Source: Luteimonas padinae (lineage in GTDB: Bacteria > Pseudomonadota > Gammaproteobacteria > Xanthomonadales > Xanthomonadaceae). Taken from it: a stretch of DNA of 64,000 nt. Under the pieces are notes generated by a model that worked only from the letters and a program-made list of their open reading frames with translations, was not told where the DNA came from and made no database searches. The translations under genes and the position numbers were made by a program. Each line of letters begins with the position of its first letter. Position 1 is the first letter of the stretch. The DNA lies in the NCBI RefSeq assembly GCF_014652935.1, contig NZ_BMZT01000010.1, positions 56,716 through 120,715 on the forward strand, in the 5' to 3' direction. Shown in pieces: positions 1 through 64,000 of the stretch.

Positions 1-1
1 A

Positions 2-2383
2 GGCTCAGCGGTGGCGTCGCGCAGGGGCACCACCGCCCCGGCCCGCGCGCGTCCGCCAGGGCCTGATGCGATCGAACGCCTCGCGGCCCGGGTGAAGCGC
101 TGGTTCACCGAGGGCAACGTGCCGGTCAAGGTGGGCGTGCTGGTGCTGCTGGCCGGTGTGGCCGCGCTGCTCAAGTACGCCAGCGACCAGGGCTGGCTGA
201 CGCTGCCCATGGGCCTGCGCCTGGCGGGCATCTCCGCGGCGGCACTGGCGGCGCTGGCCTTCGCCTGGCGCAAGCGCGAACGCCACCGCAGCTTCGCGCT
301 GGCGGTCCAGGGCGGTGCCATCGGCGTGCTGCTGCTGGTGGTGTTCGCGGCGTTCAAGCTGTATGGCCTGATGCCCGCGGGCCTGGCCTTCGCCGCCAGC
401 GTGGCCCTGGTGGCGGCGCTGGGCGTGCTGGCGGTGCTGCAGGATTCGCGCACCCTGGCGGTGCTCGGCATCCTCGCCGGCTTCATGGCGCCGATCTGGC
501 TGTCGACCGGCAGTGGCAACCACGTGGTGCTGTTCTCGTACTACGCGCTGCTCAATGCGGCGATCTTCGCCATTGCCTGGCTGCGACCCTGGCGCGAGCT
601 CAACCTGCTCGGCTGGGCCTTCACCTGGGGCATCGGCGTGGCCTGGGGCGTCCTGGCCTACGCGCCTTCGAAGTTCGCGAGCACCCAGCCCTTCCTGCTG
701 CTGTTCTTCGCCTTCTACCTGCTGCTGCCCGTGCTGCATGCGCGCCGGCGGCCGCCGGAGCGGCGCGACGTGGTCGATGGCTGCCTGCTGTTCGGCACGC
801 CGCTGGTCGCGTTCGTGCTGCAGTCCGCGCTGCTCGAGGGCGATGGCCGGACGCTGTCGGGCATCGCCATGGCGCTGGCTGCGGTCTATGCCGCGCTGGC
901 GTGGTGGCAGCGCCGCGGCCCGCACGCGGTGCTCGCGGAGGCCTACATGCTGCTGGCTGCCGGCTTCGCCACCCTGGCCGTGCCGCTGGCGCTGTCGGCG
1001 CGGGCCACGGCGGCGGTTTTCGCGGTCGAGGGCGCGGGGCTGGTGTGGCTCGGGCTGCGCACTGGACGCAGGCTGCCGCGCTGGAGCGGCGCGGGACTGC
1101 AGCTCGCGGCGGCGCTCGCGTTCCTTGTCGGCATGGAACAGGCGGTGGCTGCGACCGCCGTGCTGCTCAACCCGGTGTTCGCCGGCGCGCTGCTGATCGC
1201 GGTCGCCGGCTTCGCCAGCGCCTGGTGGCTGCGTGGTGCGGGTCGCGATGGCCATGCGCTGCTGCTGTACGGCTGGGGCCTGGCCTGGTGGGCGGGTGCG
1301 ATCCTCAACGAGGTCGTGGTGCACCTGCCCGCGGCGCAGCGTCCCGATGCTCTGGTCGCGGCCCTGGCGCTGACCGCCCTGTGTGCGGCGCAGGCGCAGC
1401 GCCGGCGTGCGGCGCCTGCGCTGGCGCTGACGGTGCTGGCGGCCTTCGCGCTGGCCGCGCCGCTGGCGCTCGCGCAGGTGGAGGCCCGTGGGCAGCCGCT
1501 GGCGAGCTGGGGCGCTGCGGCCTGGCTGCTGTTCGCGGCCTGCGGCCTGCGCAGCCTGGCCTGCCTGCGCCGGGAAGGCGGTCTGGCGGCGGTATGGGCG
1601 CAGGCGGCATGGTGGCTGCTGTGGGCGCTGGTGCTGTCGCTGTCGGCCTGGCAGTCCGCGCAGTCCCTGCAGCTAGGCGGAGGCTGGTGGCTGGCGCTGT
1701 CGGCCCTGCCGTGGCTGGCCCTGCTCGCGGTGCAGCAGCTCCGCTGGCGCTGGCTGCGGCCGCCGCTGGGCGAAGCCTTCGACATCGCCCGCGGTCCGCT
1801 GGCGGCGCTGCTGCTGGCCGTGGTGGGTGGGGGCTGGCTGCTGGCGCTGCGGCAGGCCGGGGACAGCGCACCGCTGCCGTGGATGCCCCTGCTCAATCCC
1901 CTGGACCTGGTGCAGCTGGCCGCGCTGGCGCTGTTCGCGCGCTGGCTCTGGTCGCCGGACGTGGCGGCGGAGTTCGCGCGCCGGCGGGTGGCGCTGCTGT
2001 CGGCGGCGGGCTTCCTGCTGGTGACCTGCATCACGTTGCGCGGCGTGCACCACTGGGGTGGCGTGGCCTGGAGCGAAGCGATGTGGTCGACCAGCCTCGC
2101 GCAGACGGCGCTGACCCTGGTCTGGAGCGTGCTCGGCGTGGCCGGCTGGATCGCGGGCTCGCGCCGCGGCCAGCGCACCCTGTGGCTGGCCGGTGCGGTG
2201 CTGATGGGCGTGGTGCTGGCCAAACTGGTGCTGTTCGACCGCCAGCACCTGGGCGACCTGCTTGGCATCGGCTCGTTCATCGCTTACGGCCTGCTGTGCA
2301 CGATCGTGGGCTGGTTCGCGCCGGCGCCGCCGCGCACGCTGCTGGACGCGGACGCGGGCGACGCCGGGATGGCCGACGCGTAG
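2..2383 (+). CDS. DUF2339 polytopic membrane protein (5' end outside window)
   Basis: The reading frame is open to the left edge, so the gene probably begins upstream; the first in-window start is a GTG at 11. The visible protein is almost entirely hydrophobic Ala/Leu/Trp-rich helices, more than twenty by eye. It opens with the stretch GNVPVKVGVLVLLAGVAALL followed by KYASDQGW, which matches the entry to the membrane part of DUF2339 proteins. Family members usually carry a further N-terminal coiled-coil or proline-rich segment, consistent with truncation here. The function of the family is unknown; it is an inner-membrane protein. The gene converges on the minus-strand frnE/RDD pair, with only 37 bases between the stops. 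Family call is by remembered pattern; start unresolved. Confidence 0.75.
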   Translation, partial: GSAVASRRGTTAPARARPPGPDAIERLAARVKRWFTEGNVPVKVGVLVLLAGVAALLKYASDQGWLTLPMGLRLAGISAAALAALAFAWRKRERHRSFALAVQGGAIGVLLLVVFAAFKLYGLMPAGLAFAASVALVAALGVLAVLQDSRTLAVLGILAGFMAPIWLSTGSGNHVVLFSYYALLNAAIFAIAWLRPWRELNLLGWAFTWGIGVAWGVLAYAPSKFASTQPFLLLFFAFYLLLPVLHARRRPPERRDVVDGCLLFGTPLVAFVLQSALLEGDGRTLSGIAMALAAVYAALAWWQRRGPHAVLAEAYMLLAAGFATLAVPLALSARATAAVFAVEGAGLVWLGLRTGRRLPRWSGAGLQLAAALAFLVGMEQAVAATAVLLNPVFAGALLIAVAGFASAWWLRGAGRDGHALLLYGWGLAWWAGAILNEVVVHLPAAQRPDALVAALALTALCAAQAQRRRAAPALALTVLAAFALAAPLALAQVEARGQPLASWGAAAWLLFAACGLRSLACLRREGGLAAVWAQAAWWLLWALVLSLSAWQSAQSLQLGGGWWLALSALPWLALLAVQQLRWRWLRPPLGEAFDIARGPLAALLLAVVGGGWLLALRQAGDSAPLPWMPLLNPLDLVQLAALALFARWLWSPDVAAEFARRRVALLSAAGFLLVTCITLRGVHHWGGVAWSEAMWSTSLAQTALTLVWSVLGVAGWIAGSRRGQRTLWLAGAVLMGVVLAKLVLFDRQHLGDLLGIGSFIAYGLLCTIVGWFAPAPPRTLLDADAGDAGMADA

Positions 2384-2420
2384 GCGGGCGGCCGCGCCTG
2401 AGCGCGCCCGCCGCGCCGGC

Positions 2421-3107
2421 TCAGGCCTCGCAGCCCTCGGGGCCGCAGCGGCCGCCGTCGTCCTGGCCGGCGGCCGGGGGCGGCGCCAGTTCGCGCAGCA
2501 CGTCGGCCAGGGCCTCGGGCGGATGCGCGCCCTGGATGCCTTGGCGGCCGTCGATGACGAAGGTCGGCACCGCGCGGATGCCCATCGCCTGCGCGCGGCC
2601 GAGCGCGGCGCGCACTTCGGCCAGGCCCTCGTCGGAATCGAGCATCGCGCGCACCCGCGCCGCGTCGAGTCCGCCTTCGGCGCCCGCCGCGGCCAGCACC
2701 TCCGGATCGGCCAGGTTGCGGCCCTCGGCGAAGTGGGCGCGGAACAGGGCCTCGCCCACGGCATCGGCGTCCCCCTCGCGCGCGGCCAGCCACATCAGGC
2801 GGTGGCCGGGCAGGGTGGTCACGCGGACCTGGCCGCGGTCGAAGTCCATCGGCAGGCCCTCGGCGCGCGCCGTGTCCTGGGTCTGCGCGAGGATCTCGCC
2901 GGCGCGCCCGGCGCCGCCGAACTTCGCGGCATAGGCTTCGCGCAGCGGAACCGGCGTCGCGTCGGCCCCGGGGTCGAGCAGGAAGGGGTGCCAGTGGATC
3001 TCGACCGGCGGCGCGTCGTCGCCGAGCAGCTCCAGCGCGCGCCGCAGGCGGTGCTTGCCGATCCAGCACCAGGGGCAGACCAGGTCGGACCAGATGTCGA
3101 TGCGCAT
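2421..3107 (-). CDS. DsbA-family oxidoreductase, FrnE type
   Basis: A 228-residue thioredoxin-fold protein beginning MRIDIWSDLVCPWCWIG, with the redox motif C11-P-W-C14 close to the N-terminus. This layout (no signal peptide, CPWC at once, then an all-helical insert) is typical of the FrnE/2-hydroxychromene isomerase-like branch, which acts in the cytoplasm and has been linked to oxidative stress tolerance in other bacteria. The conserved cis-proline region is seen as RAVPTFVIDG near residue 180. The C-terminus ends CGPEGCEA, adding a second cysteine pair seen in some FrnE proteins. It starts 5 bases after the stop of the RDD gene on the same strand, so the two are very probably co-transcribed. 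Confidence 0.85.
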   Translation of the reverse strand: MRIDIWSDLVCPWCWIGKHRLRRALELLGDDAPPVEIHWHPFLLDPGADATPVPLREAYAAKFGGAGRAGEILAQTQDTARAEGLPMDFDRGQVRVTTLPGHRLMWLAAREGDADAVGEALFRAHFAEGRNLADPEVLAAAGAEGGLDAARVRAMLDSDEGLAEVRAALGRAQAMGIRAVPTFVIDGRQGIQGAHPPEALADVLRELAPPPAAGQDDGGRCGPEGCEA

Positions 3108-3112
3108 GCGGA

Positions 3113-3616
3113 TCAGCCCCTGTTCTTCGGTTCGTGGACCATGCGCGTACCCGCGGCGCGGTCGTGCCAGGTCAGGCGGTCGCGGTCGATCCAGGCCCAC
3201 CAGAAGCCCAGGCCGCCGGCCGCCAGCGACAGCGTGGCCACCGCGTAGCGCCGCCACAGCGTCGACCACGGCAGCGTCGCGCCGTCGGCGGAGGCCACGC
3301 GCAGCCGCCACGGGCGCAGGCCCAGGGTCTGGCCGCCGCGGCGCCAGCTCACCGTCGCGTAGGCGCCGGTGACCAGCCAGCAGCACAGCCACAGCAACCA
3401 CTGCAGCGCGCTCCAGGGTTCGATGTTCTCGCGCGGGGCGTGGCCGGCCAGGGTGTAGCCCAGCGCGAACAGGAAGCCGAGCAGGAACCACAGCGACAGC
3501 ACCGGCAGCAGGTCGTACAGCATCGCCAGCAGGCGCTTGCCGATGTGGGCGCCGACGCCGGCGCTGCCGGTGGCCGGCGGAAGGGTGTCGTGCGGGGCGT
3601 TCGCGTCCATCGCCAC
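3113..3616 (-). CDS. RDD family membrane protein
   Basis: A 167-residue protein with the RDD-domain pattern: KRLLAMLYDLLPVLSLWF in the first membrane helix, a second helix around residues 72-90, then GGQTLGLRPWRLRV and a last helix near residue 135 followed by DRLTWHDRAAGTRMV. RDD proteins are small inner-membrane proteins of mostly unknown function; a few have been tied to ion transport. Two ATG codons (3616 and 3610) are possible starts, and I kept the longer. It is the first gene of a two-gene minus-strand unit with the FrnE-type oxidoreductase and is divergent from xerD across 41 bases. Confidence 0.85.
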   Translation of the reverse strand: MAMDANAPHDTLPPATGSAGVGAHIGKRLLAMLYDLLPVLSLWFLLGFLFALGYTLAGHAPRENIEPWSALQWLLWLCCWLVTGAYATVSWRRGGQTLGLRPWRLRVASADGATLPWSTLWRRYAVATLSLAAGGLGFWWAWIDRDRLTWHDRAAGTRMVHEPKNRG

Positions 3617-3644
3617 AGGATAGCCGCCGCGCCGCGCGCGCCGC

Positions 3645-3650
3645 TAAGCT
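3645..3650 (+). promoter_or_regulatory. -10 element of xerD (possible leaderless start)
   Basis: TAAGCT preceded by GC fits the GCTANAAT-like -10 pattern seen before several genes in this window. It lies only 7 bases before the xerD ATG, so transcription would begin at or next to the start codon and the mRNA may be leaderless. No Shine-Dalgarno sequence is visible. No good -35 is seen. Confidence 0.35.
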
Positions 3651-3657
3651 GGCGGCG

Positions 3658-4626
3658 ATGACCGCGACCACGCCCGCAGAGCTCCGCGCCCGCGTGCATG
3701 CGCTGCCGCCGCTGCGCGATGCCGACGCCCGCGCGATCGAGGGTTTCATCGACGCCTGGTGGGCCGAGTCCGGCGCCGCGCGGCAGACGCTGGACAGCTA
3801 CCGCCGCGACCTGCAGGGGTTCGCGCGCTGGCGCGATCGCGGCGACATCACCGGCGCCGACCGCGCCGGCCTGTTCGACTACCTGGCCTGGCGCAGCCGC
3901 GAGGGCTGGTCGCCGCGCAGCAATGCGCGCCTGCTGTCGGCGCTGCGCGCGTTCTACGGCTGGCGCCTGCGCCAGGGCCTGCGCGCGGACGATCCGACCG
4001 CGCTGCTGGAGCCGCCGCGGCTGCCGCGGCTGCTGCCCAGGGCGCTGTCGGAGCGCGAGGTCGAGCGCCTGCTCGAAGCCCCGGCCGTCGAGGCCGCGGA
4101 GGGGCTGCGCGACCGCACCATGCTCGAGCTGATGTACGCCTGCGGGCTGCGCGTGAGCGAGCTGGTGGAACTCCCGGCCAACGGCGTGAACCTGCGCCAG
4201 GGCGTGCTGCGCATCACCGGCAAGGGCGGCCGCGACCGCCTGGTGCCGCTGGGCGAGGAGGCGCGCGACTGGCTCGAGCGCTATCTCGCCCGGGCGCGGC
4301 CGGCGCTGGCGGGCGGCAGGCCGGTGCCGGGCGACGCGCGCGGCGAGGCGCCGCTGTTCATCGACGCGCGGCGCAGGGCGCTGTCGCGGCAGGCGTTCTG
4401 GTCCACGGTCAAGCGCCACGCCGCCGCGGCCGACATCGATCCCGGCAAGGTCAGCCCGCACGGCCTGCGCCACAGCTTCGCCACCCACCTGCTCAACCAC
4501 GGCGCCGACCTGCGCTCGCTGCAGATGCTGCTGGGCCACAGTTCGCTGTCCACCACCCAGATCTACACCCTGGTGGCGCGCGAGCAGCTCAAGCAGCTGC
4601 ATGCCCGCCACCACCCGCGTGCCTGA
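3658..4626 (+). CDS. xerD: Site-specific tyrosine recombinase XerD
   Basis: XerD works with XerC at the dif site to resolve chromosome dimers at cell division. The protein has 322 residues: an N-terminal SAM-like core-binding domain (about 25-110) and a C-terminal catalytic domain (about 130-310). All catalytic residues are present: R165 in CGLRVSEL, K189 in GKGGRDR, H268 and R271 in HGLRHSF, H294 in LLGHSS and nucleophile Y303 in TTQIYT. The end HARHHPRA and the segment FATHLLNHGADLRSLQMLLG match XerD better than XerC. It is a single gene, divergent from the RDD gene and followed by a GC hairpin before dsbC. The call is firm; the start follows the only in-frame ATG near the proposed -10. Confidence 0.95.
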   Translation: MTATTPAELRARVHALPPLRDADARAIEGFIDAWWAESGAARQTLDSYRRDLQGFARWRDRGDITGADRAGLFDYLAWRSREGWSPRSNARLLSALRAFYGWRLRQGLRADDPTALLEPPRLPRLLPRALSEREVERLLEAPAVEAAEGLRDRTMLELMYACGLRVSELVELPANGVNLRQGVLRITGKGGRDRLVPLGEEARDWLERYLARARPALAGGRPVPGDARGEAPLFIDARRRALSRQAFWSTVKRHAAAADIDPGKVSPHGLRHSFATHLLNHGADLRSLQMLLGHSSLSTTQIYTLVAREQLKQLHARHHPRA

Positions 4627-4656
4627 AAGCCCGCGCAACGCTCCGCGGCGGCGACC

Positions 4657-4673
4657 GGCCCCGCGACGGGGCC
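4657..4673 (+). terminator. GC hairpin after xerD
   Basis: GGCCCCG, loop CGA, CGGGGCC: a perfect 7-bp stem 30 bases after the xerD stop and ahead of the dsbC start. It has no U-tract, so it is a weak or factor-assisted terminator at best. Confidence 0.4.
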
Positions 4674-4679
4674 CCGTGC

Positions 4680-4685
4680 GAGAAT
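4680..4685 (+). promoter_or_regulatory. Putative -10 of dsbC
   Basis: GAGAAT followed by GC, in the same GNGAATGC context found before rsmI. It would give a leader of about 45 bases before the preferred dsbC start at 4735. No clear -35 is seen. Confidence 0.3.
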
Positions 4686-4734
4686 GCGGCCTTTGGCGCC
4701 GTCGCCCGGTGCCGCCCCCGGATCGAGACCGCGA

Positions 4735-5580
4735 ATGAAGTCCCTGCTTCCCCTGCTGCTCTGCGCCGTCAGCCTCACCGCCTGCGCCCAGGCCCCCGAC
4801 AGCGCCGCCGGCGTTGGCACCGCGGCCGCGCCCGCGTCGTCCCAGGGCCTGGCCCAGGCCGCCGAGGGTTCGGTGGACGAGCGCGCGATCCAGGCGCTGC
4901 AGTCGATCAATCCGCGCATCGAGGTCGACCACGTCGGCCCGGCGCCGCTGCCGGGCTTCCGCGAGGCGGTGGTTGGCGGCCAGGTGGTCTACATCAGCGA
5001 CGACGGCCGCTACCTGCTGCAGGGCGCGCTGTACGACGTGGTCGAGAAGAAGGACCTCAGCCAGGCCGGCATGGCCGAGGTGCGCCGCAGGCTGCTGGCC
5101 ACGATCCCGGCCTCGGAGCGCATCGTGTTCGCGCCGGAAAACCCGGTGCACACGGTGAGCGTGTTCACCGACGTCGAGTGCGGCTACTGCCAGAAGCTCC
5201 ACGAGGACATCGCCGAGTACAACCGCCTCGGCATCGCCATCGAATACCTGGCCTTCCCGCGCATGGGGCCGGCCAGCGAGGGCTTCGCCAAGATGGTCTC
5301 GGTGTGGTGCGCGGCCGACCGCGGCGCGGCGCTGACCGCCGCCAAGGAAGGCCGCAAGGTCCAGTCGGGCAGCTGCACCAATCCGGTGGCGCGCCACTAC
5401 GACATCGGCCGCCGCGTCGGCCTGACCGGCACCCCGATGATCGTCACCGAAGACGGCACGCAGATGCCGGGCTACATGCCGCCGGCCGACCTGCGCGCGG
5501 CGCTGGACGAACTGGCGGCCGACGCCGCTCCGGCCGAAGCCACCCCGGCGCAGGCCGACGGCGCCGCAGGCAGCCGCTGA
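4735..5580 (+). CDS. dsbC: Thiol:disulfide interchange protein, DsbC/DsbG family, predicted lipoprotein
   Basis: A periplasmic disulfide isomerase candidate that would rearrange wrong disulfides in exported proteins. From the preferred start the protein has 281 residues: a signal sequence ending in the lipobox L14-T-A-C17, a low-complexity Ala-rich spacer, the N-terminal DsbC dimerisation domain (about 48-115), then the thioredoxin-like domain with the active site C149-G-Y-C152. A second cysteine pair (VWCAADR and GSCTNP) and the TGTPMIV cis-proline loop are as in DsbC. The C-terminal 25 residues are an Ala/Pro-rich tail. A longer frame starts at 4684, but it would bury the signal sequence. 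The lipobox suggests membrane anchoring, unlike soluble E. coli DsbC. Confidence 0.88.
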
Positions 5581-5619
5581 GCCCCGCGGGCCGGGCCGCG
5601 CGCGGCCGCCCGGCTTCGC

Positions 5620-5625
5620 TACAAT
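5620..5625 (+). promoter_or_regulatory. -10 element of purL
   Basis: TACAAT in the context GCTACAATGGC, 31 bases before the purL ATG. The same GCTACAATG word recurs before glyA and secA. The -35 region is GC-rich and not recognisable. An operator for PurR could not be seen. Confidence 0.5.
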
Positions 5626-5656
5626 GGCGGGCCCGTTTCCACGGTCGAATCCGGAC

Positions 5657-9619
<3,963 letters not shown>

Positions 9620-9638
9620 ACCCGCCGAAACGTCTCCG

Positions 9639-9765
9639 TGTAGGAGCAGCTACAGCTGCGACCCGCCCCGCGCCCCCTCCCTGTAGGAGCAGCTACAGCT
9701 GCGACCCGCCCGGTTTCCATGGAGAGCGTCGCAGAGCGATCGCAGCTGTAGCTGCTCCTACAGGG
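9639..9765. repeat. Cluster of three REP-like palindromes
   Basis: Two direct copies of the GTAG-headed element (9639-9666 and 9682-9709: TGTAGGAGCAGCTACAGC followed by TGCGACCCG) and one inverted copy (about 9738-9765) fill the gap between purL and gspE. Each has an internal stem, AGC(A/G)GCT with its complement, around a short loop. The second and third face each other and could pair into a larger hairpin, which may act as a terminator for purL. At least fourteen such elements occur in this window, some as GCGGCT/AGCCGC variants. Confidence 0.9.
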
Positions 9766-9798
9766 AAGGCGGGCGCACCGGAAGGCGAGCGCACCAGG

Positions 9799-9826
9799 TT
9801 GGCGAGGCTCCGGCGTTTGCTACAGT
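9799..9826 (+). promoter_or_regulatory. Promoter of the T2SS operon
   Basis: TTGGCG (9799-9804), a 16-base spacer and TACAGT (9821-9826) in the GCTACAGTGC context, 31 bases before the gspE start. It lies just after the REP cluster and is the only promoter-like signal I see ahead of gspE-gspD. Confidence 0.5.
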
Positions 9827-9857
9827 GCTGGGCCCTTCCGGACAGCCGTCGCACCGA

Positions 9858-11573
9858 ATGAACGCCGCCGCGGAACAGACCACCGGGACCGCCGGCGCCG
9901 ACGAGCGCATCGTCGCCGCGCTGCTCGACAAGGGCCGCCTGAAGGATGCCGACCTCGGCCGCGCGCGGCGCCTGCAGGAGGAGACCGGCGGCAGCCTGCT
10001 CGCCCTGCTGGGCCGGCTGGGGCTGGTGTCGGAACGCGACCACGCCGAAACCTGTGCCGCCGTGCTCGGCCTGCCGCTGGCCAGCGCCAAGGACATGCCC
10101 GAGCTGCCGCCCGAGGGCGTGGCGCTGGGCGTGCGCTTCATGACCCAGTTCCACGTCGTGCCGGTGGCCGAGGGCGACAGCGTCGTCGACGTGCTCGCCG
10201 CCGATCCGCAGGACCCGTACGCGCTCGACGCCGTGCGCCTGGCGACCGGCAAGGACGTGCGCGCGAGCGTCGCGATCCGCTCCGAGATCTCCGACCTGAT
10301 CGAACGCTGGCACGGCCAGGGCCGCAGCGCGATGGGTGCGATCGTCGAGACCGCCGAGGGTGAGGGCGGGGACATGGACGACGTCGAGCACCTGCGCGAC
10401 CTGGCCAGCGAGGCGCCGGTGATCCGGCTGGTGAACCTGGTGATCCAGCGCGCGGTGGAGCTGCGGGCGTCCGACATCCACGTCGAGCCGTTCGAGAACC
10501 GCCTGAAGGTGCGCTACCGCGTCGACGGCGTGCTGGAGGAGGGCGAGAGCCCGCCCACCAATCTGACCGCCGCGGTGATCAGCCGCATCAAGATCATGGC
10601 CAAGCTCAACATCGCCGAGCGCCGCCTGCCGCAGGACGGCCGCATCATGCTGCGCGTGCAGGGCAAGGAGCTCGATCTGCGCGTCAGCACCGTGCCCACC
10701 GCGCACGGCGAGAGCGTGGTGATGCGCCTGCTCGACCGCGAGACGGTGGTGTTCGATTTCCACCGCCTGGGCTTCACCGACGAGTTCCTGCCGCGCTTCG
10801 AGCAGGTGCTGAAGCAGCCGCACGGCATCCTGCTGGTCACCGGCCCCACCGGCTCGGGCAAGACCACCACGCTGTACACCGCGCTGTCGAAGCTCAACCA
10901 GCCGACGGTGAAGATCATCACCGTCGAGGACCCGGTCGAATACCAGATCGAGGGCATCAACCAGATCCAGGCCAAACCGCAGATCGGGCTCGATTTCGCC
11001 AACGCCCTGCGCTCGATCGTGCGCCAGGACCCGGACATCATCATGATCGGCGAGATGCGCGACCTCGAGACCGCGCGCATCGCGATCCAGTCCGCGCTCA
11101 CCGGCCACCTGGTGCTGTCGACGCTGCACACCAACAACGCCGCCGGCGGCATCACCCGCATGCTCGACATGGGCGTCGAGGACTATCTGCTGACCTCGAC
11201 CATCAACGGCATCCTCGCCCAGCGCCTGGTGCGCCGGCTCGAGCCCACGCACGCCGAGCGCTACCCGGCCTCGCCGGAAGAGATCGCGAAGTTCGACCTG
11301 CGGCGCTTCCAGCCCGAGGGCGAGATCTTCCTGTACCGCCCGCGCGGTTCGGCGATCGCGCCCACCGGCTACCTGGGCCGCACCACCATCGTCGAGTTCC
11401 TGGTGATGGACGACGCCCTGCGCCGCGCGGTGATGCGCCACGCCGGCATGGGTGAACTCGAACAGCTCGCGCGCGAGGCCGGCATGCAGACCATGTACGA
11501 GGACGGCATCCGCAAGGCGCTGGCCGGCCAGACCACGATCGAGGAAGTCCTGCGCGTCACCGAGGACGCCTGA
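9858..11573 (+). CDS. gspE: Type II secretion system ATPase GspE (XpsE)
   Basis: Cytoplasmic hexameric ATPase that powers pseudopilus assembly. The 571-residue protein has an N-terminal GspE/PilB domain (about 15-150, contacts GspL), then the ATPase with Walker A GPTGSGKT (329-336), the Asp box around ITVEDPVEY, Walker B IIMIGEMRD (394-402) and the His box STLHTNN. The C-terminal tetracysteine zinc module found in Klebsiella PulE and Vibrio EpsE is missing: there are no cysteines after residue 430. I recall the same absence in Xanthomonas XpsE. The start at 9858 is preferred to 9825, which would overlap the -10. It is the first gene of the operon, with gspF 2 bases behind. Confidence 0.95.
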   Translation: MNAAAEQTTGTAGADERIVAALLDKGRLKDADLGRARRLQEETGGSLLALLGRLGLVSERDHAETCAAVLGLPLASAKDMPELPPEGVALGVRFMTQFHVVPVAEGDSVVDVLAADPQDPYALDAVRLATGKDVRASVAIRSEISDLIERWHGQGRSAMGAIVETAEGEGGDMDDVEHLRDLASEAPVIRLVNLVIQRAVELRASDIHVEPFENRLKVRYRVDGVLEEGESPPTNLTAAVISRIKIMAKLNIAERRLPQDGRIMLRVQGKELDLRVSTVPTAHGESVVMRLLDRETVVFDFHRLGFTDEFLPRFEQVLKQPHGILLVTGPTGSGKTTTLYTALSKLNQPTVKIITVEDPVEYQIEGINQIQAKPQIGLDFANALRSIVRQDPDIIMIGEMRDLETARIAIQSALTGHLVLSTLHTNNAAGGITRMLDMGVEDYLLTSTINGILAQRLVRRLEPTHAERYPASPEEIAKFDLRRFQPEGEIFLYRPRGSAIAPTGYLGRTTIVEFLVMDDALRRAVMRHAGMGELEQLAREAGMQTMYEDGIRKALAGQTTIEEVLRVTEDA

Positions 11574-11575
11574 TC

Positions 11576-12793
11576 ATGCCGCTGTACCGCTACAAGGCCC
11601 TCAACGCGCGCGGCGAGACGCTCGAAGGCCAGATGGAGGCGGGCAGCGACGCCGAGGTGGTGCTGCGCCTGCAGGAGCAGGGCCACCTGCCGGTGGAGGC
11701 GAAGCTGGCCAGCGAAGGCGGCGGCGGAAGCAGCCTGAAGACGCTGTTCAAGCCCAAGGCGTTTTCCGGCGAGCGGCTGGTGCAGTTCACCCAGCAGCTG
11801 GCGACCCTGCTCGGCGCCGGCCAGCCGCTCGACCGCGCGCTGACCATCCTGCTCGACCTGCCCGAGGACGAAGCCGCCCGGCGCACCATCGCCGACGTGC
11901 GCGACCAGGTGCGCGGCGGCACTTCGCTGTCGGCCGCGCTGGAGCGCCAGCACGGCACTTTCTCGCGCCTGTACATCAACATGGTCCGCGCCGGCGAGGC
12001 CGGCGGCACCCTGCAGGACACGCTGCAGCGCCTGGCCGACTACCTGGAGCGCTCGCGCGCGCTGCGCGGCCGGGTCATGAACGCGCTGATCTATCCCGTC
12101 ATCCTGATCGTGATGGTGGGCCTGGCGCTGCTGTTCCTGCTCGGCTACGTGGTGCCGCAGTTCGGCGTGATGTACGAGAGCCTGGACGCGGAGCTGCCGT
12201 TCTTCACGAAGATCGTGCTCGGCCTGGGCGAATTCGTGCGCGACTGGTGGATCGTGCTGCTGGCGGTGCCCTCGCTGGCGGCGCTGTGGTTCGACCGCCG
12301 CCTGCGCGATCCCGCCTTCCGCGCCCGCTTCGACGAATGGATCCTGGGCCGCAAGCTCGCCGGCGGCCTGGTCGCGCGCATCGAGACCGCACGCCTGGCC
12401 CGCACCCTGGGCACGCTGCTGAAGAACGGCGTGCCGCTGATCGCCGCCATGGCGATCGGCCGCAACGTGCTCGGGAACCGCGCGCTCGCCGCCGATGTCG
12501 AAGCCGCGGGCGAGGAGGTCAAGAACGGCGTCGCGCTGTCCACGGCACTGGCGCGCAACAAGCGCTTTCCCCGGCTGGCGCTGCAGATGGTGCAGGTCGG
12601 CGAGGAGTCCGGCGCGCTCGACGCGATGCTGCTCAAGACCGCCGACACCTTCGAGGCCGAGACCGGCCAGGCGCTGGACCGCATGCTGGCCGCGCTGGTC
12701 CCGGTGATCACCCTGCTGCTGGCGGTGGTGGTCATGGTGGTGATCCTGGCGGTGCTGGTGCCGATCTACGACCTCACCAATGTCATAGGCTAG
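11576..12793 (+). CDS. gspF: Type II secretion inner-membrane platform protein GspF
   Basis: Polytopic platform protein around which the pseudopilus is built. It has 405 residues with the two duplicated GspF domains: the first around 70-195 (FTQQLATLLGAGQPL), the second around 270-395 (ARTLGTLLKNGVPLIAAM). Three membrane helices are visible near 170-190, 222-240 and 375-400. The start MPLYRYKALNARGE is the standard family N-terminus. It is 2 bases behind gspE, so probably translationally coupled. Confidence 0.95.
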   Translation: MPLYRYKALNARGETLEGQMEAGSDAEVVLRLQEQGHLPVEAKLASEGGGGSSLKTLFKPKAFSGERLVQFTQQLATLLGAGQPLDRALTILLDLPEDEAARRTIADVRDQVRGGTSLSAALERQHGTFSRLYINMVRAGEAGGTLQDTLQRLADYLERSRALRGRVMNALIYPVILIVMVGLALLFLLGYVVPQFGVMYESLDAELPFFTKIVLGLGEFVRDWWIVLLAVPSLAALWFDRRLRDPAFRARFDEWILGRKLAGGLVARIETARLARTLGTLLKNGVPLIAAMAIGRNVLGNRALAADVEAAGEEVKNGVALSTALARNKRFPRLALQMVQVGEESGALDAMLLKTADTFEAETGQALDRMLAALVPVITLLLAVVVMVVILAVLVPIYDLTNVIG

Positions 12794-12845
12794 GGGCATG
12801 CCCGGCCCGCGCGGCCTCCCACACTTTCCAGTCAGGCAGGAATCC

Positions 12846-13277
12846 ATGCACAAGCGTCCGCTCAACCGTTCCCCCCGTCCCTCCGCGCAGGGCGGCTTCA
12901 GCCTCATCGAGATCATCGTGGTGGTGGTGCTCATGGGCGGCATCGTGGCCTTCGCGGCCTCGCGCATCCTCGGCGGCGGCGACCGCGCCAAGGTCAACCT
13001 TGCGCGCGCGCAGGTGCAGACCCTGGCCGAGAAGGTCAGCCAGTTCGAGATGGACACCGGCACCCTGCCCGGCGCGCTGTCGGACCTGGTGAACGCCCCG
13101 GGGGGCGCGGCCGGCTGGCTCGGCCCCTACGCCAAGGCAGCCGACCTCAACGACCCCTGGAACACGCCCTTCGAATACCGCGTGCCCGGCGACGCCGGCC
13201 CCTACGACATCGTCAGCTACGGCGCCGACCGCAAGCCCGGCGGCGAGAGCGTGAACGCGGACATCCGCTACGAATAA
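12846..13277 (+). CDS. gspG: Major pseudopilin GspG
   Basis: Main subunit of the T2SS pseudopilus. It has 143 residues; a basic leader of 19 residues ends in Gly, then the prepilin motif FSLIEIIVVVVLMGG with Glu at +5. The C-terminal region has the GspG signature LNDPWNTPFEYRVPG and the calcium-site-like PYDIVSYGADRKPGG. The start at 12846 gives a leader of normal length and follows AGGAA; an ATG at 12798 would lengthen it. PilD, encoded at the right edge of the window, would cleave and methylate it. Confidence 0.95.
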   Translation: MHKRPLNRSPRPSAQGGFSLIEIIVVVVLMGGIVAFAASRILGGGDRAKVNLARAQVQTLAEKVSQFEMDTGTLPGALSDLVNAPGGAAGWLGPYAKAADLNDPWNTPFEYRVPGDAGPYDIVSYGADRKPGGESVNADIRYE

Positions 13278-13289
13278 GGGCGGGCCGCC

Positions 13290-13763
13290 ATGAACGCCGG
13301 GCGCGGCGGAAGGCGCCGCTCCGGCGGCTTCTCGCTGCTGGAGCTGCTGCTGGTGATGGTGCTGATCGCCGCGACCGGCGTGCTGGCCGCCGGCGTGCTC
13401 GGCGGCGGCTTCGCGCGCATGGAGCTGCGCGGCAACGCCCGCGACATCGTCACCCAGCTGCGCTACGCGCGCGCCCGCGCGCTGGCCACCGGCACGCCGC
13501 AGACCTTCGCCATCGATCCCGCCGCCCACGCCTGGCAGGGCGCGGACGGGCGCAGCGGCGAGGTGCCGGAGTCGCTGGGCATCCATTTCACCGGCGCGCG
13601 CGAGGTGCAGCCGGCCGACGGCGTCGGCGCGATCGTGTTCTTCGGCGACGGCGCGTCCACCGGCGGCCGCGTGCAGCTCAGCCGCGGCCGCGCGGCCTTC
13701 GACATCGACGTGGCCTGGCTGACCGGCGAGGTGACGATGCACCGGGCGGAGGCGCGGCCATGA
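13290..13763 (+). CDS. gspH: Minor pseudopilin GspH
   Basis: Minor pseudopilin of the T2SS. It has 157 residues with a short Arg/Gly-rich leader, the cleavage site GG/FSLLELLLVMVLIAATG with Glu+5, and a globular part with the GspH-like RYARARALATGTPQTFAIDP. It lies 12 bases after gspG and overlaps gspI by an ATGA. Confidence 0.9.
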   Translation: MNAGRGGRRRSGGFSLLELLLVMVLIAATGVLAAGVLGGGFARMELRGNARDIVTQLRYARARALATGTPQTFAIDPAAHAWQGADGRSGEVPESLGIHFTGAREVQPADGVGAIVFFGDGASTGGRVQLSRGRAAFDIDVAWLTGEVTMHRAEARP

Positions 13764-14182
13764 GCGCCCGCCACCAGCGCGGCTACACCCTGATCGAGGT
13801 CCTGGTCGCGTTCACCGTGCTGGCGCTGGCGCTGACCTTCCTGCTCGGCACGCTGTCCGGGTCCACCCGCCAGGTGCGCTGGTCGGCCGACGCCGGGCGC
13901 GCCTCGCTTCACGCGCAGTCGCTGCTGGCCGACATCGGCGTGGGCGAGGCGCTGGTGCCGGGCCGCGACGAGGGCGAGCTGGAGGACGGCCGCTACCGCT
14001 GGCGGCTGGAAGTGGCGCCGTGGCTCGATCCCCTGCAACCGGCGGCGCCGCTGCAGGATCCCTTCGCCGCGCAGCTGCTGCACCTGCAGCTGGAACTGAC
14101 CTGGGGCGAGGGCGGGCCGGCGCAGCGGCTGGTGGTGGAATCGCTGCGGCTGGTGCAGCCCGAACCGGGCGACGGGCCATGA
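13760..14182 (+). CDS. gspI: Minor pseudopilin GspI
   Basis: Minor pseudopilin thought to start the pseudopilus tip together with GspJ and GspK. It has 140 residues; a leader of 8 residues precedes the motif YTLIEVLVAFTVLALALTF with Glu+5. It overlaps gspH and gspJ by ATGA at both ends. Assignment to I rests on the motif and the position between H and J. Confidence 0.9.
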   Translation: MSARHQRGYTLIEVLVAFTVLALALTFLLGTLSGSTRQVRWSADAGRASLHAQSLLADIGVGEALVPGRDEGELEDGRYRWRLEVAPWLDPLQPAAPLQDPFAAQLLHLQLELTWGEGGPAQRLVVESLRLVQPEPGDGP

Positions 14183-14928
14183 ACCGCGCCCGCGCCGCCG
14201 CCGGCTTCACCCTGATCGAGGTCCTGCTGGCGACGGTGCTGCTGGCCGCCGGCCTGGCGCTGGGCTTCGGCACCCTGCGCGCCGCGACCGCCACCGTCGA
14301 CCGCGGCGAGGCCATCGCCGCGCGCACCGAGCGCATGCGCGCGGTCGAAGGCTTCCTGCGCCGCCGCCTCGCCGCCGCGCAGCCCATCGCCTTCGCGCAG
14401 GACGAAAGCAACGGCGGCGCGCTGCGCTTCGTCGGCGAATCCGACCGCATCCGGTTCGTCGCCGACCTGCCCAGCTACCTCGGCCGCGGCGGCCCGCACC
14501 TGCACGACATCGCCGTGTACGACGTCGACGGCGGCGAGGCGCTGGCGGTGACGTTCGAGCTGGTGCTCGCCGGCGAGACCATCGTGGAGGACGAGCCGCG
14601 GCCGCCCGAGCCGCTGGTCGAAGGCCTGACCGGCCTGCGCATCCGCTACCGCGGCCTCGACGAGGAGGGCCTGACCGACTGGCTGGATGCCTGGGAGTCC
14701 TACGAACAGCTCCCGCTGCAGGTGTCGATCGAGATCGAGAGCCAGGACGGCGGCGCGTGGCCGGCCCTGGTGGTCGCGCTGCCGCAGGCGGCGAGCGCGC
14801 CGGAGTTCGGCAGCGGGCGCGCCAGCCGGCTGGGCCCCCGCGTGGGGCGCGGGATCGCGCCGGGCGGCCGCTCCGGCACGAATGGCGGCGCGCGCAACCG
14901 GCTGCGCGACGCGCGGGGCCGCCGCTGA
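14179..14928 (+). CDS. gspJ: Minor pseudopilin GspJ
   Basis: Tip-complex pseudopilin. From the ATG at 14179 it has 249 residues with the motif FTLIEVLLATVLLAAGLALGF and Glu+5 after the leader MNRARAAAG. The body contains the GspJ-like region GLTGLRIRYRG. Longer frames start at 14020 but would fuse an unrelated Arg/Ala stretch ahead of the leader; the ATGA overlap with gspI supports 14179. The last 40 residues are Gly/Arg-rich and probably disordered. Confidence 0.92.
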   Translation: MNRARAAAGFTLIEVLLATVLLAAGLALGFGTLRAATATVDRGEAIAARTERMRAVEGFLRRRLAAAQPIAFAQDESNGGALRFVGESDRIRFVADLPSYLGRGGPHLHDIAVYDVDGGEALAVTFELVLAGETIVEDEPRPPEPLVEGLTGLRIRYRGLDEEGLTDWLDAWESYEQLPLQVSIEIESQDGGAWPALVVALPQAASAPEFGSGRASRLGPRVGRGIAPGGRSGTNGGARNRLRDARGRR

Positions 14929-15776
14929 TGGCCGCGCAGCGGGGCGCGGCCCTGGTGATCGTGATGTGGCTGGTGGCGCTGCTGACGGCGCTGGTCGGCG
15001 CGTACGCCGCCAGCGCCCGCATCGAATACATGCAGGGACGTGGACTGCACGGCGCGGTCGTCACCGAGTCGGCCGCGCGCGCGGGCCTGGAGTACGCGAT
15101 GGTGCGGGTGCAGGCCGGCCAGCCGGAGTTCGCGTGGGTGCCCGACGGCCGCCCCTACCGCTGGGCCTTCGGCGCGGCGGAGGTGGAGGTCCGCATCGTC
15201 GACGAGTCCGGCAAGGTCGACCTCAACGCCGTCGATGCCGGCCTGCTCGGTTCGCTGTTCCGGGTGCTGGGGGCCGAGGAGGGCCGGGCCGACGCGGTGG
15301 CGGCGGCGATCGTCGACTGGCGCGACGGCGACGAGTTCACCCAGCCGATGGGCGGCGCCGAGGATCCCCAGTACGCGGCGGCAGGCCTGCCCTACGGCGC
15401 CAAGGACGCGCCGTTCGAGACCGTGGCCGAGGTCGAGCAGGTGCTGGGGATGGACCGCGCGCTGTTCGAGGCGGCGGTGCGCCACCTCACCGTGTTCAGC
15501 GGCATGCCGCAGCCCGACGCGCGCTTCGCCAGCGGCGAAGTGCTGCAGGCGCTGGGCACTGATCCGGCGCTGTTGCTGCAGCAGCGCGAAGCCGGTGACG
15601 GGCTTGCCCCGGACCTCGTGGGCGCCGGCAGCGGCACGTATAGTATCGCCAGCCGCGCGCGGCTCGCCGATGGCCGCCAGGCCGTGTTGCGGGCGGTAGT
15701 ACGCGCGGGTGGGGGCGGATTGCCGGGGTCGGCATATGTTCCGCTGGCATGGGAAGAAGGAGCCACGCCGCGCTGA
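14928..15776 (+). CDS. gspK: Minor pseudopilin GspK
   Basis: Large pseudopilin that caps the tip. The 282-residue protein starts MAAQRG/AALVIVMWLVALLTALVG: like other GspK it lacks the Glu at +5. The helical alpha domain includes VDLNAVDAGLLGSLF and AIVDWRDGDEFTQP, both typical of the family. The TGATG overlap with gspJ fixes the start; gspL begins in the same way at its stop. It is slightly shorter than the usual 300-330 residues. Confidence 0.92.
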   Translation: MAAQRGAALVIVMWLVALLTALVGAYAASARIEYMQGRGLHGAVVTESAARAGLEYAMVRVQAGQPEFAWVPDGRPYRWAFGAAEVEVRIVDESGKVDLNAVDAGLLGSLFRVLGAEEGRADAVAAAIVDWRDGDEFTQPMGGAEDPQYAAAGLPYGAKDAPFETVAEVEQVLGMDRALFEAAVRHLTVFSGMPQPDARFASGEVLQALGTDPALLLQQREAGDGLAPDLVGAGSGTYSIASRARLADGRQAVLRAVVRAGGGGLPGSAYVPLAWEEGATPR

Positions 15777-16957
15777 TGGGCACCGTAGAGGACACCGCCG
15801 GTTCACCGCGTCGCGCGGGCCCCGCCATCGCCGGGCCCGGCGCCGCGCTGCGCCCGCGCCTGGCCGGCTTCTGGCGCTGGTGGACCCAGGCCCTGGCCAC
15901 CTGGCTGCCGCAGCGCCTGCGCGAGCTGTTCGGCCTCGCCCGTGAGCGCCTGCTGCTGCAGTCCGCGGGCGATGGCCTGGTGCTGTCGATCGAGGGTCCG
16001 GGCGGCGTGCGCCGCATCGCCGAGCTGCCGGCGCTGTCCTCCAGCGCGGACGACCCGCTGGCACCGCTGCTCGCCCAGCGCGTGACCAGCCTGCCGCGCT
16101 GGCTGCTGCTGCCCGCCGGCGCCACCCTGCGCCGCCGCCTGCCGCTGCCGGCCGCCGCCGCCGACCGGCTGCGCGAGGTGCTCGGCTTCGAGATCGAACG
16201 CCAGACCCCGTTCCCGGCGTCGGAAGTCGAATACGACGCGCGCCTCGTGGGCCGCCGCGGCGATGGCCAGGTGGACGCCGAGCTGGTGGTGGTGCCGCGG
16301 CAGGCCCTCGACGCGCGCCTGGCCGCGCTCGGTCCGCTGGCGGCCACGCTGACCGGCGTCGATGTCGAGGGCGACGAAGGCGGTGGCCGCGGCGTGAACC
16401 TGCTCCCCGGCGCCCGCCGCCACCGGCGCGCCGATCCGTGGCTGGGCTGGAACCTCGCGCTCGGCCTGGTGGCGGTGGTCGCCACCGCCGCCGCGCTGTG
16501 GCAGATCCTCGACAACCGCCGCGCCGCCGCCGACGCCTTCGAGGCCGAAGTCGCCAGCGCCGCGACCCGTGCCCGCGGCGCCTCGGCGCAGCGCCAGGCC
16601 CTGGTCGACCTGGTCGAGGGCATGGCGTTCCTGCAGTCCACGCGCGCCGCGCGCCCGACCACGGTCGAGGTCATGGACGAACTCGCGCGCCGGTTGCCCG
16701 ATTCCACCTACCTCGAAAAGCTGTCGATCGAGGACACGCGCATCCTGCTGATCGGCCTCAGCAGCGAGGCGCCGGCGCTGGTGCAGCGCCTGGAGGGCTC
16801 GCCGCTGTGGCGTTCGCCGGCCCTGGCCGGTGCGCTGCAACCGGACCCGCGCAGCGGCCGCGACCGCTTCACCCTGACCGCCGAGCTGGTGGTCGCGCCG
16901 GCGGCCACCGCCGCGGCGCAGGGCAGGGAGGCCGCCAATGCGCGAAGCAATCCCTGA
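15776..16957 (+). CDS. gspL: Type II secretion protein GspL
   Basis: Inner-membrane platform protein that recruits GspE. It has 393 residues: a cytoplasmic actin-like part (about 30-215), one membrane helix near 231-249 (LGWNLALGLVAVVATAAALW) and a periplasmic ferredoxin-like domain of the PilN/Fimbrial-assembly type (about 260-380). The segment GFEIERQTPFPASEVEYD is typical of PilN/GspL-like proteins. The start is the ATG in the TGATG overlap with gspK; an upstream ATG at 15749 is less likely. It overlaps gspM by 20 bases. Confidence 0.9.
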   Translation: MGTVEDTAGSPRRAGPAIAGPGAALRPRLAGFWRWWTQALATWLPQRLRELFGLARERLLLQSAGDGLVLSIEGPGGVRRIAELPALSSSADDPLAPLLAQRVTSLPRWLLLPAGATLRRRLPLPAAAADRLREVLGFEIERQTPFPASEVEYDARLVGRRGDGQVDAELVVVPRQALDARLAALGPLAATLTGVDVEGDEGGGRGVNLLPGARRHRRADPWLGWNLALGLVAVVATAAALWQILDNRRAAADAFEAEVASAATRARGASAQRQALVDLVEGMAFLQSTRAARPTTVEVMDELARRLPDSTYLEKLSIEDTRILLIGLSSEAPALVQRLEGSPLWRSPALAGALQPDPRSGRDRFTLTAELVVAPAATAAAQGREAANARSNP

Positions 16958-17567
16958 CCGCGACCGCTGGCTGGCGCTGGCGATCCTCGCCGGCGTGCTG
17001 GCCCTGGCCTACCTGGTGCTGGTGCACCCGTGGTGGACGGCGCCGATGCTCGAGGCCGGCGAGCGCATCGAAAGCCTGCAGGAGCGCGACCTGCGCGTGC
17101 GCATGGAGCTGGCGCAGGCGCCGCAGGTGCAGACGCGGCTCGAAGAGGTGCGCGCGGTCGCCGCGCGCGTGCCCGGCTTCATGGACGAGCGCAGCGCCGA
17201 ACTCGCCACCGCGGCGCTGAGCGCGCGCCTGGAAACCGCCGTGCTCGAGGCCAGCCCCGGCAACCGCAGCTGCGCGATCCGCAACCGCTCGCCGATGACC
17301 GACACCCGCCAGCAGGACCGCTTCCGCCGCGCCCTGGTGCAGGTGCGCCTGCACTGCGGCAACCCGGAGCTGGCGGCGGTGCTGCACTCGCTGGAGGACG
17401 GCTCGCCGCGCCTGTTCGTCGACAACCTCAACGTGCTCGCGCCGCGCCAGCCGTTCGGCCGCGGCGCCGGTGCGGGCACCCAGGGCGCGGGCCTGGACGT
17501 GACCTTCGACCTCTACGGCTACCTGCAGCCGCAGCCGGCCGCGGCGGGAGCCAGCGATGCGCGCTGA
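16938..17567 (+). CDS. gspM: Type II secretion protein GspM
   Basis: Bitopic inner-membrane partner of GspL. It has 209 residues: a short cytoplasmic N-terminus, one membrane helix (about 11-32), a coiled-coil-like region (38-75) and a small periplasmic domain. The region CAIRNRSPM and the ending FDLYGYL fit GspM/PulM-like proteins of the Xanthomonas type. It overlaps gspL by 20 bases and gspN by 11 bases. Identity rests partly on gene order. Confidence 0.85.
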   Translation: MREAIPDRDRWLALAILAGVLALAYLVLVHPWWTAPMLEAGERIESLQERDLRVRMELAQAPQVQTRLEEVRAVAARVPGFMDERSAELATAALSARLETAVLEASPGNRSCAIRNRSPMTDTRQQDRFRRALVQVRLHCGNPELAAVLHSLEDGSPRLFVDNLNVLAPRQPFGRGAGAGTQGAGLDVTFDLYGYLQPQPAAAGASDAR

Positions 17568-18387
17568 GACCGCGGGCGCGCGCACCTGGCTGCTCGGCGC
17601 GCTTGCGCTGTGGGCGCTGGCGACCTGGGTGCTGGGGTTGTTCGGCCTCGGCGGGCGGATCGACCGCCTGCCGCCGGATCCCGGCCTGGTGCAGCGCCTG
17701 CCGGCCGCCGCGACCGAGACCGAGGACCGCCTGGGGCCGCTGGCCCAGTACGGCGAATTCGGCGAGCGCCCGCTGTTCACCACCGACCGCCGCCCGCAGC
17801 CGTTCTTCATCAACCCGGTGGACGAGGACGCGCCGGCCGAGTTCGAGTACGTGCTGACCAGCGTGCTGCTGACCCCGGGCCTGCAGGTCGCGATCGTGCA
17901 GCCGGCCGCCGGCGGCGAGTCCGTGCGCCTGAAGGTGGGCGAATCGCCGGCGGGTGCGCAGGGCTGGCAGCTGTCGTCGATCTCGCCGCGCGGCGCCGTG
18001 TTCGACGGCCCCGAGGGCCAGCGCACGCTGGAGTTGCGCGTGTTCGACGGCATCGGCGGTGAAGCCCCCACCGCGATGGCGAGCCCGCCGCCGGCCGGGC
18101 AGGCCACGCCAGGGCGGTCGGGCGCGGGCCAGTCGCCGCCACGTCCCGCATCGACGCCGGCGGCGCCGCGCGCGGCCGCGGCCGACGCCGCGGGCGACGG
18201 CAGCCAGCCGGAGGCCGCGCCCCAGCCCGGCCAGCCGGTTCCCACCGAAGGCGACGCGCCGGCCTCGCCCGCCCCCACACCCGACACGCCGACCGCCCGC
18301 AGTGCCGACGAGCAGGTGGAGGCGATCCGCGCGCGCATCGAGGCGCGTCGCGCCCGCCTGCGCGAACAGGCCCAGCAGGGCCAGTAG
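17557..18387 (+). CDS. gspN: Type II secretion protein N (XpsN-like, GspC-type role)
   Basis: A 276-residue bitopic protein with an N-terminal helix (about 11-31), a periplasmic region with the PilP/GspC-like stretch FEYVLTSVLLTPGLQVAIVQ and a following small beta domain, then a 100-residue Pro/Ala-rich tail ending in an Arg-rich helix. In Xanthomonas the xps cluster has no separate gspC in this position, and XpsN links the inner-membrane L/M pair with secretin D; the same is likely here. No other gspC-like gene is visible in the window. The protein ends 27 bases before the preferred gspD start. Confidence 0.8.
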   Translation: MRAETAGARTWLLGALALWALATWVLGLFGLGGRIDRLPPDPGLVQRLPAAATETEDRLGPLAQYGEFGERPLFTTDRRPQPFFINPVDEDAPAEFEYVLTSVLLTPGLQVAIVQPAAGGESVRLKVGESPAGAQGWQLSSISPRGAVFDGPEGQRTLELRVFDGIGGEAPTAMASPPPAGQATPGRSGAGQSPPRPASTPAAPRAAAADAAGDGSQPEAAPQPGQPVPTEGDAPASPAPTPDTPTARSADEQVEAIRARIEARRARLREQAQQGQ

Positions 18388-18414
18388 CCGGACGGACTCC
18401 CAGGAATGCCCACG

Positions 18415-20637
18415 ATGACGCCGAGATCCCAGTTCAAGCCTGCGCTCGCCGCGCTCCTCGCCACCCTGCTGGCCGCCTGCGCCTCGGTGCCGACGCCCGA
18501 CGTGCGCCGCGACGCGCGCCTGCCGCAGCCCGTGTTCCAGGTCGACGGCGTGCCGCGCGACGCCGCCGCGGCAGCCGCGGCCGACGGCATCGCCGAGGAG
18601 CCTCTGGCGGGCGATCCGCGCGCGATCAAGCACCGCGGCGACGGCCGGGTGATCAACGAATCGCTGGCCGCCTCGCCGCCGCCCAATCTCGCCGGCACAT
18701 CGGGTGAAGCGCGGTTCAATTTCGAAGGCGAATCGCTGCACGCCGTCGTCAAGGTGATCCTGGGCGACATGCTCGGCCAGAATTACGTGATCGCGCCGGG
18801 CGTGCAGGGTACGGTGACCCTGGCCACGCCTAGTTCGGTGAGCCCGGCCCAGGGGCTGAGCCTGCTGGAGATGGTGCTGGGCTGGAACAACGCCCGCATG
18901 ATCTACGCCGACGGCCGCTACAACATCGTGCCCGCGGACGCCGCCGTGGCCAGCGGTGCGGTGCCCGCGCGCACCGGCACCGCCACCGGCGCGCGCGGCT
19001 TCGAGACCCGCGTGGTGCCGCTGCAGTACGTTTCCGCGGTCGAGATGGAGAAGGTGCTGCAGCCGTACGCGCGCCCCAACGCCATCGTCAACGTGGATGC
19101 CGGGCGCAACGTCATCACCGTCGCCGGCACCCGCCAGGAGCTCGAGAACTACCTGCGCACGATCGAGATCTTCGACGTCGACTGGCTGGCCGGCATGTCG
19201 GTGGGCGTGTTCCCGCTGGTGGCCGGCCGCGCGCCGCAGGTGGTGGCCGACCTCGAGAAGGTGTTCGGCGAAGGCAGCAATTCCCCGGTGGCTGGCATGT
19301 TCCGCTTCATGCCGCTGGACGGCGCCAACTCGGTGCTGGTGATCACCTCGCAGCCGGCCTACCTCGACCAGATCGAGCAGTGGATCGCGCGCATCGACGG
19401 TGCCGGCGGCGGCGTGCAGCTGTTCTCGTACGAGCTGAAGTACGTCACCGCCAAGGATCTGGCCGAGCGCCTGTCCGAGGTCTACAGCCGTCGCGGCGGT
19501 GGCAGCAGCGGCGGTGGCCGGCGCGGCGGCGCCTCGCTGATGCCGGGCCTGGAATCCACCGAGATCGGCGACGCCGGCATGGATGGAACGAGCAGTGCGG
19601 ACATCGGTGATCGCAGCAGCGGCAGTGGCGGCGGACTGGGCGGCGGCTCGCTGTCGCTGGGCGAGCGCCAGGGCGGCGACACCTCGGTGACGCTGGAGGT
19701 CGACGGCGCCGAGGTGGGCGTGTCCGCGGTCGACGAGACCAACACCCTGCTGGTGCGCTCCACCGGCCAGGCCTGGCGCTCGATCCGCGAGGTCATCGAC
19801 CGCCTGGACGTGATGCCGCTGCAGGTGCACATCGAGGCGCAGGTGGTGCAGGTCACGCTCAGCGGCGAGCTCGAGTACGGCGTCAGCTGGTTCCTCGAGC
19901 AGGGCATGGACCAGAACGGCATCGGGCCGTTCCCGGCACCCGGCGGCCCGGGCGGTGGCCCCAGCCGCTGGAGCACCCTCGGCGGCAGCATCGGTGGCGA
20001 TGGCGGTGCGGGCCTGGTGTGGTCCCTGGTCAGGAACGATGCCGCGGCGATCATCAGCGCGCTCGACGAGGTGTCGGACGTGCAGATGCTGCAGACCCCG
20101 TCGATCCTGGTGCGCAACAACCACGAGGCCACGCTCAACGTCGGCGACAAGATCCCGATCTCTTCGGTCACGGTGAACCCCGGTTTCGGAGGCGACAGCT
20201 CGTACAGCCAGGTGCAGTACCTGGATACCGGCACCATCCTCAAGGTGCGCCCGCGCGTGACCAGCGACGGCACCGTGTTCCTCGACATCGTGCAGGAAGT
20301 CAGCAGTCCGCAGGGCGAGCGCGACCAGAACGGCAATGTCCGCATCAGCACCAATCGCCTGAAGACCAACGCCGTGGTGCAGAGCGGCGACACGGTGTTT
20401 CTCGCCGGCCTGATCACCGATTCCACCGAACGCGGCTCCAAGGGCCTGCCGGGTCTGAGCCGCATCCCGGTCATCGGGGGACTGTTCGGGCAACAGGTGT
20501 CCGGAACCAGGCGCAGCGAGATCCTGGTGCTGCTGACCCCGACCCTGGTCCGCAACCAGCAGGACGCGCGCAACCTCACCGACGAATACGGCCGCCGCTT
20601 CCGCGCGCTGGAGCCGCTGAACCGGGCCGCCGACTGA
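18415..20637 (+). CDS. gspD: Type II secretion secretin GspD (lipoprotein)
   Basis: Outer-membrane secretin channel. It has 740 residues with a lipoprotein signal ending LLAAC, an N0 domain (about 95-170, FEGESLHAVVKVILGDMLGQ), N1-N3 domains, a Gly/Ser-rich insert of about 65 residues in N3 (about 360-425) and the secretin domain with VNPGFGG, GTILKVRPRV and the closing GLSRIPVIGGLFGQ motif. The start at 18415 is preferred to 18406 because AGGA lies 9 bases ahead of it. It is the last T2SS gene, with the secretin at the operon end as in xps. No pilotin gene is visible nearby; the protein's own lipid may serve for targeting. Confidence 0.95.
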   Translation: MTPRSQFKPALAALLATLLAACASVPTPDVRRDARLPQPVFQVDGVPRDAAAAAAADGIAEEPLAGDPRAIKHRGDGRVINESLAASPPPNLAGTSGEARFNFEGESLHAVVKVILGDMLGQNYVIAPGVQGTVTLATPSSVSPAQGLSLLEMVLGWNNARMIYADGRYNIVPADAAVASGAVPARTGTATGARGFETRVVPLQYVSAVEMEKVLQPYARPNAIVNVDAGRNVITVAGTRQELENYLRTIEIFDVDWLAGMSVGVFPLVAGRAPQVVADLEKVFGEGSNSPVAGMFRFMPLDGANSVLVITSQPAYLDQIEQWIARIDGAGGGVQLFSYELKYVTAKDLAERLSEVYSRRGGGSSGGGRRGGASLMPGLESTEIGDAGMDGTSSADIGDRSSGSGGGLGGGSLSLGERQGGDTSVTLEVDGAEVGVSAVDETNTLLVRSTGQAWRSIREVIDRLDVMPLQVHIEAQVVQVTLSGELEYGVSWFLEQGMDQNGIGPFPAPGGPGGGPSRWSTLGGSIGGDGGAGLVWSLVRNDAAAIISALDEVSDVQMLQTPSILVRNNHEATLNVGDKIPISSVTVNPGFGGDSSYSQVQYLDTGTILKVRPRVTSDGTVFLDIVQEVSSPQGERDQNGNVRISTNRLKTNAVVQSGDTVFLAGLITDSTERGSKGLPGLSRIPVIGGLFGQQVSGTRRSEILVLLTPTLVRNQQDARNLTDEYGRRFRALEPLNRAAD

Positions 20638-20639
20638 GC

Positions 20640-21503
20640 ATGGCCGGCGGGGATCGCGCCGGCACGCCCGAACTGCCGGTGGTGCTGCTGCCGGTCGCGG
20701 TCGACGACGGCACGCTCGATGCCTGCCTGGCGGCACTCGATGCCGGCACGCCCGCAGGCACGCGCGTGTGGCTGGCCGATGACGCGCAGGCCGGGCCGCG
20801 CGGCCTGGCGATCATCGAACGCTGGCTCGAGCGCACGCCGCTGCGCGCGGAATACACGCGCAGGCAGCGGCCGCTGGGCGAGGTCGCGCATCTCGACGAG
20901 GTGCTCGCGGCCTGCGGCGACGCCGACGTGATCGTGCTCGCGCCCGACGCCGTGCCGGGTCCGGGCTGGGCCCGGCAGCTCGCCGCCTGCGCCGCGCGCG
21001 ACGGCTCCATCGCCACGGCCACGCCCTGGTGCAACGCCGGCGAGGCCGCGGCCTGGCCGGCCTGCGGCGAAGTGGCGCCGCAGCCCGACGGCGCTGGACT
21101 CGCACGCCTGGCGCGGGCCGCGGAGACCATGCCGCAGCTGCATCCAGAGCTTCCCGCAGCGATCGACCATGCGGTGTTCATCCGCGGCCGCGCGCGGGCG
21201 AAGGCCGGCGGCCTGGATGCCGCCAGCTACGCGTCCTGGTATGCCGCCCTGATCGATCTTTCGCTGCGCATGGCCGGCCTGGGCTGGCGCAACGCGCTGT
21301 GCGAGACCGCCTTCGTCGCGCGCAGGGGCGAGGGCGGGCCGGCCGACGGCGATCTCGAGGCGCTGGCGGCGCGCTGGCCGGCCTGGCCGCCGCGGCTGGC
21401 GCGGTTCCTGATGCACGATCCGCTCGCGGACTGCCGCACGGCGCTGGCGCAGCGCCTGGACGGCATCGACCCGCCCGCGCAGCACGAGCTGTTCGCGCCA
21501 TGA
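20640..21503 (+). CDS. Glycosyltransferase-like protein (GT-A fold, degenerate)
   Basis: A 287-residue protein directly behind gspD, with an ATG 2 bases after the gspD stop. The first 130 residues look like the start of a family 2 glycosyltransferase: a beta strand VVLLPVA, a helix, then VIVLAPDAVPGPGWARQLAA where GT2 enzymes carry the metal-binding aspartates. Here the usual D-x-D is replaced by PDA, so activity is doubtful. The rest has no motif I know. The ATGA overlap with the next, intact GT2 gene suggests the two work together. The role is unknown. Confidence 0.6.
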   Translation: MAGGDRAGTPELPVVLLPVAVDDGTLDACLAALDAGTPAGTRVWLADDAQAGPRGLAIIERWLERTPLRAEYTRRQRPLGEVAHLDEVLAACGDADVIVLAPDAVPGPGWARQLAACAARDGSIATATPWCNAGEAAAWPACGEVAPQPDGAGLARLARAAETMPQLHPELPAAIDHAVFIRGRARAKAGGLDAASYASWYAALIDLSLRMAGLGWRNALCETAFVARRGEGGPADGDLEALAARWPAWPPRLARFLMHDPLADCRTALAQRLDGIDPPAQHELFAP

Positions 21504-22369
21504 GCGGCGACGGCATCGCCGCCATCGTGGTCAGCCACGAGAGCGCGTCCAGCATCGACGCCTGCCTGTCGAGGCTGCGCGCCGCGGCCGGCGTCAGCGC
21601 CATCCGCGTCGTCGACAACGCCTCCAGCGACGACACCCTGGCCGTGGTCCAGCGGCACGCGCTGGCCGATGCGCGCCTGCGCTTCATCGCCAATCCCGAC
21701 AATCCCGGCTTCGCCACAGCCTGCAACCAGGGCGCGGCCGACAGCGACGCGCCTTGGCTGGCCTTCGTCAATCCCGACTGCATGGTCGAGCCGGACACCT
21801 TCGTGCGGCTGCTGGCGCACGCACGCCGACTGGCGGGCGAGGCGCTGCTGGGCGCCGACCTGGTGGACGAGGCCGGCGTGCGCGACGGTGCCGCGCGCCG
21901 CAACGATCCCGAGTTCGCCGCGATGCTGCGCGGGCCCTGGCGCGCGGGCCGCGGCCGGCCACTGGACGTGGCGGTGGAAGAAGCCGTCGCGCTGCAGCCG
22001 GTGGAGGCGGTGTCGGGCGCGCTGATGCTGATGCCGCGCGCGCTGTTCGAGCGCATCGGTGGCTTCGATGCCGGTTATCGCCTGCACGCCGAAGACCTTG
22101 ACCTGTGCCGGCGCGCGCGCCTGGCCGGCGCCACGGTCGCGGTCGCCAACGACGTGCGCGTGCTGCACCTGCGCGGGGTGTCCTCGCGCTCGCGGCCGTT
22201 CTTCGTGGAATGGCACAAGCACCGCGGGCTGTGGCGCTACTTCAGCCGCTTCGAAGCACCGGCGCGCGGCCCCGCCGTGCGCGCCGGCGTGTGGCTCGCG
22301 ATCTGGGCACACTGGCTTTCACGGCTGCCGCGGATACTGGGCGACGCCTTCCGCACCGGCACGCCATGA
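21500..22369 (+). CDS. Family 2 glycosyltransferase
   Basis: A 289-residue GT2-type enzyme that would transfer a sugar from a nucleotide donor. Motifs in order are [17 protein letters not shown] (strand 1), [10 protein letters not shown] (nucleotide binding), GFATACNQG, the acidic [13 protein letters not shown] and the acceptor-side [16 protein letters not shown] with the ED pair. The overall layout is that of the rhamnosyltransferase-like branch. It overlaps the preceding degenerate transferase and pncB by ATGA. The acceptor is unknown; cell-surface polysaccharide is a guess. Confidence 0.85.
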
Positions 22370-23568
22370 TTCGCTCGCTGCTCGACACCGACCTGTACAA
22401 GTTCACGATGATGCAGGCGGTGCTGCATCGCTACCCGGCCGCGCAGGTGCGCTACCGCTTCCGCTGCCGCTCGCCCGGCGTCGACCTGGCGCGGCACATC
22501 GACACGGTGTCGGACGCGATCGACGCGCTGTGCGCGCTGCGCTTCACGCCCGACGAGCTCGAGTGGCTGCGCGGCCTGCGTTTCATCAAGCCGGACTTCG
22601 TCGACTTCCTCGGCCTGTTCCGCCTCGACCGCCGCCACGTGCGGCTGGAGCGCAGCGACGACGAGCAGGGCGGGCTGTCGTTGGTCGTGGAAGGGCCGTG
22701 GCTGCACACGATCCTGTTCGAGGTGCCGCTGCTGGCCATCGTCAGCGAGGCCTGGTCGGTGGGTGAGCATGGTCCGGCCGACGAGGCCGAAGGGCTGCGC
22801 CGACTGCAGGCCAAGGTCGACCGCATCGACGCCGCGGTCGGCTACGAGGACTGCCGCATCACCGATTTCGGCACCCGCCGCCGCTACTCGCAGGCCTGGC
22901 AGGACCGGCTGGTGCCGCGGCTGGCGGAGCTGCTGGGGCCGAAGTTCGCCGGCACCAGCAACGTCGACATCGCCCGCCGGCACGGGCTGGTGCCGCAGGG
23001 CACGATGGCGCACGAGTGGCTGCAGGCGCACCAGGCGCTGGGTCCGCGCCTGCGCGATTCGCAGAAGGCCGCGTTCGAGGCCTGGGCGCAGGAGTACCGC
23101 GGCGACCTCGGCATCGCGCTCACCGACGTGATCGGGCTGGAGGCCTTCCTGCGCGACTTCGACCTCTACTTCTGCAAGCTGTTCGACGGCATGCGCCACG
23201 ACTCCGGCGACCCCTTCGAATGGGGCGAGCGCATGCTGGCGCACCTCGAGGCGATGCGGATCGATCCGCGCACGCGCACCCTGGTCTTCAGCGATGGCCT
23301 GGACGTGGAGCAGGTGATGCGCCTGTACGCGCGCTTCCGCGGCCGCTGCCGCACCTCGTTCGGCATCGGCACCAACCTCACCAACGACACCGGCCCGAAG
23401 GCGCTGCAGATCGTGCTGAAGATGGTGGCCTGCAACGGCCAGCCGGTGGCCAAGCTCAGCGACTCGCCCGGCAAGACCATGGTCGACGACGAGGGCTACC
23501 TGCGCTACCTGCGCCAGGTGTTCGAGGTCGCGCAGCCTGCAGCGGATCGCGGCGACGCTCCACTGTAG
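22366..23568 (+). CDS. pncB: Nicotinate phosphoribosyltransferase
   Basis: Converts nicotinate and PRPP to nicotinate mononucleotide in NAD salvage. The 400-residue protein begins [20 protein letters not shown], the classic N-terminus, and contains [37 protein letters not shown] and [10 protein letters not shown], which form the substrate and phosphate pockets. The region [10 protein letters not shown] holds the histidine that is phosphorylated in this family. It starts in an ATGA overlap with the glycosyltransferase. The stop TAG lies inside a REP element, so the last codons were set by where that repeat sits. Confidence 0.96.
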
Positions 23569-23661
23569 GAGCAGCTACAGCTGCGACCCGGGAACCGATC
23601 AGAGCGCGTTTGGTGCCGACGTCGGCAGCCGTGGCTATCGCAGCTATAGCTGCTCCTGCAG
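23563..23661. repeat. Facing pair of REP-like elements between pncB and a convergent gene
   Basis: A direct copy at 23563-23590 (CTGTAGGAGCAGCTACAG followed by CTGCGACCCG) and an inverted, slightly diverged copy at 23637-23661. The TAG of the first GTAG is the pncB stop codon. The pair sits between convergent genes and could fold as a bidirectional terminator. Confidence 0.85.
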
Positions 23662-23680
23662 GAGCGGGCGGTCGGCGGCT

Positions 23681-24343
23681 TCAGCGCGGCGGGATCTCGG
23701 CGCGGTGGGGTTCGAACAGGCTGTCGCCTTCGGGGCTGACCACCACCACGCCCGGCTCGAGCGCGCTGATGGTGGCATTGCCGACCAGCTTGGTGCCCAT
23801 CGGGAAATCGGCCACCGGCGTCCATTGGCCGTCGACTTCGCGCAGCACATAGCCGCTGCGATCGAAGTAGTTGCCGCCGCCGCCGCAGCCTTCCATGGTG
23901 TAGAGCAGCAGCGCCTCGTCCCCGGGCCGGCCGTCCAGGTCGAGCATGAACAGGCGCTCGCCCTCGGGGTAGGTGCCGCATTCGCGCTCGCGGCCGGTCT
24001 CGTCGACCAGGCGGCGCGCCGCGTCGCGCAGCGCGGGCGTGGCCGGGCGCGCATCGCGGCGCACGCGCGCCAGCGCGGCACCGCTGAAGTCGAAGTACTG
24101 CGTCTCCTCGGCGTCGCTGCCGGGCGTGGCGGCCATCTCGTCGGTGGCCGGTTCGGCCGCGGCGGTGGGGTCGCCGGTGCCGGGGATGAGGTCCGGAGCA
24201 GGGGAGGGAGCGGCGGAGGGCGCGGTCGGCGCGTCGGTGCTGGCAGCCAGAGGGGCGTCGCTGCCGGCGGCGACCGGTGCTGCGGCCTGCCCACAGCCGG
24301 CAAGGAAAAGGACGAGGGCGAGGGGCAATGGGAGACGGGTCAT
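23681..24343 (-). CDS. Putative lipoprotein of unknown function
   Basis: A 220-residue protein with a lipoprotein signal: MTRLPLPLALVLFLAGCG, lipobox LAGC. The next 75 residues are Ala/Pro/Ser/Thr-rich and likely disordered. The C-terminal 130 residues look folded, with two cysteines (ECGTYPEG and MEGCGGGGNYF), a DLDGRPGDEALLLY segment that recalls calcium-binding or FG-GAP-like loops, and a closing beta-rich part. I do not recognise the family. The start at the lipoprotein ATG is preferred to 24400. It lies 103 bases downstream of pyrF on the same strand. Confidence 0.7.
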   Translation of the reverse strand: MTRLPLPLALVLFLAGCGQAAAPVAAGSDAPLAASTDAPTAPSAAPSPAPDLIPGTGDPTAAAEPATDEMAATPGSDAEETQYFDFSGAALARVRRDARPATPALRDAARRLVDETGRERECGTYPEGERLFMLDLDGRPGDEALLLYTMEGCGGGGNYFDRSGYVLREVDGQWTPVADFPMGTKLVGNATISALEPGVVVVSPEGDSLFEPHRAEIPPR

Positions 24344-24446
24344 CGGCGTCCTTCCGGTCCGGGATTCGCGGGCAGGATAGCGGCGCGGCGTGATGCGCAT
24401 GGCAAACGGGCGCGCCGGCCTGCGGCGCGCGGCGGCGGGGCGGTCG

Positions 24447-25286
24447 TCAGTCGCGGCGCGCGGCGTCGAGGGTGTCGCGCAGCGCGCGTGCGGCCCGCGC
24501 CGCGGCCTCCGCGTAGTCGTCGCCCGCCGACGCGTACAGGATCGCCCGCGACGAGCTGACCATCAGCCCGGTGCCGTCGGCGGCGCGCGCGTTGCGCACC
24601 ACGGCCTCCGCATCGCCGCCCTGGGCGCCCACGCCGGGCACCAGCAGCGGCATGTCGCCGACGATGGCGCGCACCTCGCGCAGCTGCTCCGGCCAGGTCG
24701 CCCCGACAACGAGCGCCACGTTGCCGTGGCCGTTCCACTCGCGCGCCGCGGTTTCGGCGACGTGCTGGTAGAGCGGCCGCGCCGGGCCCGTGTCGCCGTC
24801 ACGCTGCACGGCAAGGTCCTGCAGGTCCGCGCCGCCGGGGTTCGAGGTGCGGCACAGCACCACCACGCCGCGGTCGGCGCGCTCGAGGAACGGCTGCAGC
24901 GAATCACCGCCGAGATACGGATTGGCCGTCACCGCGTCGGCGGCATAGCGGTCGAAGGCCTCGGCCGCATAGCGCTGCGCGGTCGAGCCGATGTCGCCGC
25001 GCTTGGCATCCAGGATCACCGGCACGCCGGGATGCACCGAATGGATGTGCGCCACCAGCCGCTCCAGCGCATCCTCGGCGCCCAGCGCCGCGAAATGTGC
25101 GATCTGCGGCTTGAACGCGCAGGCGAACTCCGCCGTCGCATCGACGATGTCGCGGCAGAACCCGAACACCGCGTCCGCGTCGCCGGCGAAACGCCGCGGA
25201 AACTTCGCCGGCTCCGGATCCAGCCCCACGCACACCAGCGATCCAGAGGCGTCCCAGCGCTGGCGGAGTTGCTGCATGAAGGTCAT
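24447..25286 (-). CDS. pyrF: Orotidine 5'-phosphate decarboxylase
   Basis: Last step of UMP synthesis. The 279-residue length and the sequence belong to the longer type 2 form rather than the 230-residue E. coli type. The catalytic loop is D93-A-K95-R-G-D98 in ILDAKRGDIGSTAQRYA. Other landmarks are CVGLDPEPAKFP at the N-terminus, TANPYLGGDSLQPF, and GVGAQGGDAEAVVRN with the phosphate-binding SSSRAILYA near the end. A good AAGGA precedes the ATG. An inverted-repeat element fills the space between it and ettA upstream. Confidence 0.95.
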   Translation of the reverse strand: MTFMQQLRQRWDASGSLVCVGLDPEPAKFPRRFAGDADAVFGFCRDIVDATAEFACAFKPQIAHFAALGAEDALERLVAHIHSVHPGVPVILDAKRGDIGSTAQRYAAEAFDRYAADAVTANPYLGGDSLQPFLERADRGVVVLCRTSNPGGADLQDLAVQRDGDTGPARPLYQHVAETAAREWNGHGNVALVVGATWPEQLREVRAIVGDMPLLVPGVGAQGGDAEAVVRNARAADGTGLMVSSSRAILYASAGDDYAEAAARAARALRDTLDAARRD

Positions 25287-25299
25287 GGGAGTTCCTTTT

Positions 25300-25555
25300 T
25301 TGCCACGGATTTACGCGGATCGAGGCGGATTTGCACGGATAGGGCGAAAAGCGCTTTTTTCCACGGATGACGCGGATCCTGCCGAGGCAGGATTGATGCG
25401 TGGAACAACTGAAAGAACTGCTTCAGAGCGCGGGGTCGGTCCTGGCCACGATCGGATCCGTGTCATCCGTGCAATCCACGTCATCCGTGGCCAGGCTTTT
25501 TCCTTTCCCGCTCTATCCGTGCAAATCCGCCTCGATCCGCGTAAATCCGTGGCAA
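25300..25555. repeat. Long inverted repeat made of phased CGGAT units
   Basis: The outer arms (25300-25342 and 25513-25555) are 43-base perfect inverted copies. Within each arm CGGAT (or ATCCG on the right) recurs exactly every 10 bases, four times: 25306, 25316, 25326, 25336 and 25515, 25525, 25535, 25545. A second set inside has 9-base spacing: ATCCG at 25456, 25465, ATCCA at 25474 and ATCCG at 25483, paired in part with CCACGGATGACG at 25361. The element fills the whole pyrF-ettA gap of about 290 bases and is visibly less GC-rich than its surroundings. It contains no credible gene. Similar CGGAT-type repeats are, from memory, scattered in unrelated bacteria, function unknown. Confidence 0.9.
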
Positions 25556-25573
25556 AGCTTTTGCTGCTTTTCC

Positions 25574-27235
<1,662 letters not shown>

Positions 27236-27254
27236 GGGAGCTCCGGTGCAGCGT

Positions 27255-27276
27255 GGCCGCCGCCCGGGCGGCGGCC
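27255..27276 (-). promoter_or_regulatory. Perfect palindrome in the ettA leader
   Basis: GGCCGCCGCCC followed by its exact complement GGGCGGCGGCC, 22 bases, lying 20 bases before the ettA ATG and next to its ribosome-binding site. In RNA it could form a very stable hairpin (9 bp with a 4-base loop). It may affect ettA translation or transcript stability. Confidence 0.5.
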
Positions 27277-27307
27277 AAGGGCGGAAGACGGCGGATGGGA
27301 TGCACCG

Positions 27308-27313
27308 ATTATA
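27308..27313 (-). promoter_or_regulatory. -10 element of ettA
   Basis: A perfect TATAAT on the minus strand in the context CCTTATAATCGG, giving a leader of roughly 65 bases before the ettA ATG. No matching -35 is evident. A consensus TATAAT is rare in this GC-rich window. Confidence 0.55.
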
Positions 27314-27457
27314 AGGCTTCGAGGGCCGGGCCGAGGCGCTCGTCCGGCCGTGAAATGAACGGATCCGGGGGCTGCGCGCCCAAGGCGGACGGGTAACGCG
27401 GTGGTTCAGCCGGCGCGCGGGATAGTCGCTTCACAGCCCCTCCACCGGAGAGTCGTG

Positions 27458-27964
27458 ATGAACCCGATCCGCACCCTTGGACTTGCCGCCCTCGCGCTTG
27501 CGCTCGGAGTCGCCTTTGCGGCTCCGGCCGAGGCGCGCGACAACCACCGCCGCGGGCATGACCGCGGCCATTCCAGCCAGGAGTGGCGCCGCGGCGACTA
27601 CCGGCGCGACCACCGACGCGACCATCGCCAGGCGCGACGCGATGACCACCGCCGGCATGACCGCCGCGACCGCTACGACCGCTACGACCGCCGCCACGAC
27701 CGCCGCCACGACCGCCGCGATGTCCGGGTGGTGTACGCGCCGCCGCCGCGGGTGGTGGTGCGCCACCGCGGCCCGCCGCCGTGGGCCCGTGGCCACCACT
27801 ACCGCCACGCGGGCTACGCCCCGACCTACGTCGTGAACGACTACGGCCCGTACGGCCTGCGCCACCCGCCGCGCGGCTACCACTGGCGCCGCAGCGATGC
27901 CGGCGACTTCCTGCTGGTGGCCATCGCCACCGGCATCATCGCCGACGTGATCCTGGGGCGGTGA
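27458..27964 (+). CDS. RcnB-like periplasmic His/Arg/Asp-rich protein
   Basis: A 168-residue exported protein with a Sec signal ([20 protein letters not shown], cleaved near APAEA). The middle part is a run of HDRR, RYDR and similar short repeats rich in His, Arg and Asp. The C-terminus has [17 protein letters not shown] and [12 protein letters not shown] followed by a hydrophobic stretch [15 protein letters not shown], which is the RcnB-family pattern. RcnB in E. coli modulates nickel and cobalt efflux; the His-rich composition fits metal binding, but substrate is inference. The start at 27458 follows CCGGAG and gives a clean signal peptide. It is divergent from ettA. Confidence 0.75.
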
Positions 27965-28015
27965 ACCTGGGGCGCTGAGTTCCGCCAGCGGACGTCCCGG
28001 GATCGGGGGGCGGGC

Positions 28016-28021
28016 TACAAT
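28016..28021 (+). promoter_or_regulatory. -10 element of glyA
   Basis: TACAAT in the GGGCTACAATGGCCCG context, 34 bases before the glyA ATG, with a Shine-Dalgarno AGGAG at 28045-28049. The -35 side is G-rich without a recognisable box. This probably drives glyA and perhaps the genes that follow. Confidence 0.5.
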
Positions 28022-28055
28022 GGCCCGTCCCCTTTTCTTTTGGCCAGGAGCCGGC

Positions 28056-29324
28056 ATGTTCCCGCGCGACGCACGCATCGAAGCCTACGACCCCGAGCTG
28101 GCCGCGGCGATCGCCGCCGAGACCCGCCGCCAGGAAGACCACGTCGAGCTGATCGCGAGCGAGAACTACGCCAGCCCGCGGGTCATGGAGGCCCAGGGCA
28201 GCCAGCTCACCAACAAGTACGCCGAGGGGTATCCCGGCAAGCGCTATTACGGCGGCTGCGAGCACGTGGACGTCGCCGAGCAGCTGGCGATCGACCGGGT
28301 GAAGCAGCTGTTCGGCGCCGACTACGCCAACGTCCAGCCGCATTCCGGTTCGCAGGCCAACCAGGCCGTCTACTTCGCGCTGCTCCAGCCCGGCGACACC
28401 ATCCTCGGCATGAGCCTGGCCCACGGTGGCCACCTCACCCACGGCGCCAAGGTCAACGCCAGCGGCAAGCTGTTCAACGCGGTGCAGTACGGCGTCAACG
28501 ATGAAGGCCTGATCGACTACGACGAGGTCGAGCGCCTGGCGGTGGAACACAGGCCGAAGATGGTGGTGGCCGGCTTCAGCGCGTATTCGCAGAAGATCGA
28601 CTGGGCGCGCTTCCGCGCCATCGCCGACAAGATCGGCGCGTATCTGTTCGTCGACATGGCCCACGTCGCCGGCCTGGTGGCCGCGGGCGTGTACCCGAAC
28701 CCGGTGCCGCACGCGCACGTGGTCACCTCGACCACCCACAAGACGCTGCGCGGCCCGCGCGGCGGCATCATCGTCGGCAGCCGCGCGGCGATGGGCGAGC
28801 ACGCCGACGACATCACCAAGAAGCTGCAGTCGATCGTGTTCCCGGGCATCCAGGGCGGCCCGCTGATGCACGTCATCGCGGCCAAGGCCGTGGCCTTCAA
28901 GGAGGCGCTGGAGCCCGCGTTCGCGGACTACCAGCGGCAGGTGGTGAAGAACGCGCAGGCGATGGCGAAGGTGATCATCGACCGCGGCTACCGGATCGTG
29001 TCCGGCGGCACCGAGAACCACCTGATGCTGGTCGACATGATCGGCAAGGGTGTCACAGGCAAGGCGGCCGAAGAGGCCCTGGGCCGCGCCAACATCACCG
29101 TCAACAAGAACGCGGTGCCCAACGACCCGCAGAAGCCCTTCGTGACCTCGGGCCTGCGCCTGGGCACGCCGGCGGTGACCACCCGCGGCTACACCGAGGC
29201 CGACTGCATCGAGCTGGCGGGCTGGATCTGCGACGTGCTGGACGCGCCGGCGGACGAAGCGGTGATCGAGGCGGTGCGCGGCAAGGTCGTGGCCCAGTGC
29301 CGGCGCCTGCCGGTCTACGGCTGA
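28056..29324 (+). CDS. glyA: Serine hydroxymethyltransferase
   Basis: PLP enzyme that interconverts serine and glycine and supplies one-carbon units. It has 422 residues. The PLP lysine is K229 in [13 protein letters not shown], with the substrate loops [21 protein letters not shown] and SYGVNDEG-type motif [15 protein letters not shown]. The C-terminus has [16 protein letters not shown]. The start [12 protein letters not shown] is preferred to 28020, which would overlap the -10, and AGGAG precedes it at the right distance. It heads a cluster that runs through nrdR and the rib genes. Confidence 0.97.
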
Positions 29325-29342
29325 TGCGCGCGCGCGCCAGCG

Positions 29343-29363
29343 CGCCGGCCCGCTGCGCCGGCG
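29343..29363 (+). terminator. GC hairpin between glyA and nrdR
   Basis: CGCCGGC, a 7-base loop and GCCGGCG, 19 bases after the glyA stop. There is no U-tract, so it is only a possible attenuator or RNA 3'-end structure. Confidence 0.3.
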
Positions 29364-29422
29364 AGCCCCGGCACACGGCCTTCCTGCCGCCGTTCACCCA
29401 CGCCATCTGACGCCGCGCAGCG

Positions 29423-29956
29423 ATGCATTGCCCCTTCTGCCAGCACGTGGATACCCGGGTCATCGATTCGCGCGTGAGCGACGATGGCGCGACGATCCGC
29501 CGCCGGCGCGAGTGCGAGGCCTGCGGCGAGCGCTTCTCGACGCTCGAGACGATCGAGCTGAAGCTTCCGGCGATCATCAAGTCCGACGGGCGTCGCGACC
29601 AGTTCGACGTCCGCAAGCTGCGCCAGAGCTTCGAGCGCGCGCTGCACAAGCGCCTGGTGTCGGAGGAGCAGATGGAGGCCGCGGTGCGCGCGGTGATCCA
29701 CCAGCTGCGCATGACCACCGAGCGCGAGCTCGCCTCGCGGCGCGTCGGCGAATTCGTGATGGCCGAGCTGCGCAAGCTCGACCATGTCGCCTACGTGCGC
29801 TTCGCCTCGGTCTACCGCTCGTTCCAGGACGTGGCCGACTTCCGCGAGGAACTCGACCGGCTCGAGCGCGACCTGCCCGGCGACGGCCAGCTGCCGCTGC
29901 TCGGCGGCGAGGTCGTGGCCTTCGAAACCCCGCCCGGCAAGGGCCGGAAGCGTTGA
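29423..29956 (+). CDS. nrdR: Transcriptional repressor NrdR
   Basis: Nucleotide-sensing repressor of ribonucleotide reductase genes. The 177-residue protein has the N-terminal zinc ribbon with C3, C6, C31 and C34 (MHCPFCQH and CEACGERF) and an ATP-cone domain at about 49-139 ([19 protein letters not shown]). The C-terminal tail is a little longer than usual. It is followed 4 bases later by the DUF4272 gene. No NrdR box is visible upstream within the window. Confidence 0.96.
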
Positions 29957-29960
29957 CGCG

Positions 29961-30680
29961 ATGAGCGGGCCGGGCGAGCCAGGGCGTCATTCGAGGCCGC
30001 AGGCGCACGAGGTGCTGTGCCGCGCCCTGGTGCTGTTCAGCGTGGCCGCGCGCGCCGCGATGGAGGCCGATGCCGCGCGCCGCGATGCCGCGGACTGGCA
30101 GGTGCGGATGCTGGCGTGGCTGGAGCGCACCGGGCTGGACCGGGCGCTGGAGCCGGACGAGGCCCGCCTGCTGCAGGCGCCCCCCGGCAGCCTGGGCGAC
30201 GCCGACGTCCGCGACGCGAGCTGGCGTGCCGAAGGCGTGTACGTGCTGGCCTGGGCGCTGGGCGCGCATCCGCCGCTGGCGCATGACCGGCTGGCCGATC
30301 CGAACGAACTCGCCGGCCCGCTGCGCTTCCTCGACGACGCGGCGCTGGACGGCGAGGAGGCCCCCAGCCTGCGCGCCGAGCACGAGGTCGACGGCTTCCT
30401 GGCGCGCCAGCTGGCCGTGCACTGGCGCCTGCGCGAATACTCGCTGCGCCCGGGACCGATGGACTTCGCCGCGGTCGTCGCCAGCGGCGGCTGGGCGCGC
30501 CTGGACATCGATGCCGCCGCGCTCCTCGACGGCGACCTCGCCATCGACGGCGACACCATCGATTGCGCCGAGCCCGACGCGATCGCCCGCTGCACCAGCA
30601 TCGCCAGCGAGCGCCATCGCGCCGCGAGCTGGCTGGCCGGTGCCGACCCCGTCTACTCCAGAGTGGAAAACATCACCTGA
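29961..30680 (+). CDS. DUF4272-like protein
   Basis: A 239-residue soluble protein of unknown function. The N-terminal part resembles DUF4272: a helix EVLCRALVLFSVAARAAM, then an Arg/Trp-rich stretch and WRAEGVYVLAWALGAHPPL, which matches the family's Trp-rich core. The C-terminal part (VDGFLARQLAVHWRLREY, PMDFAAVV) is also family-like. It sits between nrdR (4-base gap) and ribD (TGATG overlap), so it must be co-transcribed with the riboflavin genes. Nothing links it to riboflavin chemistry. Confidence 0.7.
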   Translation: MSGPGEPGRHSRPQAHEVLCRALVLFSVAARAAMEADAARRDAADWQVRMLAWLERTGLDRALEPDEARLLQAPPGSLGDADVRDASWRAEGVYVLAWALGAHPPLAHDRLADPNELAGPLRFLDDAALDGEEAPSLRAEHEVDGFLARQLAVHWRLREYSLRPGPMDFAAVVASGGWARLDIDAAALLDGDLAIDGDTIDCAEPDAIARCTSIASERHRAASWLAGADPVYSRVENIT

Positions 30681-31798
30681 TGCAGGGCCATTCCGAAACC
30701 GACCACGTGATGATGGCGCGCGCGCTGCGGCTGGCCGAGCGCGGCGCCTGGACCACGAAGCCCAACCCGATGGTGGGCTGCGTGCTGGCCCACGGCAGCG
30801 ACGTGGTGGGCGAGGGCTGGCACCAGCGCCAGGGCGGGCCGCATGCCGAAGTGTTCGCGCTCGAGGCCGCGGGCGACCGCGCGCGCGGCGCCACCGCCTA
30901 CGTCACGCTGGAACCCTGCGCGCACACCGGCCGCACCGGGCCGTGCGCCGATGCGCTGGTCGCCGCGGGCGTGTCGCGGGTGGTCGCGGCCATGCGTGAT
31001 CCCTTCCCGCAGGTCGATGGCAGCGGCTTCGAACGCCTGCGCGCCGCCGGCATCGAGGTCTCGCACGGCCTGATGGAAGCGGCTGCGCAGGCGCTCAACC
31101 GCGGCTACGTCTCGCGCGTGGTGCGCGGCCGGCCGTGGCTGCGGGTGAAGCTGGCGATGAGCCTGGACGGCCATACCGCGCTGGCCAGCGGCGAGTCGAA
31201 GTGGATCAGCGGCGAGGCCTCGCGCCGCGACGTGATGCGCTGGCGCGCGCGGGCCGGGGCGCTGCTGACCGGCTCCGGCACGGTGATGGCCGACGACCCG
31301 CAGCTGACCGTGCGCCTGGACGACGACGCGGACTTCGTGCCGCCGCTGCGCGTGGTGCTCGATCCCGGCCTGGCCACGGTCGCGCGCGGCCGCGTGCGCG
31401 AGGGCGATGCGCCCACGCTGTACGTGCACGCCGCCAACGCCAAGCCGCCGCGGGAACTCGGCAGCGACCGGGTCGCGGTGCCGGCGCAGGGCAACGCGCT
31501 CGACCTGCACGCCGTGCTGCGGATGCTGGCCGAGCGCGGCATCAACGAGGTGCAGGTCGAGGCCGGCGCCACGCTCGCCGGTGCGTTCATGCGCGCCGGG
31601 CTGGTCGACGAGGTGCTGCTGTACATGGCGCCGGTGCTGCTGGGCGCGCAGGCGCGTCCGCTGTTCGCCGGCCTCGACATCCACGACATGACGCAGCGGA
31701 TGGCGCTGCGGATCGAAGACATCGTCAGCGTCGGAGACGACCTGCGCCTGCGCCTGGTGCCCGCGCAGCCGTCGGGCGACGCCGGCGCGGCAGGATAG
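30680..31798 (+). CDS. ribD: Riboflavin biosynthesis deaminase/reductase RibD
   Basis: Bifunctional second and third steps of riboflavin synthesis: deaminates the pyrimidine product of GTP cyclohydrolase II, then reduces its ribose. The 372-residue protein has a zinc deaminase domain (1-145; H55-A-E57, C80 and C89 in PCAHTGRTGPC) and a DHFR-like reductase domain (about 150-365; RPWLRVKLAMSLDG, KWISGEASR). The ATG overlaps the stop of the DUF4272 gene. No FMN riboswitch is visible ahead of it. Confidence 0.96.
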   Translation: MQGHSETDHVMMARALRLAERGAWTTKPNPMVGCVLAHGSDVVGEGWHQRQGGPHAEVFALEAAGDRARGATAYVTLEPCAHTGRTGPCADALVAAGVSRVVAAMRDPFPQVDGSGFERLRAAGIEVSHGLMEAAAQALNRGYVSRVVRGRPWLRVKLAMSLDGHTALASGESKWISGEASRRDVMRWRARAGALLTGSGTVMADDPQLTVRLDDDADFVPPLRVVLDPGLATVARGRVREGDAPTLYVHAANAKPPRELGSDRVAVPAQGNALDLHAVLRMLAERGINEVQVEAGATLAGAFMRAGLVDEVLLYMAPVLLGAQARPLFAGLDIHDMTQRMALRIEDIVSVGDDLRLRLVPAQPSGDAGAAG

Positions 31799-31805
31799 GA
31801 CGGCC

Positions 31806-32399
31806 ATGTTCACCGGAATCATCGAAGCCGTCGGCCGCCTGGCCGGCACTGAAGCCCGCGGCGGCGACGCGCGCCTGCGCATCCACGTCGGCACGCTGCC
31901 CTTCGCCGACGCGAAGCTTGGCGAAAGCGTCGCGGTCAACGGCGTCTGCCTGACCGTGGTCGCGTTCGACGCGGAGCACTTCGAGGCCGACGCCTCCAAC
32001 GAGACCCTGGCATTGACCACGCTGGGCGGCCTGCGCGAGGGCGCGCCGCTCAACCTCGAGCGCGCGATGCTGCCCACCGACCGCCTCGGCGGCCATCTGG
32101 TCAGCGGCCACGTCGACGGCGTCGGCCGCGTGCTCGAGGCGCGCGAGGACGCGCGTGCGCAGCGCTGGCGCTTCGCGATGCCGCCGGCGCTGGCGAAGTA
32201 CGTGGCGCAGAAGGGTTCGATCTGCGTCGATGGCGTCAGCCTCACCGTCAATGCCGTGGACGATGCCGCCTTCGAGGTCGCGCTGGTGCCGCACACGGTC
32301 GCGCACACCGCGTTTTCCGCCACGCGCGTGGGTGATCCGGTGAACCTCGAGGTGGATCTGGTTGCGCGCTATCTGGAGCGGTTGCGCAGCGTATCGTGA
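31806..32399 (+). CDS. ribE: Riboflavin synthase alpha subunit
   Basis: Dismutates two 6,7-dimethyl-8-ribityllumazine molecules to riboflavin. It has 197 residues with two tandem lumazine-binding repeats: MFTGIIEAVGRL to about 95 and GHLVSGHVDGVGRV to about 190, each with the ESVAVNGVCLTV or GSICVDGVSLTV motif. It starts 7 bases after ribD. Some nomenclatures call it ribC. Confidence 0.95.
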   Translation: MFTGIIEAVGRLAGTEARGGDARLRIHVGTLPFADAKLGESVAVNGVCLTVVAFDAEHFEADASNETLALTTLGGLREGAPLNLERAMLPTDRLGGHLVSGHVDGVGRVLEAREDARAQRWRFAMPPALAKYVAQKGSICVDGVSLTVNAVDDAAFEVALVPHTVAHTAFSATRVGDPVNLEVDLVARYLERLRSVS

Positions 32400-32465
32400 A
32401 GGGCGCCGCCGTCTTTGCCTCCCAAGCGGAGCGGTTGTGGCTGCGGACGGTCTGTTGGCAGGGCT

Positions 32466-32491
32466 GGTCGCAGCTGTAGCTGCTCCTACGG
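32466..32491. repeat. REP-like element between ribE and ribB
   Basis: A single inverted-orientation copy (CGCAGCTGTAGCTGCTCC followed by TACGG) in the 138-base gap. It may weaken read-through or stabilise the upstream mRNA. Confidence 0.85.
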
Positions 32492-32537
32492 AACAAGCTC
32501 CACGTTCTTTCCCGAATTCAACAGGTTGCAGCCCGCC

Positions 32538-33698
32538 ATGCCCTTTGCCCCCATCCCCGAACTGCTCGAAGAGCTCCGCGCCGGCCGCATGGTCGTCATC
32601 GTCGACGACGAGGACCGCGAGAACGAAGGCGACCTGATCATGGCCGCCGAGCTCGTGCGCCCGGCCGACATCAACTTCATGGTCACCCACGCCCGCGGCC
32701 TGGTCTGCCTGTCGCTGACGCGCGAGCGCTGCGCGCAGCTCGGGCTGCCGCCGATGGTGCAGTCGAACACGTCCTCGCACCACACCAACTTCACCGTCTC
32801 GATCGAGGCCGCCGAGGGCGTCACCACCGGCATCTCGGCCTACGACCGCGCGCACACCATCCGCACCGCGGTGCGGCCGAACGCGGTGCCGTCCGACCTC
32901 GCGCAGCCGGGCCACATCTTCCCGCTCACCGCGCAGCCCGGCGGCGTGCTGGCGCGCGCCGGCCACACCGAGGCCGCGGCCGACCTGGCGATGATGGCCG
33001 GGCTGGAGCCGGCCGGCGTGCTGGTCGAGATCCTCAACCCCGACGGCACCATGGCGCGACGCCCGGAACTGGAGGTGTTCGCGCGCGAGCACGGGCTGAA
33101 GATGGGCTCGATCGAGGCCCTGATCCGCCACCGGCTGGAGACCGAGCACACGGTGGAGCGCGTGGACAGCCGCGACATCGAGACCGAGCACGGGCCGTTC
33201 CGCCTGCACACCTACCAAGACCGTCTTGGCCATGCGCTGCACTTCGCGCTGGTCCGCGGCGAACCGGACGCGGACACGCCGACGCTGGTGCGCGTGCAGG
33301 TGCGCAACGCGCTGGCCGACGTGCTGCGCTGGTGCCGCCCGGACTTCGGCCCGGCGGTGGGCGAGGTGCTGCAGCGGATCGCCGCCGAAGGTCGCGGCGC
33401 GCTGGTGCTGCTCGACGGCGGGCAGACGCCCGACGCGCTGCTGGCGCGCCTGCGCGCCGCGGACGAAGCGCCCGCAGCTGGCGCGACCACCGGGGACGGC
33501 CGCGGCGGAAGCGGCGCAACGTCCGCCCCCGCGCGTGACGGCGCGCTGGCGGAATGGCGGCGCAACGGCGCCGGCAGCCAGATCCTCGCCGACCTCGGCC
33601 TGGGTAAGCTGCGGGTGATGGGCACCGCGCGCAAGCAGGTGGGCCTGGCCGGCTTCGGCCTCGAAGTCGTCGAATACCTCGAGCCGGGCGCAGCCTGA
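32538..33698 (+). CDS. ribB: 3,4-dihydroxy-2-butanone 4-phosphate synthase fused to a degenerate RibA-like domain
   Basis: Makes the four-carbon precursor of riboflavin from ribulose 5-phosphate. Residues 1-200 are a complete RibB domain with [15 protein letters not shown], the acidic metal site and [13 protein letters not shown]. Residues 210-386 follow the fold of GTP cyclohydrolase II, but the zinc site C-x10-C-x-C is absent: where it should lie the sequence reads [14 protein letters not shown]. The domain is therefore probably inactive (RibBX type), and a separate ribA must exist elsewhere. There is also an Ala/Gly-rich insert near 310-330. The start [13 protein letters not shown] is preferred to 32415, which would translate the REP. 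Confidence 0.92.
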
Positions 33699-33747
33699 AC
33701 CGGCCGAATCGCTGGCTGCGGCGGGGGACCCGCGCGGGCTGACCGGC

Positions 33748-33753
33748 TAGAAT
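33748..33753 (+). promoter_or_regulatory. Putative internal promoter before ribH
   Basis: TAGAAT in the GGCTAGAATGCGC context, 24 bases before the ribH ATG, with AAGGA at 33766-33770. It matches the GCTANAATG pattern seen elsewhere and may give ribH-nusB-thiL separate expression. Confidence 0.45.
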
Positions 33754-33777
33754 GCGCTCCTCCCCAAGGAACACGCC

Positions 33778-34245
33778 ATGACCCATCACGAAGGCGACCT
33801 GCACGCGCCCGGAGGCGCGCGCTTCGCGATCATCGCCAGCCGCTGGAATCCGCGCATCGTCGACGCGCTGGTGGCCGCCGCACGCGCCACCTTCGAGCGC
33901 AACGGCGTTCCCGCCGACGCCGTCGACGTCATCCGCGTGCCCGGCGCCTGGGAGATCCCGATGGTCGCCGCGCGCCTGGCCGGTGGCGGCGCGCATGCCG
34001 CGATCGTGGCCCTGGGCTGCGTGGTGCGCGGCGACACCCGCCACTTCGAGCACGTCGCCGACAGCTGCGCCGAGGGCCTGGCCCGGGTCCAGCTCGAGCG
34101 TGGCATCCCGGTGGCCAACGGCGTGCTCGCGGTCGACGACATGGCCGACGCCGAGAACCGCGCCGGTGGCAGCCACGGCAACAAGGGCGAAGAATGCGCC
34201 CTGGTCGCGATCGAGATGGCCAACCTGCTGGCGCAGCTGCCATGA
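33778..34245 (+). CDS. ribH: 6,7-dimethyl-8-ribityllumazine synthase
   Basis: Condenses the pyrimidine from RibD with the RibB product. It has 155 residues with [28 protein letters not shown], the catalytic loop [16 protein letters not shown] and the phosphate-binding [16 protein letters not shown]. It overlaps nusB by ATGA, an arrangement found in many Gram-negative bacteria. Confidence 0.96.
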
Positions 34246-34712
34246 GGCCGCAGAAGGGCGGCGGCCGCAGCGGCGGCATCGACACCGTCGGGCGCTCGCG
34301 CTCGCGGCGGCGCGCGCTGCAGGCGGTGTATGCGATGCAGCTCTCGGGCGTGGATGCGCGCAACGCGATCGCCCAGTTCGCGCACGAACAGGCGCACGAA
34401 GTCGCCGACCTCGAGTACTTCGAGGACCTGGTGCGCGGCGTGGAGACCCACCGCCGCGACCTCGACGCCGCCCTGCAGCCGTTCCTCGACCGCCCGATCG
34501 CCGAGGTCGACCCGATCGAGCGCGCGATGCTGCGCATCGCCGCCTACGAGCTGCGCCACCGCATCGACGTGCCCTACCGGGTGGTGATCGACGAGGCGCT
34601 GAAGACGGTCAAGCGCTTCGGCTCCGAGCACGGCCACACCTACGTCAACGGCGTGCTCGACCACGCGGCCGTCGAGTGGCGCGCGGCCGAAGTGCAGTCC
34701 GCGCGCGGCTGA
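34242..34712 (+). CDS. nusB: Transcription antitermination factor NusB
   Basis: RNA-binding subunit of the rRNA antitermination complex, partner of NusE/S10. It has 156 residues, all-helical, with [19 protein letters not shown] (arginine-rich RNA-binding start), [21 protein letters not shown] and [13 protein letters not shown], which are classic NusB stretches. The start in the ATGA overlap with ribH is preferred to 34194. It is followed after 16 bases by thiL. Confidence 0.95.
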
Positions 34713-34728
34713 GCCCGCGCCCGCCGGC

Positions 34729-35685
34729 ATGGCCGAGTTCGGGCTGATCGATCGCATCCGCGCCCGCGCCGCGCAGGTGCGCGACGACGTCGTCCTCGGC
34801 ATCGGCGACGATGCCGCCCTGCTGCAGCCGCCTCCGGGCATGCAGCTGGTGGTGTCGATGGACACCCTCAACGACGGGGTGCACTTCCCGGCCGGTACCG
34901 GCGCGGCGCTGGTCGGCTGGAAGGCGCTGGCGGTGAACCTGTCCGACCTCGCGGCGATGGGCGCGGAGCCGGCGTGGTGCACGCTGTCGCTGTCGCTGCC
35001 CGACGGCGACCCGGCCTGGGTCGACGGCTTCCTCGACGGCTTCCTGGCCCTGGCCGCGGAGCATCGCGTCGCGCTCGTCGGCGGCGACACCACCCGCGGC
35101 CCGCTGTCGGTTTCCATCGCCGTGCACGGGCTGGTCGATCCGGGGCGCGCGCTGCGCCGCGACGGCGCGCGCGTCGGCGACGCGGTGTGGGTGAGCGGCG
35201 GCCTGGGCGCCGCGGCCGCCGCGCTCGCCCAGTGGCGCGGGGGCGGTGCGGTCGATCAGGACCTGCGCGAACGCCTCGACCGGCCATGTCCGCGCGTGCG
35301 CCTGGGGCGTGCGCTCGCGGGCGTGGCCACGGCCTGCATCGACGTCTCGGACGGCCTCCTCGCCGACCTCGGCCACGTCTGCGCCGCGAGCGGGGTCGGC
35401 GCCGTGCTCGACCTCGACGCGCTGCCGGGCGCCGGGCGGCTGCGGGCGCACTTCGACGCCGATGCCGTGCGCAGGCTGCAGGCCACCGGCGGCGATGATT
35501 ACGAACTGTGCTTCACGCTGCCGGCGGGCGCCGACGCGGTGGCCCTGGCCGCCGCGGGCGCAGCGGCCACCGGCATCGAGGTCACGCGCATTGGCACCGT
35601 GGTCGCGGGGCAGGGCGTGCAGGCGCTGGATCGCGACGGCCGGCCATGGCGACCGGCCAGCGCGGGGCACGACCACTTCGCCTGA
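34729..35685 (+). CDS. thiL: Thiamine-monophosphate kinase
   Basis: Phosphorylates thiamine monophosphate to thiamine diphosphate, the active cofactor. The 318-residue protein of the AIRS/PurM-like fold has MAEFGLIDRIR, VVLGIGDDAALL, DTLNDGVHFP, WKALAVNLSDLAAMGAEP and VGGDTTRGP, then DVSDGLLADLGH and GGDDYELCF. These are the metal, ATP and substrate sites. The gene order nusB-thiL is common. It converges on yraN with 11 bases between the stops. Confidence 0.96.
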   Translation: MAEFGLIDRIRARAAQVRDDVVLGIGDDAALLQPPPGMQLVVSMDTLNDGVHFPAGTGAALVGWKALAVNLSDLAAMGAEPAWCTLSLSLPDGDPAWVDGFLDGFLALAAEHRVALVGGDTTRGPLSVSIAVHGLVDPGRALRRDGARVGDAVWVSGGLGAAAAALAQWRGGGAVDQDLRERLDRPCPRVRLGRALAGVATACIDVSDGLLADLGHVCAASGVGAVLDLDALPGAGRLRAHFDADAVRRLQATGGDDYELCFTLPAGADAVALAAAGAAATGIEVTRIGTVVAGQGVQALDRDGRPWRPASAGHDHFA

Positions 35686-35696
35686 CCCGGCGCGGC

Positions 35697-36068
35697 TCAG
35701 GCCTCGTCGAGGCGGAACGCATCCCGGTACCAGGTGAAATCCGGGGCCTCGGGGTCACCGGTCGCGTCCACCACGTCGAAGCGGCAGATGTCCTCCGCCA
35801 GCGCGGGATGCTGCAGCAGGAACAGCTGCGCCGCGCGCACGATCTTCCGGCGCTTGCCGCGGTCGACCGATTCCGCGCCGCCGCCGTAGCCGTCGCTGGC
35901 GCGGTAGCGCACCTCGACGAACACCAGGGTGTCGCCGTCGCGCATCACCAGGTCGAGTTCGCCCAGCCGGTAGCCGGCGTTGGCAGCGACGTCGGACAGC
36001 CCCGCGCGCAGCAGGTGCGTGCGCGCCGCGGCTTCCACGCCGGCACCGCGCCGGCGCGCGTCGTTCAA
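35697..36068 (-). CDS. yraN: YraN family protein (UPF0102), endonuclease-like
   Basis: A small nuclease-fold protein of unknown role, usually next to lpoA and rsmI, as here. The conserved PD-(D/E)xK-like core is [20 protein letters not shown]. No ATG is available. I propose a TTG start at 36066-36068 that overlaps the lpoA stop as TTGA, giving 123 residues starting [14 protein letters not shown]; a GTG 11 codons later is the alternative. Longer frames run on into lpoA and are not real. Confidence 0.82.
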
Positions 36069-37246
36069 CGGCCGGCGCCGGCCAGCGGCACCACGTGGCC
36101 GCCGCTGAAGGTCGACCAGGCGGGCGTGCGCAGCACGTGGCCGTCGGGGCTCATGCGCAGCACGCCGCTGGCGCTCGACACCGAGGCGTCGGCGCCGGTC
36201 GCCAGGTGGCCCAGGTAGGCCGACAGCAGCCAGCTGTCGTAGCCGAAGGCGAACAGGCGCGCCGCGGGGCCGCGCGCCGTGGGCAGCGCATCGGCGACGC
36301 CGCGCGCCGCCGGCAGCCCCGGGACACGGGACACCGTCCACGCGTCGGAAGGGAAGGCGATGCCGTCCAGGGCCGCGTCCTCCTCCGGCTTGCCGGTGCC
36401 CGACAGCAGCTGCGAGGTCGCCACGCGCGGGCGGCCCGCCAGCCCGGCCGCAGAGATCTGCGCCGCGGCCAGCCGCGCCTGCGGCCCGCGCAGCGCGATG
36501 AACACCGCGTCCACGCCGCCTTCGGCCTGCACCGCCGCCTGCATCGGACCGATGAGGTCCGGCGGCGTGTCGCCGACCACCGCCAGCAGCTGCGCCACGC
36601 CGCCGCCGAGCTCCTGCAGGCGCGCCGACAGCGCGTCGATGCTGCGGCGCGCGTTGTCGTCGCCCGAACTCAGCACCAGCACCCGCTTCGCGCCGCGCGA
36701 CGCCAGGAAGTCGGCAGCCGCGCGGCCTTCGTCCTCCGGTGCCAGCGCATAGCTGGCGCTGTTCACCGGCGGGGCACCGGCGCGGTTGAGCGCCAGCACC
36801 GGCACCGTGACCGTGGCCTGCTGGAACACCGCATCGACCTCGTCGCGGCCGAGCGGGCCCAGCACCTGGTCCGCGCCTTCGGCCACCGCGCGCTGGTAGG
36901 CGGCCACGGCGCCGTAGCCCGTGCCCTGGGTGTCGTAGAACTCGAGGTCGGGGCGGCGGCGCTGCTCGCCGTAATACCCCGCCAGCAGGCCGTCGCGAAC
37001 CGGGCCGGCGGCCGTGGCCAGGCTGCCGGTCAGCGGCAGCAGCACCGCGAGCTTGCGCGGGGGGCGGTAGCCGTCGCGCTCGGCGGGCGGGCGGTCGCCG
37101 GCATCGAACTGCCAGTGGCCGGTCGCCACGGGCTCCGGCGCGCTGTCGGGCACCTCCGTCGGCCGCGTCACCTGCACGGTCGAGCACCCGGCAATCGCCA
37201 AGGCAAGGAGGGTGGCGGCGAAGGCCTGCTTCCAGGGATGGCGCAT
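36065..37246 (-). CDS. lpoA: Penicillin-binding protein activator LpoA (short form)
   Basis: An outer-membrane lipoprotein that in E. coli activates PBP1a. The 393-residue protein has the lipobox IAGC after a clear signal, then the periplasmic-binding-protein-like LppC domain from about residue 65 ([28 protein letters not shown]) to the end. The N-terminal TPR domain of enteric LpoA (about 220 residues) is missing, as in many other gammaproteobacteria. The fold still fits YhcS/LppC-type activators; whether it activates PBP1a here is inference. It is divergent from rsmI and overlaps yraN. Confidence 0.85.
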
Positions 37247-37264
37247 TCTGTGCGTTCCGGCTGC

Positions 37265-37270
37265 GAGAAT
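37265..37270 (+). promoter_or_regulatory. Putative -10 of rsmI
   Basis: GAGAAT in the context TGCGAGAATGCC, an extended -10 (TGC) 35 bases before the rsmI ATG, which also has AAGGA in front of it. The region is shared with the divergent lpoA. Confidence 0.4.
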
Positions 37271-37305
37271 GCCCCGGATTCTACCGCCAGCCCCGCAAGG
37301 ACACG

Positions 37306-38130
37306 ATGCAGCCTTCCGCCGGAACCCTCCACGTCGTCGCCACGCCGATCGGCAACCTCGCCGACCTGTCGCCGCGGGCGCTGGAGACGCTGCGCAGCGT
37401 GGCCGCGGTCTGCGCCGAGGACACCCGCCACACGCGGCAACTGCTGGCGCACTTCGGCGTCGAGCGGCCGCTGCTGGCGCTGCACGAACACAACGAGGCC
37501 GAGCTTGCGCAGACGCTGGTCGCGCGCCTCGCCGCCGGCGAGTCCCTGGCCCTGGTCTCCGACGCCGGCACGCCGCTGGTGAGCGATCCCGGGTTCCGCC
37601 TGGTGCGCGCCGCGCGCGAGGCCGGCATCCGGGTGAGCCCGGTGCCGGGGCCGAGCGCGCTCATCGCCGCGCTCAGCGTGGCCGGCCTGCCCAGCGACCG
37701 CTTCGCCTTCGAGGGCTTCCTGCCGGCGAAGGCCGGCGCGCGCCGCGATCGCCTCGCCGCGCTCGCCGGCGAGCCGCGCACGCTGGTGTTCTACGAGTCA
37801 TCGCACCGCATCGCCGACACCCTGGCCGACTGCGTGGCGGCCTTCGGCGGCGAGCGTCCCGCGGTGCTGGCGCGCGAGCTGACCAAGCTGTTCGAGACCG
37901 TGCTCGACGGCGACCTGTCGACGCTGCAGGCGCGGGTCGAGGCCGATGCCAACCAGCGCAAGGGCGAGTTCGTGCTGCTGGTGCAGGGCGCAAGCGAGGA
38001 TGCCGATGCGCGCATTGCCGAAGGCCGCCGCGTCTACGCGCTGCTGGCCGCCGAGTTGAAGCCGTCACTGGCGGCGAAGCTGGCCGCGGAGATCACCGGG
38101 GCGCCGCGCAAGGCGCTGTACGGCGGCTAG
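37306..38130 (+). CDS. rsmI: 16S rRNA (cytidine(1402)-2'-O)-methyltransferase RsmI
   Basis: Methylates the 2'-OH of C1402 in the decoding centre together with RsmH, whose gene lies 1.5 kb further on. It has 274 residues of the tetrapyrrole methylase fold: LHVVATPIGNLADLSPRAL, CAEDTRHT, LVSDAGTPLVSDPGF and PGPSALIAALSVAGLPSDRFAFEGFLP, all diagnostic. It is a single gene followed by rnpB. Confidence 0.96.
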   Translation: MQPSAGTLHVVATPIGNLADLSPRALETLRSVAAVCAEDTRHTRQLLAHFGVERPLLALHEHNEAELAQTLVARLAAGESLALVSDAGTPLVSDPGFRLVRAAREAGIRVSPVPGPSALIAALSVAGLPSDRFAFEGFLPAKAGARRDRLAALAGEPRTLVFYESSHRIADTLADCVAAFGGERPAVLARELTKLFETVLDGDLSTLQARVEADANQRKGEFVLLVQGASEDADARIAEGRRVYALLAAELKPSLAAKLAAEITGAPRKALYGG

Positions 38131-38204
38131 TCGTAGGGCGGCACCTGGTTCAGTCGTTTCGGGGCGGCTTCGCCGGCGTTGCGGGAGAAGGATGCGTTGC
38201 GTGC

Positions 38205-38210
38205 GACAAT
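38205..38210 (+). promoter_or_regulatory. -10 element of rnpB
   Basis: GACAAT in TGCGACAATGCGC, 7 bases before the expected first base of the RNase P RNA. The -35 region has no box at normal spacing. Confidence 0.45.
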
Positions 38211-38216
38211 GCGCGC

Positions 38217-38577
38217 GGCGGAGCCGGCCAGACAGTCGCGTCACTCTTCGGAGTGCCGAGGAAAGTCCGGGCTCCACAGGGCACGGTGCCAGGTAACGCC
38301 TGGGCGGCGCGAGCCGACGGAAAGTGCAACAGAGAGCAGACCGCCGAACGGCTCCTCCGGGAGCGCGTGGCAAGGGTGAAACGGTGCGGTAAGAGCGCAC
38401 CGCGAGTCCGGCAACGGACCGGCACGGCAAACCCCACCGGGAGCAAGGCCAAATAGGGACCTCATGACGCGGCCCGCGTCGGGTCCGGGTAGGTTGCTTG
38501 AGCGTATCGGTGACGATGCGCCTAGAGGAATGACTGTCCACGACAGAACCCGGCTTATCGGCCGGCTCCGCCACCTC
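38217..38577 (+). ncRNA. rnpB: RNase P RNA (bacterial class A)
   Basis: Catalytic RNA that matures tRNA 5' ends. Universally conserved stretches appear in order: CCAGACAGTCGC (38227), GAGGAAAGTCCGGGCTCC, GGTGCCAGGTAACGCCTGG, GTGCAACAGAGAGCA, GGGTGAAACGGTGCGGTAAG, GGAGCAAGGCCAAATAGGG, GGTAGGTTGCTTGAG, and the 3' end GACAGAACCCGGCTTATCGG. The first bases (GGCGGAGCCGGCC) pair with GGCCGGCTCCGCC at the end (38560-38572), which sets both ends; the last few bases are approximate. It lies between rsmI and mraZ. Confidence 0.96.
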
Positions 38578-38620
38578 TTTCTTTCTCCGACCGCCCCGGC
38601 GTGGGCGGGAGGCCCTTGTG

Positions 38621-38927
38621 GCGAATGTCCCCCGGCGGCACGGGTGCCGTCGCCATTCCGATCTTGGCGGGCCTACCGCCCATGCCGGGGCTGCTTTCCC
38701 GTGATTCCAAGTGCCCCAACCCGGCGCGCTGATGGCCAGTCCGCAACCGCCGCTCAGCAACGGTTCGCCTCGGCCCCTGCGTTCCCCTCCAGCCTGCGGC
38801 GGCGGTTGGGGCGGGGCGTGGTTGCCCTGGGGTGCGAAATCAAGGAGGAGGCGGCCGAGGAGTGGGGAAGGGCTGCGGAAACCGGCCGCCGGGGGACATT
38901 CGCACCCGAGGGCAACCACGCCCCGCC
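38621..38927. repeat. Nested inverted repeats between rnpB and the dcw cluster
   Basis: Two inverted pairs lie in this gene-free stretch. The first joins 38621-38639 (GCGAATGTCCCCCGGCGGC) with its exact complement at 38885-38903. The second joins 38810-38838 with 38899-38927, 29 bases with one mismatch, containing GGCGTGGTTGCCCT. The arms share GCGAA-type ends, as if copies of one element had been inserted and partly rearranged. I see no open frame that looks like a gene here; it may be the remains of a small non-coding mobile repeat. Confidence 0.7.
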
Positions 38928-38941
38928 GTGCCGTGAGCCCC

Positions 38942-39009
38942 CACATGAAAACCATGTGAAGAAAGTCACGATTCTCACAATCTGAGACGAATCATAAGCT
39001 TGTGGATAA
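38942..39009. promoter_or_regulatory. Palindrome and DnaA-box match upstream of mraZ
   Basis: A 6-bp inverted repeat CACATG-AAAAC-CATGTG (38942-38958) and, at 39001-39009, TGTGGATAA, the exact complement of the consensus DnaA box TTATCCACA. The block from 38940 to 39080 is the most AT-rich part of the region. It could hold operator sites for the dcw promoter 70 bases downstream. DnaA control is only suggested by the single match. Confidence 0.45.
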
Positions 39010-39079
39010 AGCTTGAACAAGTCTCTCAAGTTCGCCGCAAGTCATTGACCGGACTGGCGAAAATTCCCCACAGGACCTG

Positions 39080-39108
39080 TTGACAAGGCTGAGGGGCACT
39101 CCTAAGGT
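39080..39108 (+). promoter_or_regulatory. Sigma-70-type promoter of the dcw cluster
   Basis: TTGACA (39080-39085), 17-base spacer, TAAGGT (39103-39108): the best promoter match in the window. Transcription would begin near 39115, 78 bases before mraZ. The start of the transcript holds GGGA words at 39119 and 39128 and TGG at 39138; MraZ autoregulates through TGGGN repeats, but these are not at the clean 10-base spacing known from E. coli. Confidence 0.7.
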
Positions 39109-39192
39109 GGTGCCGTGTGGGAAGACCGGGAATATCGTGGTTTTCCAGCGCATGAAGCCCGCCGCAGACGGGCATGGAGTGGGCAGGCAAAC

Positions 39193-39639
39193 GTGTTGCA
39201 GGGCGAGACCGCCATCACGATCGACGACAAGGGACGGCTGGCGATTCCGACCGGCTACCGGGACATCGTCGCGTCCGATTTCGGCAACCGCCTGGTCATC
39301 ACCTACAACCCGTTCGAGCGCGGCGCACTCTGGATCTATCCGCATGCCACCTGGGAAGGCGTGCGCGACAGCGTCAACAAGCTGTCCCGCCTGAAGGCCA
39401 GCAACCGCGCCATGCAGCTGAAGCTGGTGGGCGCGGCATCGGTGGTCGAGCCCGACGGCAATGGCCGCATTCCGATCCCGGCCAGCATGCGCAACGCACT
39501 CGGCATCGAGAAGAAGGCCGTGCTGCTGGGCATGGGCGACAGGTTCGAACTCTGGAGCGAGCAGGCACATCGCGCGCAGATCGAAACGCCGCTGGGCGAC
39601 GACGATCTCGGCGACGACCTGGTCGGGCTGCAGCTGTGA
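39193..39639 (+). CDS. mraZ: Transcriptional regulator/division protein MraZ
   Basis: First gene of the dcw cluster; a ring-forming AbrB-fold DNA-binding protein that represses its own operon. It has 148 residues from a GTG start (GTGTTGCAGGGC), giving the standard N-terminus (M)[18 protein letters not shown]. The two SpoVT-AbrB repeats are at about 4-50 and 75-120 ([19 protein letters not shown]). An earlier ATG at 39115 would add 26 unlike residues at the transcription start and is rejected. It overlaps rsmH by GTGA. Confidence 0.93.
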
Positions 39640-40592
39640 CGGTGGGTGCCGCGGATGCCCGCTCCGCGCACCTTCCGGTCTTGTTCAAGCAGGTCATGGA
39701 AGGGCTGCGCGTGCGTGAGGACGGGACGTACCTGGATGGCACCTTCGGCCGCGGCGGCCACGCGCGCGGCGTGCTGCAGACGCTGGGGAGTGGAGGCCGG
39801 CTGCTGGTGATGGACAAGGATCCCGACGCCATCGCGGTCGCCGAACGCGAGTTCGGCGCGGACCCGCGCGTCTCGATCTTCCGCGGCAGCTTCGCCGCAC
39901 TTGGCCGTTGGGACGCCGCCGCGTCCGGGCTCGACGGCGTGCTGTTCGACCTCGGCGTGTCCTCGCCCCAGCTCGACGTCGCAGAGCGCGGCTTCAGCTT
40001 CGGCAAGGACGGCCCGCTGGACATGCGCATGGACCCCGACTCCGGCGAGAGCGCGGCCGAGTGGCTGGCGCGCTCCTCCGCCGACGAGATCGCGGACGTG
40101 CTGTGGACCTACGGCGAGGAGCGCATGAGCCGCCGCATCGCGCGCGCCATCGTCGAGCGCCGCGCCGCGACGCCGCTGCTGCGCACCGGCCAGCTCGCCG
40201 AGCTGATCGCCTCGGTGATGCCGCGCCCCAAGGCGGGCCGCCACGAGATCCATCCGGCCACCCGCTCGTTCCAGGCCATCCGCATCCATGTCAACCAGGA
40301 GCTCGCCGACCTGGAGACCGGGCTTGCGGCCGCGCACGATGCGCTGCGCCCGGGCGGCCGGCTGGCGGTGATCAGCTTCCACTCGCTGGAGGACCGCATC
40401 GCCAAGCGCTTCATCGCCGCGCGCGCGAAACCGCCGGCCGGCAACCGCCGCCTGCCCGAGGCCGCGCCCTTCGTGCCGAGCCTGCGGGAAGTCGGTGGCG
40501 CCGTCCGTGCCGATGCCGACGAGCTGGCCGCCAATCCGCGCGCGCGCAGCGCGGTGCTGCGCGTGGCCGAGAAGCTGGAGGCCGCGGCATGA
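39636..40592 (+). CDS. rsmH: 16S rRNA (cytosine(1402)-N4)-methyltransferase RsmH (MraW)
   Basis: Methylates N4 of C1402, the same nucleotide that RsmI modifies. It has 318 residues starting at a GTG within the GTGA overlap. Motifs are [27 protein letters not shown] (SAM binding), [27 protein letters not shown], and [18 protein letters not shown] with [19 protein letters not shown]. All are diagnostic for the family. Confidence 0.96.
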
Positions 40593-40852
40593 CCCGTTTC
40601 CTCGTCATCGTGCTGCTGGCCGCCAACGTCATTTCCGGCATCGGCGTGGTGCAGGCGCGCCACCAGCACCGCCAGCTGTTCGTCGAGCTGACCCGGCTGG
40701 TGGACGAGCGCGACGAGCTCAACATCGACTTCGGCCGCCTGCAGCTGGAGCAGGCCACCTGGGCCGAGGCCCACCGCGTCGACCAGGTCGCGCGCGCGCG
40801 CCTGGGCATGAAGTTCCCCGAGGCCGGCGAAATCGTGGTGGTGCAGCCATGA
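40589..40852 (+). CDS. ftsL: Cell division protein FtsL
   Basis: Small bitopic divisome protein that forms a coiled coil with FtsB under FtsQ. It has 87 residues: one membrane helix (4-22, [18 protein letters not shown]) and a periplasmic coiled coil (about 28-75) with the family's [27 protein letters not shown] overlaps link it to rsmH and ftsI. It is shorter than E. coli FtsL because the cytoplasmic tail is nearly absent. Confidence 0.93.
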
Positions 40853-42663
40853 AGTTCCGTCGCGACCGCAACGGCACCGTCAGGCCCCGCGGCCGCGCGC
40901 AGTTCGACCTGCGCGGGCGGCTGAAGCTGATCGTCGGCGTGCTCGGCGCCTGCGGCGTCATCCTGGTGGCGCGCGCGGTCGACCTGCAGCTGGTCGACAA
41001 CGCCTACTACCAGCAGAAGGCCGATTCGCGCTTCCTGCGCGAGATCCCGATCCCGACCTCGCGCGGCATGATCACCGACCGCAACGGCGAGCCGCTGGCG
41101 GTGTCGTCGCCGGTGGACAGCGTCTGGGGCAATCCGCAGGAGCTGCTCAAGCATCCCGACCGTCTGCCGGAGCTGGCCGAAGCCCTGGGCGTGCCGCTCG
41201 ACCATCTCGAGCGCCGGCTGGCGCAGCGCGCGGACAAGGAATTCGTCTACCTCAAGCGCCGCATCAATCCCAGCGAGGCCGAGGCGATCCTGGCGCACAA
41301 GGTGCCCGGCGTGTTCTCGCAGCGCGAGTTCCGCCGCTTCTATCCGCAGGGCGAGGCACTGGCGCACGTGCTCGGCTTCACCAACATCGACGACGCCGGC
41401 CAGGAGGGCGTGGAGCTCGCCTTCGACGAATGGCTGCGCGGCACGCCCGGCGCGCAGAAGGTGATCCGCGACCGCCGCGGCCGCATCGTCGAGAACGTCG
41501 ACCTGGTGCGCGCCGCGCAGCCGGGCAAGGACCTGACGCTCAGCATCGACCGCCGCGTGCAGTACCTCGCGCACCGCGAACTGCGCGCCACGCTCGAGCG
41601 CACCGGCGCCAGCGCGGGCTCGGCCGTGGTGATGGACATCGCCACCGGCGAGATCCTCGCCATGGCCAACCTGCCCACCTACAACCCGAACGCGGTCACC
41701 GGCGAGCACCGCGATGCGCGCCGCAACCGTTCGGTCACCGACCTGATCGAGCCGGGCTCGACGATCAAGCCCATCACCGTGGCCGCGGGCCTTTCGGCGG
41801 GCGTGATCACGCCGCACACCATCTTCGACACCAACCCGGGCTGGATCCCCAACGGCCGCTACCGCACCACCGACCACCGCAACCTCGGCGTGCTCGACAC
41901 CACGGGCGTGATCACCAAGAGCTCGAACATCGGCACCTCGCGGATCGTCGAGAAGCTCGACAACGCCTACTTCCACGACTACCTCGCCAGCCTGGGCTTC
42001 GGCCGCAGCACCGGCAGCGGCTTCCCCGGCGAAGCCTCGGGCCTGCTGCCGCCGGCGGCCAACTGGAGCGGCACCAGCAAGCAGACCATGAGCTATGGCT
42101 ATGGACTGTCGGTCACGCCGCTGCAGATCGCGCGCGCCTACGCCACGCTGGCCAACCACGGCCGCGCGGTGCGCCCGACCCTGGTCAAGGGCCAGCACGA
42201 GGAGCCCGAGCAGGTGATGGACGCCGGCGTGGCCGACACCGTGCTGAAGATGATGCAGACGGTCACTGAGCCCGGCGGCACCGCGATCCAGGCCGCGATC
42301 CCGGGCTACCACGTGGCCGGCAAGACCGGCACCGCGCGCAAGGCGTCCGGAGGTGGCTACTCGCGCCGCTACGTCTCGTTCTTCGCCGGCGTGGTGCCGG
42401 TGGAGCACCCGCGCTTCTCGATGGTGGTGGTGATCGACGACCCGGATCCGGCCAAGGGCATCTACGGCGGCGCCGTGGCCGGCCCGGTGTTCCAGAAGAC
42501 CATGGACGGCGCGCTGCGCCTGATGGACGTGCCGCCGGACGACATCGAGACCTGGCTGGCCGAGCAGGCGAAGCAGCAGGAAAAGGAGCGCGCGCGCACT
42601 GCGCCGCGCCAGGCCGCCGCAAGCACGGCGTCGACCGCCGCGACGACCGGAGGCCGACCGTGA
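40849..42663 (+). CDS. ftsI: Peptidoglycan D,D-transpeptidase FtsI (PBP3)
   Basis: Septal cross-linking enzyme. The 604-residue protein has a cytoplasmic start, one membrane helix (25-45), a dimerisation domain and a transpeptidase domain with S304-T-I-K307, S358-S-N360 and K492-T-G494. The pedestal motif [15 protein letters not shown] is typical. The last 40 residues are Ala/Thr-rich. Overlaps with ftsL (ATGA) and murE (GTGA) indicate coupling. Confidence 0.97.
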
Positions 42664-44135
42664 GCCGCCGCATGCGCCTGCGCGAACTGCTGCCCGACGT
42701 GGCCGGCGTGCCGGACGCGCTCGAGGTGTCGGGCCTGGTGCTCGACAGCCGCCAGGTGCGCGCGGGCGACGGTTTTGTCGCCATCGGCGGCTTCGGCACG
42801 CACGGGCTTCACTTCGCCGCGCAGGCGCTGGCCGACGGCGCCGCGGCCGTGATGTACGAGCCGCCGGTGCCGGCAGGCGTGCCCGCGCCGCCCGCCGGCG
42901 CGATCGCCGTGCCCGGGCTGCGTGCGCGCATGGGCGCGATGGCCGACGCCTTCCACGGCCGGCCCTCGGCCGCGATGGCGACGGTCGCGGTGACCGGCAC
43001 CAACGGCAAGACCTCCACCGTGCAGCTGCTGGCGCAGGCCTGGGAGCTGCTCGGCCGCCGCGCCGCCACCATCGGCACGCTGGGCGCGGGCCTCCACGGC
43101 GACGTGCGCCCGACCGGCTTCACCACGCCGCTGGTGCTGCAGGTGCATGAGCTGCTCGCGCAGCTGCGCGACGCCGGCGCGCAGGCGGTGGCGATGGAGA
43201 CCAGTTCGCATGCGCTCGACCAGGGCCGCGTGGACGCGGTGCATTTCCAGGTCGGCGTGTTCACCAACCTCACCCGCGACCACCTCGACTACCACGGCGA
43301 CATGGCGACCTACGGCGCCGCCAAGGAGCGCCTGTTCGCGGTGCCGGGCCTGGAGGCCGCGGTGGTCAACATCGACGACGGCTTCGGCCGTGCGCTGTTC
43401 GCGCGCCTGCCGGCCGGGCTGCGCCGCATCGGCACCAGCGCGCGCGGCGACGCCGACGCCGAGGTCGCCGCGTCCGGCGTCATGCTCGACGCGGCCGGCA
43501 TCGCCTTCGACCTGCGCGTGGGCGCGGACACACTGCCCGTGCGCTCGCCGCTGCTGGGCGGCTTCAACGTCGAGAACCTGCTGGCGGTGGCCGGCGTGCT
43601 GCACGCGCAGGGCGTCGATGCCGCCGGCATCGCGCGCGCGCTGGCCAGGCTGGAGCCGATCGCCGGCCGCATGAACCGCCTCGGCGGCCACGATGGCCTG
43701 CCGCTGGTGGTGGTCGACTACTCGCACACCCCTGACGCCCTGGTGCAGGCGCTGGCGAGCGTGCGCGCGCACGCGGCCGGCCGCATCACCTGCGTGTTCG
43801 GCTGCGGCGGCGAGCGCGACCGCGGCAAGCGCCCCGAGATGGCTGCTGCGGCCGAGCAGGGCGCCGACGCCGTGGTGGTGACCGACGACAACCCGCGCGC
43901 CGAGGACGGCAACGCCATCGTCGCCGACATCATGGCGGGCTTCAGCGATGCGTCCCGGGTCACGGTCGAGCGCGACCGCGCCGCGGCCATCACGCGCGCC
44001 ATTGGCGCCGCCGGCCCCGGCGACATCGTGCTGGTCGCCGGCAAGGGCCACGAGCCCTACCAGGAGATCGACGGCGTGCGCCATCCCTTCGACGACCGCG
44101 ACGTGGCGCAGCGCGCCCTCGGAGGCCGGGCATGA
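42660..44135 (+). CDS. murE: UDP-MurNAc-tripeptide synthetase MurE
   Basis: Adds the third residue of the stem peptide. It has 491 residues from a GTG in the GTGA overlap. The P-loop is GTNGKT (113-118), the carbamylated-lysine region follows, and the substrate motif is D410-N-P-R413 in TDDNPRAED, which marks meso-diaminopimelate as substrate rather than lysine. The C-terminal domain is complete ([12 protein letters not shown]). Confidence 0.96.
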
Positions 44136-45661
44136 AGCCGATCGCGCTCTCGCGGATCGCACAGGCCTGCAACGGCCGCCTGCACGGCGACGACGTCGTG
44201 GTCGACGCGGTCGTGAGTGACAGCCGCACGCTGGCCCCGGTGGGCGCGCCGCTGTTCGTCGCGATCGCCGGCGAGAATTTCGACGGCCACGCGCACGTCG
44301 CCGCGGCCGCCGCCAGTGGCGCAGCGGCGGCGCTGGTGTCGCGCGTGGTCGACGCACCGCTGCCCCAGGTCGTGGTCGGCGATACCGTCGAAGCGCTGGG
44401 TTCGCTCGCGCGGACGCTGCAGGCCGCGCGCGTGGCGCAGTCGGTGGTCGCCATCACCGGCAGCAACGGCAAGACCAGCGTCAAGGAGCTCACGCTCTCG
44501 ATCCTCCGCCGGTTCGCCTCCGTGGTCGCCAGCCCCGGCAACCGCAACAACGAGATCGGCCTGCCTCTGGCGATCATCGATGCCGACGACGCGGCGCGCT
44601 TCGCGGTGTACGAGATGGGCGCCGGCAAGCCGGGCGACATCGCCTATCTCGCGGGCATCGCCTCGCCGCGCGTGGCGCTGGTCAACAACATCGCGCCGGC
44701 GCATCTCGAGCGCATGGGAACCATCGCCAATGTCGCCGGCGTCAAGGGCGCGATCTACGACGCGCTGCCGGCCGACGGCACCGCGGTGGTCAATGCCGAC
44801 GACGCGTTCGCCTCGTTCTTCGCCGAGCGCGCGCACGGCCGCCGGATCCTCCGCTTCGGCTTCGGGCCGCGCGCCGACGTGCGCGTGCGCGACCTCGTGC
44901 TGCGCGAGGATGGCAGCGACTTCGTGCTGGAGACGCCGGCAGGCGAGGCCGCCGTGTCGCTGGCGCTGCCCGGACGGCACAACGTCGCCAATGCCATGGC
45001 GGCGGCGGCACTGGCTCTGGCCTGCGACGCGCCGCTGGCTGCGATCGCCGAGGGGCTCACTCTGGCGCGGCCGGTGCAGGGCCGCCTGGTGCGCCACCGC
45101 CTGCCGGGCGCGTGGCTGGTGGACGACAGCTACAACGCCAATCCGGGCTCGCTGGCCGCGGCCATCGACACCCTGGCCACGGCCAGCGGCGGTGGCTGGC
45201 TGGTGCTGGGCGACATGCGCGAGCTGGGCGACGAAGCACAAGCGCTGCACGCGGCCGCCGGCCGCCGCGCGCGCGAGGCTGGCGTGGCGCGGCTGTTCGC
45301 GCTGGGCGCGCTGGCGGCGAAGGCGGCGGAGGCCTTTGGCGAAGGCGGCGAAGTGTTCGCGTCGCACGAAGCGCTGGCCGCTGCTGTGGGAGCGGCTATA
45401 GCCGCGATCGCCGTGCCGCGGATGCCGGCTGCCGACGATGCCCCGGTCGCGGCTGTAGCCGCTCCTACAGGGGCAGTTCGTCCGGCCGCAGGGGCAGGTG
45501 GACCGGCCACGGAGGCAGATCGTCCGGCCGCAGGGGCAGGTCGATCGGGCGCAGAGGCGGTCGCGCCGGTGCCCACGGTGCTGGTGAAGGGTTCGCGCGG
45601 CAGCGCGATGGATCGCGTGGTCCGCGCGCTTCTTGAAGGAGTCGACACCGATGCTGCTTGA
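44132..45661 (+). CDS. murF: UDP-MurNAc-tripeptide--D-Ala-D-Ala ligase MurF with REP-derived insert
   Basis: Adds D-Ala-D-Ala to the muropeptide precursor. It has 509 residues against about 450 normally. The P-loop is GSNGKT (110-115), with [11 protein letters not shown] and [16 protein letters not shown] both intact. The extra length is an insert at about residues 417-477, between the last helices of the C-terminal domain and the final strand ([15 protein letters not shown]). The insert is encoded by two facing REP elements and a run of about 21-base repeats (RPAAGAG-type peptide). The reading frame stays open, so the enzyme is presumably active with a disordered loop. It overlaps mraY by 11 bases. 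Confidence 0.95.
45384..45471. repeat. Facing REP-like pair inside murF
   Basis: A copy at 45384-45410 (CTGTGGGAGCGGCTATAG followed by CCGCGATCG) and an inverted copy at 45444-45471 (GGTCGCGGCTGTAGCCGC followed by TCCTACAGG), both read through in frame by murF. The arms could pair into a long hairpin in the mRNA. Confidence 0.9.
45474..45557 (+). repeat. Short tandem repeat inside murF, next to the REP pair
   Basis: Four degenerate units of about 21 bases built around CGTCCGGCCGCAGGGGCAG, encoding seven-residue steps such as VRPAAGA. They begin 2 bases after the second REP. The repeat keeps the murF frame, since the unit is a multiple of three. Confidence 0.75.
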
Positions 45662-46735
45662 ACTCACCCGCTGGCTGCAGCAGCTCGAAGGCCTGTTCGG
45701 CCTGTTCGGCTACCTGACCTTCCGCGGCATCCTCGCGGCCCTGACCTCGCTGGCGCTGTCGCTGTGGTGGGGCCCGGCGGTGATCCGCAAGCTCGCCCAG
45801 TACAAGGGCGGCCAGCCGATCCGCCAGGACGGCCCGCAGACGCACTTCTCCAAGGCCGGCACGCCGACCATGGGCGGCGGCCTGATCCTGATCACGGTGC
45901 TGGCCGCGGTGCTGCTGTGGGGCGACCTGCGCAACAAGTATGTGTGGGTGGTGCTGGCGGTGATGGTGGCCTTCGGCGCCATCGGCTGGTGGGACGACTG
46001 GATCAAGATCGTCAAGCGCGACCCCAACGGCATGCGCTCGCGCACCAAGTACGCGCTGCAGTCGCTGTTCGGGCTCGCGGTCGGCCTGTTCCTGTGGTTC
46101 AGCGCCGACACGCCGGTGGCGACCACCTTCTACATCCCGTTCTTCAAGGCGGTGGCGCTGCCGCTGGCGGGCGTTTCGTTCGTGGCGATCGCCTACTTCT
46201 GGATCGTCGGCTTCTCCAATGCGGTGAACCTGACCGACGGCCTCGACGGCCTGGCGATCATGCCCACGGTGCTGGTGGCCTGCGCGCTGGGCGTGTTCGC
46301 CTATGCCTCGGGCCACGCGCAGTTCGCCGAATACCTGCAGATCCCGCGCGTGCCCGGGGCCGGCGAGCTGGTGATCATCTGCGCCGCAATCGCGGGCGCG
46401 GGCCTGGGCTTCCTGTGGTTCAACACCTATCCGGCGATGGTGTTCATGGGCGACATCGGCGCGCTGGCGCTGGGCGCGGTGCTCGGCACCATCGCCGTGA
46501 TCGTGCGCCAGGAACTCGTGCTGGTGGTGATGGGCGGCATCTTCGTCATCGAGACGCTGTCGGTGATGATCCAGGTGGCCAGCTTCAAGCTCACCGGCAA
46601 GCGCGTGTTCCGCATGGCGCCCATCCACCACCACTTCGAGCTAAAAGGCTGGCCGGAGCCGCGCGTGATCGTGCGCTTCTGGATCATCTCCGTGATCCTC
46701 GTGCTGGTCGGGCTGGCCACGTTGAAGGTGCGCTG

Positions 46736-46736
<1 letters not shown>
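45651..46736 (+). CDS. mraY: Phospho-N-acetylmuramoyl-pentapeptide transferase MraY
   Basis: Membrane enzyme that makes lipid I from UDP-MurNAc-pentapeptide and undecaprenyl phosphate. It has 361 residues and ten membrane helices. Motifs are [20 protein letters not shown] (catalytic aspartates), [14 protein letters not shown] and the HHHFE loop with [14 protein letters not shown]. The start [14 protein letters not shown] lies 11 bases inside the end of murF and is preferred to 45633. ftsW follows in a TGATG overlap; in E. coli murD comes between them. Confidence 0.97.
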
Positions 46737-48042
<1,306 letters not shown>

Positions 48043-48046
<4 letters not shown>

Positions 48047-49497
48047 TCCGTCGCCTCCACGACACCCACGGCGTGCCGATGGCCGACTTCGCGCGGCGGC
48101 ACTCGCGCGTGCACTTCATCGGCATCGGCGGCACCGGCATGAGCGGCATCGCCGAAGTGCTGTGCACGCTGGGCTACCAGGTGTCGGGCTCGGACATGGC
48201 CGACAGTGCGGTCACGCGCCGACTTGCCGCCCTCGGCGCCACCGTGCACCGTGGCCACGCCGCCGCGAACGTGCTGGGTACCGACTGCGTGGTGGTGTCG
48301 AGCGCGATCCGGCCCGACAACCCCGAGCTGATGGAGGCGCGCGCGCAGCGCATCCCGGTGGTGCCGCGCGCCGAGATGCTGGCCGAGCTGATGCGCTTCC
48401 GCCGCGGCGTGGCCGTTGCCGGCACGCACGGCAAGACCACCACCACCTCGCTGCTGGCAAGCGTGCTGGCCGAGGGCGGCCTCGATCCGACCTTCGTCAT
48501 CGGCGGCAAGCTGCTGGCCGCCGGCGCCAACGCGCGCCTGGGCGGCGGCGACTGGCTGGTGGCCGAGGCCGACGAGAGCGACGGCAGCTTCCTGCGCCTG
48601 AACCCGCTGGTGGCCATCGTCACCAACATCGACGTCGACCACCTGGAGAACTACGGCGGCGACTTCGCGCGCGTGCAGCAGGCCTTCTCCGAATTCCTGC
48701 ACCGGCTGCCGTTCTACGGCCTGGCGGTGCTGTGCATCGACGATCCCGAGGTCGCGGCGCTGGCCGGTGCGGTGTCGCGCCATGTCATGACCTACGGCTT
48801 CCATGCCGACGCCGACGTGCGCGCCGAGAACGTGCGCCAGGACGGCCCGACCATGCACTTCGACCTCGTGCTTCCCGACGCCTCCGCCACGCCGATGGAG
48901 CTGGCGATGCCGGGCCGCCACAACGTGCAGAACGCGCTCGCCGCCGCCGCCGTGGCCTGGGAGCTGGGCGTCAAGCCCGCCGCCATCCGCGCCGCGCTGG
49001 CGAAGTTCGAGGGCGTCGGGCGCCGCTTCAACCGCCTCGCCGAGCTCACCACCGCGCGCGGCGCCACCGTGCAGCTGGTCGACGACTACGGCCACCATCC
49101 GCGCGAACTGGCCGCGGTGTTCGCCGCCGCGCGCGGCGGCTGGCCCGACAGGCGTCTGGTTGTCGCCTTCCAGCCGCACCGCTACAGCCGCACCCGCGAC
49201 CTGCTCGACGACTTCGCCGGGGTGCTGTCCGACGTCGACGCGCTGGTGCTGACCGAGGTCTATCCGGCCGGCGAACAGCCGCTGCCCAACGCCGATGCGC
49301 GCGCGCTGGCGCGTGCGATCCGCGCCCGCGGCCGCATCGACCCCGTGGTCGTGAACGGCCCCGGCGATCTGCGCGAGTTGCTGCCCGACATCCTCGAGGA
49401 CGGCGACCTGCTGCTGGTGATGGGCGCCGGCGACATCGGCCACGTCTCGCAGAGCCTGGCCACCGAGGGCTTCCCGGCTGCAGGAGAGGGCGCATGA
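48043..49497 (+). CDS. murC: UDP-N-acetylmuramate--L-alanine ligase MurC
   Basis: Adds L-Ala to UDP-MurNAc, the first peptide step. It has 484 residues: the N-terminal Rossmann domain [19 protein letters not shown]-loop GTHGKT (127-132), ADESDGSFL and the C-terminal domain with [14 protein letters not shown] and [13 protein letters not shown]. The start in the ATGA overlap with ftsW adds about 15 residues before the Rossmann strand, which is normal for the family. Confidence 0.97.
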
Positions 49498-50432
49498 GCA
49501 TGTCGCTTCCACCGCCGCGCGTGACCGACCCCGCCGCCTTCGGCCGCGTGGCCGTGCTGTTGGGCGGCGACACCAGCGAGCGCGAGGTGTCGCTGGACTC
49601 CGGCGCGGGCGTGCTCGAGGCGCTGCGCTCGCGCGGCGTCGACGCACAGCCCGTCGACGGCGTGCCGGCGCTGCTGGCCGCGCTGCAGGCCGGGCGCTTC
49701 GACCGCGTCTTCAACATCCTCCACGGCGGCGCCGGCGAGAACGGCACCGTGCAGGGCCTGCTCGACGCGCTGGGCGTGCCGTACACCGGCTCGGGCGTGC
49801 TCGGCAGCGCGCTGACCATGGACAAGATCCGCACCAAGCAGGTGTGGCTGTCCGAAGGCCTGCCCACGCCGCGCTACGAGCGCCTGGCGAAGGGCGCCGA
49901 CCTCCGTGCCGCGGCCGCGCGCCTGGGCTACCCGGTGTTCGTGAAGCCGTCGTCCGAAGGCTCCAGCGTCGGCGTGTTCCGCGTGCTGTCGGAGGCCGAC
50001 CTCGCGCCGGCCATCGAGTTCGCCTCGCGCTACGACGGCGAGCTGCTCATGGAGCAGATGGTGCGCGGCGACGAACTGACCGTCGGCATCCTCGGCGACA
50101 TCGCGCTGCCGTCGATCCGCATCGTGCCCGCGGGCGAGTGGTACGACTACCACGCCAAGTACGTCGCCGAGGACACGCAGTACCTGTGCCCGGGCCTGGA
50201 CGGTGAGGACGAGGCGGCGATCCGCGACCTGGCCCTGCGCGCCTTCCGCGCCGCCGCCTGCAGCGGCTGGGGCCGGGTGGACGTGATGCGCGACCGCGAG
50301 CGCGGCCTGCAGCTGATCGAGGTGAACACCGCGCCGGGCATGACCAGCCACTCGCTGGTACCCAAGGCCGCGGCGCAGCTGGGATGCGACTACGCCGGGC
50401 TGTGCTGGCGCGTGCTGGAGCAGACGCTGTGA
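49494..50432 (+). CDS. ddl: D-alanine--D-alanine ligase
   Basis: ATP-grasp enzyme that makes the D-Ala-D-Ala used by MurF. It has 312 residues, close to E. coli DdlB, with [50 protein letters not shown] and [16 protein letters not shown] good ribosome site (AGGAGAGG) precedes the start. It overlaps murC (ATGA) and ftsQ (GTGA). Confidence 0.97.
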
Positions 50433-51136
50433 ACGCGCTGGCCCGCATCCTCGCCTGGGCACTCGCGGTGGCGCTGGTGGCGCTGCCGGTGGTGGCCGTG
50501 GTCCAAGGCTGGATCGGCGCCGAGCGCTGGCCGCTGCGCACGCTGCGCATCAACGACAACCTGCAGCAGGTCGATCCCGACGTGGTGCGCGAGGCCGTGC
50601 TGCCCTACGCGCGGCAGGGCTTCTTCGCCGTGCGCCTGGACGAGGCCCGCGCGGCCGTCGCGCGCCTGCCCTGGGTCGAGCAGGCCGAGGTCTCCAAGCG
50701 CTGGCCGGACGTGCTCGAAGTGCGCGTCAGCGAGCACCGTCCGTATGCGCGCTGGGGCGACGAGCGCCTGCTGTCGCAGCAGGGTCGCGTGTTCCCGGCC
50801 GGCGACGTCGACGTGCCCCAGGGGCTGCCGCTGCTGCATGGTCCCGACGGCCGCGTCGAGGACGTGGTCGAGCTCTACCAGGAGGCCAGCAGCCTGTTCG
50901 CCCCGGCCGGCTACGGCGTGCGCGCGCTGCTGCTCGACAACCGCGGCAGCTGGGCGATGGTCCTCTCCAACGGCACCGAGGTGGTCATCGGCAGCCACCA
51001 GGCCCGCATCCGCATGGCGCGCTTCGCCCGGCTGCTGCCGCAGCTGCTGCAGCAGAAGCAGCTGCCGCTGTCGCGTGCCGACCTCCGATACACGAATGGC
51101 TTCGCCCTGACCTGGGCCGAGGAAAGCACTGCATGA
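50429..51136 (+). CDS. ftsQ: Cell division protein FtsQ
   Basis: Bitopic divisome scaffold that holds FtsL and FtsB. It has 235 residues from a GTG in the GTGA overlap: one membrane helix (about 5-27), a POTRA domain (about 33-105; [22 protein letters not shown]) and the FtsQ beta domain with [31 protein letters not shown] split across the border. An upstream ATG at 50384 lies inside ddl and is rejected. Confidence 0.94.
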
Positions 51137-52368
51137 ACCGCAAAGGCGACAAGGCCCTGATCGTCGGCCTCGATATCGGCACCTCCAAGGTGGTGGCCCT
51201 GGTGGGCGAGTACTCGCCGGGCAACCCGATCGAGGTGATCGGCATCGGCAGCCACGAATCGCGCGGGCTCAAGCGCGGCGTGGTCGTGGACATCGAATCC
51301 ACGGTGCAGTCGATCCAGCGCGCGATCGAGGAGGCGGAGCTGATGGCCGGCTGCGACATCCGCTCGGTCTACGCCTCGATCTCGGGCAGCCACGTGCAGT
51401 GCAAGAACTCGCCCGGCATCGTGCCGATCCGCGACGGCGAGGTCACCTGGAGCGACCTCGACCGCGTGCTCGACGCCGCCAAGGCCGTCGCCATCCCGGC
51501 GGACCAGAAGATCCTGCATGCGATCCCGCGCGAGTACGTGCTCGACGACTCGCAGGAAGGCATCCGCAATCCCGTCGGCATGACCGGCGTGCGCCTGGAG
51601 GTGCACGCGCACCTGGTGGTCTGCGCGCAGTCGGCCGCGGCCAACATCTCGAAGTGCGTGCAGCGCTGCGACCTGCAGATCGACGACCTGGTGCTGTCCT
51701 CGCTGGCCTCCAGCACCGCGGTGCTGACCAGCGACGAGCGCGAACTGGGCGTGGTGATGGTCGACATCGGCGCCGGCACGACCGATCTCGCCGTGTTCGT
51801 TCAGGGCGCGATCTGCCACACCTCAAGCCTGCCGATCGCCGGCGACAAGGTCACCGAGGACATCGCGCACATGCTGCGCACGCCCACGCCGGAAGCCGAG
51901 CAGATCAAGGTGCGCTACGCCTGCGCGCTGGCGCAGCTGGCCACCAGCGAGGAGTCGATCCAGGTGCCGTCGGTGGGCGACCGTCCGCCGCGGCGCCTGC
52001 CGCGCCAGTCGCTGGCGCAGGCCGTGCAGGCCCGCTACGAGGAGATCTTCGAGATGGTGCAGGCCGAACTGCGCCGCTCGGGCTTCGAGCAGCACGTGCG
52101 CGCCGGCATGGTGCTGACCGGCGGCGCCGCGAAGATGGAAGGCGTGGTGGAACTGGCCGAGGAAATGCTGCAGATGCCGGTGCGCGTGGGCATCCCGCAG
52201 CACGTCACCGGCCTGGGCGAAGTGGTCAACAACCCGGTGCACGCCACCGGCGTCGGCCTGCTGCTGATGGGCAGCCAGATCGAGCACCCGCGCCGCCCGG
52301 TGCTCCCCACCGGCCGCGCGGGCAGCGTGCTCAAGAAGCTCAAGACCTGGTTCCAGGGAGAGTTCTGA
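51133..52368 (+). CDS. ftsA: Cell division protein FtsA
   Basis: Actin-like protein that ties FtsZ filaments to the membrane. It has 411 residues: phosphate 1 loop [16 protein letters not shown], the 1C domain (about 85-165), phosphate 2 loop [14 protein letters not shown], adenosine loop [11 protein letters not shown], and the C-terminal membrane-targeting amphipathic helix [13 protein letters not shown]. It starts in an ATGA overlap with ftsQ. Confidence 0.97.
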
Positions 52369-52396
52369 CATGCAGGCCCCGGGCTTCCAGCCACCC

Positions 52397-52422
52397 CTGT
52401 GGGAGCAGCTACAGCTGCGACC
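52397..52422. repeat. REP-like element between ftsA and ftsZ
   Basis: CTGTGGGAGCAGCTACAG followed by CTGCGACC, 28 bases after the ftsA stop. It may partly separate ftsZ expression from the upstream operon; the remaining 107 bases to ftsZ are A-rich and could hold a promoter, but none is clear. Confidence 0.85.
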
Positions 52423-52529
52423 GCCCCGCGACACCAGGCGACGACGAAAACGATCCATCGCGGCACCGCTCCACCCCCAACAACAAGAAAACACCAGCAA
52501 CACATAACGACATCAAGAGGACTACGGAC

Positions 52530-53783
52530 ATGGCGCACTTCGAACTGGTTGAAAAGATGGCCCCCAACGCCGTCATCAAGGTCATCGGCGTGGGTGGCGG
52601 CGGTGGCAACGCCGTCAACCACATGGTCAACAGCAGCGTGGACGGCGTGGAATTCATCACCGCCAACACCGACGCGCAGGCGATCAAGAACTGCGGCTCC
52701 AAGCTGCAGCTGCAGCTCGGCACCAGCGTCACCAAGGGCCTGGGCGCGGGCGCGAATCCGGAAGTGGGCCGCCAGGCCGCGCTCGAGGACCGCGACCAGA
52801 TCATGGAAGCGCTGCAGGGCGCGGACATGGTGTTCATCACCGCCGGCATGGGCGGCGGTACCGGCACCGGCGCGGCTCCGGTGGTGGCGCAGCTGGCCAA
52901 GGAGATGGGCATCCTGACCGTCGCCGTGGTCACCAAGCCGTTCCCGTTCGAGGGCCGCCGCCGCATGCAGGTGGCGCTGAAGGGCATCGAGGAACTGGCC
53001 GCCAGCTGCGACTCGCTGATCACCATCCCCAACGAGAAGCTGATCACCGTGCTTGGCCGCAACGCCACCATGGTGCAGGCCTTCCGTGCCGCCAACGACG
53101 TGCTGCTGGGCGCCGTGCAGGGCATCGCCGACCTGATCGTCCGCCCGGGCCTGATCAACGTCGACTTCGCCGACGTGCGCACCGTGATGGGCGAGATGGG
53201 CCTGGCGATGATGGGCACCGGCACCGCCCGCGGCGACGACCGCGCGCAGGCCGCCGCCGAGTCCGCGATCCAGAACCCGCTGCTCGACGACGTCAACCTG
53301 GCCGGCGCCAACGGCATCCTGGTCAACATCACCGCCGGCCCCGACTTCACCATGAGCGAGTTCGACGAGGTCGGCCGCACCGTGGAGAACTTCGCCAGCG
53401 AGGACGCGACGATCGTCATCGGCACCGTGCTCGACCCGGACATGCAGGACGACGTGCGCGTGACCGTGGTCGCCACCGGCCTCAACGCCAACCGCGGCCG
53501 CAGCACCGGCCACGGCCGCGGCGAGTCCAGCTACCAGGAGCCGCAGCGCCGCCCGCACGTGCAGCTGATCAACACCGGCGGCCGCCGCGACGGCACCACC
53601 GGCATGCTGATCGAGGACGAGGTGCAGCCGGTGGCCGCGACCGGCGGCTTCGGCCTGCGCCGCGCCTCCGCCGAGCCGGCTGCAGCCCCCGCCACCCCCG
53701 CCACCCCCGCCGTCGCCGACTTCGGCGGCAACGACTCCGGCTACCTGGACATTCCGGCGTTCCTGCGCCGCCAGGCCGACTGA
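52530..53783 (+). CDS. ftsZ: Cell division GTPase FtsZ
   Basis: Tubulin homologue that forms the Z ring. It has 417 residues with the GTP-binding signature GGGTGTG (108-114), the T7 catalytic loop [14 protein letters not shown] and the conserved C-terminal peptide [12 protein letters not shown], which binds FtsA and ZipA. The linker (about 320-400) contains PATPATPAV-type sequence. A ribosome site AAGAGGA precedes the ATG. It is followed at once by a perfect hairpin terminator. Confidence 0.98.
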
Positions 53784-53789
53784 GCCGAA

Positions 53790-53815
53790 GGGACCCCGCG
53801 TACGCGCGGGGTCCC
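53790..53815 (+). terminator. Hairpin terminator of the dcw cluster
   Basis: GGGACCCCGCG, loop TACG, CGCGGGGTCCC: a perfect 11-bp stem 6 bases after the ftsZ stop. No U-tract follows, but the stem is the strongest simple hairpin of the region and its position is that of a terminator. Confidence 0.65.
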
Positions 53816-53838
53816 GCAGCCCTACCGGTCACCGCCTT

Positions 53839-53914
53839 TGCAGGAGCGGCCATAGCCGCGACCGGCACCAAGCATCAGGCCGCACCACTGGTCGCGGCTG
53901 TAGCCGCTCCTGCA
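53839..53914. repeat. Facing REP-like pair between ftsZ and lpxC
   Basis: Copies at 53839-53863 (TGCAGGAGCGGCCATAGC followed by CGCGACC) and, inverted, 53890-53914. Together with the preceding hairpin they fill the 3' side of the 340-base ftsZ-lpxC gap. The rest of the gap, to 54033, shows nothing I can name. Confidence 0.85.
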
Positions 53915-54032
53915 GTGACGAAGGCATCGGAGACACAGGAAAGCATCGGAGGCGCCGATCGCCGCGATAGCCGCGACGACCCGGCGGCACGCTGCGTCCG
54001 AAGGACGATTCCCGCAGGCGCCGCCAACTCCG

Positions 54033-54061
54033 TTCAGGTTCAGCCTGCCGCGTGCTAAATT
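54033..54061 (+). promoter_or_regulatory. Promoter of lpxC
   Basis: TTCAGG (54033-54038), 17-base spacer and TAAATT (54056-54061), preceded by TGC as an extended -10. It gives a leader of about 55 bases. The same GCTAAA word fits the -10 pattern of other genes in the window. Confidence 0.5.
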
Positions 54062-54123
54062 GCGAACCGCTTTCATTTGACGGTCGCCGCGCGCGGCCGT
54101 ACCGGACCCCAGAGCCCCCGCGA

Positions 54124-55035
54124 ATGGCCCAGCAGCGCACCATCAAGAACGTCACCCGCGCCACCGGCGTGGGGCTGCACAGCGGCGAAAAGGTCTACAT
54201 GACCCTGCGGCCGGCCCCGCCGGACACGGGCATCGTGTTCCGCCGCATCGACGTCGAGCCGCCGGTCGAGATCCCGGCCGAGGCCACCCTGGTCACCGAA
54301 ACCACCCTCTGCACCGGCCTGTCCACGGACGGCGCCAACGTGCAGACCGTCGAACACCTGATGTCGGCGCTGGCCGGCCTGGGCATCGACAACATCATGG
54401 TCGAGCTGTCGGCGCCCGAGGTGCCGATCATGGACGGCTCTTCGGGCCCGTTCGTGTTCCTGCTGCAGTCGGCCGGCATCGTCGAGCAGGACGCGCCCAA
54501 GCGCTTCATCCGCGTGACCCGTCCGGTCGAGGTGCGCGACGGCGACAAGATCGCCCGCTTCGAGCCCTTCGACGGCTTCCGGCTGGGTTTCACCATCGAC
54601 TTCAACCACCCCGCGATCCCGACCACGCGCTCGCGCGCGGAAGTCGAGTTCTCCACCGAGAACTACATCCGCGAGGTCAGCCGCGCCCGCACCTTCGGCT
54701 TCATGCGCGACCTGGAGTACATGCGCGACCGCAACCTCGGCCTCGGCGGCTCGATGGACAACGCCATCGTGCTCGACGACTTCCGGGTGCTGAACGAGGA
54801 CGGCCTGCGCTACGCCGACGAGTTCGTCCGCCACAAGATCCTCGACGCGGTGGGCGACCTGTACCTCGCCGGCCGTCCGATCATCGGTGCCTTCGAGGGC
54901 TACAAGTCCGGCCACGCGCTCAACAACAAGCTGGTGCGCGCGCTGCTGGCCGAAGAGGACGCCTGGGAAGAGGTGACCTTCCCCGAAGCCGTCCCCAGCC
55001 CGGTCACCTACGGCACCCTCCAGCCCGCCGCCTGA
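54124..55035 (+). CDS. lpxC: UDP-3-O-acyl-N-acetylglucosamine deacetylase LpxC
   Basis: Zinc enzyme of the committed step of lipid A synthesis. It has 303 residues. Zinc ligands are H78 in [10 protein letters not shown]237 and D241 in [10 protein letters not shown], and the general base region has H264 in [20 protein letters not shown] is another landmark. The start [21 protein letters not shown] is standard; an ATG at 54052 would overlap the -10. It lies behind ftsZ as in E. coli, where secM-secA follows; here dciA, an M23 peptidase and then secA follow. Confidence 0.97.
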
Positions 55036-55226
55036 GCCGCGGCGGCGGCGCCCGCCGCCCTCACGGACCTGTCCAGCGCCTGTCCCGCCTTCACGCGTTC
55101 TTGCCGTGAAGCGCACGATTTGATGAAAAATTAACGAAAAACCCGCAAAAACGACCGCCCCGGTTAACGTTTCGGGCGGCCATGGCCGTTAGGATGCCCC
55201 CTCGGCCCGGAGGCGGGTCGTCGAAT

Positions 55227-55652
55227 TCAGGACCCGTCGCTGCTGTCATCCTTCGGGATGCGCAGGGACGCCAAGGCATCCCGCAGCCCCTCCGGTGCGG
55301 ACGCCGACAGCGGACGTATGGCCGTTTCGACCCGCGCAGGCGGGAACAGCGGCTGGGTGGTCGTCCTGACCCTGAGCTCCCGGACATCCAGCCCTTTCGA
55401 ACGGGCGGCGTCCAGGAGCGCTGGAGCGGCAAGCCTGAGGCTGGCGTTCCACAGTGGCGAATCCACCAGGTACACCAGCCTCGCGCCATCCACATTCGCA
55501 AGCCGCGCGTGCGCGGCAAGTGAAACCGGAAGGGATGGACGCAGGGCGCGGTCGAGCGCGTCGAGCCACATGGCGCGCCTGATCGGGGAGTGGCCGGCTG
55601 GATCGGCCGCCAGCGCGTCGAGTGCGACGCGCGGACCTTTGGGGGAAGCCAC
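55227..55652 (-). CDS. DUF721 (DciA-like) protein
   Basis: A 141-residue protein from a GTG start on the minus strand. The core HARLANVDGARLVYLVDSPLWNASLRLAAPALLDAARSKGL (residues about 45-85) matches DUF721; related DciA proteins help load the replicative helicase DnaB in bacteria without DnaC. The region after residue 100 is more variable. No ATG is available before the domain; GTG at 55650-55652 gives a normal N-terminus. It converges on lpxC and is divergent from the M23 gene. The 190 bases to lpxC hold an A-rich patch but no named feature. Confidence 0.8.
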   Translation of the reverse strand: MASPKGPRVALDALAADPAGHSPIRRAMWLDALDRALRPSLPVSLAAHARLANVDGARLVYLVDSPLWNASLRLAAPALLDAARSKGLDVRELRVRTTTQPLFPPARVETAIRPLSASAPEGLRDALASLRIPKDDSSDGS

Positions 55653-55678
55653 TAGGCTCTGCCGGCAGACATGGTGAT

Positions 55679-56590
55679 ATGACTTTACAACGTACGCTTC
55701 TTCATTCGCAGGCCTGGATCCTGCACTACGTCCGCCGCGGCGGCAGGCGCATCGGCGCGCTCTGCGGCAGGCAGCCGCTGGCAGTGGTCGCGGCAACGCT
55801 CATCGTCGGGGCCGCCCTCGGGGCCGCCATCCAGGCGGGCGAGGTCAACGCGCTGCGCGCGGAGCTGACCAGCCAGGAGGCCCAGCTCGAGGACACCCGC
55901 CGCGCCGCCCAGCGCGAGGTCAACGCCCTGGCCGCGCGCCTGGGCGAACTGCAGGCCGAGGCCACCCGTCTCAACGCGCTTGGCGACCGCCTGACCCGCG
56001 TGGCCCAGCTCGGCGACGGCGAGTTCGACTTCAACCGTCCGGTCGGCGTCGGCGGCCTCGGCCCCGTGCGCGACATGCCCGCCGGCGAGCTGCGCGAGGG
56101 CATCACCGGCATCGACGCCGACTTCGCCGCCGCCGGCGGCCAGCTGTCGGTGCTGGAGGCGCTGCTGTTCAACCGCGAGCTCGATCGCAACGCGGTGCCG
56201 TCGCGCTCGCCGGTGGCGTCGAGCTACGTCACCTCCGGCTTCGGCCGCCGCGCCGATCCCTTCGGTGGCGGCGCCGCCTGGCACAAGGGCATCGACTTCG
56301 ACGCCCGCACCGGCGACCCGGTGCTGGCGGTGGCCGACGGCGTGGTCAGCTTTTCCGGCGTGCGCTCGGGCTACGGCAACGTGGTCGAGATCGACCACGG
56401 CAACGGCTACGTCACCCGCTACGCGCACAACTCGCGCAACACCGTGCAGGTGGGCGACCTGGTGCGCGTGGGCGGCGAGATCGCCAAGGCCGGCAGCACC
56501 GGCCGCAGCACCGGCGCGCACGTCCACTTCGAGGTCTGGGAGAACGGGCGGGTGATGAACCCGCGCAAGTTCCTCGGCGAGCAGCACTGA
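55679..56590 (+). CDS. M23 family metallopeptidase, membrane-anchored
   Basis: Probable peptidoglycan endopeptidase or EnvC/NlpD-type amidase activator. The 303-residue protein has one membrane helix (about 38-58), a coiled coil (about 60-115) and the M23 domain (about 200-300) with GFGRRADPFGGGAAWHKGIDFD (zinc His and Asp) and HVHFEVWENG (HxH). All zinc ligands are present, so catalysis is likely. The start at 55679 gives the sequence MTLQRTLLHSQAWILHYVRR; the ATG at 55622 lies in the dciA-like gene. It stands directly before secA, as in related species. Confidence 0.9.
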   Translation: MTLQRTLLHSQAWILHYVRRGGRRIGALCGRQPLAVVAATLIVGAALGAAIQAGEVNALRAELTSQEAQLEDTRRAAQREVNALAARLGELQAEATRLNALGDRLTRVAQLGDGEFDFNRPVGVGGLGPVRDMPAGELREGITGIDADFAAAGGQLSVLEALLFNRELDRNAVPSRSPVASSYVTSGFGRRADPFGGGAAWHKGIDFDARTGDPVLAVADGVVSFSGVRSGYGNVVEIDHGNGYVTRYAHNSRNTVQVGDLVRVGGEIAKAGSTGRSTGAHVHFEVWENGRVMNPRKFLGEQH

Positions 56591-56607
56591 CCCGCACCGA
56601 CCTCCCC

Positions 56608-56684
56608 CTGTAGGAGCGGCTATAGCCGCGACCAGCATTCCCGTGTATCGAGATATCCGGTCGCGGCTGTAGCCGCTCCTACAG
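56608..56684. repeat. Facing REP-like pair after the M23 gene
   Basis: Copies at 56608-56633 (CTGTAGGAGCGGCTATAG followed by CCGCGACC) and, inverted, 56659-56684 (GGTCGCGGCTGTAGCCGC followed by TCCTACAG). They may terminate the M23 transcript. A 23-base tandem repeat starts at the next base. Confidence 0.9.
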
Positions 56685-56776
56685 AAGGGGCCGGTGCGTG
56701 CGATCGGAAAGGGGCCGGGCGTGCGATCAGAAGGGGCCCGGGCGTGCGATCAGAAGGGGCCCGGGGCGTGCGATCG
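56685..56776. repeat. 23-bp tandem repeat upstream of secA
   Basis: Four consecutive units of exactly 23 bases (56685, 56708, 56731, 56754), the third reading AAGGGGCCCGGGCGTGCG then ATCAG. Units 2-4 are nearly identical; unit 1 differs at a few bases. The array abuts the inverted REP and ends 40 bases before the secA -10. Confidence 0.9.
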
Positions 56777-56818
56777 CGGCTGCAAAGGGCTTGATAGGCG
56801 GTCCCGGGACCCCCACGC

Positions 56819-56824
56819 TACAAT
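56819..56824 (+). promoter_or_regulatory. -10 element of secA
   Basis: TACAAT in the GCTACAATGCCGCG context. TTGATA at 56791 is a possible -35 but 22 bases away, too far for normal spacing. Transcription would begin near 56831, leaving an 87-base leader with two hairpins. Confidence 0.5.
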
Positions 56825-56839
56825 GCCGCGGCCAGCAGG

Positions 56840-56888
56840 AAAGGGCGCCATGCGCCCTTTTCCCGTTTCCGGGCAAGCCATTGCCCGG
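56840..56888 (+). promoter_or_regulatory. Two hairpins in the secA leader, the first terminator-like
   Basis: Hairpin 1: AAAGGGCGC, loop CAT, GCGCCCTTT, then one more T (56840-56861), a 9-bp stem with a T-run on its 3' side, as in an intrinsic terminator or attenuator. Hairpin 2: CCGGGCAA, loop GCCA, TTGCCCGG (56869-56888), 8 bp. Both lie between the promoter and secA. Confidence 0.55.
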
Positions 56889-56917
56889 GGCCATCCACTC
56901 CTCCAACCGGTCACCCA

Positions 56918-59653
<2,736 letters not shown>

Positions 59654-59662
59654 CCCAGGGCG

Positions 59663-60820
59663 ATGAAGGTGGTCGACGTCGTCGCCGCCGTCATCACCGA
59701 CGCCCGCGGCCGGATCCTGCTGGCGCGACGCACCGAGGGCCGCGACCTCGCCGGCCTGTGGGAATTCCCTGGCGGCAAGCGCGAGCCCGGCGAGACGCCG
59801 GAGGCCGCGCTGGTGCGCGAGCTGCATGAAGAGCTGGGCATCGTCGCCCAGGTCGGCGCCCACCTCATCACCGTCCCACAGCGCTATCCCGACAAGCGCC
59901 TGCGCCTGGACGTGCGCCACGTCAGCCGCTGGACAGGGCTTCCCCGCGGCCGCGAAGGCCAGGCCCTGGCCTGGGTGCCGCCGCACAAGCTGGCGAGCTA
60001 CGCCATGCCGCCCGCGGACATCCCCGTGGTAGCGGCCCTGCTGCAGCCCGACCGCTACGCCATCACCCCCACCCCCACCCCTGCCGCTGCCGTCGCCCCC
60101 GTGGCCACTCCCGCCACTCTTGCCGTCCCCGCCCCCGACAACCCCGCCACTCTTGTCGCCTCCGCCCGCGCCACTCTTGCGGCCCCCCCTCCCTGTAGGA
60201 GCGGCTACAGCCGCGACCACACCCGCAACCACACCCGCGAAGACAAGCCCGCACCCGCAGCCCCACCTTCAGCCACGGCCCCGGAAGCCACCGCCGCCTC
60301 GTGGCTTACCGGCCTGGACGCCACCCTGGCCACCGGCATCACCCGCTTGCAGTTCCGAGTGCCGGGCATAGCGCCCACGCTCTACCACGAACTCGCCACG
60401 GCCACCGCCGAGCGCTGCCGCCGCGCCGGCGCCGCGCTGCTCCTCAACGCCGACATCCCCCTGGCCCGCGAACTCGGAACCGGCGTGCACCTGCGCGCCT
60501 CGCAGCTGGCCGCGCTCAACGGGCGCCCGCCACTGACCGAAGGCGCGCTGCTGGCGGCCTCGTGCCACACGGCCGCGGATCTCGAGCATGCGGCGCGGCT
60601 GGGCTGCGATTTCGTGGTGCTGGGGGCGGTGAAGCCGACCGCCACGCACCCGGGCGAGCCGGGCATCGGTTGGGAGGCATTTGCAGCGCTGCGGGAGTCG
60701 GTGAGCCTGCCGGTGTATGCGATCGGAGGACTGGGGCCGGAGGACATGGATGACGCCCGGCGCCAGGGCGCGCAGGGGGTTGCGGGAATACGCGCACTGT
60801 GGGGCGGTCGCGGCACATAG
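59663..60820 (+). CDS. Nudix hydrolase fused to ThiE/TenI-like domain
   Basis: A two-domain protein of 385 residues, where homologues have about 310-320. Residues 1-130 are a MutT-type Nudix domain with a perfect Nudix box G38-x5-E44-x7-R52-E-L-x-E56-E57-x-G59 that would hydrolyse oxidised dGTP. Residues 220-385 are a thiamine-phosphate-synthase-like barrel (LLLNADIPLARELGTGVHL, GCDFVVLGAVKPTATHPG, PVYAIGGLGPEDM), of unproven activity. The linker (about 130-220) is Pro/Ala/Thr-rich and contains a translated REP element (CRSGYSRDH) after three CGCCACTCTTG repeats. It follows secA closely, as mutT does in E. coli. Confidence 0.9.
   Translation: MKVVDVVAAVITDARGRILLARRTEGRDLAGLWEFPGGKREPGETPEAALVRELHEELGIVAQVGAHLITVPQRYPDKRLRLDVRHVSRWTGLPRGREGQALAWVPPHKLASYAMPPADIPVVAALLQPDRYAITPTPTPAAAVAPVATPATLAVPAPDNPATLVASARATLAAPPPCRSGYSRDHTRNHTREDKPAPAAPPSATAPEATAASWLTGLDATLATGITRLQFRVPGIAPTLYHELATATAERCRRAGAALLLNADIPLARELGTGVHLRASQLAALNGRPPLTEGALLAASCHTAADLEHAARLGCDFVVLGAVKPTATHPGEPGIGWEAFAALRESVSLPVYAIGGLGPEDMDDARRQGAQGVAGIRALWGGRGT
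60193..60217. repeat. REP-like element inside the Nudix-ThiE linker
   Basis: CTGTAGGAGCGGCTACAG followed by CCGCGACC, in the forward orientation and read in the frame that gives C-R-S-G-Y-S-R-D. Three copies of CGCCACTCTTG (60112, 60145, 60169) lie just before it. Confidence 0.9.
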
Positions 60821-60914
60821 CGGCGCACGGCCGCGTCGGGCACCGTCGTCCGAACGGAGGCGTCCGCTGCAGTGCGTGAACGCTCGCGGCCGATGTGAGG
60901 AGATTCCGATTCAA

Positions 60915-61553
60915 TCAGCGGAACGTGGCCCGGCTGCCCTGTGCCTCTTCCGCCAGGTACAGGTAGCGCCCATGCAGCCGCGCCACCTCCGCGTCCAGCG
61001 CCTCCAGCGGCCCGTCGTTTTCGATCACATCATCCGCCACCGCCAGCCGCCGTTCGCGCGTGGCCTGGGCGCGGATCATCTTCCAGGCCAGCGCTTCGTC
61101 GATGCCGTCGCGCTTCAGCAGGCGCGCAAGCTGAAGCTCCACCGGCACGTCCACCACCAGCACGCGGTCCACCCAGGGGGCGTAGGCGTCCGCCCCGGCC
61201 TCTGCGTACAGCGGGATGGCAGCAATCGCGTAGGGACCCGGCGCGGCTTCGCAGGCGGCGCGCAGCGCGGCGCGCACGCGGGGGTGGATGATGGCTTCGA
61301 GCCGGCGACGCGCGTCGGCATCGGCGAAGACCCGCCGCCGCATCGCCGCGCGATCCATGGCGCCGTCCGGCCCGAGCGCTTCGGGGCCGAAGGCTTGCAC
61401 CACCTCCGCCAGGCCCGGGGTGCCGGGCGCCACGACCTCGCGCGCCGCGATGTCGGCATCGGCCACATGCACCCCGAGGGCGCGGAAACGGCGTTCAACC
61501 TCGGACTTGCCGGAGGCGATGCCGCCGGTCAGGGCAACGGTGTAGCGGGCCAT
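60915..61553 (-). CDS. coaE: Dephospho-CoA kinase
   Basis: Last step of CoA synthesis. It has 212 residues with the P-loop G10-GIASGKS17 in VALTGGIASGKSEVERRF, DADIAAREVVAPG, IIHPRVRAAL and RAQATRERRLAVADDVIEND, all standard. The start at 61553 is preferred to 61613 because the P-loop normally lies near residue 10. In related genomes pilD lies directly upstream on the same strand; here 1.7 kb of toxin-antitoxin genes separate them. Confidence 0.96.
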   Translation of the reverse strand: MARYTVALTGGIASGKSEVERRFRALGVHVADADIAAREVVAPGTPGLAEVVQAFGPEALGPDGAMDRAAMRRRVFADADARRRLEAIIHPRVRAALRAACEAAPGPYAIAAIPLYAEAGADAYAPWVDRVLVVDVPVELQLARLLKRDGIDEALAWKMIRAQATRERRLAVADDVIENDGPLEALDAEVARLHGRYLYLAEEAQGSRATFR

Positions 61554-61679
61554 GCGCGAAAGTCTGGCTGGAAATGTGCGGAGCCGCCATAGGGACACCT
61601 GATGTGGCCCCAAGGCCGCCTGCGCCGATCCGGCTCATGTGCGCCTGGCGGCGCTCTTGGGGGAGCCGCTGATGGAGTC

Positions 61680-61958
61680 CTATGGCGCCCGTTCGCCCAG
61701 AAGCTCCGCCATGCGCGTCTGCCAGCCGGGCCCGGAGGCCTTCCATGCCGCCAATACCGATTCCGGCAGACGGATCGTGACCTGCCGCCGTGGGTTGGTC
61801 GCCAGCGGACGACCGGCGCGCTTCACCACGCCGCGCGCAAGCATGTCGCCGGTCAATTCGGGGAGTTCGTCGTACTCGGAAGGCTGTACCTGGTGTGCGT
61901 CCACCCGCCCGAGATCAGACTTCAAGCCGCGGTCCGATGCGTGCCTGCTCGCGTTCAT
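61680..61958 (-). CDS. brnA: BrnA-type antitoxin (DUF4415)
   Basis: A 92-residue protein that ends in the ribbon-helix-helix pattern of BrnA/DUF4415 antitoxins: RPLATNPRRQVTIRLPESVLAAWKASGPGWQTRMAELL. The N-terminal part would wrap the toxin. It overlaps the brnT coding end by 44 bases, with toxin first, the usual order in BrnTA. It should both neutralise the toxin and repress the operon. Confidence 0.85.
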   Translation of the reverse strand: MNASRHASDRGLKSDLGRVDAHQVQPSEYDELPELTGDMLARGVVKRAGRPLATNPRRQVTIRLPESVLAAWKASGPGWQTRMAELLGERAP

Positions 61959-62202
61959 TGGCTTTCCTCATGCTGAAAACGTGACGGATCGCGCCCCGCT
62001 GCGTGTATCCGATGACGACCAACCGGCCAGCGAGATGGCCAAAGCAGATGACGTGGGTCTCGCCGTAATCCCGGCGAGTGTCTTCGACCTCGAACGTGTT
62101 GCCTGCAAACACCAGCGTCGCGTCTTCAAAATCCAGAGCCCGCGATTCGAGCGTGCATTGCCGCTTGGCTGGATCATAGCTGATCTGATGAATTGATGTC
62201 AC
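61915..62202 (-). CDS. brnT: BrnT-type ribonuclease toxin
   Basis: A 95-residue RelE-like toxin of the BrnT family, from a GTG start. Landmarks are ISYDPAKRQCTLESRALDFEDATLVF (the family's WDPAKA...HGVSFEEA region), GETHVICFGHLAGRLVVIGYT and HVFSMRKANERE, equivalent to the catalytic IISARRAxxxE motif. A longer frame runs up to 62490 but carries no BrnT-like sequence beyond the GTG. The start is therefore chosen by homology. Confidence 0.82.
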   Translation of the reverse strand: MTSIHQISYDPAKRQCTLESRALDFEDATLVFAGNTFEVEDTRRDYGETHVICFGHLAGRLVVIGYTQRGAIRHVFSMRKANEREQARIGPRLEV

Positions 62203-62299
62203 TACAACAATAGGCCACTGGCCCGCCCTGCAAACACTTTGCTGGTACGAGCAGCGCAATCGTGTCCGCGTGCAACTCGAAGAGGCATCGGAACACGCT

Positions 62300-62509
62300 G
62301 TGCATGGCTGTAGGCGGCATTCATCCGCAACTGCCACCGTGACCGCCGGCCCTGAAGGCCTCCAGAACGTCCTTGTCGAAGCGGATGGTGGTCGATTTCT
62401 TCGTGCCGCTTCCGGGCGGCCGGCCGCGACGCGCCACCGCTTCCCGGGCCTTGGCAGCAGGCACCACGCGGCGCCCAATGCGCCATACACCCCGCCGTCT
62501 TGATCGCAT
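62300..62509 (-). pseudogene. Frameshifted BrnA-like antitoxin remnant
   Basis: On the minus strand from an ATG at about 62509 one frame gives RRGRPPGSGTKKSTTIRF then DKDVLEAFRAGG, the RHH region of a second BrnA-like antitoxin, and then runs to a stop. From about 62340 a different frame continues with RWQLRMNAAY, the matching end of the family (normally GWQTRMNAAL). One indel near 62340 thus breaks the gene. It lies upstream of brnT and has its own, different sequence, so it is not a copy of the intact brnA. Ends are approximate. Confidence 0.65.
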
Positions 62510-62526
62510 TGGTGACGTCATATACG
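62499..62526 (+). promoter_or_regulatory. Promoter of the PIN toxin-antitoxin pair
   Basis: TTGATC (62499-62504), 16-base spacer, TATACG (62521-62526), just before the PIN gene. A CGATATCG palindrome lies at 62525-62532, a possible operator for the RHH antitoxin. The start ATG follows 9 bases after the -10, so the transcript may be leaderless. Confidence 0.45.
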
Positions 62527-62534
62527 ATATCGAA

Positions 62535-62960
62535 ATGCTGAGGCTTGTCATCGACACCGACGTGATAGTCGCCGCCCTGCAGAGTGATTCTGGCGCGTCC
62601 CGCCAATTGCTGCTGGACGTGTTGGACCGGCATTGCGCGCTGCTGCTGTCCGTACCGTTGATGCTGGAGTACGAAGCCGTGCTGACCCGCCCCGGGCACT
62701 TGTTGGCCGCCGGCATCGACGAACGTGACGTGCGCCTGGTGCTGGACGAACTTGCCGGCCTGTGCGTGCCGGTGGCATTCGACTACCGCTGGCGCCCAAC
62801 GGGGGCTGACGGCGATGATGAGCTGGTCGTTGAAACCGCGGTCAACGGCCTTGCCGATGTCGTGGCCACCTTCAACACCCGCCACATGCAAAAAGCCTGC
62901 GAAAGATTCGGCATTTCCGCCGAACGCCCGGTGCACTGCCTACGGAGGATCCGCACATGA
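62535..62960 (+). CDS. PIN-domain toxin (COG1569-like)
   Basis: A 141-residue PIN-domain ribonuclease toxin. It begins MLRLVIDTDVIVAALQSDSGASRQLLL, with D7 and D9 at the end of the first strand, then SVPLMLEYEAVLTRPGH with the conserved Glu, and DGDDELVVETAVNGLADVVATFNTRHM with the further acidic residues; these form the metal site. The start at 62535 gives the standard N-terminus; an ATG at 62373 is rejected. It overlaps the antitoxin by ATGA. Confidence 0.87.
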   Translation: MLRLVIDTDVIVAALQSDSGASRQLLLDVLDRHCALLLSVPLMLEYEAVLTRPGHLLAAGIDERDVRLVLDELAGLCVPVAFDYRWRPTGADGDDELVVETAVNGLADVVATFNTRHMQKACERFGISAERPVHCLRRIRT

Positions 62961-63217
62961 GCACGATCGCCAATTTCCCGTTGCGCCTCCCTGCTGACCT
63001 CAAGGAAGCCGCGGCGCGGCAGGCCAGCGACTCGGGGGTGAGCATCAATCAGTTCATCGCCACGGCACTTGCGGCGCGCGTGGGCGCCACGGCGGAGGCG
63101 GAACGGTATTTCGCCGCGCGCAGCAAACGGGCGCAGGCCGGACAGGCCAGACTCGTGCTGGCGCGGGCAGGCAAGGGCAAGCCGCCGCGCAAGGGCGACG
63201 TACCGGCCGAGTCCTGA
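62957..63217 (+). CDS. RHH antitoxin of the PIN pair (HicB/Arc-like)
   Basis: An 86-residue protein with FPLRLPADLKEAAARQASDSGVSINQFIATALAARV at residues 7-42, an Arc/HicB-type ribbon-helix-helix DNA-binding domain. The basic tail (RSKRAQAGQARLVLARAGKG) would wrap the toxin. It starts within the ATGA overlap, toxin first. It should neutralise the PIN toxin and bind its promoter. Confidence 0.82.
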   Translation: MSTIANFPLRLPADLKEAAARQASDSGVSINQFIATALAARVGATAEAERYFAARSKRAQAGQARLVLARAGKGKPPRKGDVPAES

Positions 63218-63249
63218 TATGGCTGCCAGCCTTTGCAGGAGTCGCCGGC

Positions 63250-64000
63250 TCAGAAACCCGCGATGCCCCGATACCACCCGATCAGGTCACCGCCCCACAT
63301 GAACACGATCCAGCCGGCGATCGCGAGATAGGGGCCGAACGGGATCGGCGTGGCCTTGTCGCGGCCCTTGGCGAACAGCCAGGCGCTGCCGATCACCGCG
63401 CCCACCAGCGACGAGATCAGGATGATCGGCAGCACGCCCGCCAGGCCGCACCAGGCGCCCAGCGCGGCCAGCAGCTTGAAGTCGCCGTGGCCCATGCCTT
63501 CCTTGCCGGTGAGCTGCTTGAACACCCACCACACGCTCCACAGGCTGACGTAGCCGGCGATCGCGCCCAGCAGCGCGGCCTTGGGCCCGATGTAGAGGTT
63601 CTCCACCGCCGCGATCAATCCCAGCCACATCAGCGGCAGGGTGAGCGAATCCGGCAGCAGTTGAGTGCGGAAGTCGATGCCCGACAGCGCGATCAGGAAG
63701 CAGGTGAGCAGTCCCGCGCCGAAGCCCTGCCAGCCGAAGCCGAAGCGCCAGACGCAGGCCAGCAGCAGCAGCATCGTCAGCAGCTCGACCGCCGGGTACT
63801 GGATCGAGATCGGCGCACGGCACGAGCGGCACTTGCCGCCCAGCGCCAGCCAGCTCAGCACCGGGATGTTCTCGTACCAGCTCAGCTGGTGGCCGCAGTG
63901 CGGGCAGTGCGAGCGCTCCACCACGATGCCGGGTGGAGGCGGGTCGTACAGCTCCGGCTCGCCGAGCATCTCGCGGCTGTCGCGCTTCCACTGCCACTCC
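63250..64000 (-). CDS. pilD: Prepilin peptidase PilD (XpsO-type; 5' end outside window)
   Basis: Membrane aspartyl protease and N-methylase that matures type IV pilins and the T2SS pseudopilins GspG-K. The visible 250 residues include the zinc-type cysteine pairs (CPHCGHQLSWYENIPVLSWLALGGKCRSC), SGIDFRTQLLPD and GMGHGDFKLLAALGAW with the two catalytic aspartates, and several membrane helices. The frame stays open to the right edge, so about 30-40 N-terminal residues are missing; an ATG at 63969 is internal. The orientation places coaE downstream. Confidence 0.95.
   Translation of the reverse strand, partial: EWQWKRDSREMLGEPELYDPPPPGIVVERSHCPHCGHQLSWYENIPVLSWLALGGKCRSCRAPISIQYPAVELLTMLLLLACVWRFGFGWQGFGAGLLTCFLIALSGIDFRTQLLPDSLTLPLMWLGLIAAVENLYIGPKAALLGAIAGYVSLWSVWWVFKQLTGKEGMGHGDFKLLAALGAWCGLAGVLPIILISSLVGAVIGSAWLFAKGRDKATPIPFGPYLAIAGWIVFMWGGDLIGWYRGIAGF

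Follow-up and report, generated by a model that had tools for sequence, protein, structure and literature searches.

The locus analysed here raises the question of how a REP, a 22-nt palindromic repeat of the GTAG type, came to lie in frame between the two domains of a Nudix-ThiE fusion protein, and what became of it there. The gene lies in a stretch of 64,000 nucleotides from Luteimonas padinae, hereafter called the window. In the following, REPIN denotes a non-autonomous mobile element composed of two inverted GTAG-type REPs. The coordinates of the features are collected in Table 1.

Table 1. Features of the murF and Nudix-ThiE genes, with positions numbered from the first letter of the window.
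Feature	Positions	Strand	Remarks
murF	44132..45661	+	509 aa; second window gene with an in-frame REPIN
MurF REPIN, first arm	45386..45407	+	read as VGAAIAAI
MurF REPIN, second, inverted arm	45447..45468	-	reads VAAVAAPT on the + strand; spacer common to G072
In-frame 21-nt tandem array behind the MurF REPIN	45468..45563	+	about one unit in G018
Nudix-ThiE fusion gene	59663..60820	+	ORF, 385 aa plus stop
Nudix part	59663..60085	+	residues 1-141, profile match
Extra linker, missing in homologues	60080..60286	+	about residues 140-208
Three CGCCACTCTTG copies	60112-60122, 60145-60155, 60169-60179	+	one codon phase
Exact REP	60195..60216	+	read as CRSGYSRD; probable intact first arm of a former REPIN
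12-nt tandem duplication ACACCCGCAACC	60207..60238	+	repeat search; overlaps the REP end
Probable decayed REPIN spacer and second arm	60217..60283	+	aligns with G018 once 12 nt are skipped
TMP-TENI (ThiE-like) domain	60293..60799	+	residues 211-379, profile match

The interdomain joint of the Nudix-ThiE protein

The protein contains the domains PF00293/PF14815 and PF02581 according to the Pfam profiles, and its architecture with both domains is that of NF006530 (PRK08999), which is matched at 387.3 bits against a cut-off of 245 (NCBIfam). The sequence-only reading of this DNA had placed a full REP, read as CRSGYSRDH, in the linker behind three CGCCACTCTTG repeats, and had judged the protein to be about 70 residues longer than its homologues. 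As shown in Table 1, the REP and the three repeats ahead of it are found as claimed: the core GTAGGAGCGGCTACAGCCGCGA has no mismatch, and its in-frame peptide CRSGYSRDH corresponds to residues 178-186. One REP arm is intact in this joint, and the second arm is decayed and weakly recognisable.

The Nudix-ThiE frame contains no ATG, GTG or TTG codon between residues 147 and 229, so no separate start is available between the REP and the ThiE domain, which begins at residue 211. A split gene with its own ThiE start in the window is unlikely for the same reason. Since the frame runs unbroken from one conserved domain to the other, we infer that the CRSGYSRDH peptide is translated. In a structure model obtained with AlphaFold2, with an alignment of 25 sequences as input, the pLDDT is at least 90 for 286 of the 385 residues and below 50 at residues 142-191 and 193-199; the insert in the joint is predicted to be disordered.

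The genus set consisted of 52 Luteimonas genomes, 51 of which have the Nudix-ThiE protein, and the joint was inspected in each of the 50 besides that of the window. Its length, counted as the residues between two fixed anchors, which give no value for G015 and G063, is 104 residues in the window, 78 in both G072 and G068, 70 in G033, 66 in G018, and 27-43 in the remaining measured Luteimonas genomes. The window joint is about 70 residues longer than that of the homologues, in agreement with the earlier estimate, and the corresponding block is absent in all 24 of the named homologues aligned, which came from 80 loci of Luteimonas and other genera. Among these, Lysobacter concretionis L247 has a joint about 25 residues longer than that of the other named homologues, still without the block of about 70 residues. 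The two-domain homologue loci (n = 51) span at most 1005 nt, compared with 1155 nt in the window.

The joints of the window, G015, G072 and G018 match the REP with as few as 0-3 mismatches, and in the other 47 genus genomes the closest match in the joint has at least 6; a REP of either GTAG type described here is absent from the joint in 46 of the 50 other genus members. The same linker was found in none of these 46 REP-free genus members and in none of the 24 homologues. G068, one of the 46, has a long joint of different sequence (L063), which is about as long as that of G072, is without a REP and is rich in DADADAEAGADVDAD; it is a case of linker growth without a REP element.

The joints that do carry REPs differ in what they have kept. 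In G072, the joint holds a complete in-frame REPIN, i.e., a REP and an inverted REP, and in G018 it holds a diverged, decayed REPIN in the same frame, CRSGHSRDHACGEA. The G015 joint (L039) contains three REPs, of which one is forward and two are inverted. Beyond them the frame changes before the ThiE part, with the break near a G7TG6 run; the insertion may split the gene there, the run may be a slippage site, or the assembly, which is 89% complete, may be wrong at this point. G033, which is without the window REP family, carries two inverted copies of another GTAG unit, GTAGGTCGGGGCTACGCCCCCGAC, in frame in the same joint. The three REPs in G015 and the unrelated REP type in G033 indicate that this joint has been hit repeatedly.

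The age of the insertion was approached through the sequence past the first REP arm. Between G072 and G018, 34 of 55 positions are identical there, and none of 20,000 shuffles is as good. Between the window and G018, 33 of 55 are identical when 12 nt are skipped, which is the period of the ACACCCGCAACC tandem duplication of the window; this fit is the best of 900 placements, and none of 500 shuffled tails is as good in an identical search. In a tree calculated for 14 genomes from parts of MurF, Nudix and LexA, G018 groups with the window genome G000 (94), and G072 joins next (100). These alignments and the tree suggest that the Nudix-ThiE insertion was probably a whole REPIN, which predates the split of the window species from its two sister species G018 and G072, with the second arm having decayed in two of the three. 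The CGCCACTCTTG array is absent in G018 and G072 even though both have the REP, and it is therefore probably younger than the REPIN.

Copies and pairing of the REP, and a RAYT-like gene

The REP carries a GTAG tag and a palindrome (GTAGGAGCGGCTACAGCCGCGA, with the stem GCGGC/GCCGC). The window contains 14 matches with at most 3 mismatches, compared with 0.10 expected from shuffles, and the 3.1-Mb genome contains 278 matches with at most 2 mismatches, compared with 4 for a reversed control. The copies are numerous and dispersed, with 214 exact to the degenerate pattern in the window genome. The exact pattern was counted within the genus, where it occurs 221 times in G072, 142 in G018, 61 in G006, 52 in G015, 5 in G012 and 4 in G061, and 0 times in the other 45 of the 52 genomes. 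This REP is found in the Nudix-ThiE joint in four of the five genomes with at least 50 copies, the exception being G006 with its 61 copies, and in none of the 46 others having the protein.

A total of 231 REPs in 150 clusters was examined. Of these, 224 were among the matches listed (100 of 278, 100 of 127 and 47 of 47 places), and the remaining 7 were further copies from the window. Two REPs are present in 69 of the 150 clusters, and they are inverted in 67 of these 69. Of the six reading frames of the REP, four contain no stop codon, and it gives four peptide types, differing by gene, one of which is GRSCSCSY.

The sequence-only reading had noted that the coding REPs of the Nudix-ThiE gene and murF both stand beside short tandem repeats. 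This is correct for both genes; a special link between tandem repeats and coding REPs does not emerge, since repeats adjoin 6 of the 9 clusters that are read through and 69 of the 141 other clusters (Fisher p = 0.49), compared with 110 of 600 random places. Tandem repeats were accordingly rejected as a mark of coding REPs, being common beside REPs generally. In the region 56610-56775, an inverted REP pair (56610-56631 and 56661-56682) is likewise followed directly by a 23-nt tandem array of 3.9 copies; here the REPs and the repeats lie outside the gene, ahead of the one that starts at 56918 and is presumably secA.

The window genome has a single Y1_Tnp match, a RAYT-like gene (L239:3235-3714), which is weakly matched by PF01797 at 27.8 bits (cut-off 23) and encodes DHWHG, which we take to be an HUH-type motif. 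It is flanked on both sides by inverted REP pairs, as is usual for a RAYT, and the whole region (L239, about 3106-3822) is a probable REPtron. The mover of the REPINs is most likely this RAYT-like transposase.

MurF and the other genes read through REPs

As a second coding REP, the sequence-only reading had named that of murF, which is an essential gene. An inverted REP pair is indeed found there next to the 21-nt array (Table 1), in the region of the C-terminal domain, ahead of a conserved stretch of 14 residues. MurF was read in 30 of the 51 genomes in which it was matched. The REPIN and its spacer are common to the window and G072, and at the corresponding place G018 has only CTCCTGCAGG and about one unit of the array. 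Given the tree, the MurF REPIN reads as a gain common to the window and G072 that was later lost in G018. G015 has a REP peptide at the corresponding place. No second full-length copy of the MurF REPIN spacer was found among the REP loci fetched from the window genome.

It had also been suggested that the genome be searched for other frames with the REP core, and the search was productive: in 9 of the 150 clusters examined, the frame of a gene continues through the REP. The genes concerned are seven, namely those for Nudix-ThiE, MurF, LexA, DnaE2 (three clusters), an E2 acyltransferase, an ABC-F protein and a DnaJ-like protein. Seven of the clusters were called from codon scores on both flanks together with a frame open throughout, and the MurF and first DnaE2 REPINs, missed by the codon scores because one flank is short or repetitive, were added by hand. 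A looser scan gave 16 frames, among which several antisense or weak ones were left out of the count.

In four of the genes, the REP lies between two Pfam domains. Besides Nudix-ThiE, these are LexA, where it lies between the DNA-binding and peptidase domains, the E2 acyltransferase, where it lies between the E3-binding and catalytic domains, and the ABC-F protein, where it lies between the ABC domains. Not all read-through REPs sit in joints, as the MurF and DnaE2 cases demonstrate. The first REPIN of DnaE2 is near the N-terminus, the second is directly behind a PHP match that ends at profile position 99 of 164, and the third is within the HHH_6 match. In the region G000:C1:30289-38238, a second LexA homologue (30289-30954) precedes the DnaE2 gene with its three in-frame REPINs; REPs flank this gene on both sides as well, and at least 11 REPs lie between 31.6 and 38.2 kb.

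These proteins were surveyed across the genus, with 30 loci read for LexA (50 genomes with a match), 26 of 29 looked at for ABC-F (52 genomes), 13 and a further 6, including G018 and G072, for E2 (41 genomes), and 20 of 22 looked at for DnaE2 (48 genomes). Among the loci read, the window genome and G072 carry REP peptides in the joints of LexA, ABC-F and E2 and in DnaE2. In G015 and G006, such peptides occur in the ABC-F and E2 joints and in DnaE2, and in G018 they occur in DnaE2. The MurF, LexA, ABC-F and E2 regions each have a REP in the window genome and G072, and none is recognisable there in G018.

In G006, the ABC-F joint (L376) contains about five head-to-tail REP units in frame and one inverted unit, and the PHP region of DnaE2 (L423) contains four head-to-tail units in frame. 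Several ABC-F and E2 joints of species that lack the window REP contain recurrent peptides of a PRAGEG type and of a RDSGVGSRES...NPQSPIPN type (L360, L361, L364, L365, L366, L370, L402, L404, L408), which look like translations of other repeat elements.

Origin of the insert and its relation to known repeats

The account that we consider very probable is that a REPIN moved by a RAYT entered the Nudix-ThiE joint in frame in an ancestor shared by the window species, G018 and G072, where it was tolerated, read through and allowed to decay. A RAYT-like transposase would mobilise the REPINs, and one of them would have been inserted between the Nudix and ThiE-like domains. It would have survived there because the REP is open in four of six frames and because the joint would tolerate additional disordered residues. 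In the lineage of the window, one arm would have been kept intact as the rest decayed and the joint lengthened by short duplications, with the protein being read straight through the decayed element. The joints or loops of MurF, LexA, DnaE2, E2 and ABC-F would take up REPINs likewise, and these would later decay, duplicate or be lost. Insertion of a REP at such places would be nearly neutral.

The order of events could also have been the reverse, with the linker lengthened at the outset by slippage of short tandem repeats, as in other species, and the REP landing later in an already long, repetitive joint. In favour of this order are the three CGCCACTCTTG copies and the 12-nt duplication beside the REP, and the long joint of G068 without any REP. 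However, G018 and G072 have the REP and are without the CGCCACTCTTG array, and we regard this order as unlikely. Retention of the REP for a role of the palindrome in DNA or RNA, such as delaying ribosomes between the domains by a hairpin or protecting the mRNA, is an explanation to which we give a small probability. The RNA of the MurF REPIN is far more stable than its shuffles (-69.4 kcal/mol, z -6.6), the complete Nudix REPIN of G072 folds strongly as well, at -64 kcal/mol (fold energy alone), and one REP arm of the window is still exact. In the Nudix joint of the window, by contrast, the long hairpin has decayed, leaving the REP alone with -12.9 kcal/mol (z -2.0), and the value for G018 is -28.8 kcal/mol. 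The decay of this hairpin in two species and the absence of REPs from several regions of G018, which makes the elements look dispensable, argue against a function that has been kept, although the RNA hairpins of complete REPINs could matter while they are young.

A further alternative is that the REP peptides were selected because they alter the function of the protein, as in the mutator idea proposed for REP-tagged repair proteins (PMC3733652). Three of the seven genes have functions of this kind: LexA is part of SOS control, DnaE2 of error-prone synthesis and the MutT-like Nudix protein, by family only, of the cleaning of the nucleotide pool. Nevertheless, MurF, E2, ABC-F and the DnaJ-like protein are affected too, and the LexA insertion is absent in G018, so that we consider such selection very improbable.

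In-frame GTAG REPs in genes are already known. According to PMC3733652 (2013), GTAG palindromes lie inside conserved genes of several species, including Xanthomonas and Stenotrophomonas, with dimers and groups common and DnaE2 among the targets; recB of two Xanthomonas species carries REPs at about the same site, and the tolerance is suggested there to be due to flexible linkers or loops. The intragenic GTAG/CGTC REPs of that study resemble the present ones in being GTAG REPs within genes, with DnaE2 as a common target. Its main text makes no mention of MutT, Nudix, ThiE, thiamine or MurF, and its additional file 3 may list a MutT or MurF case. A search of the literature returned no report of translated in-frame REPINs or palindromes in interdomain linkers, and for REPs in Luteimonas it returned one entry, which looked unrelated. 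What is new here is a further, well-dated case, with shared insertions that can be located on a tree, their decay and loss traced in a sister species, and one joint occupied by unrelated REP types.

The high-copy inverted REP pairs and the RAYT-like gene are also in line with the REPINs and RAYTs described in PMC3116915, PMC8049555 and PMC8266576. The Rickettsia palindromic elements (RPEs), as described in PMC10969869, are an older parallel, likewise short palindromic mobile DNA in frame in unrelated genes; they are about 150 bp long, whereas the REP described here is a 22-nt unit with a GTAG tag that occurs alone or in inverted pairs. RPEs are stated to end in CGTC (PMC3733652). The GTAG-tagged 22-nt unit, read as four different peptides across genes and not as one conserved peptide, does not belong to the RPEs. 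The enterobacterial RU repeats are also small mobile open-frame repeats fused into proteins; by their description, they are set apart from the present REP in being longer, 103-168 bp (PMC2759123).

REPs are named "extragenic", yet here a single genome has one family in frame within seven of its genes, and for annotators this means that a REP within an ORF is not always an annotation error. The linkers act as a natural assay of insertion tolerance, even in murF. Because insertion, retention, decay, tandem growth and loss can be placed on a species tree, the rate at which a mobile palindrome becomes protein is measurable. One joint can hold different repeats depending on the species, as with the two GTAG types in Nudix-ThiE, and the ABC-F and E2 joints have the window REP in one clade and other recurrent peptides (such as PRAGEG) elsewhere. 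We hold it to be an evenly balanced proposition that the interdomain joints of the genus are standing landing sites for unrelated palindromic repeats, in which case much of the linker sequence would be translated, decaying mobile DNA, and the length of the linkers would be set by gain, tandem growth and loss.
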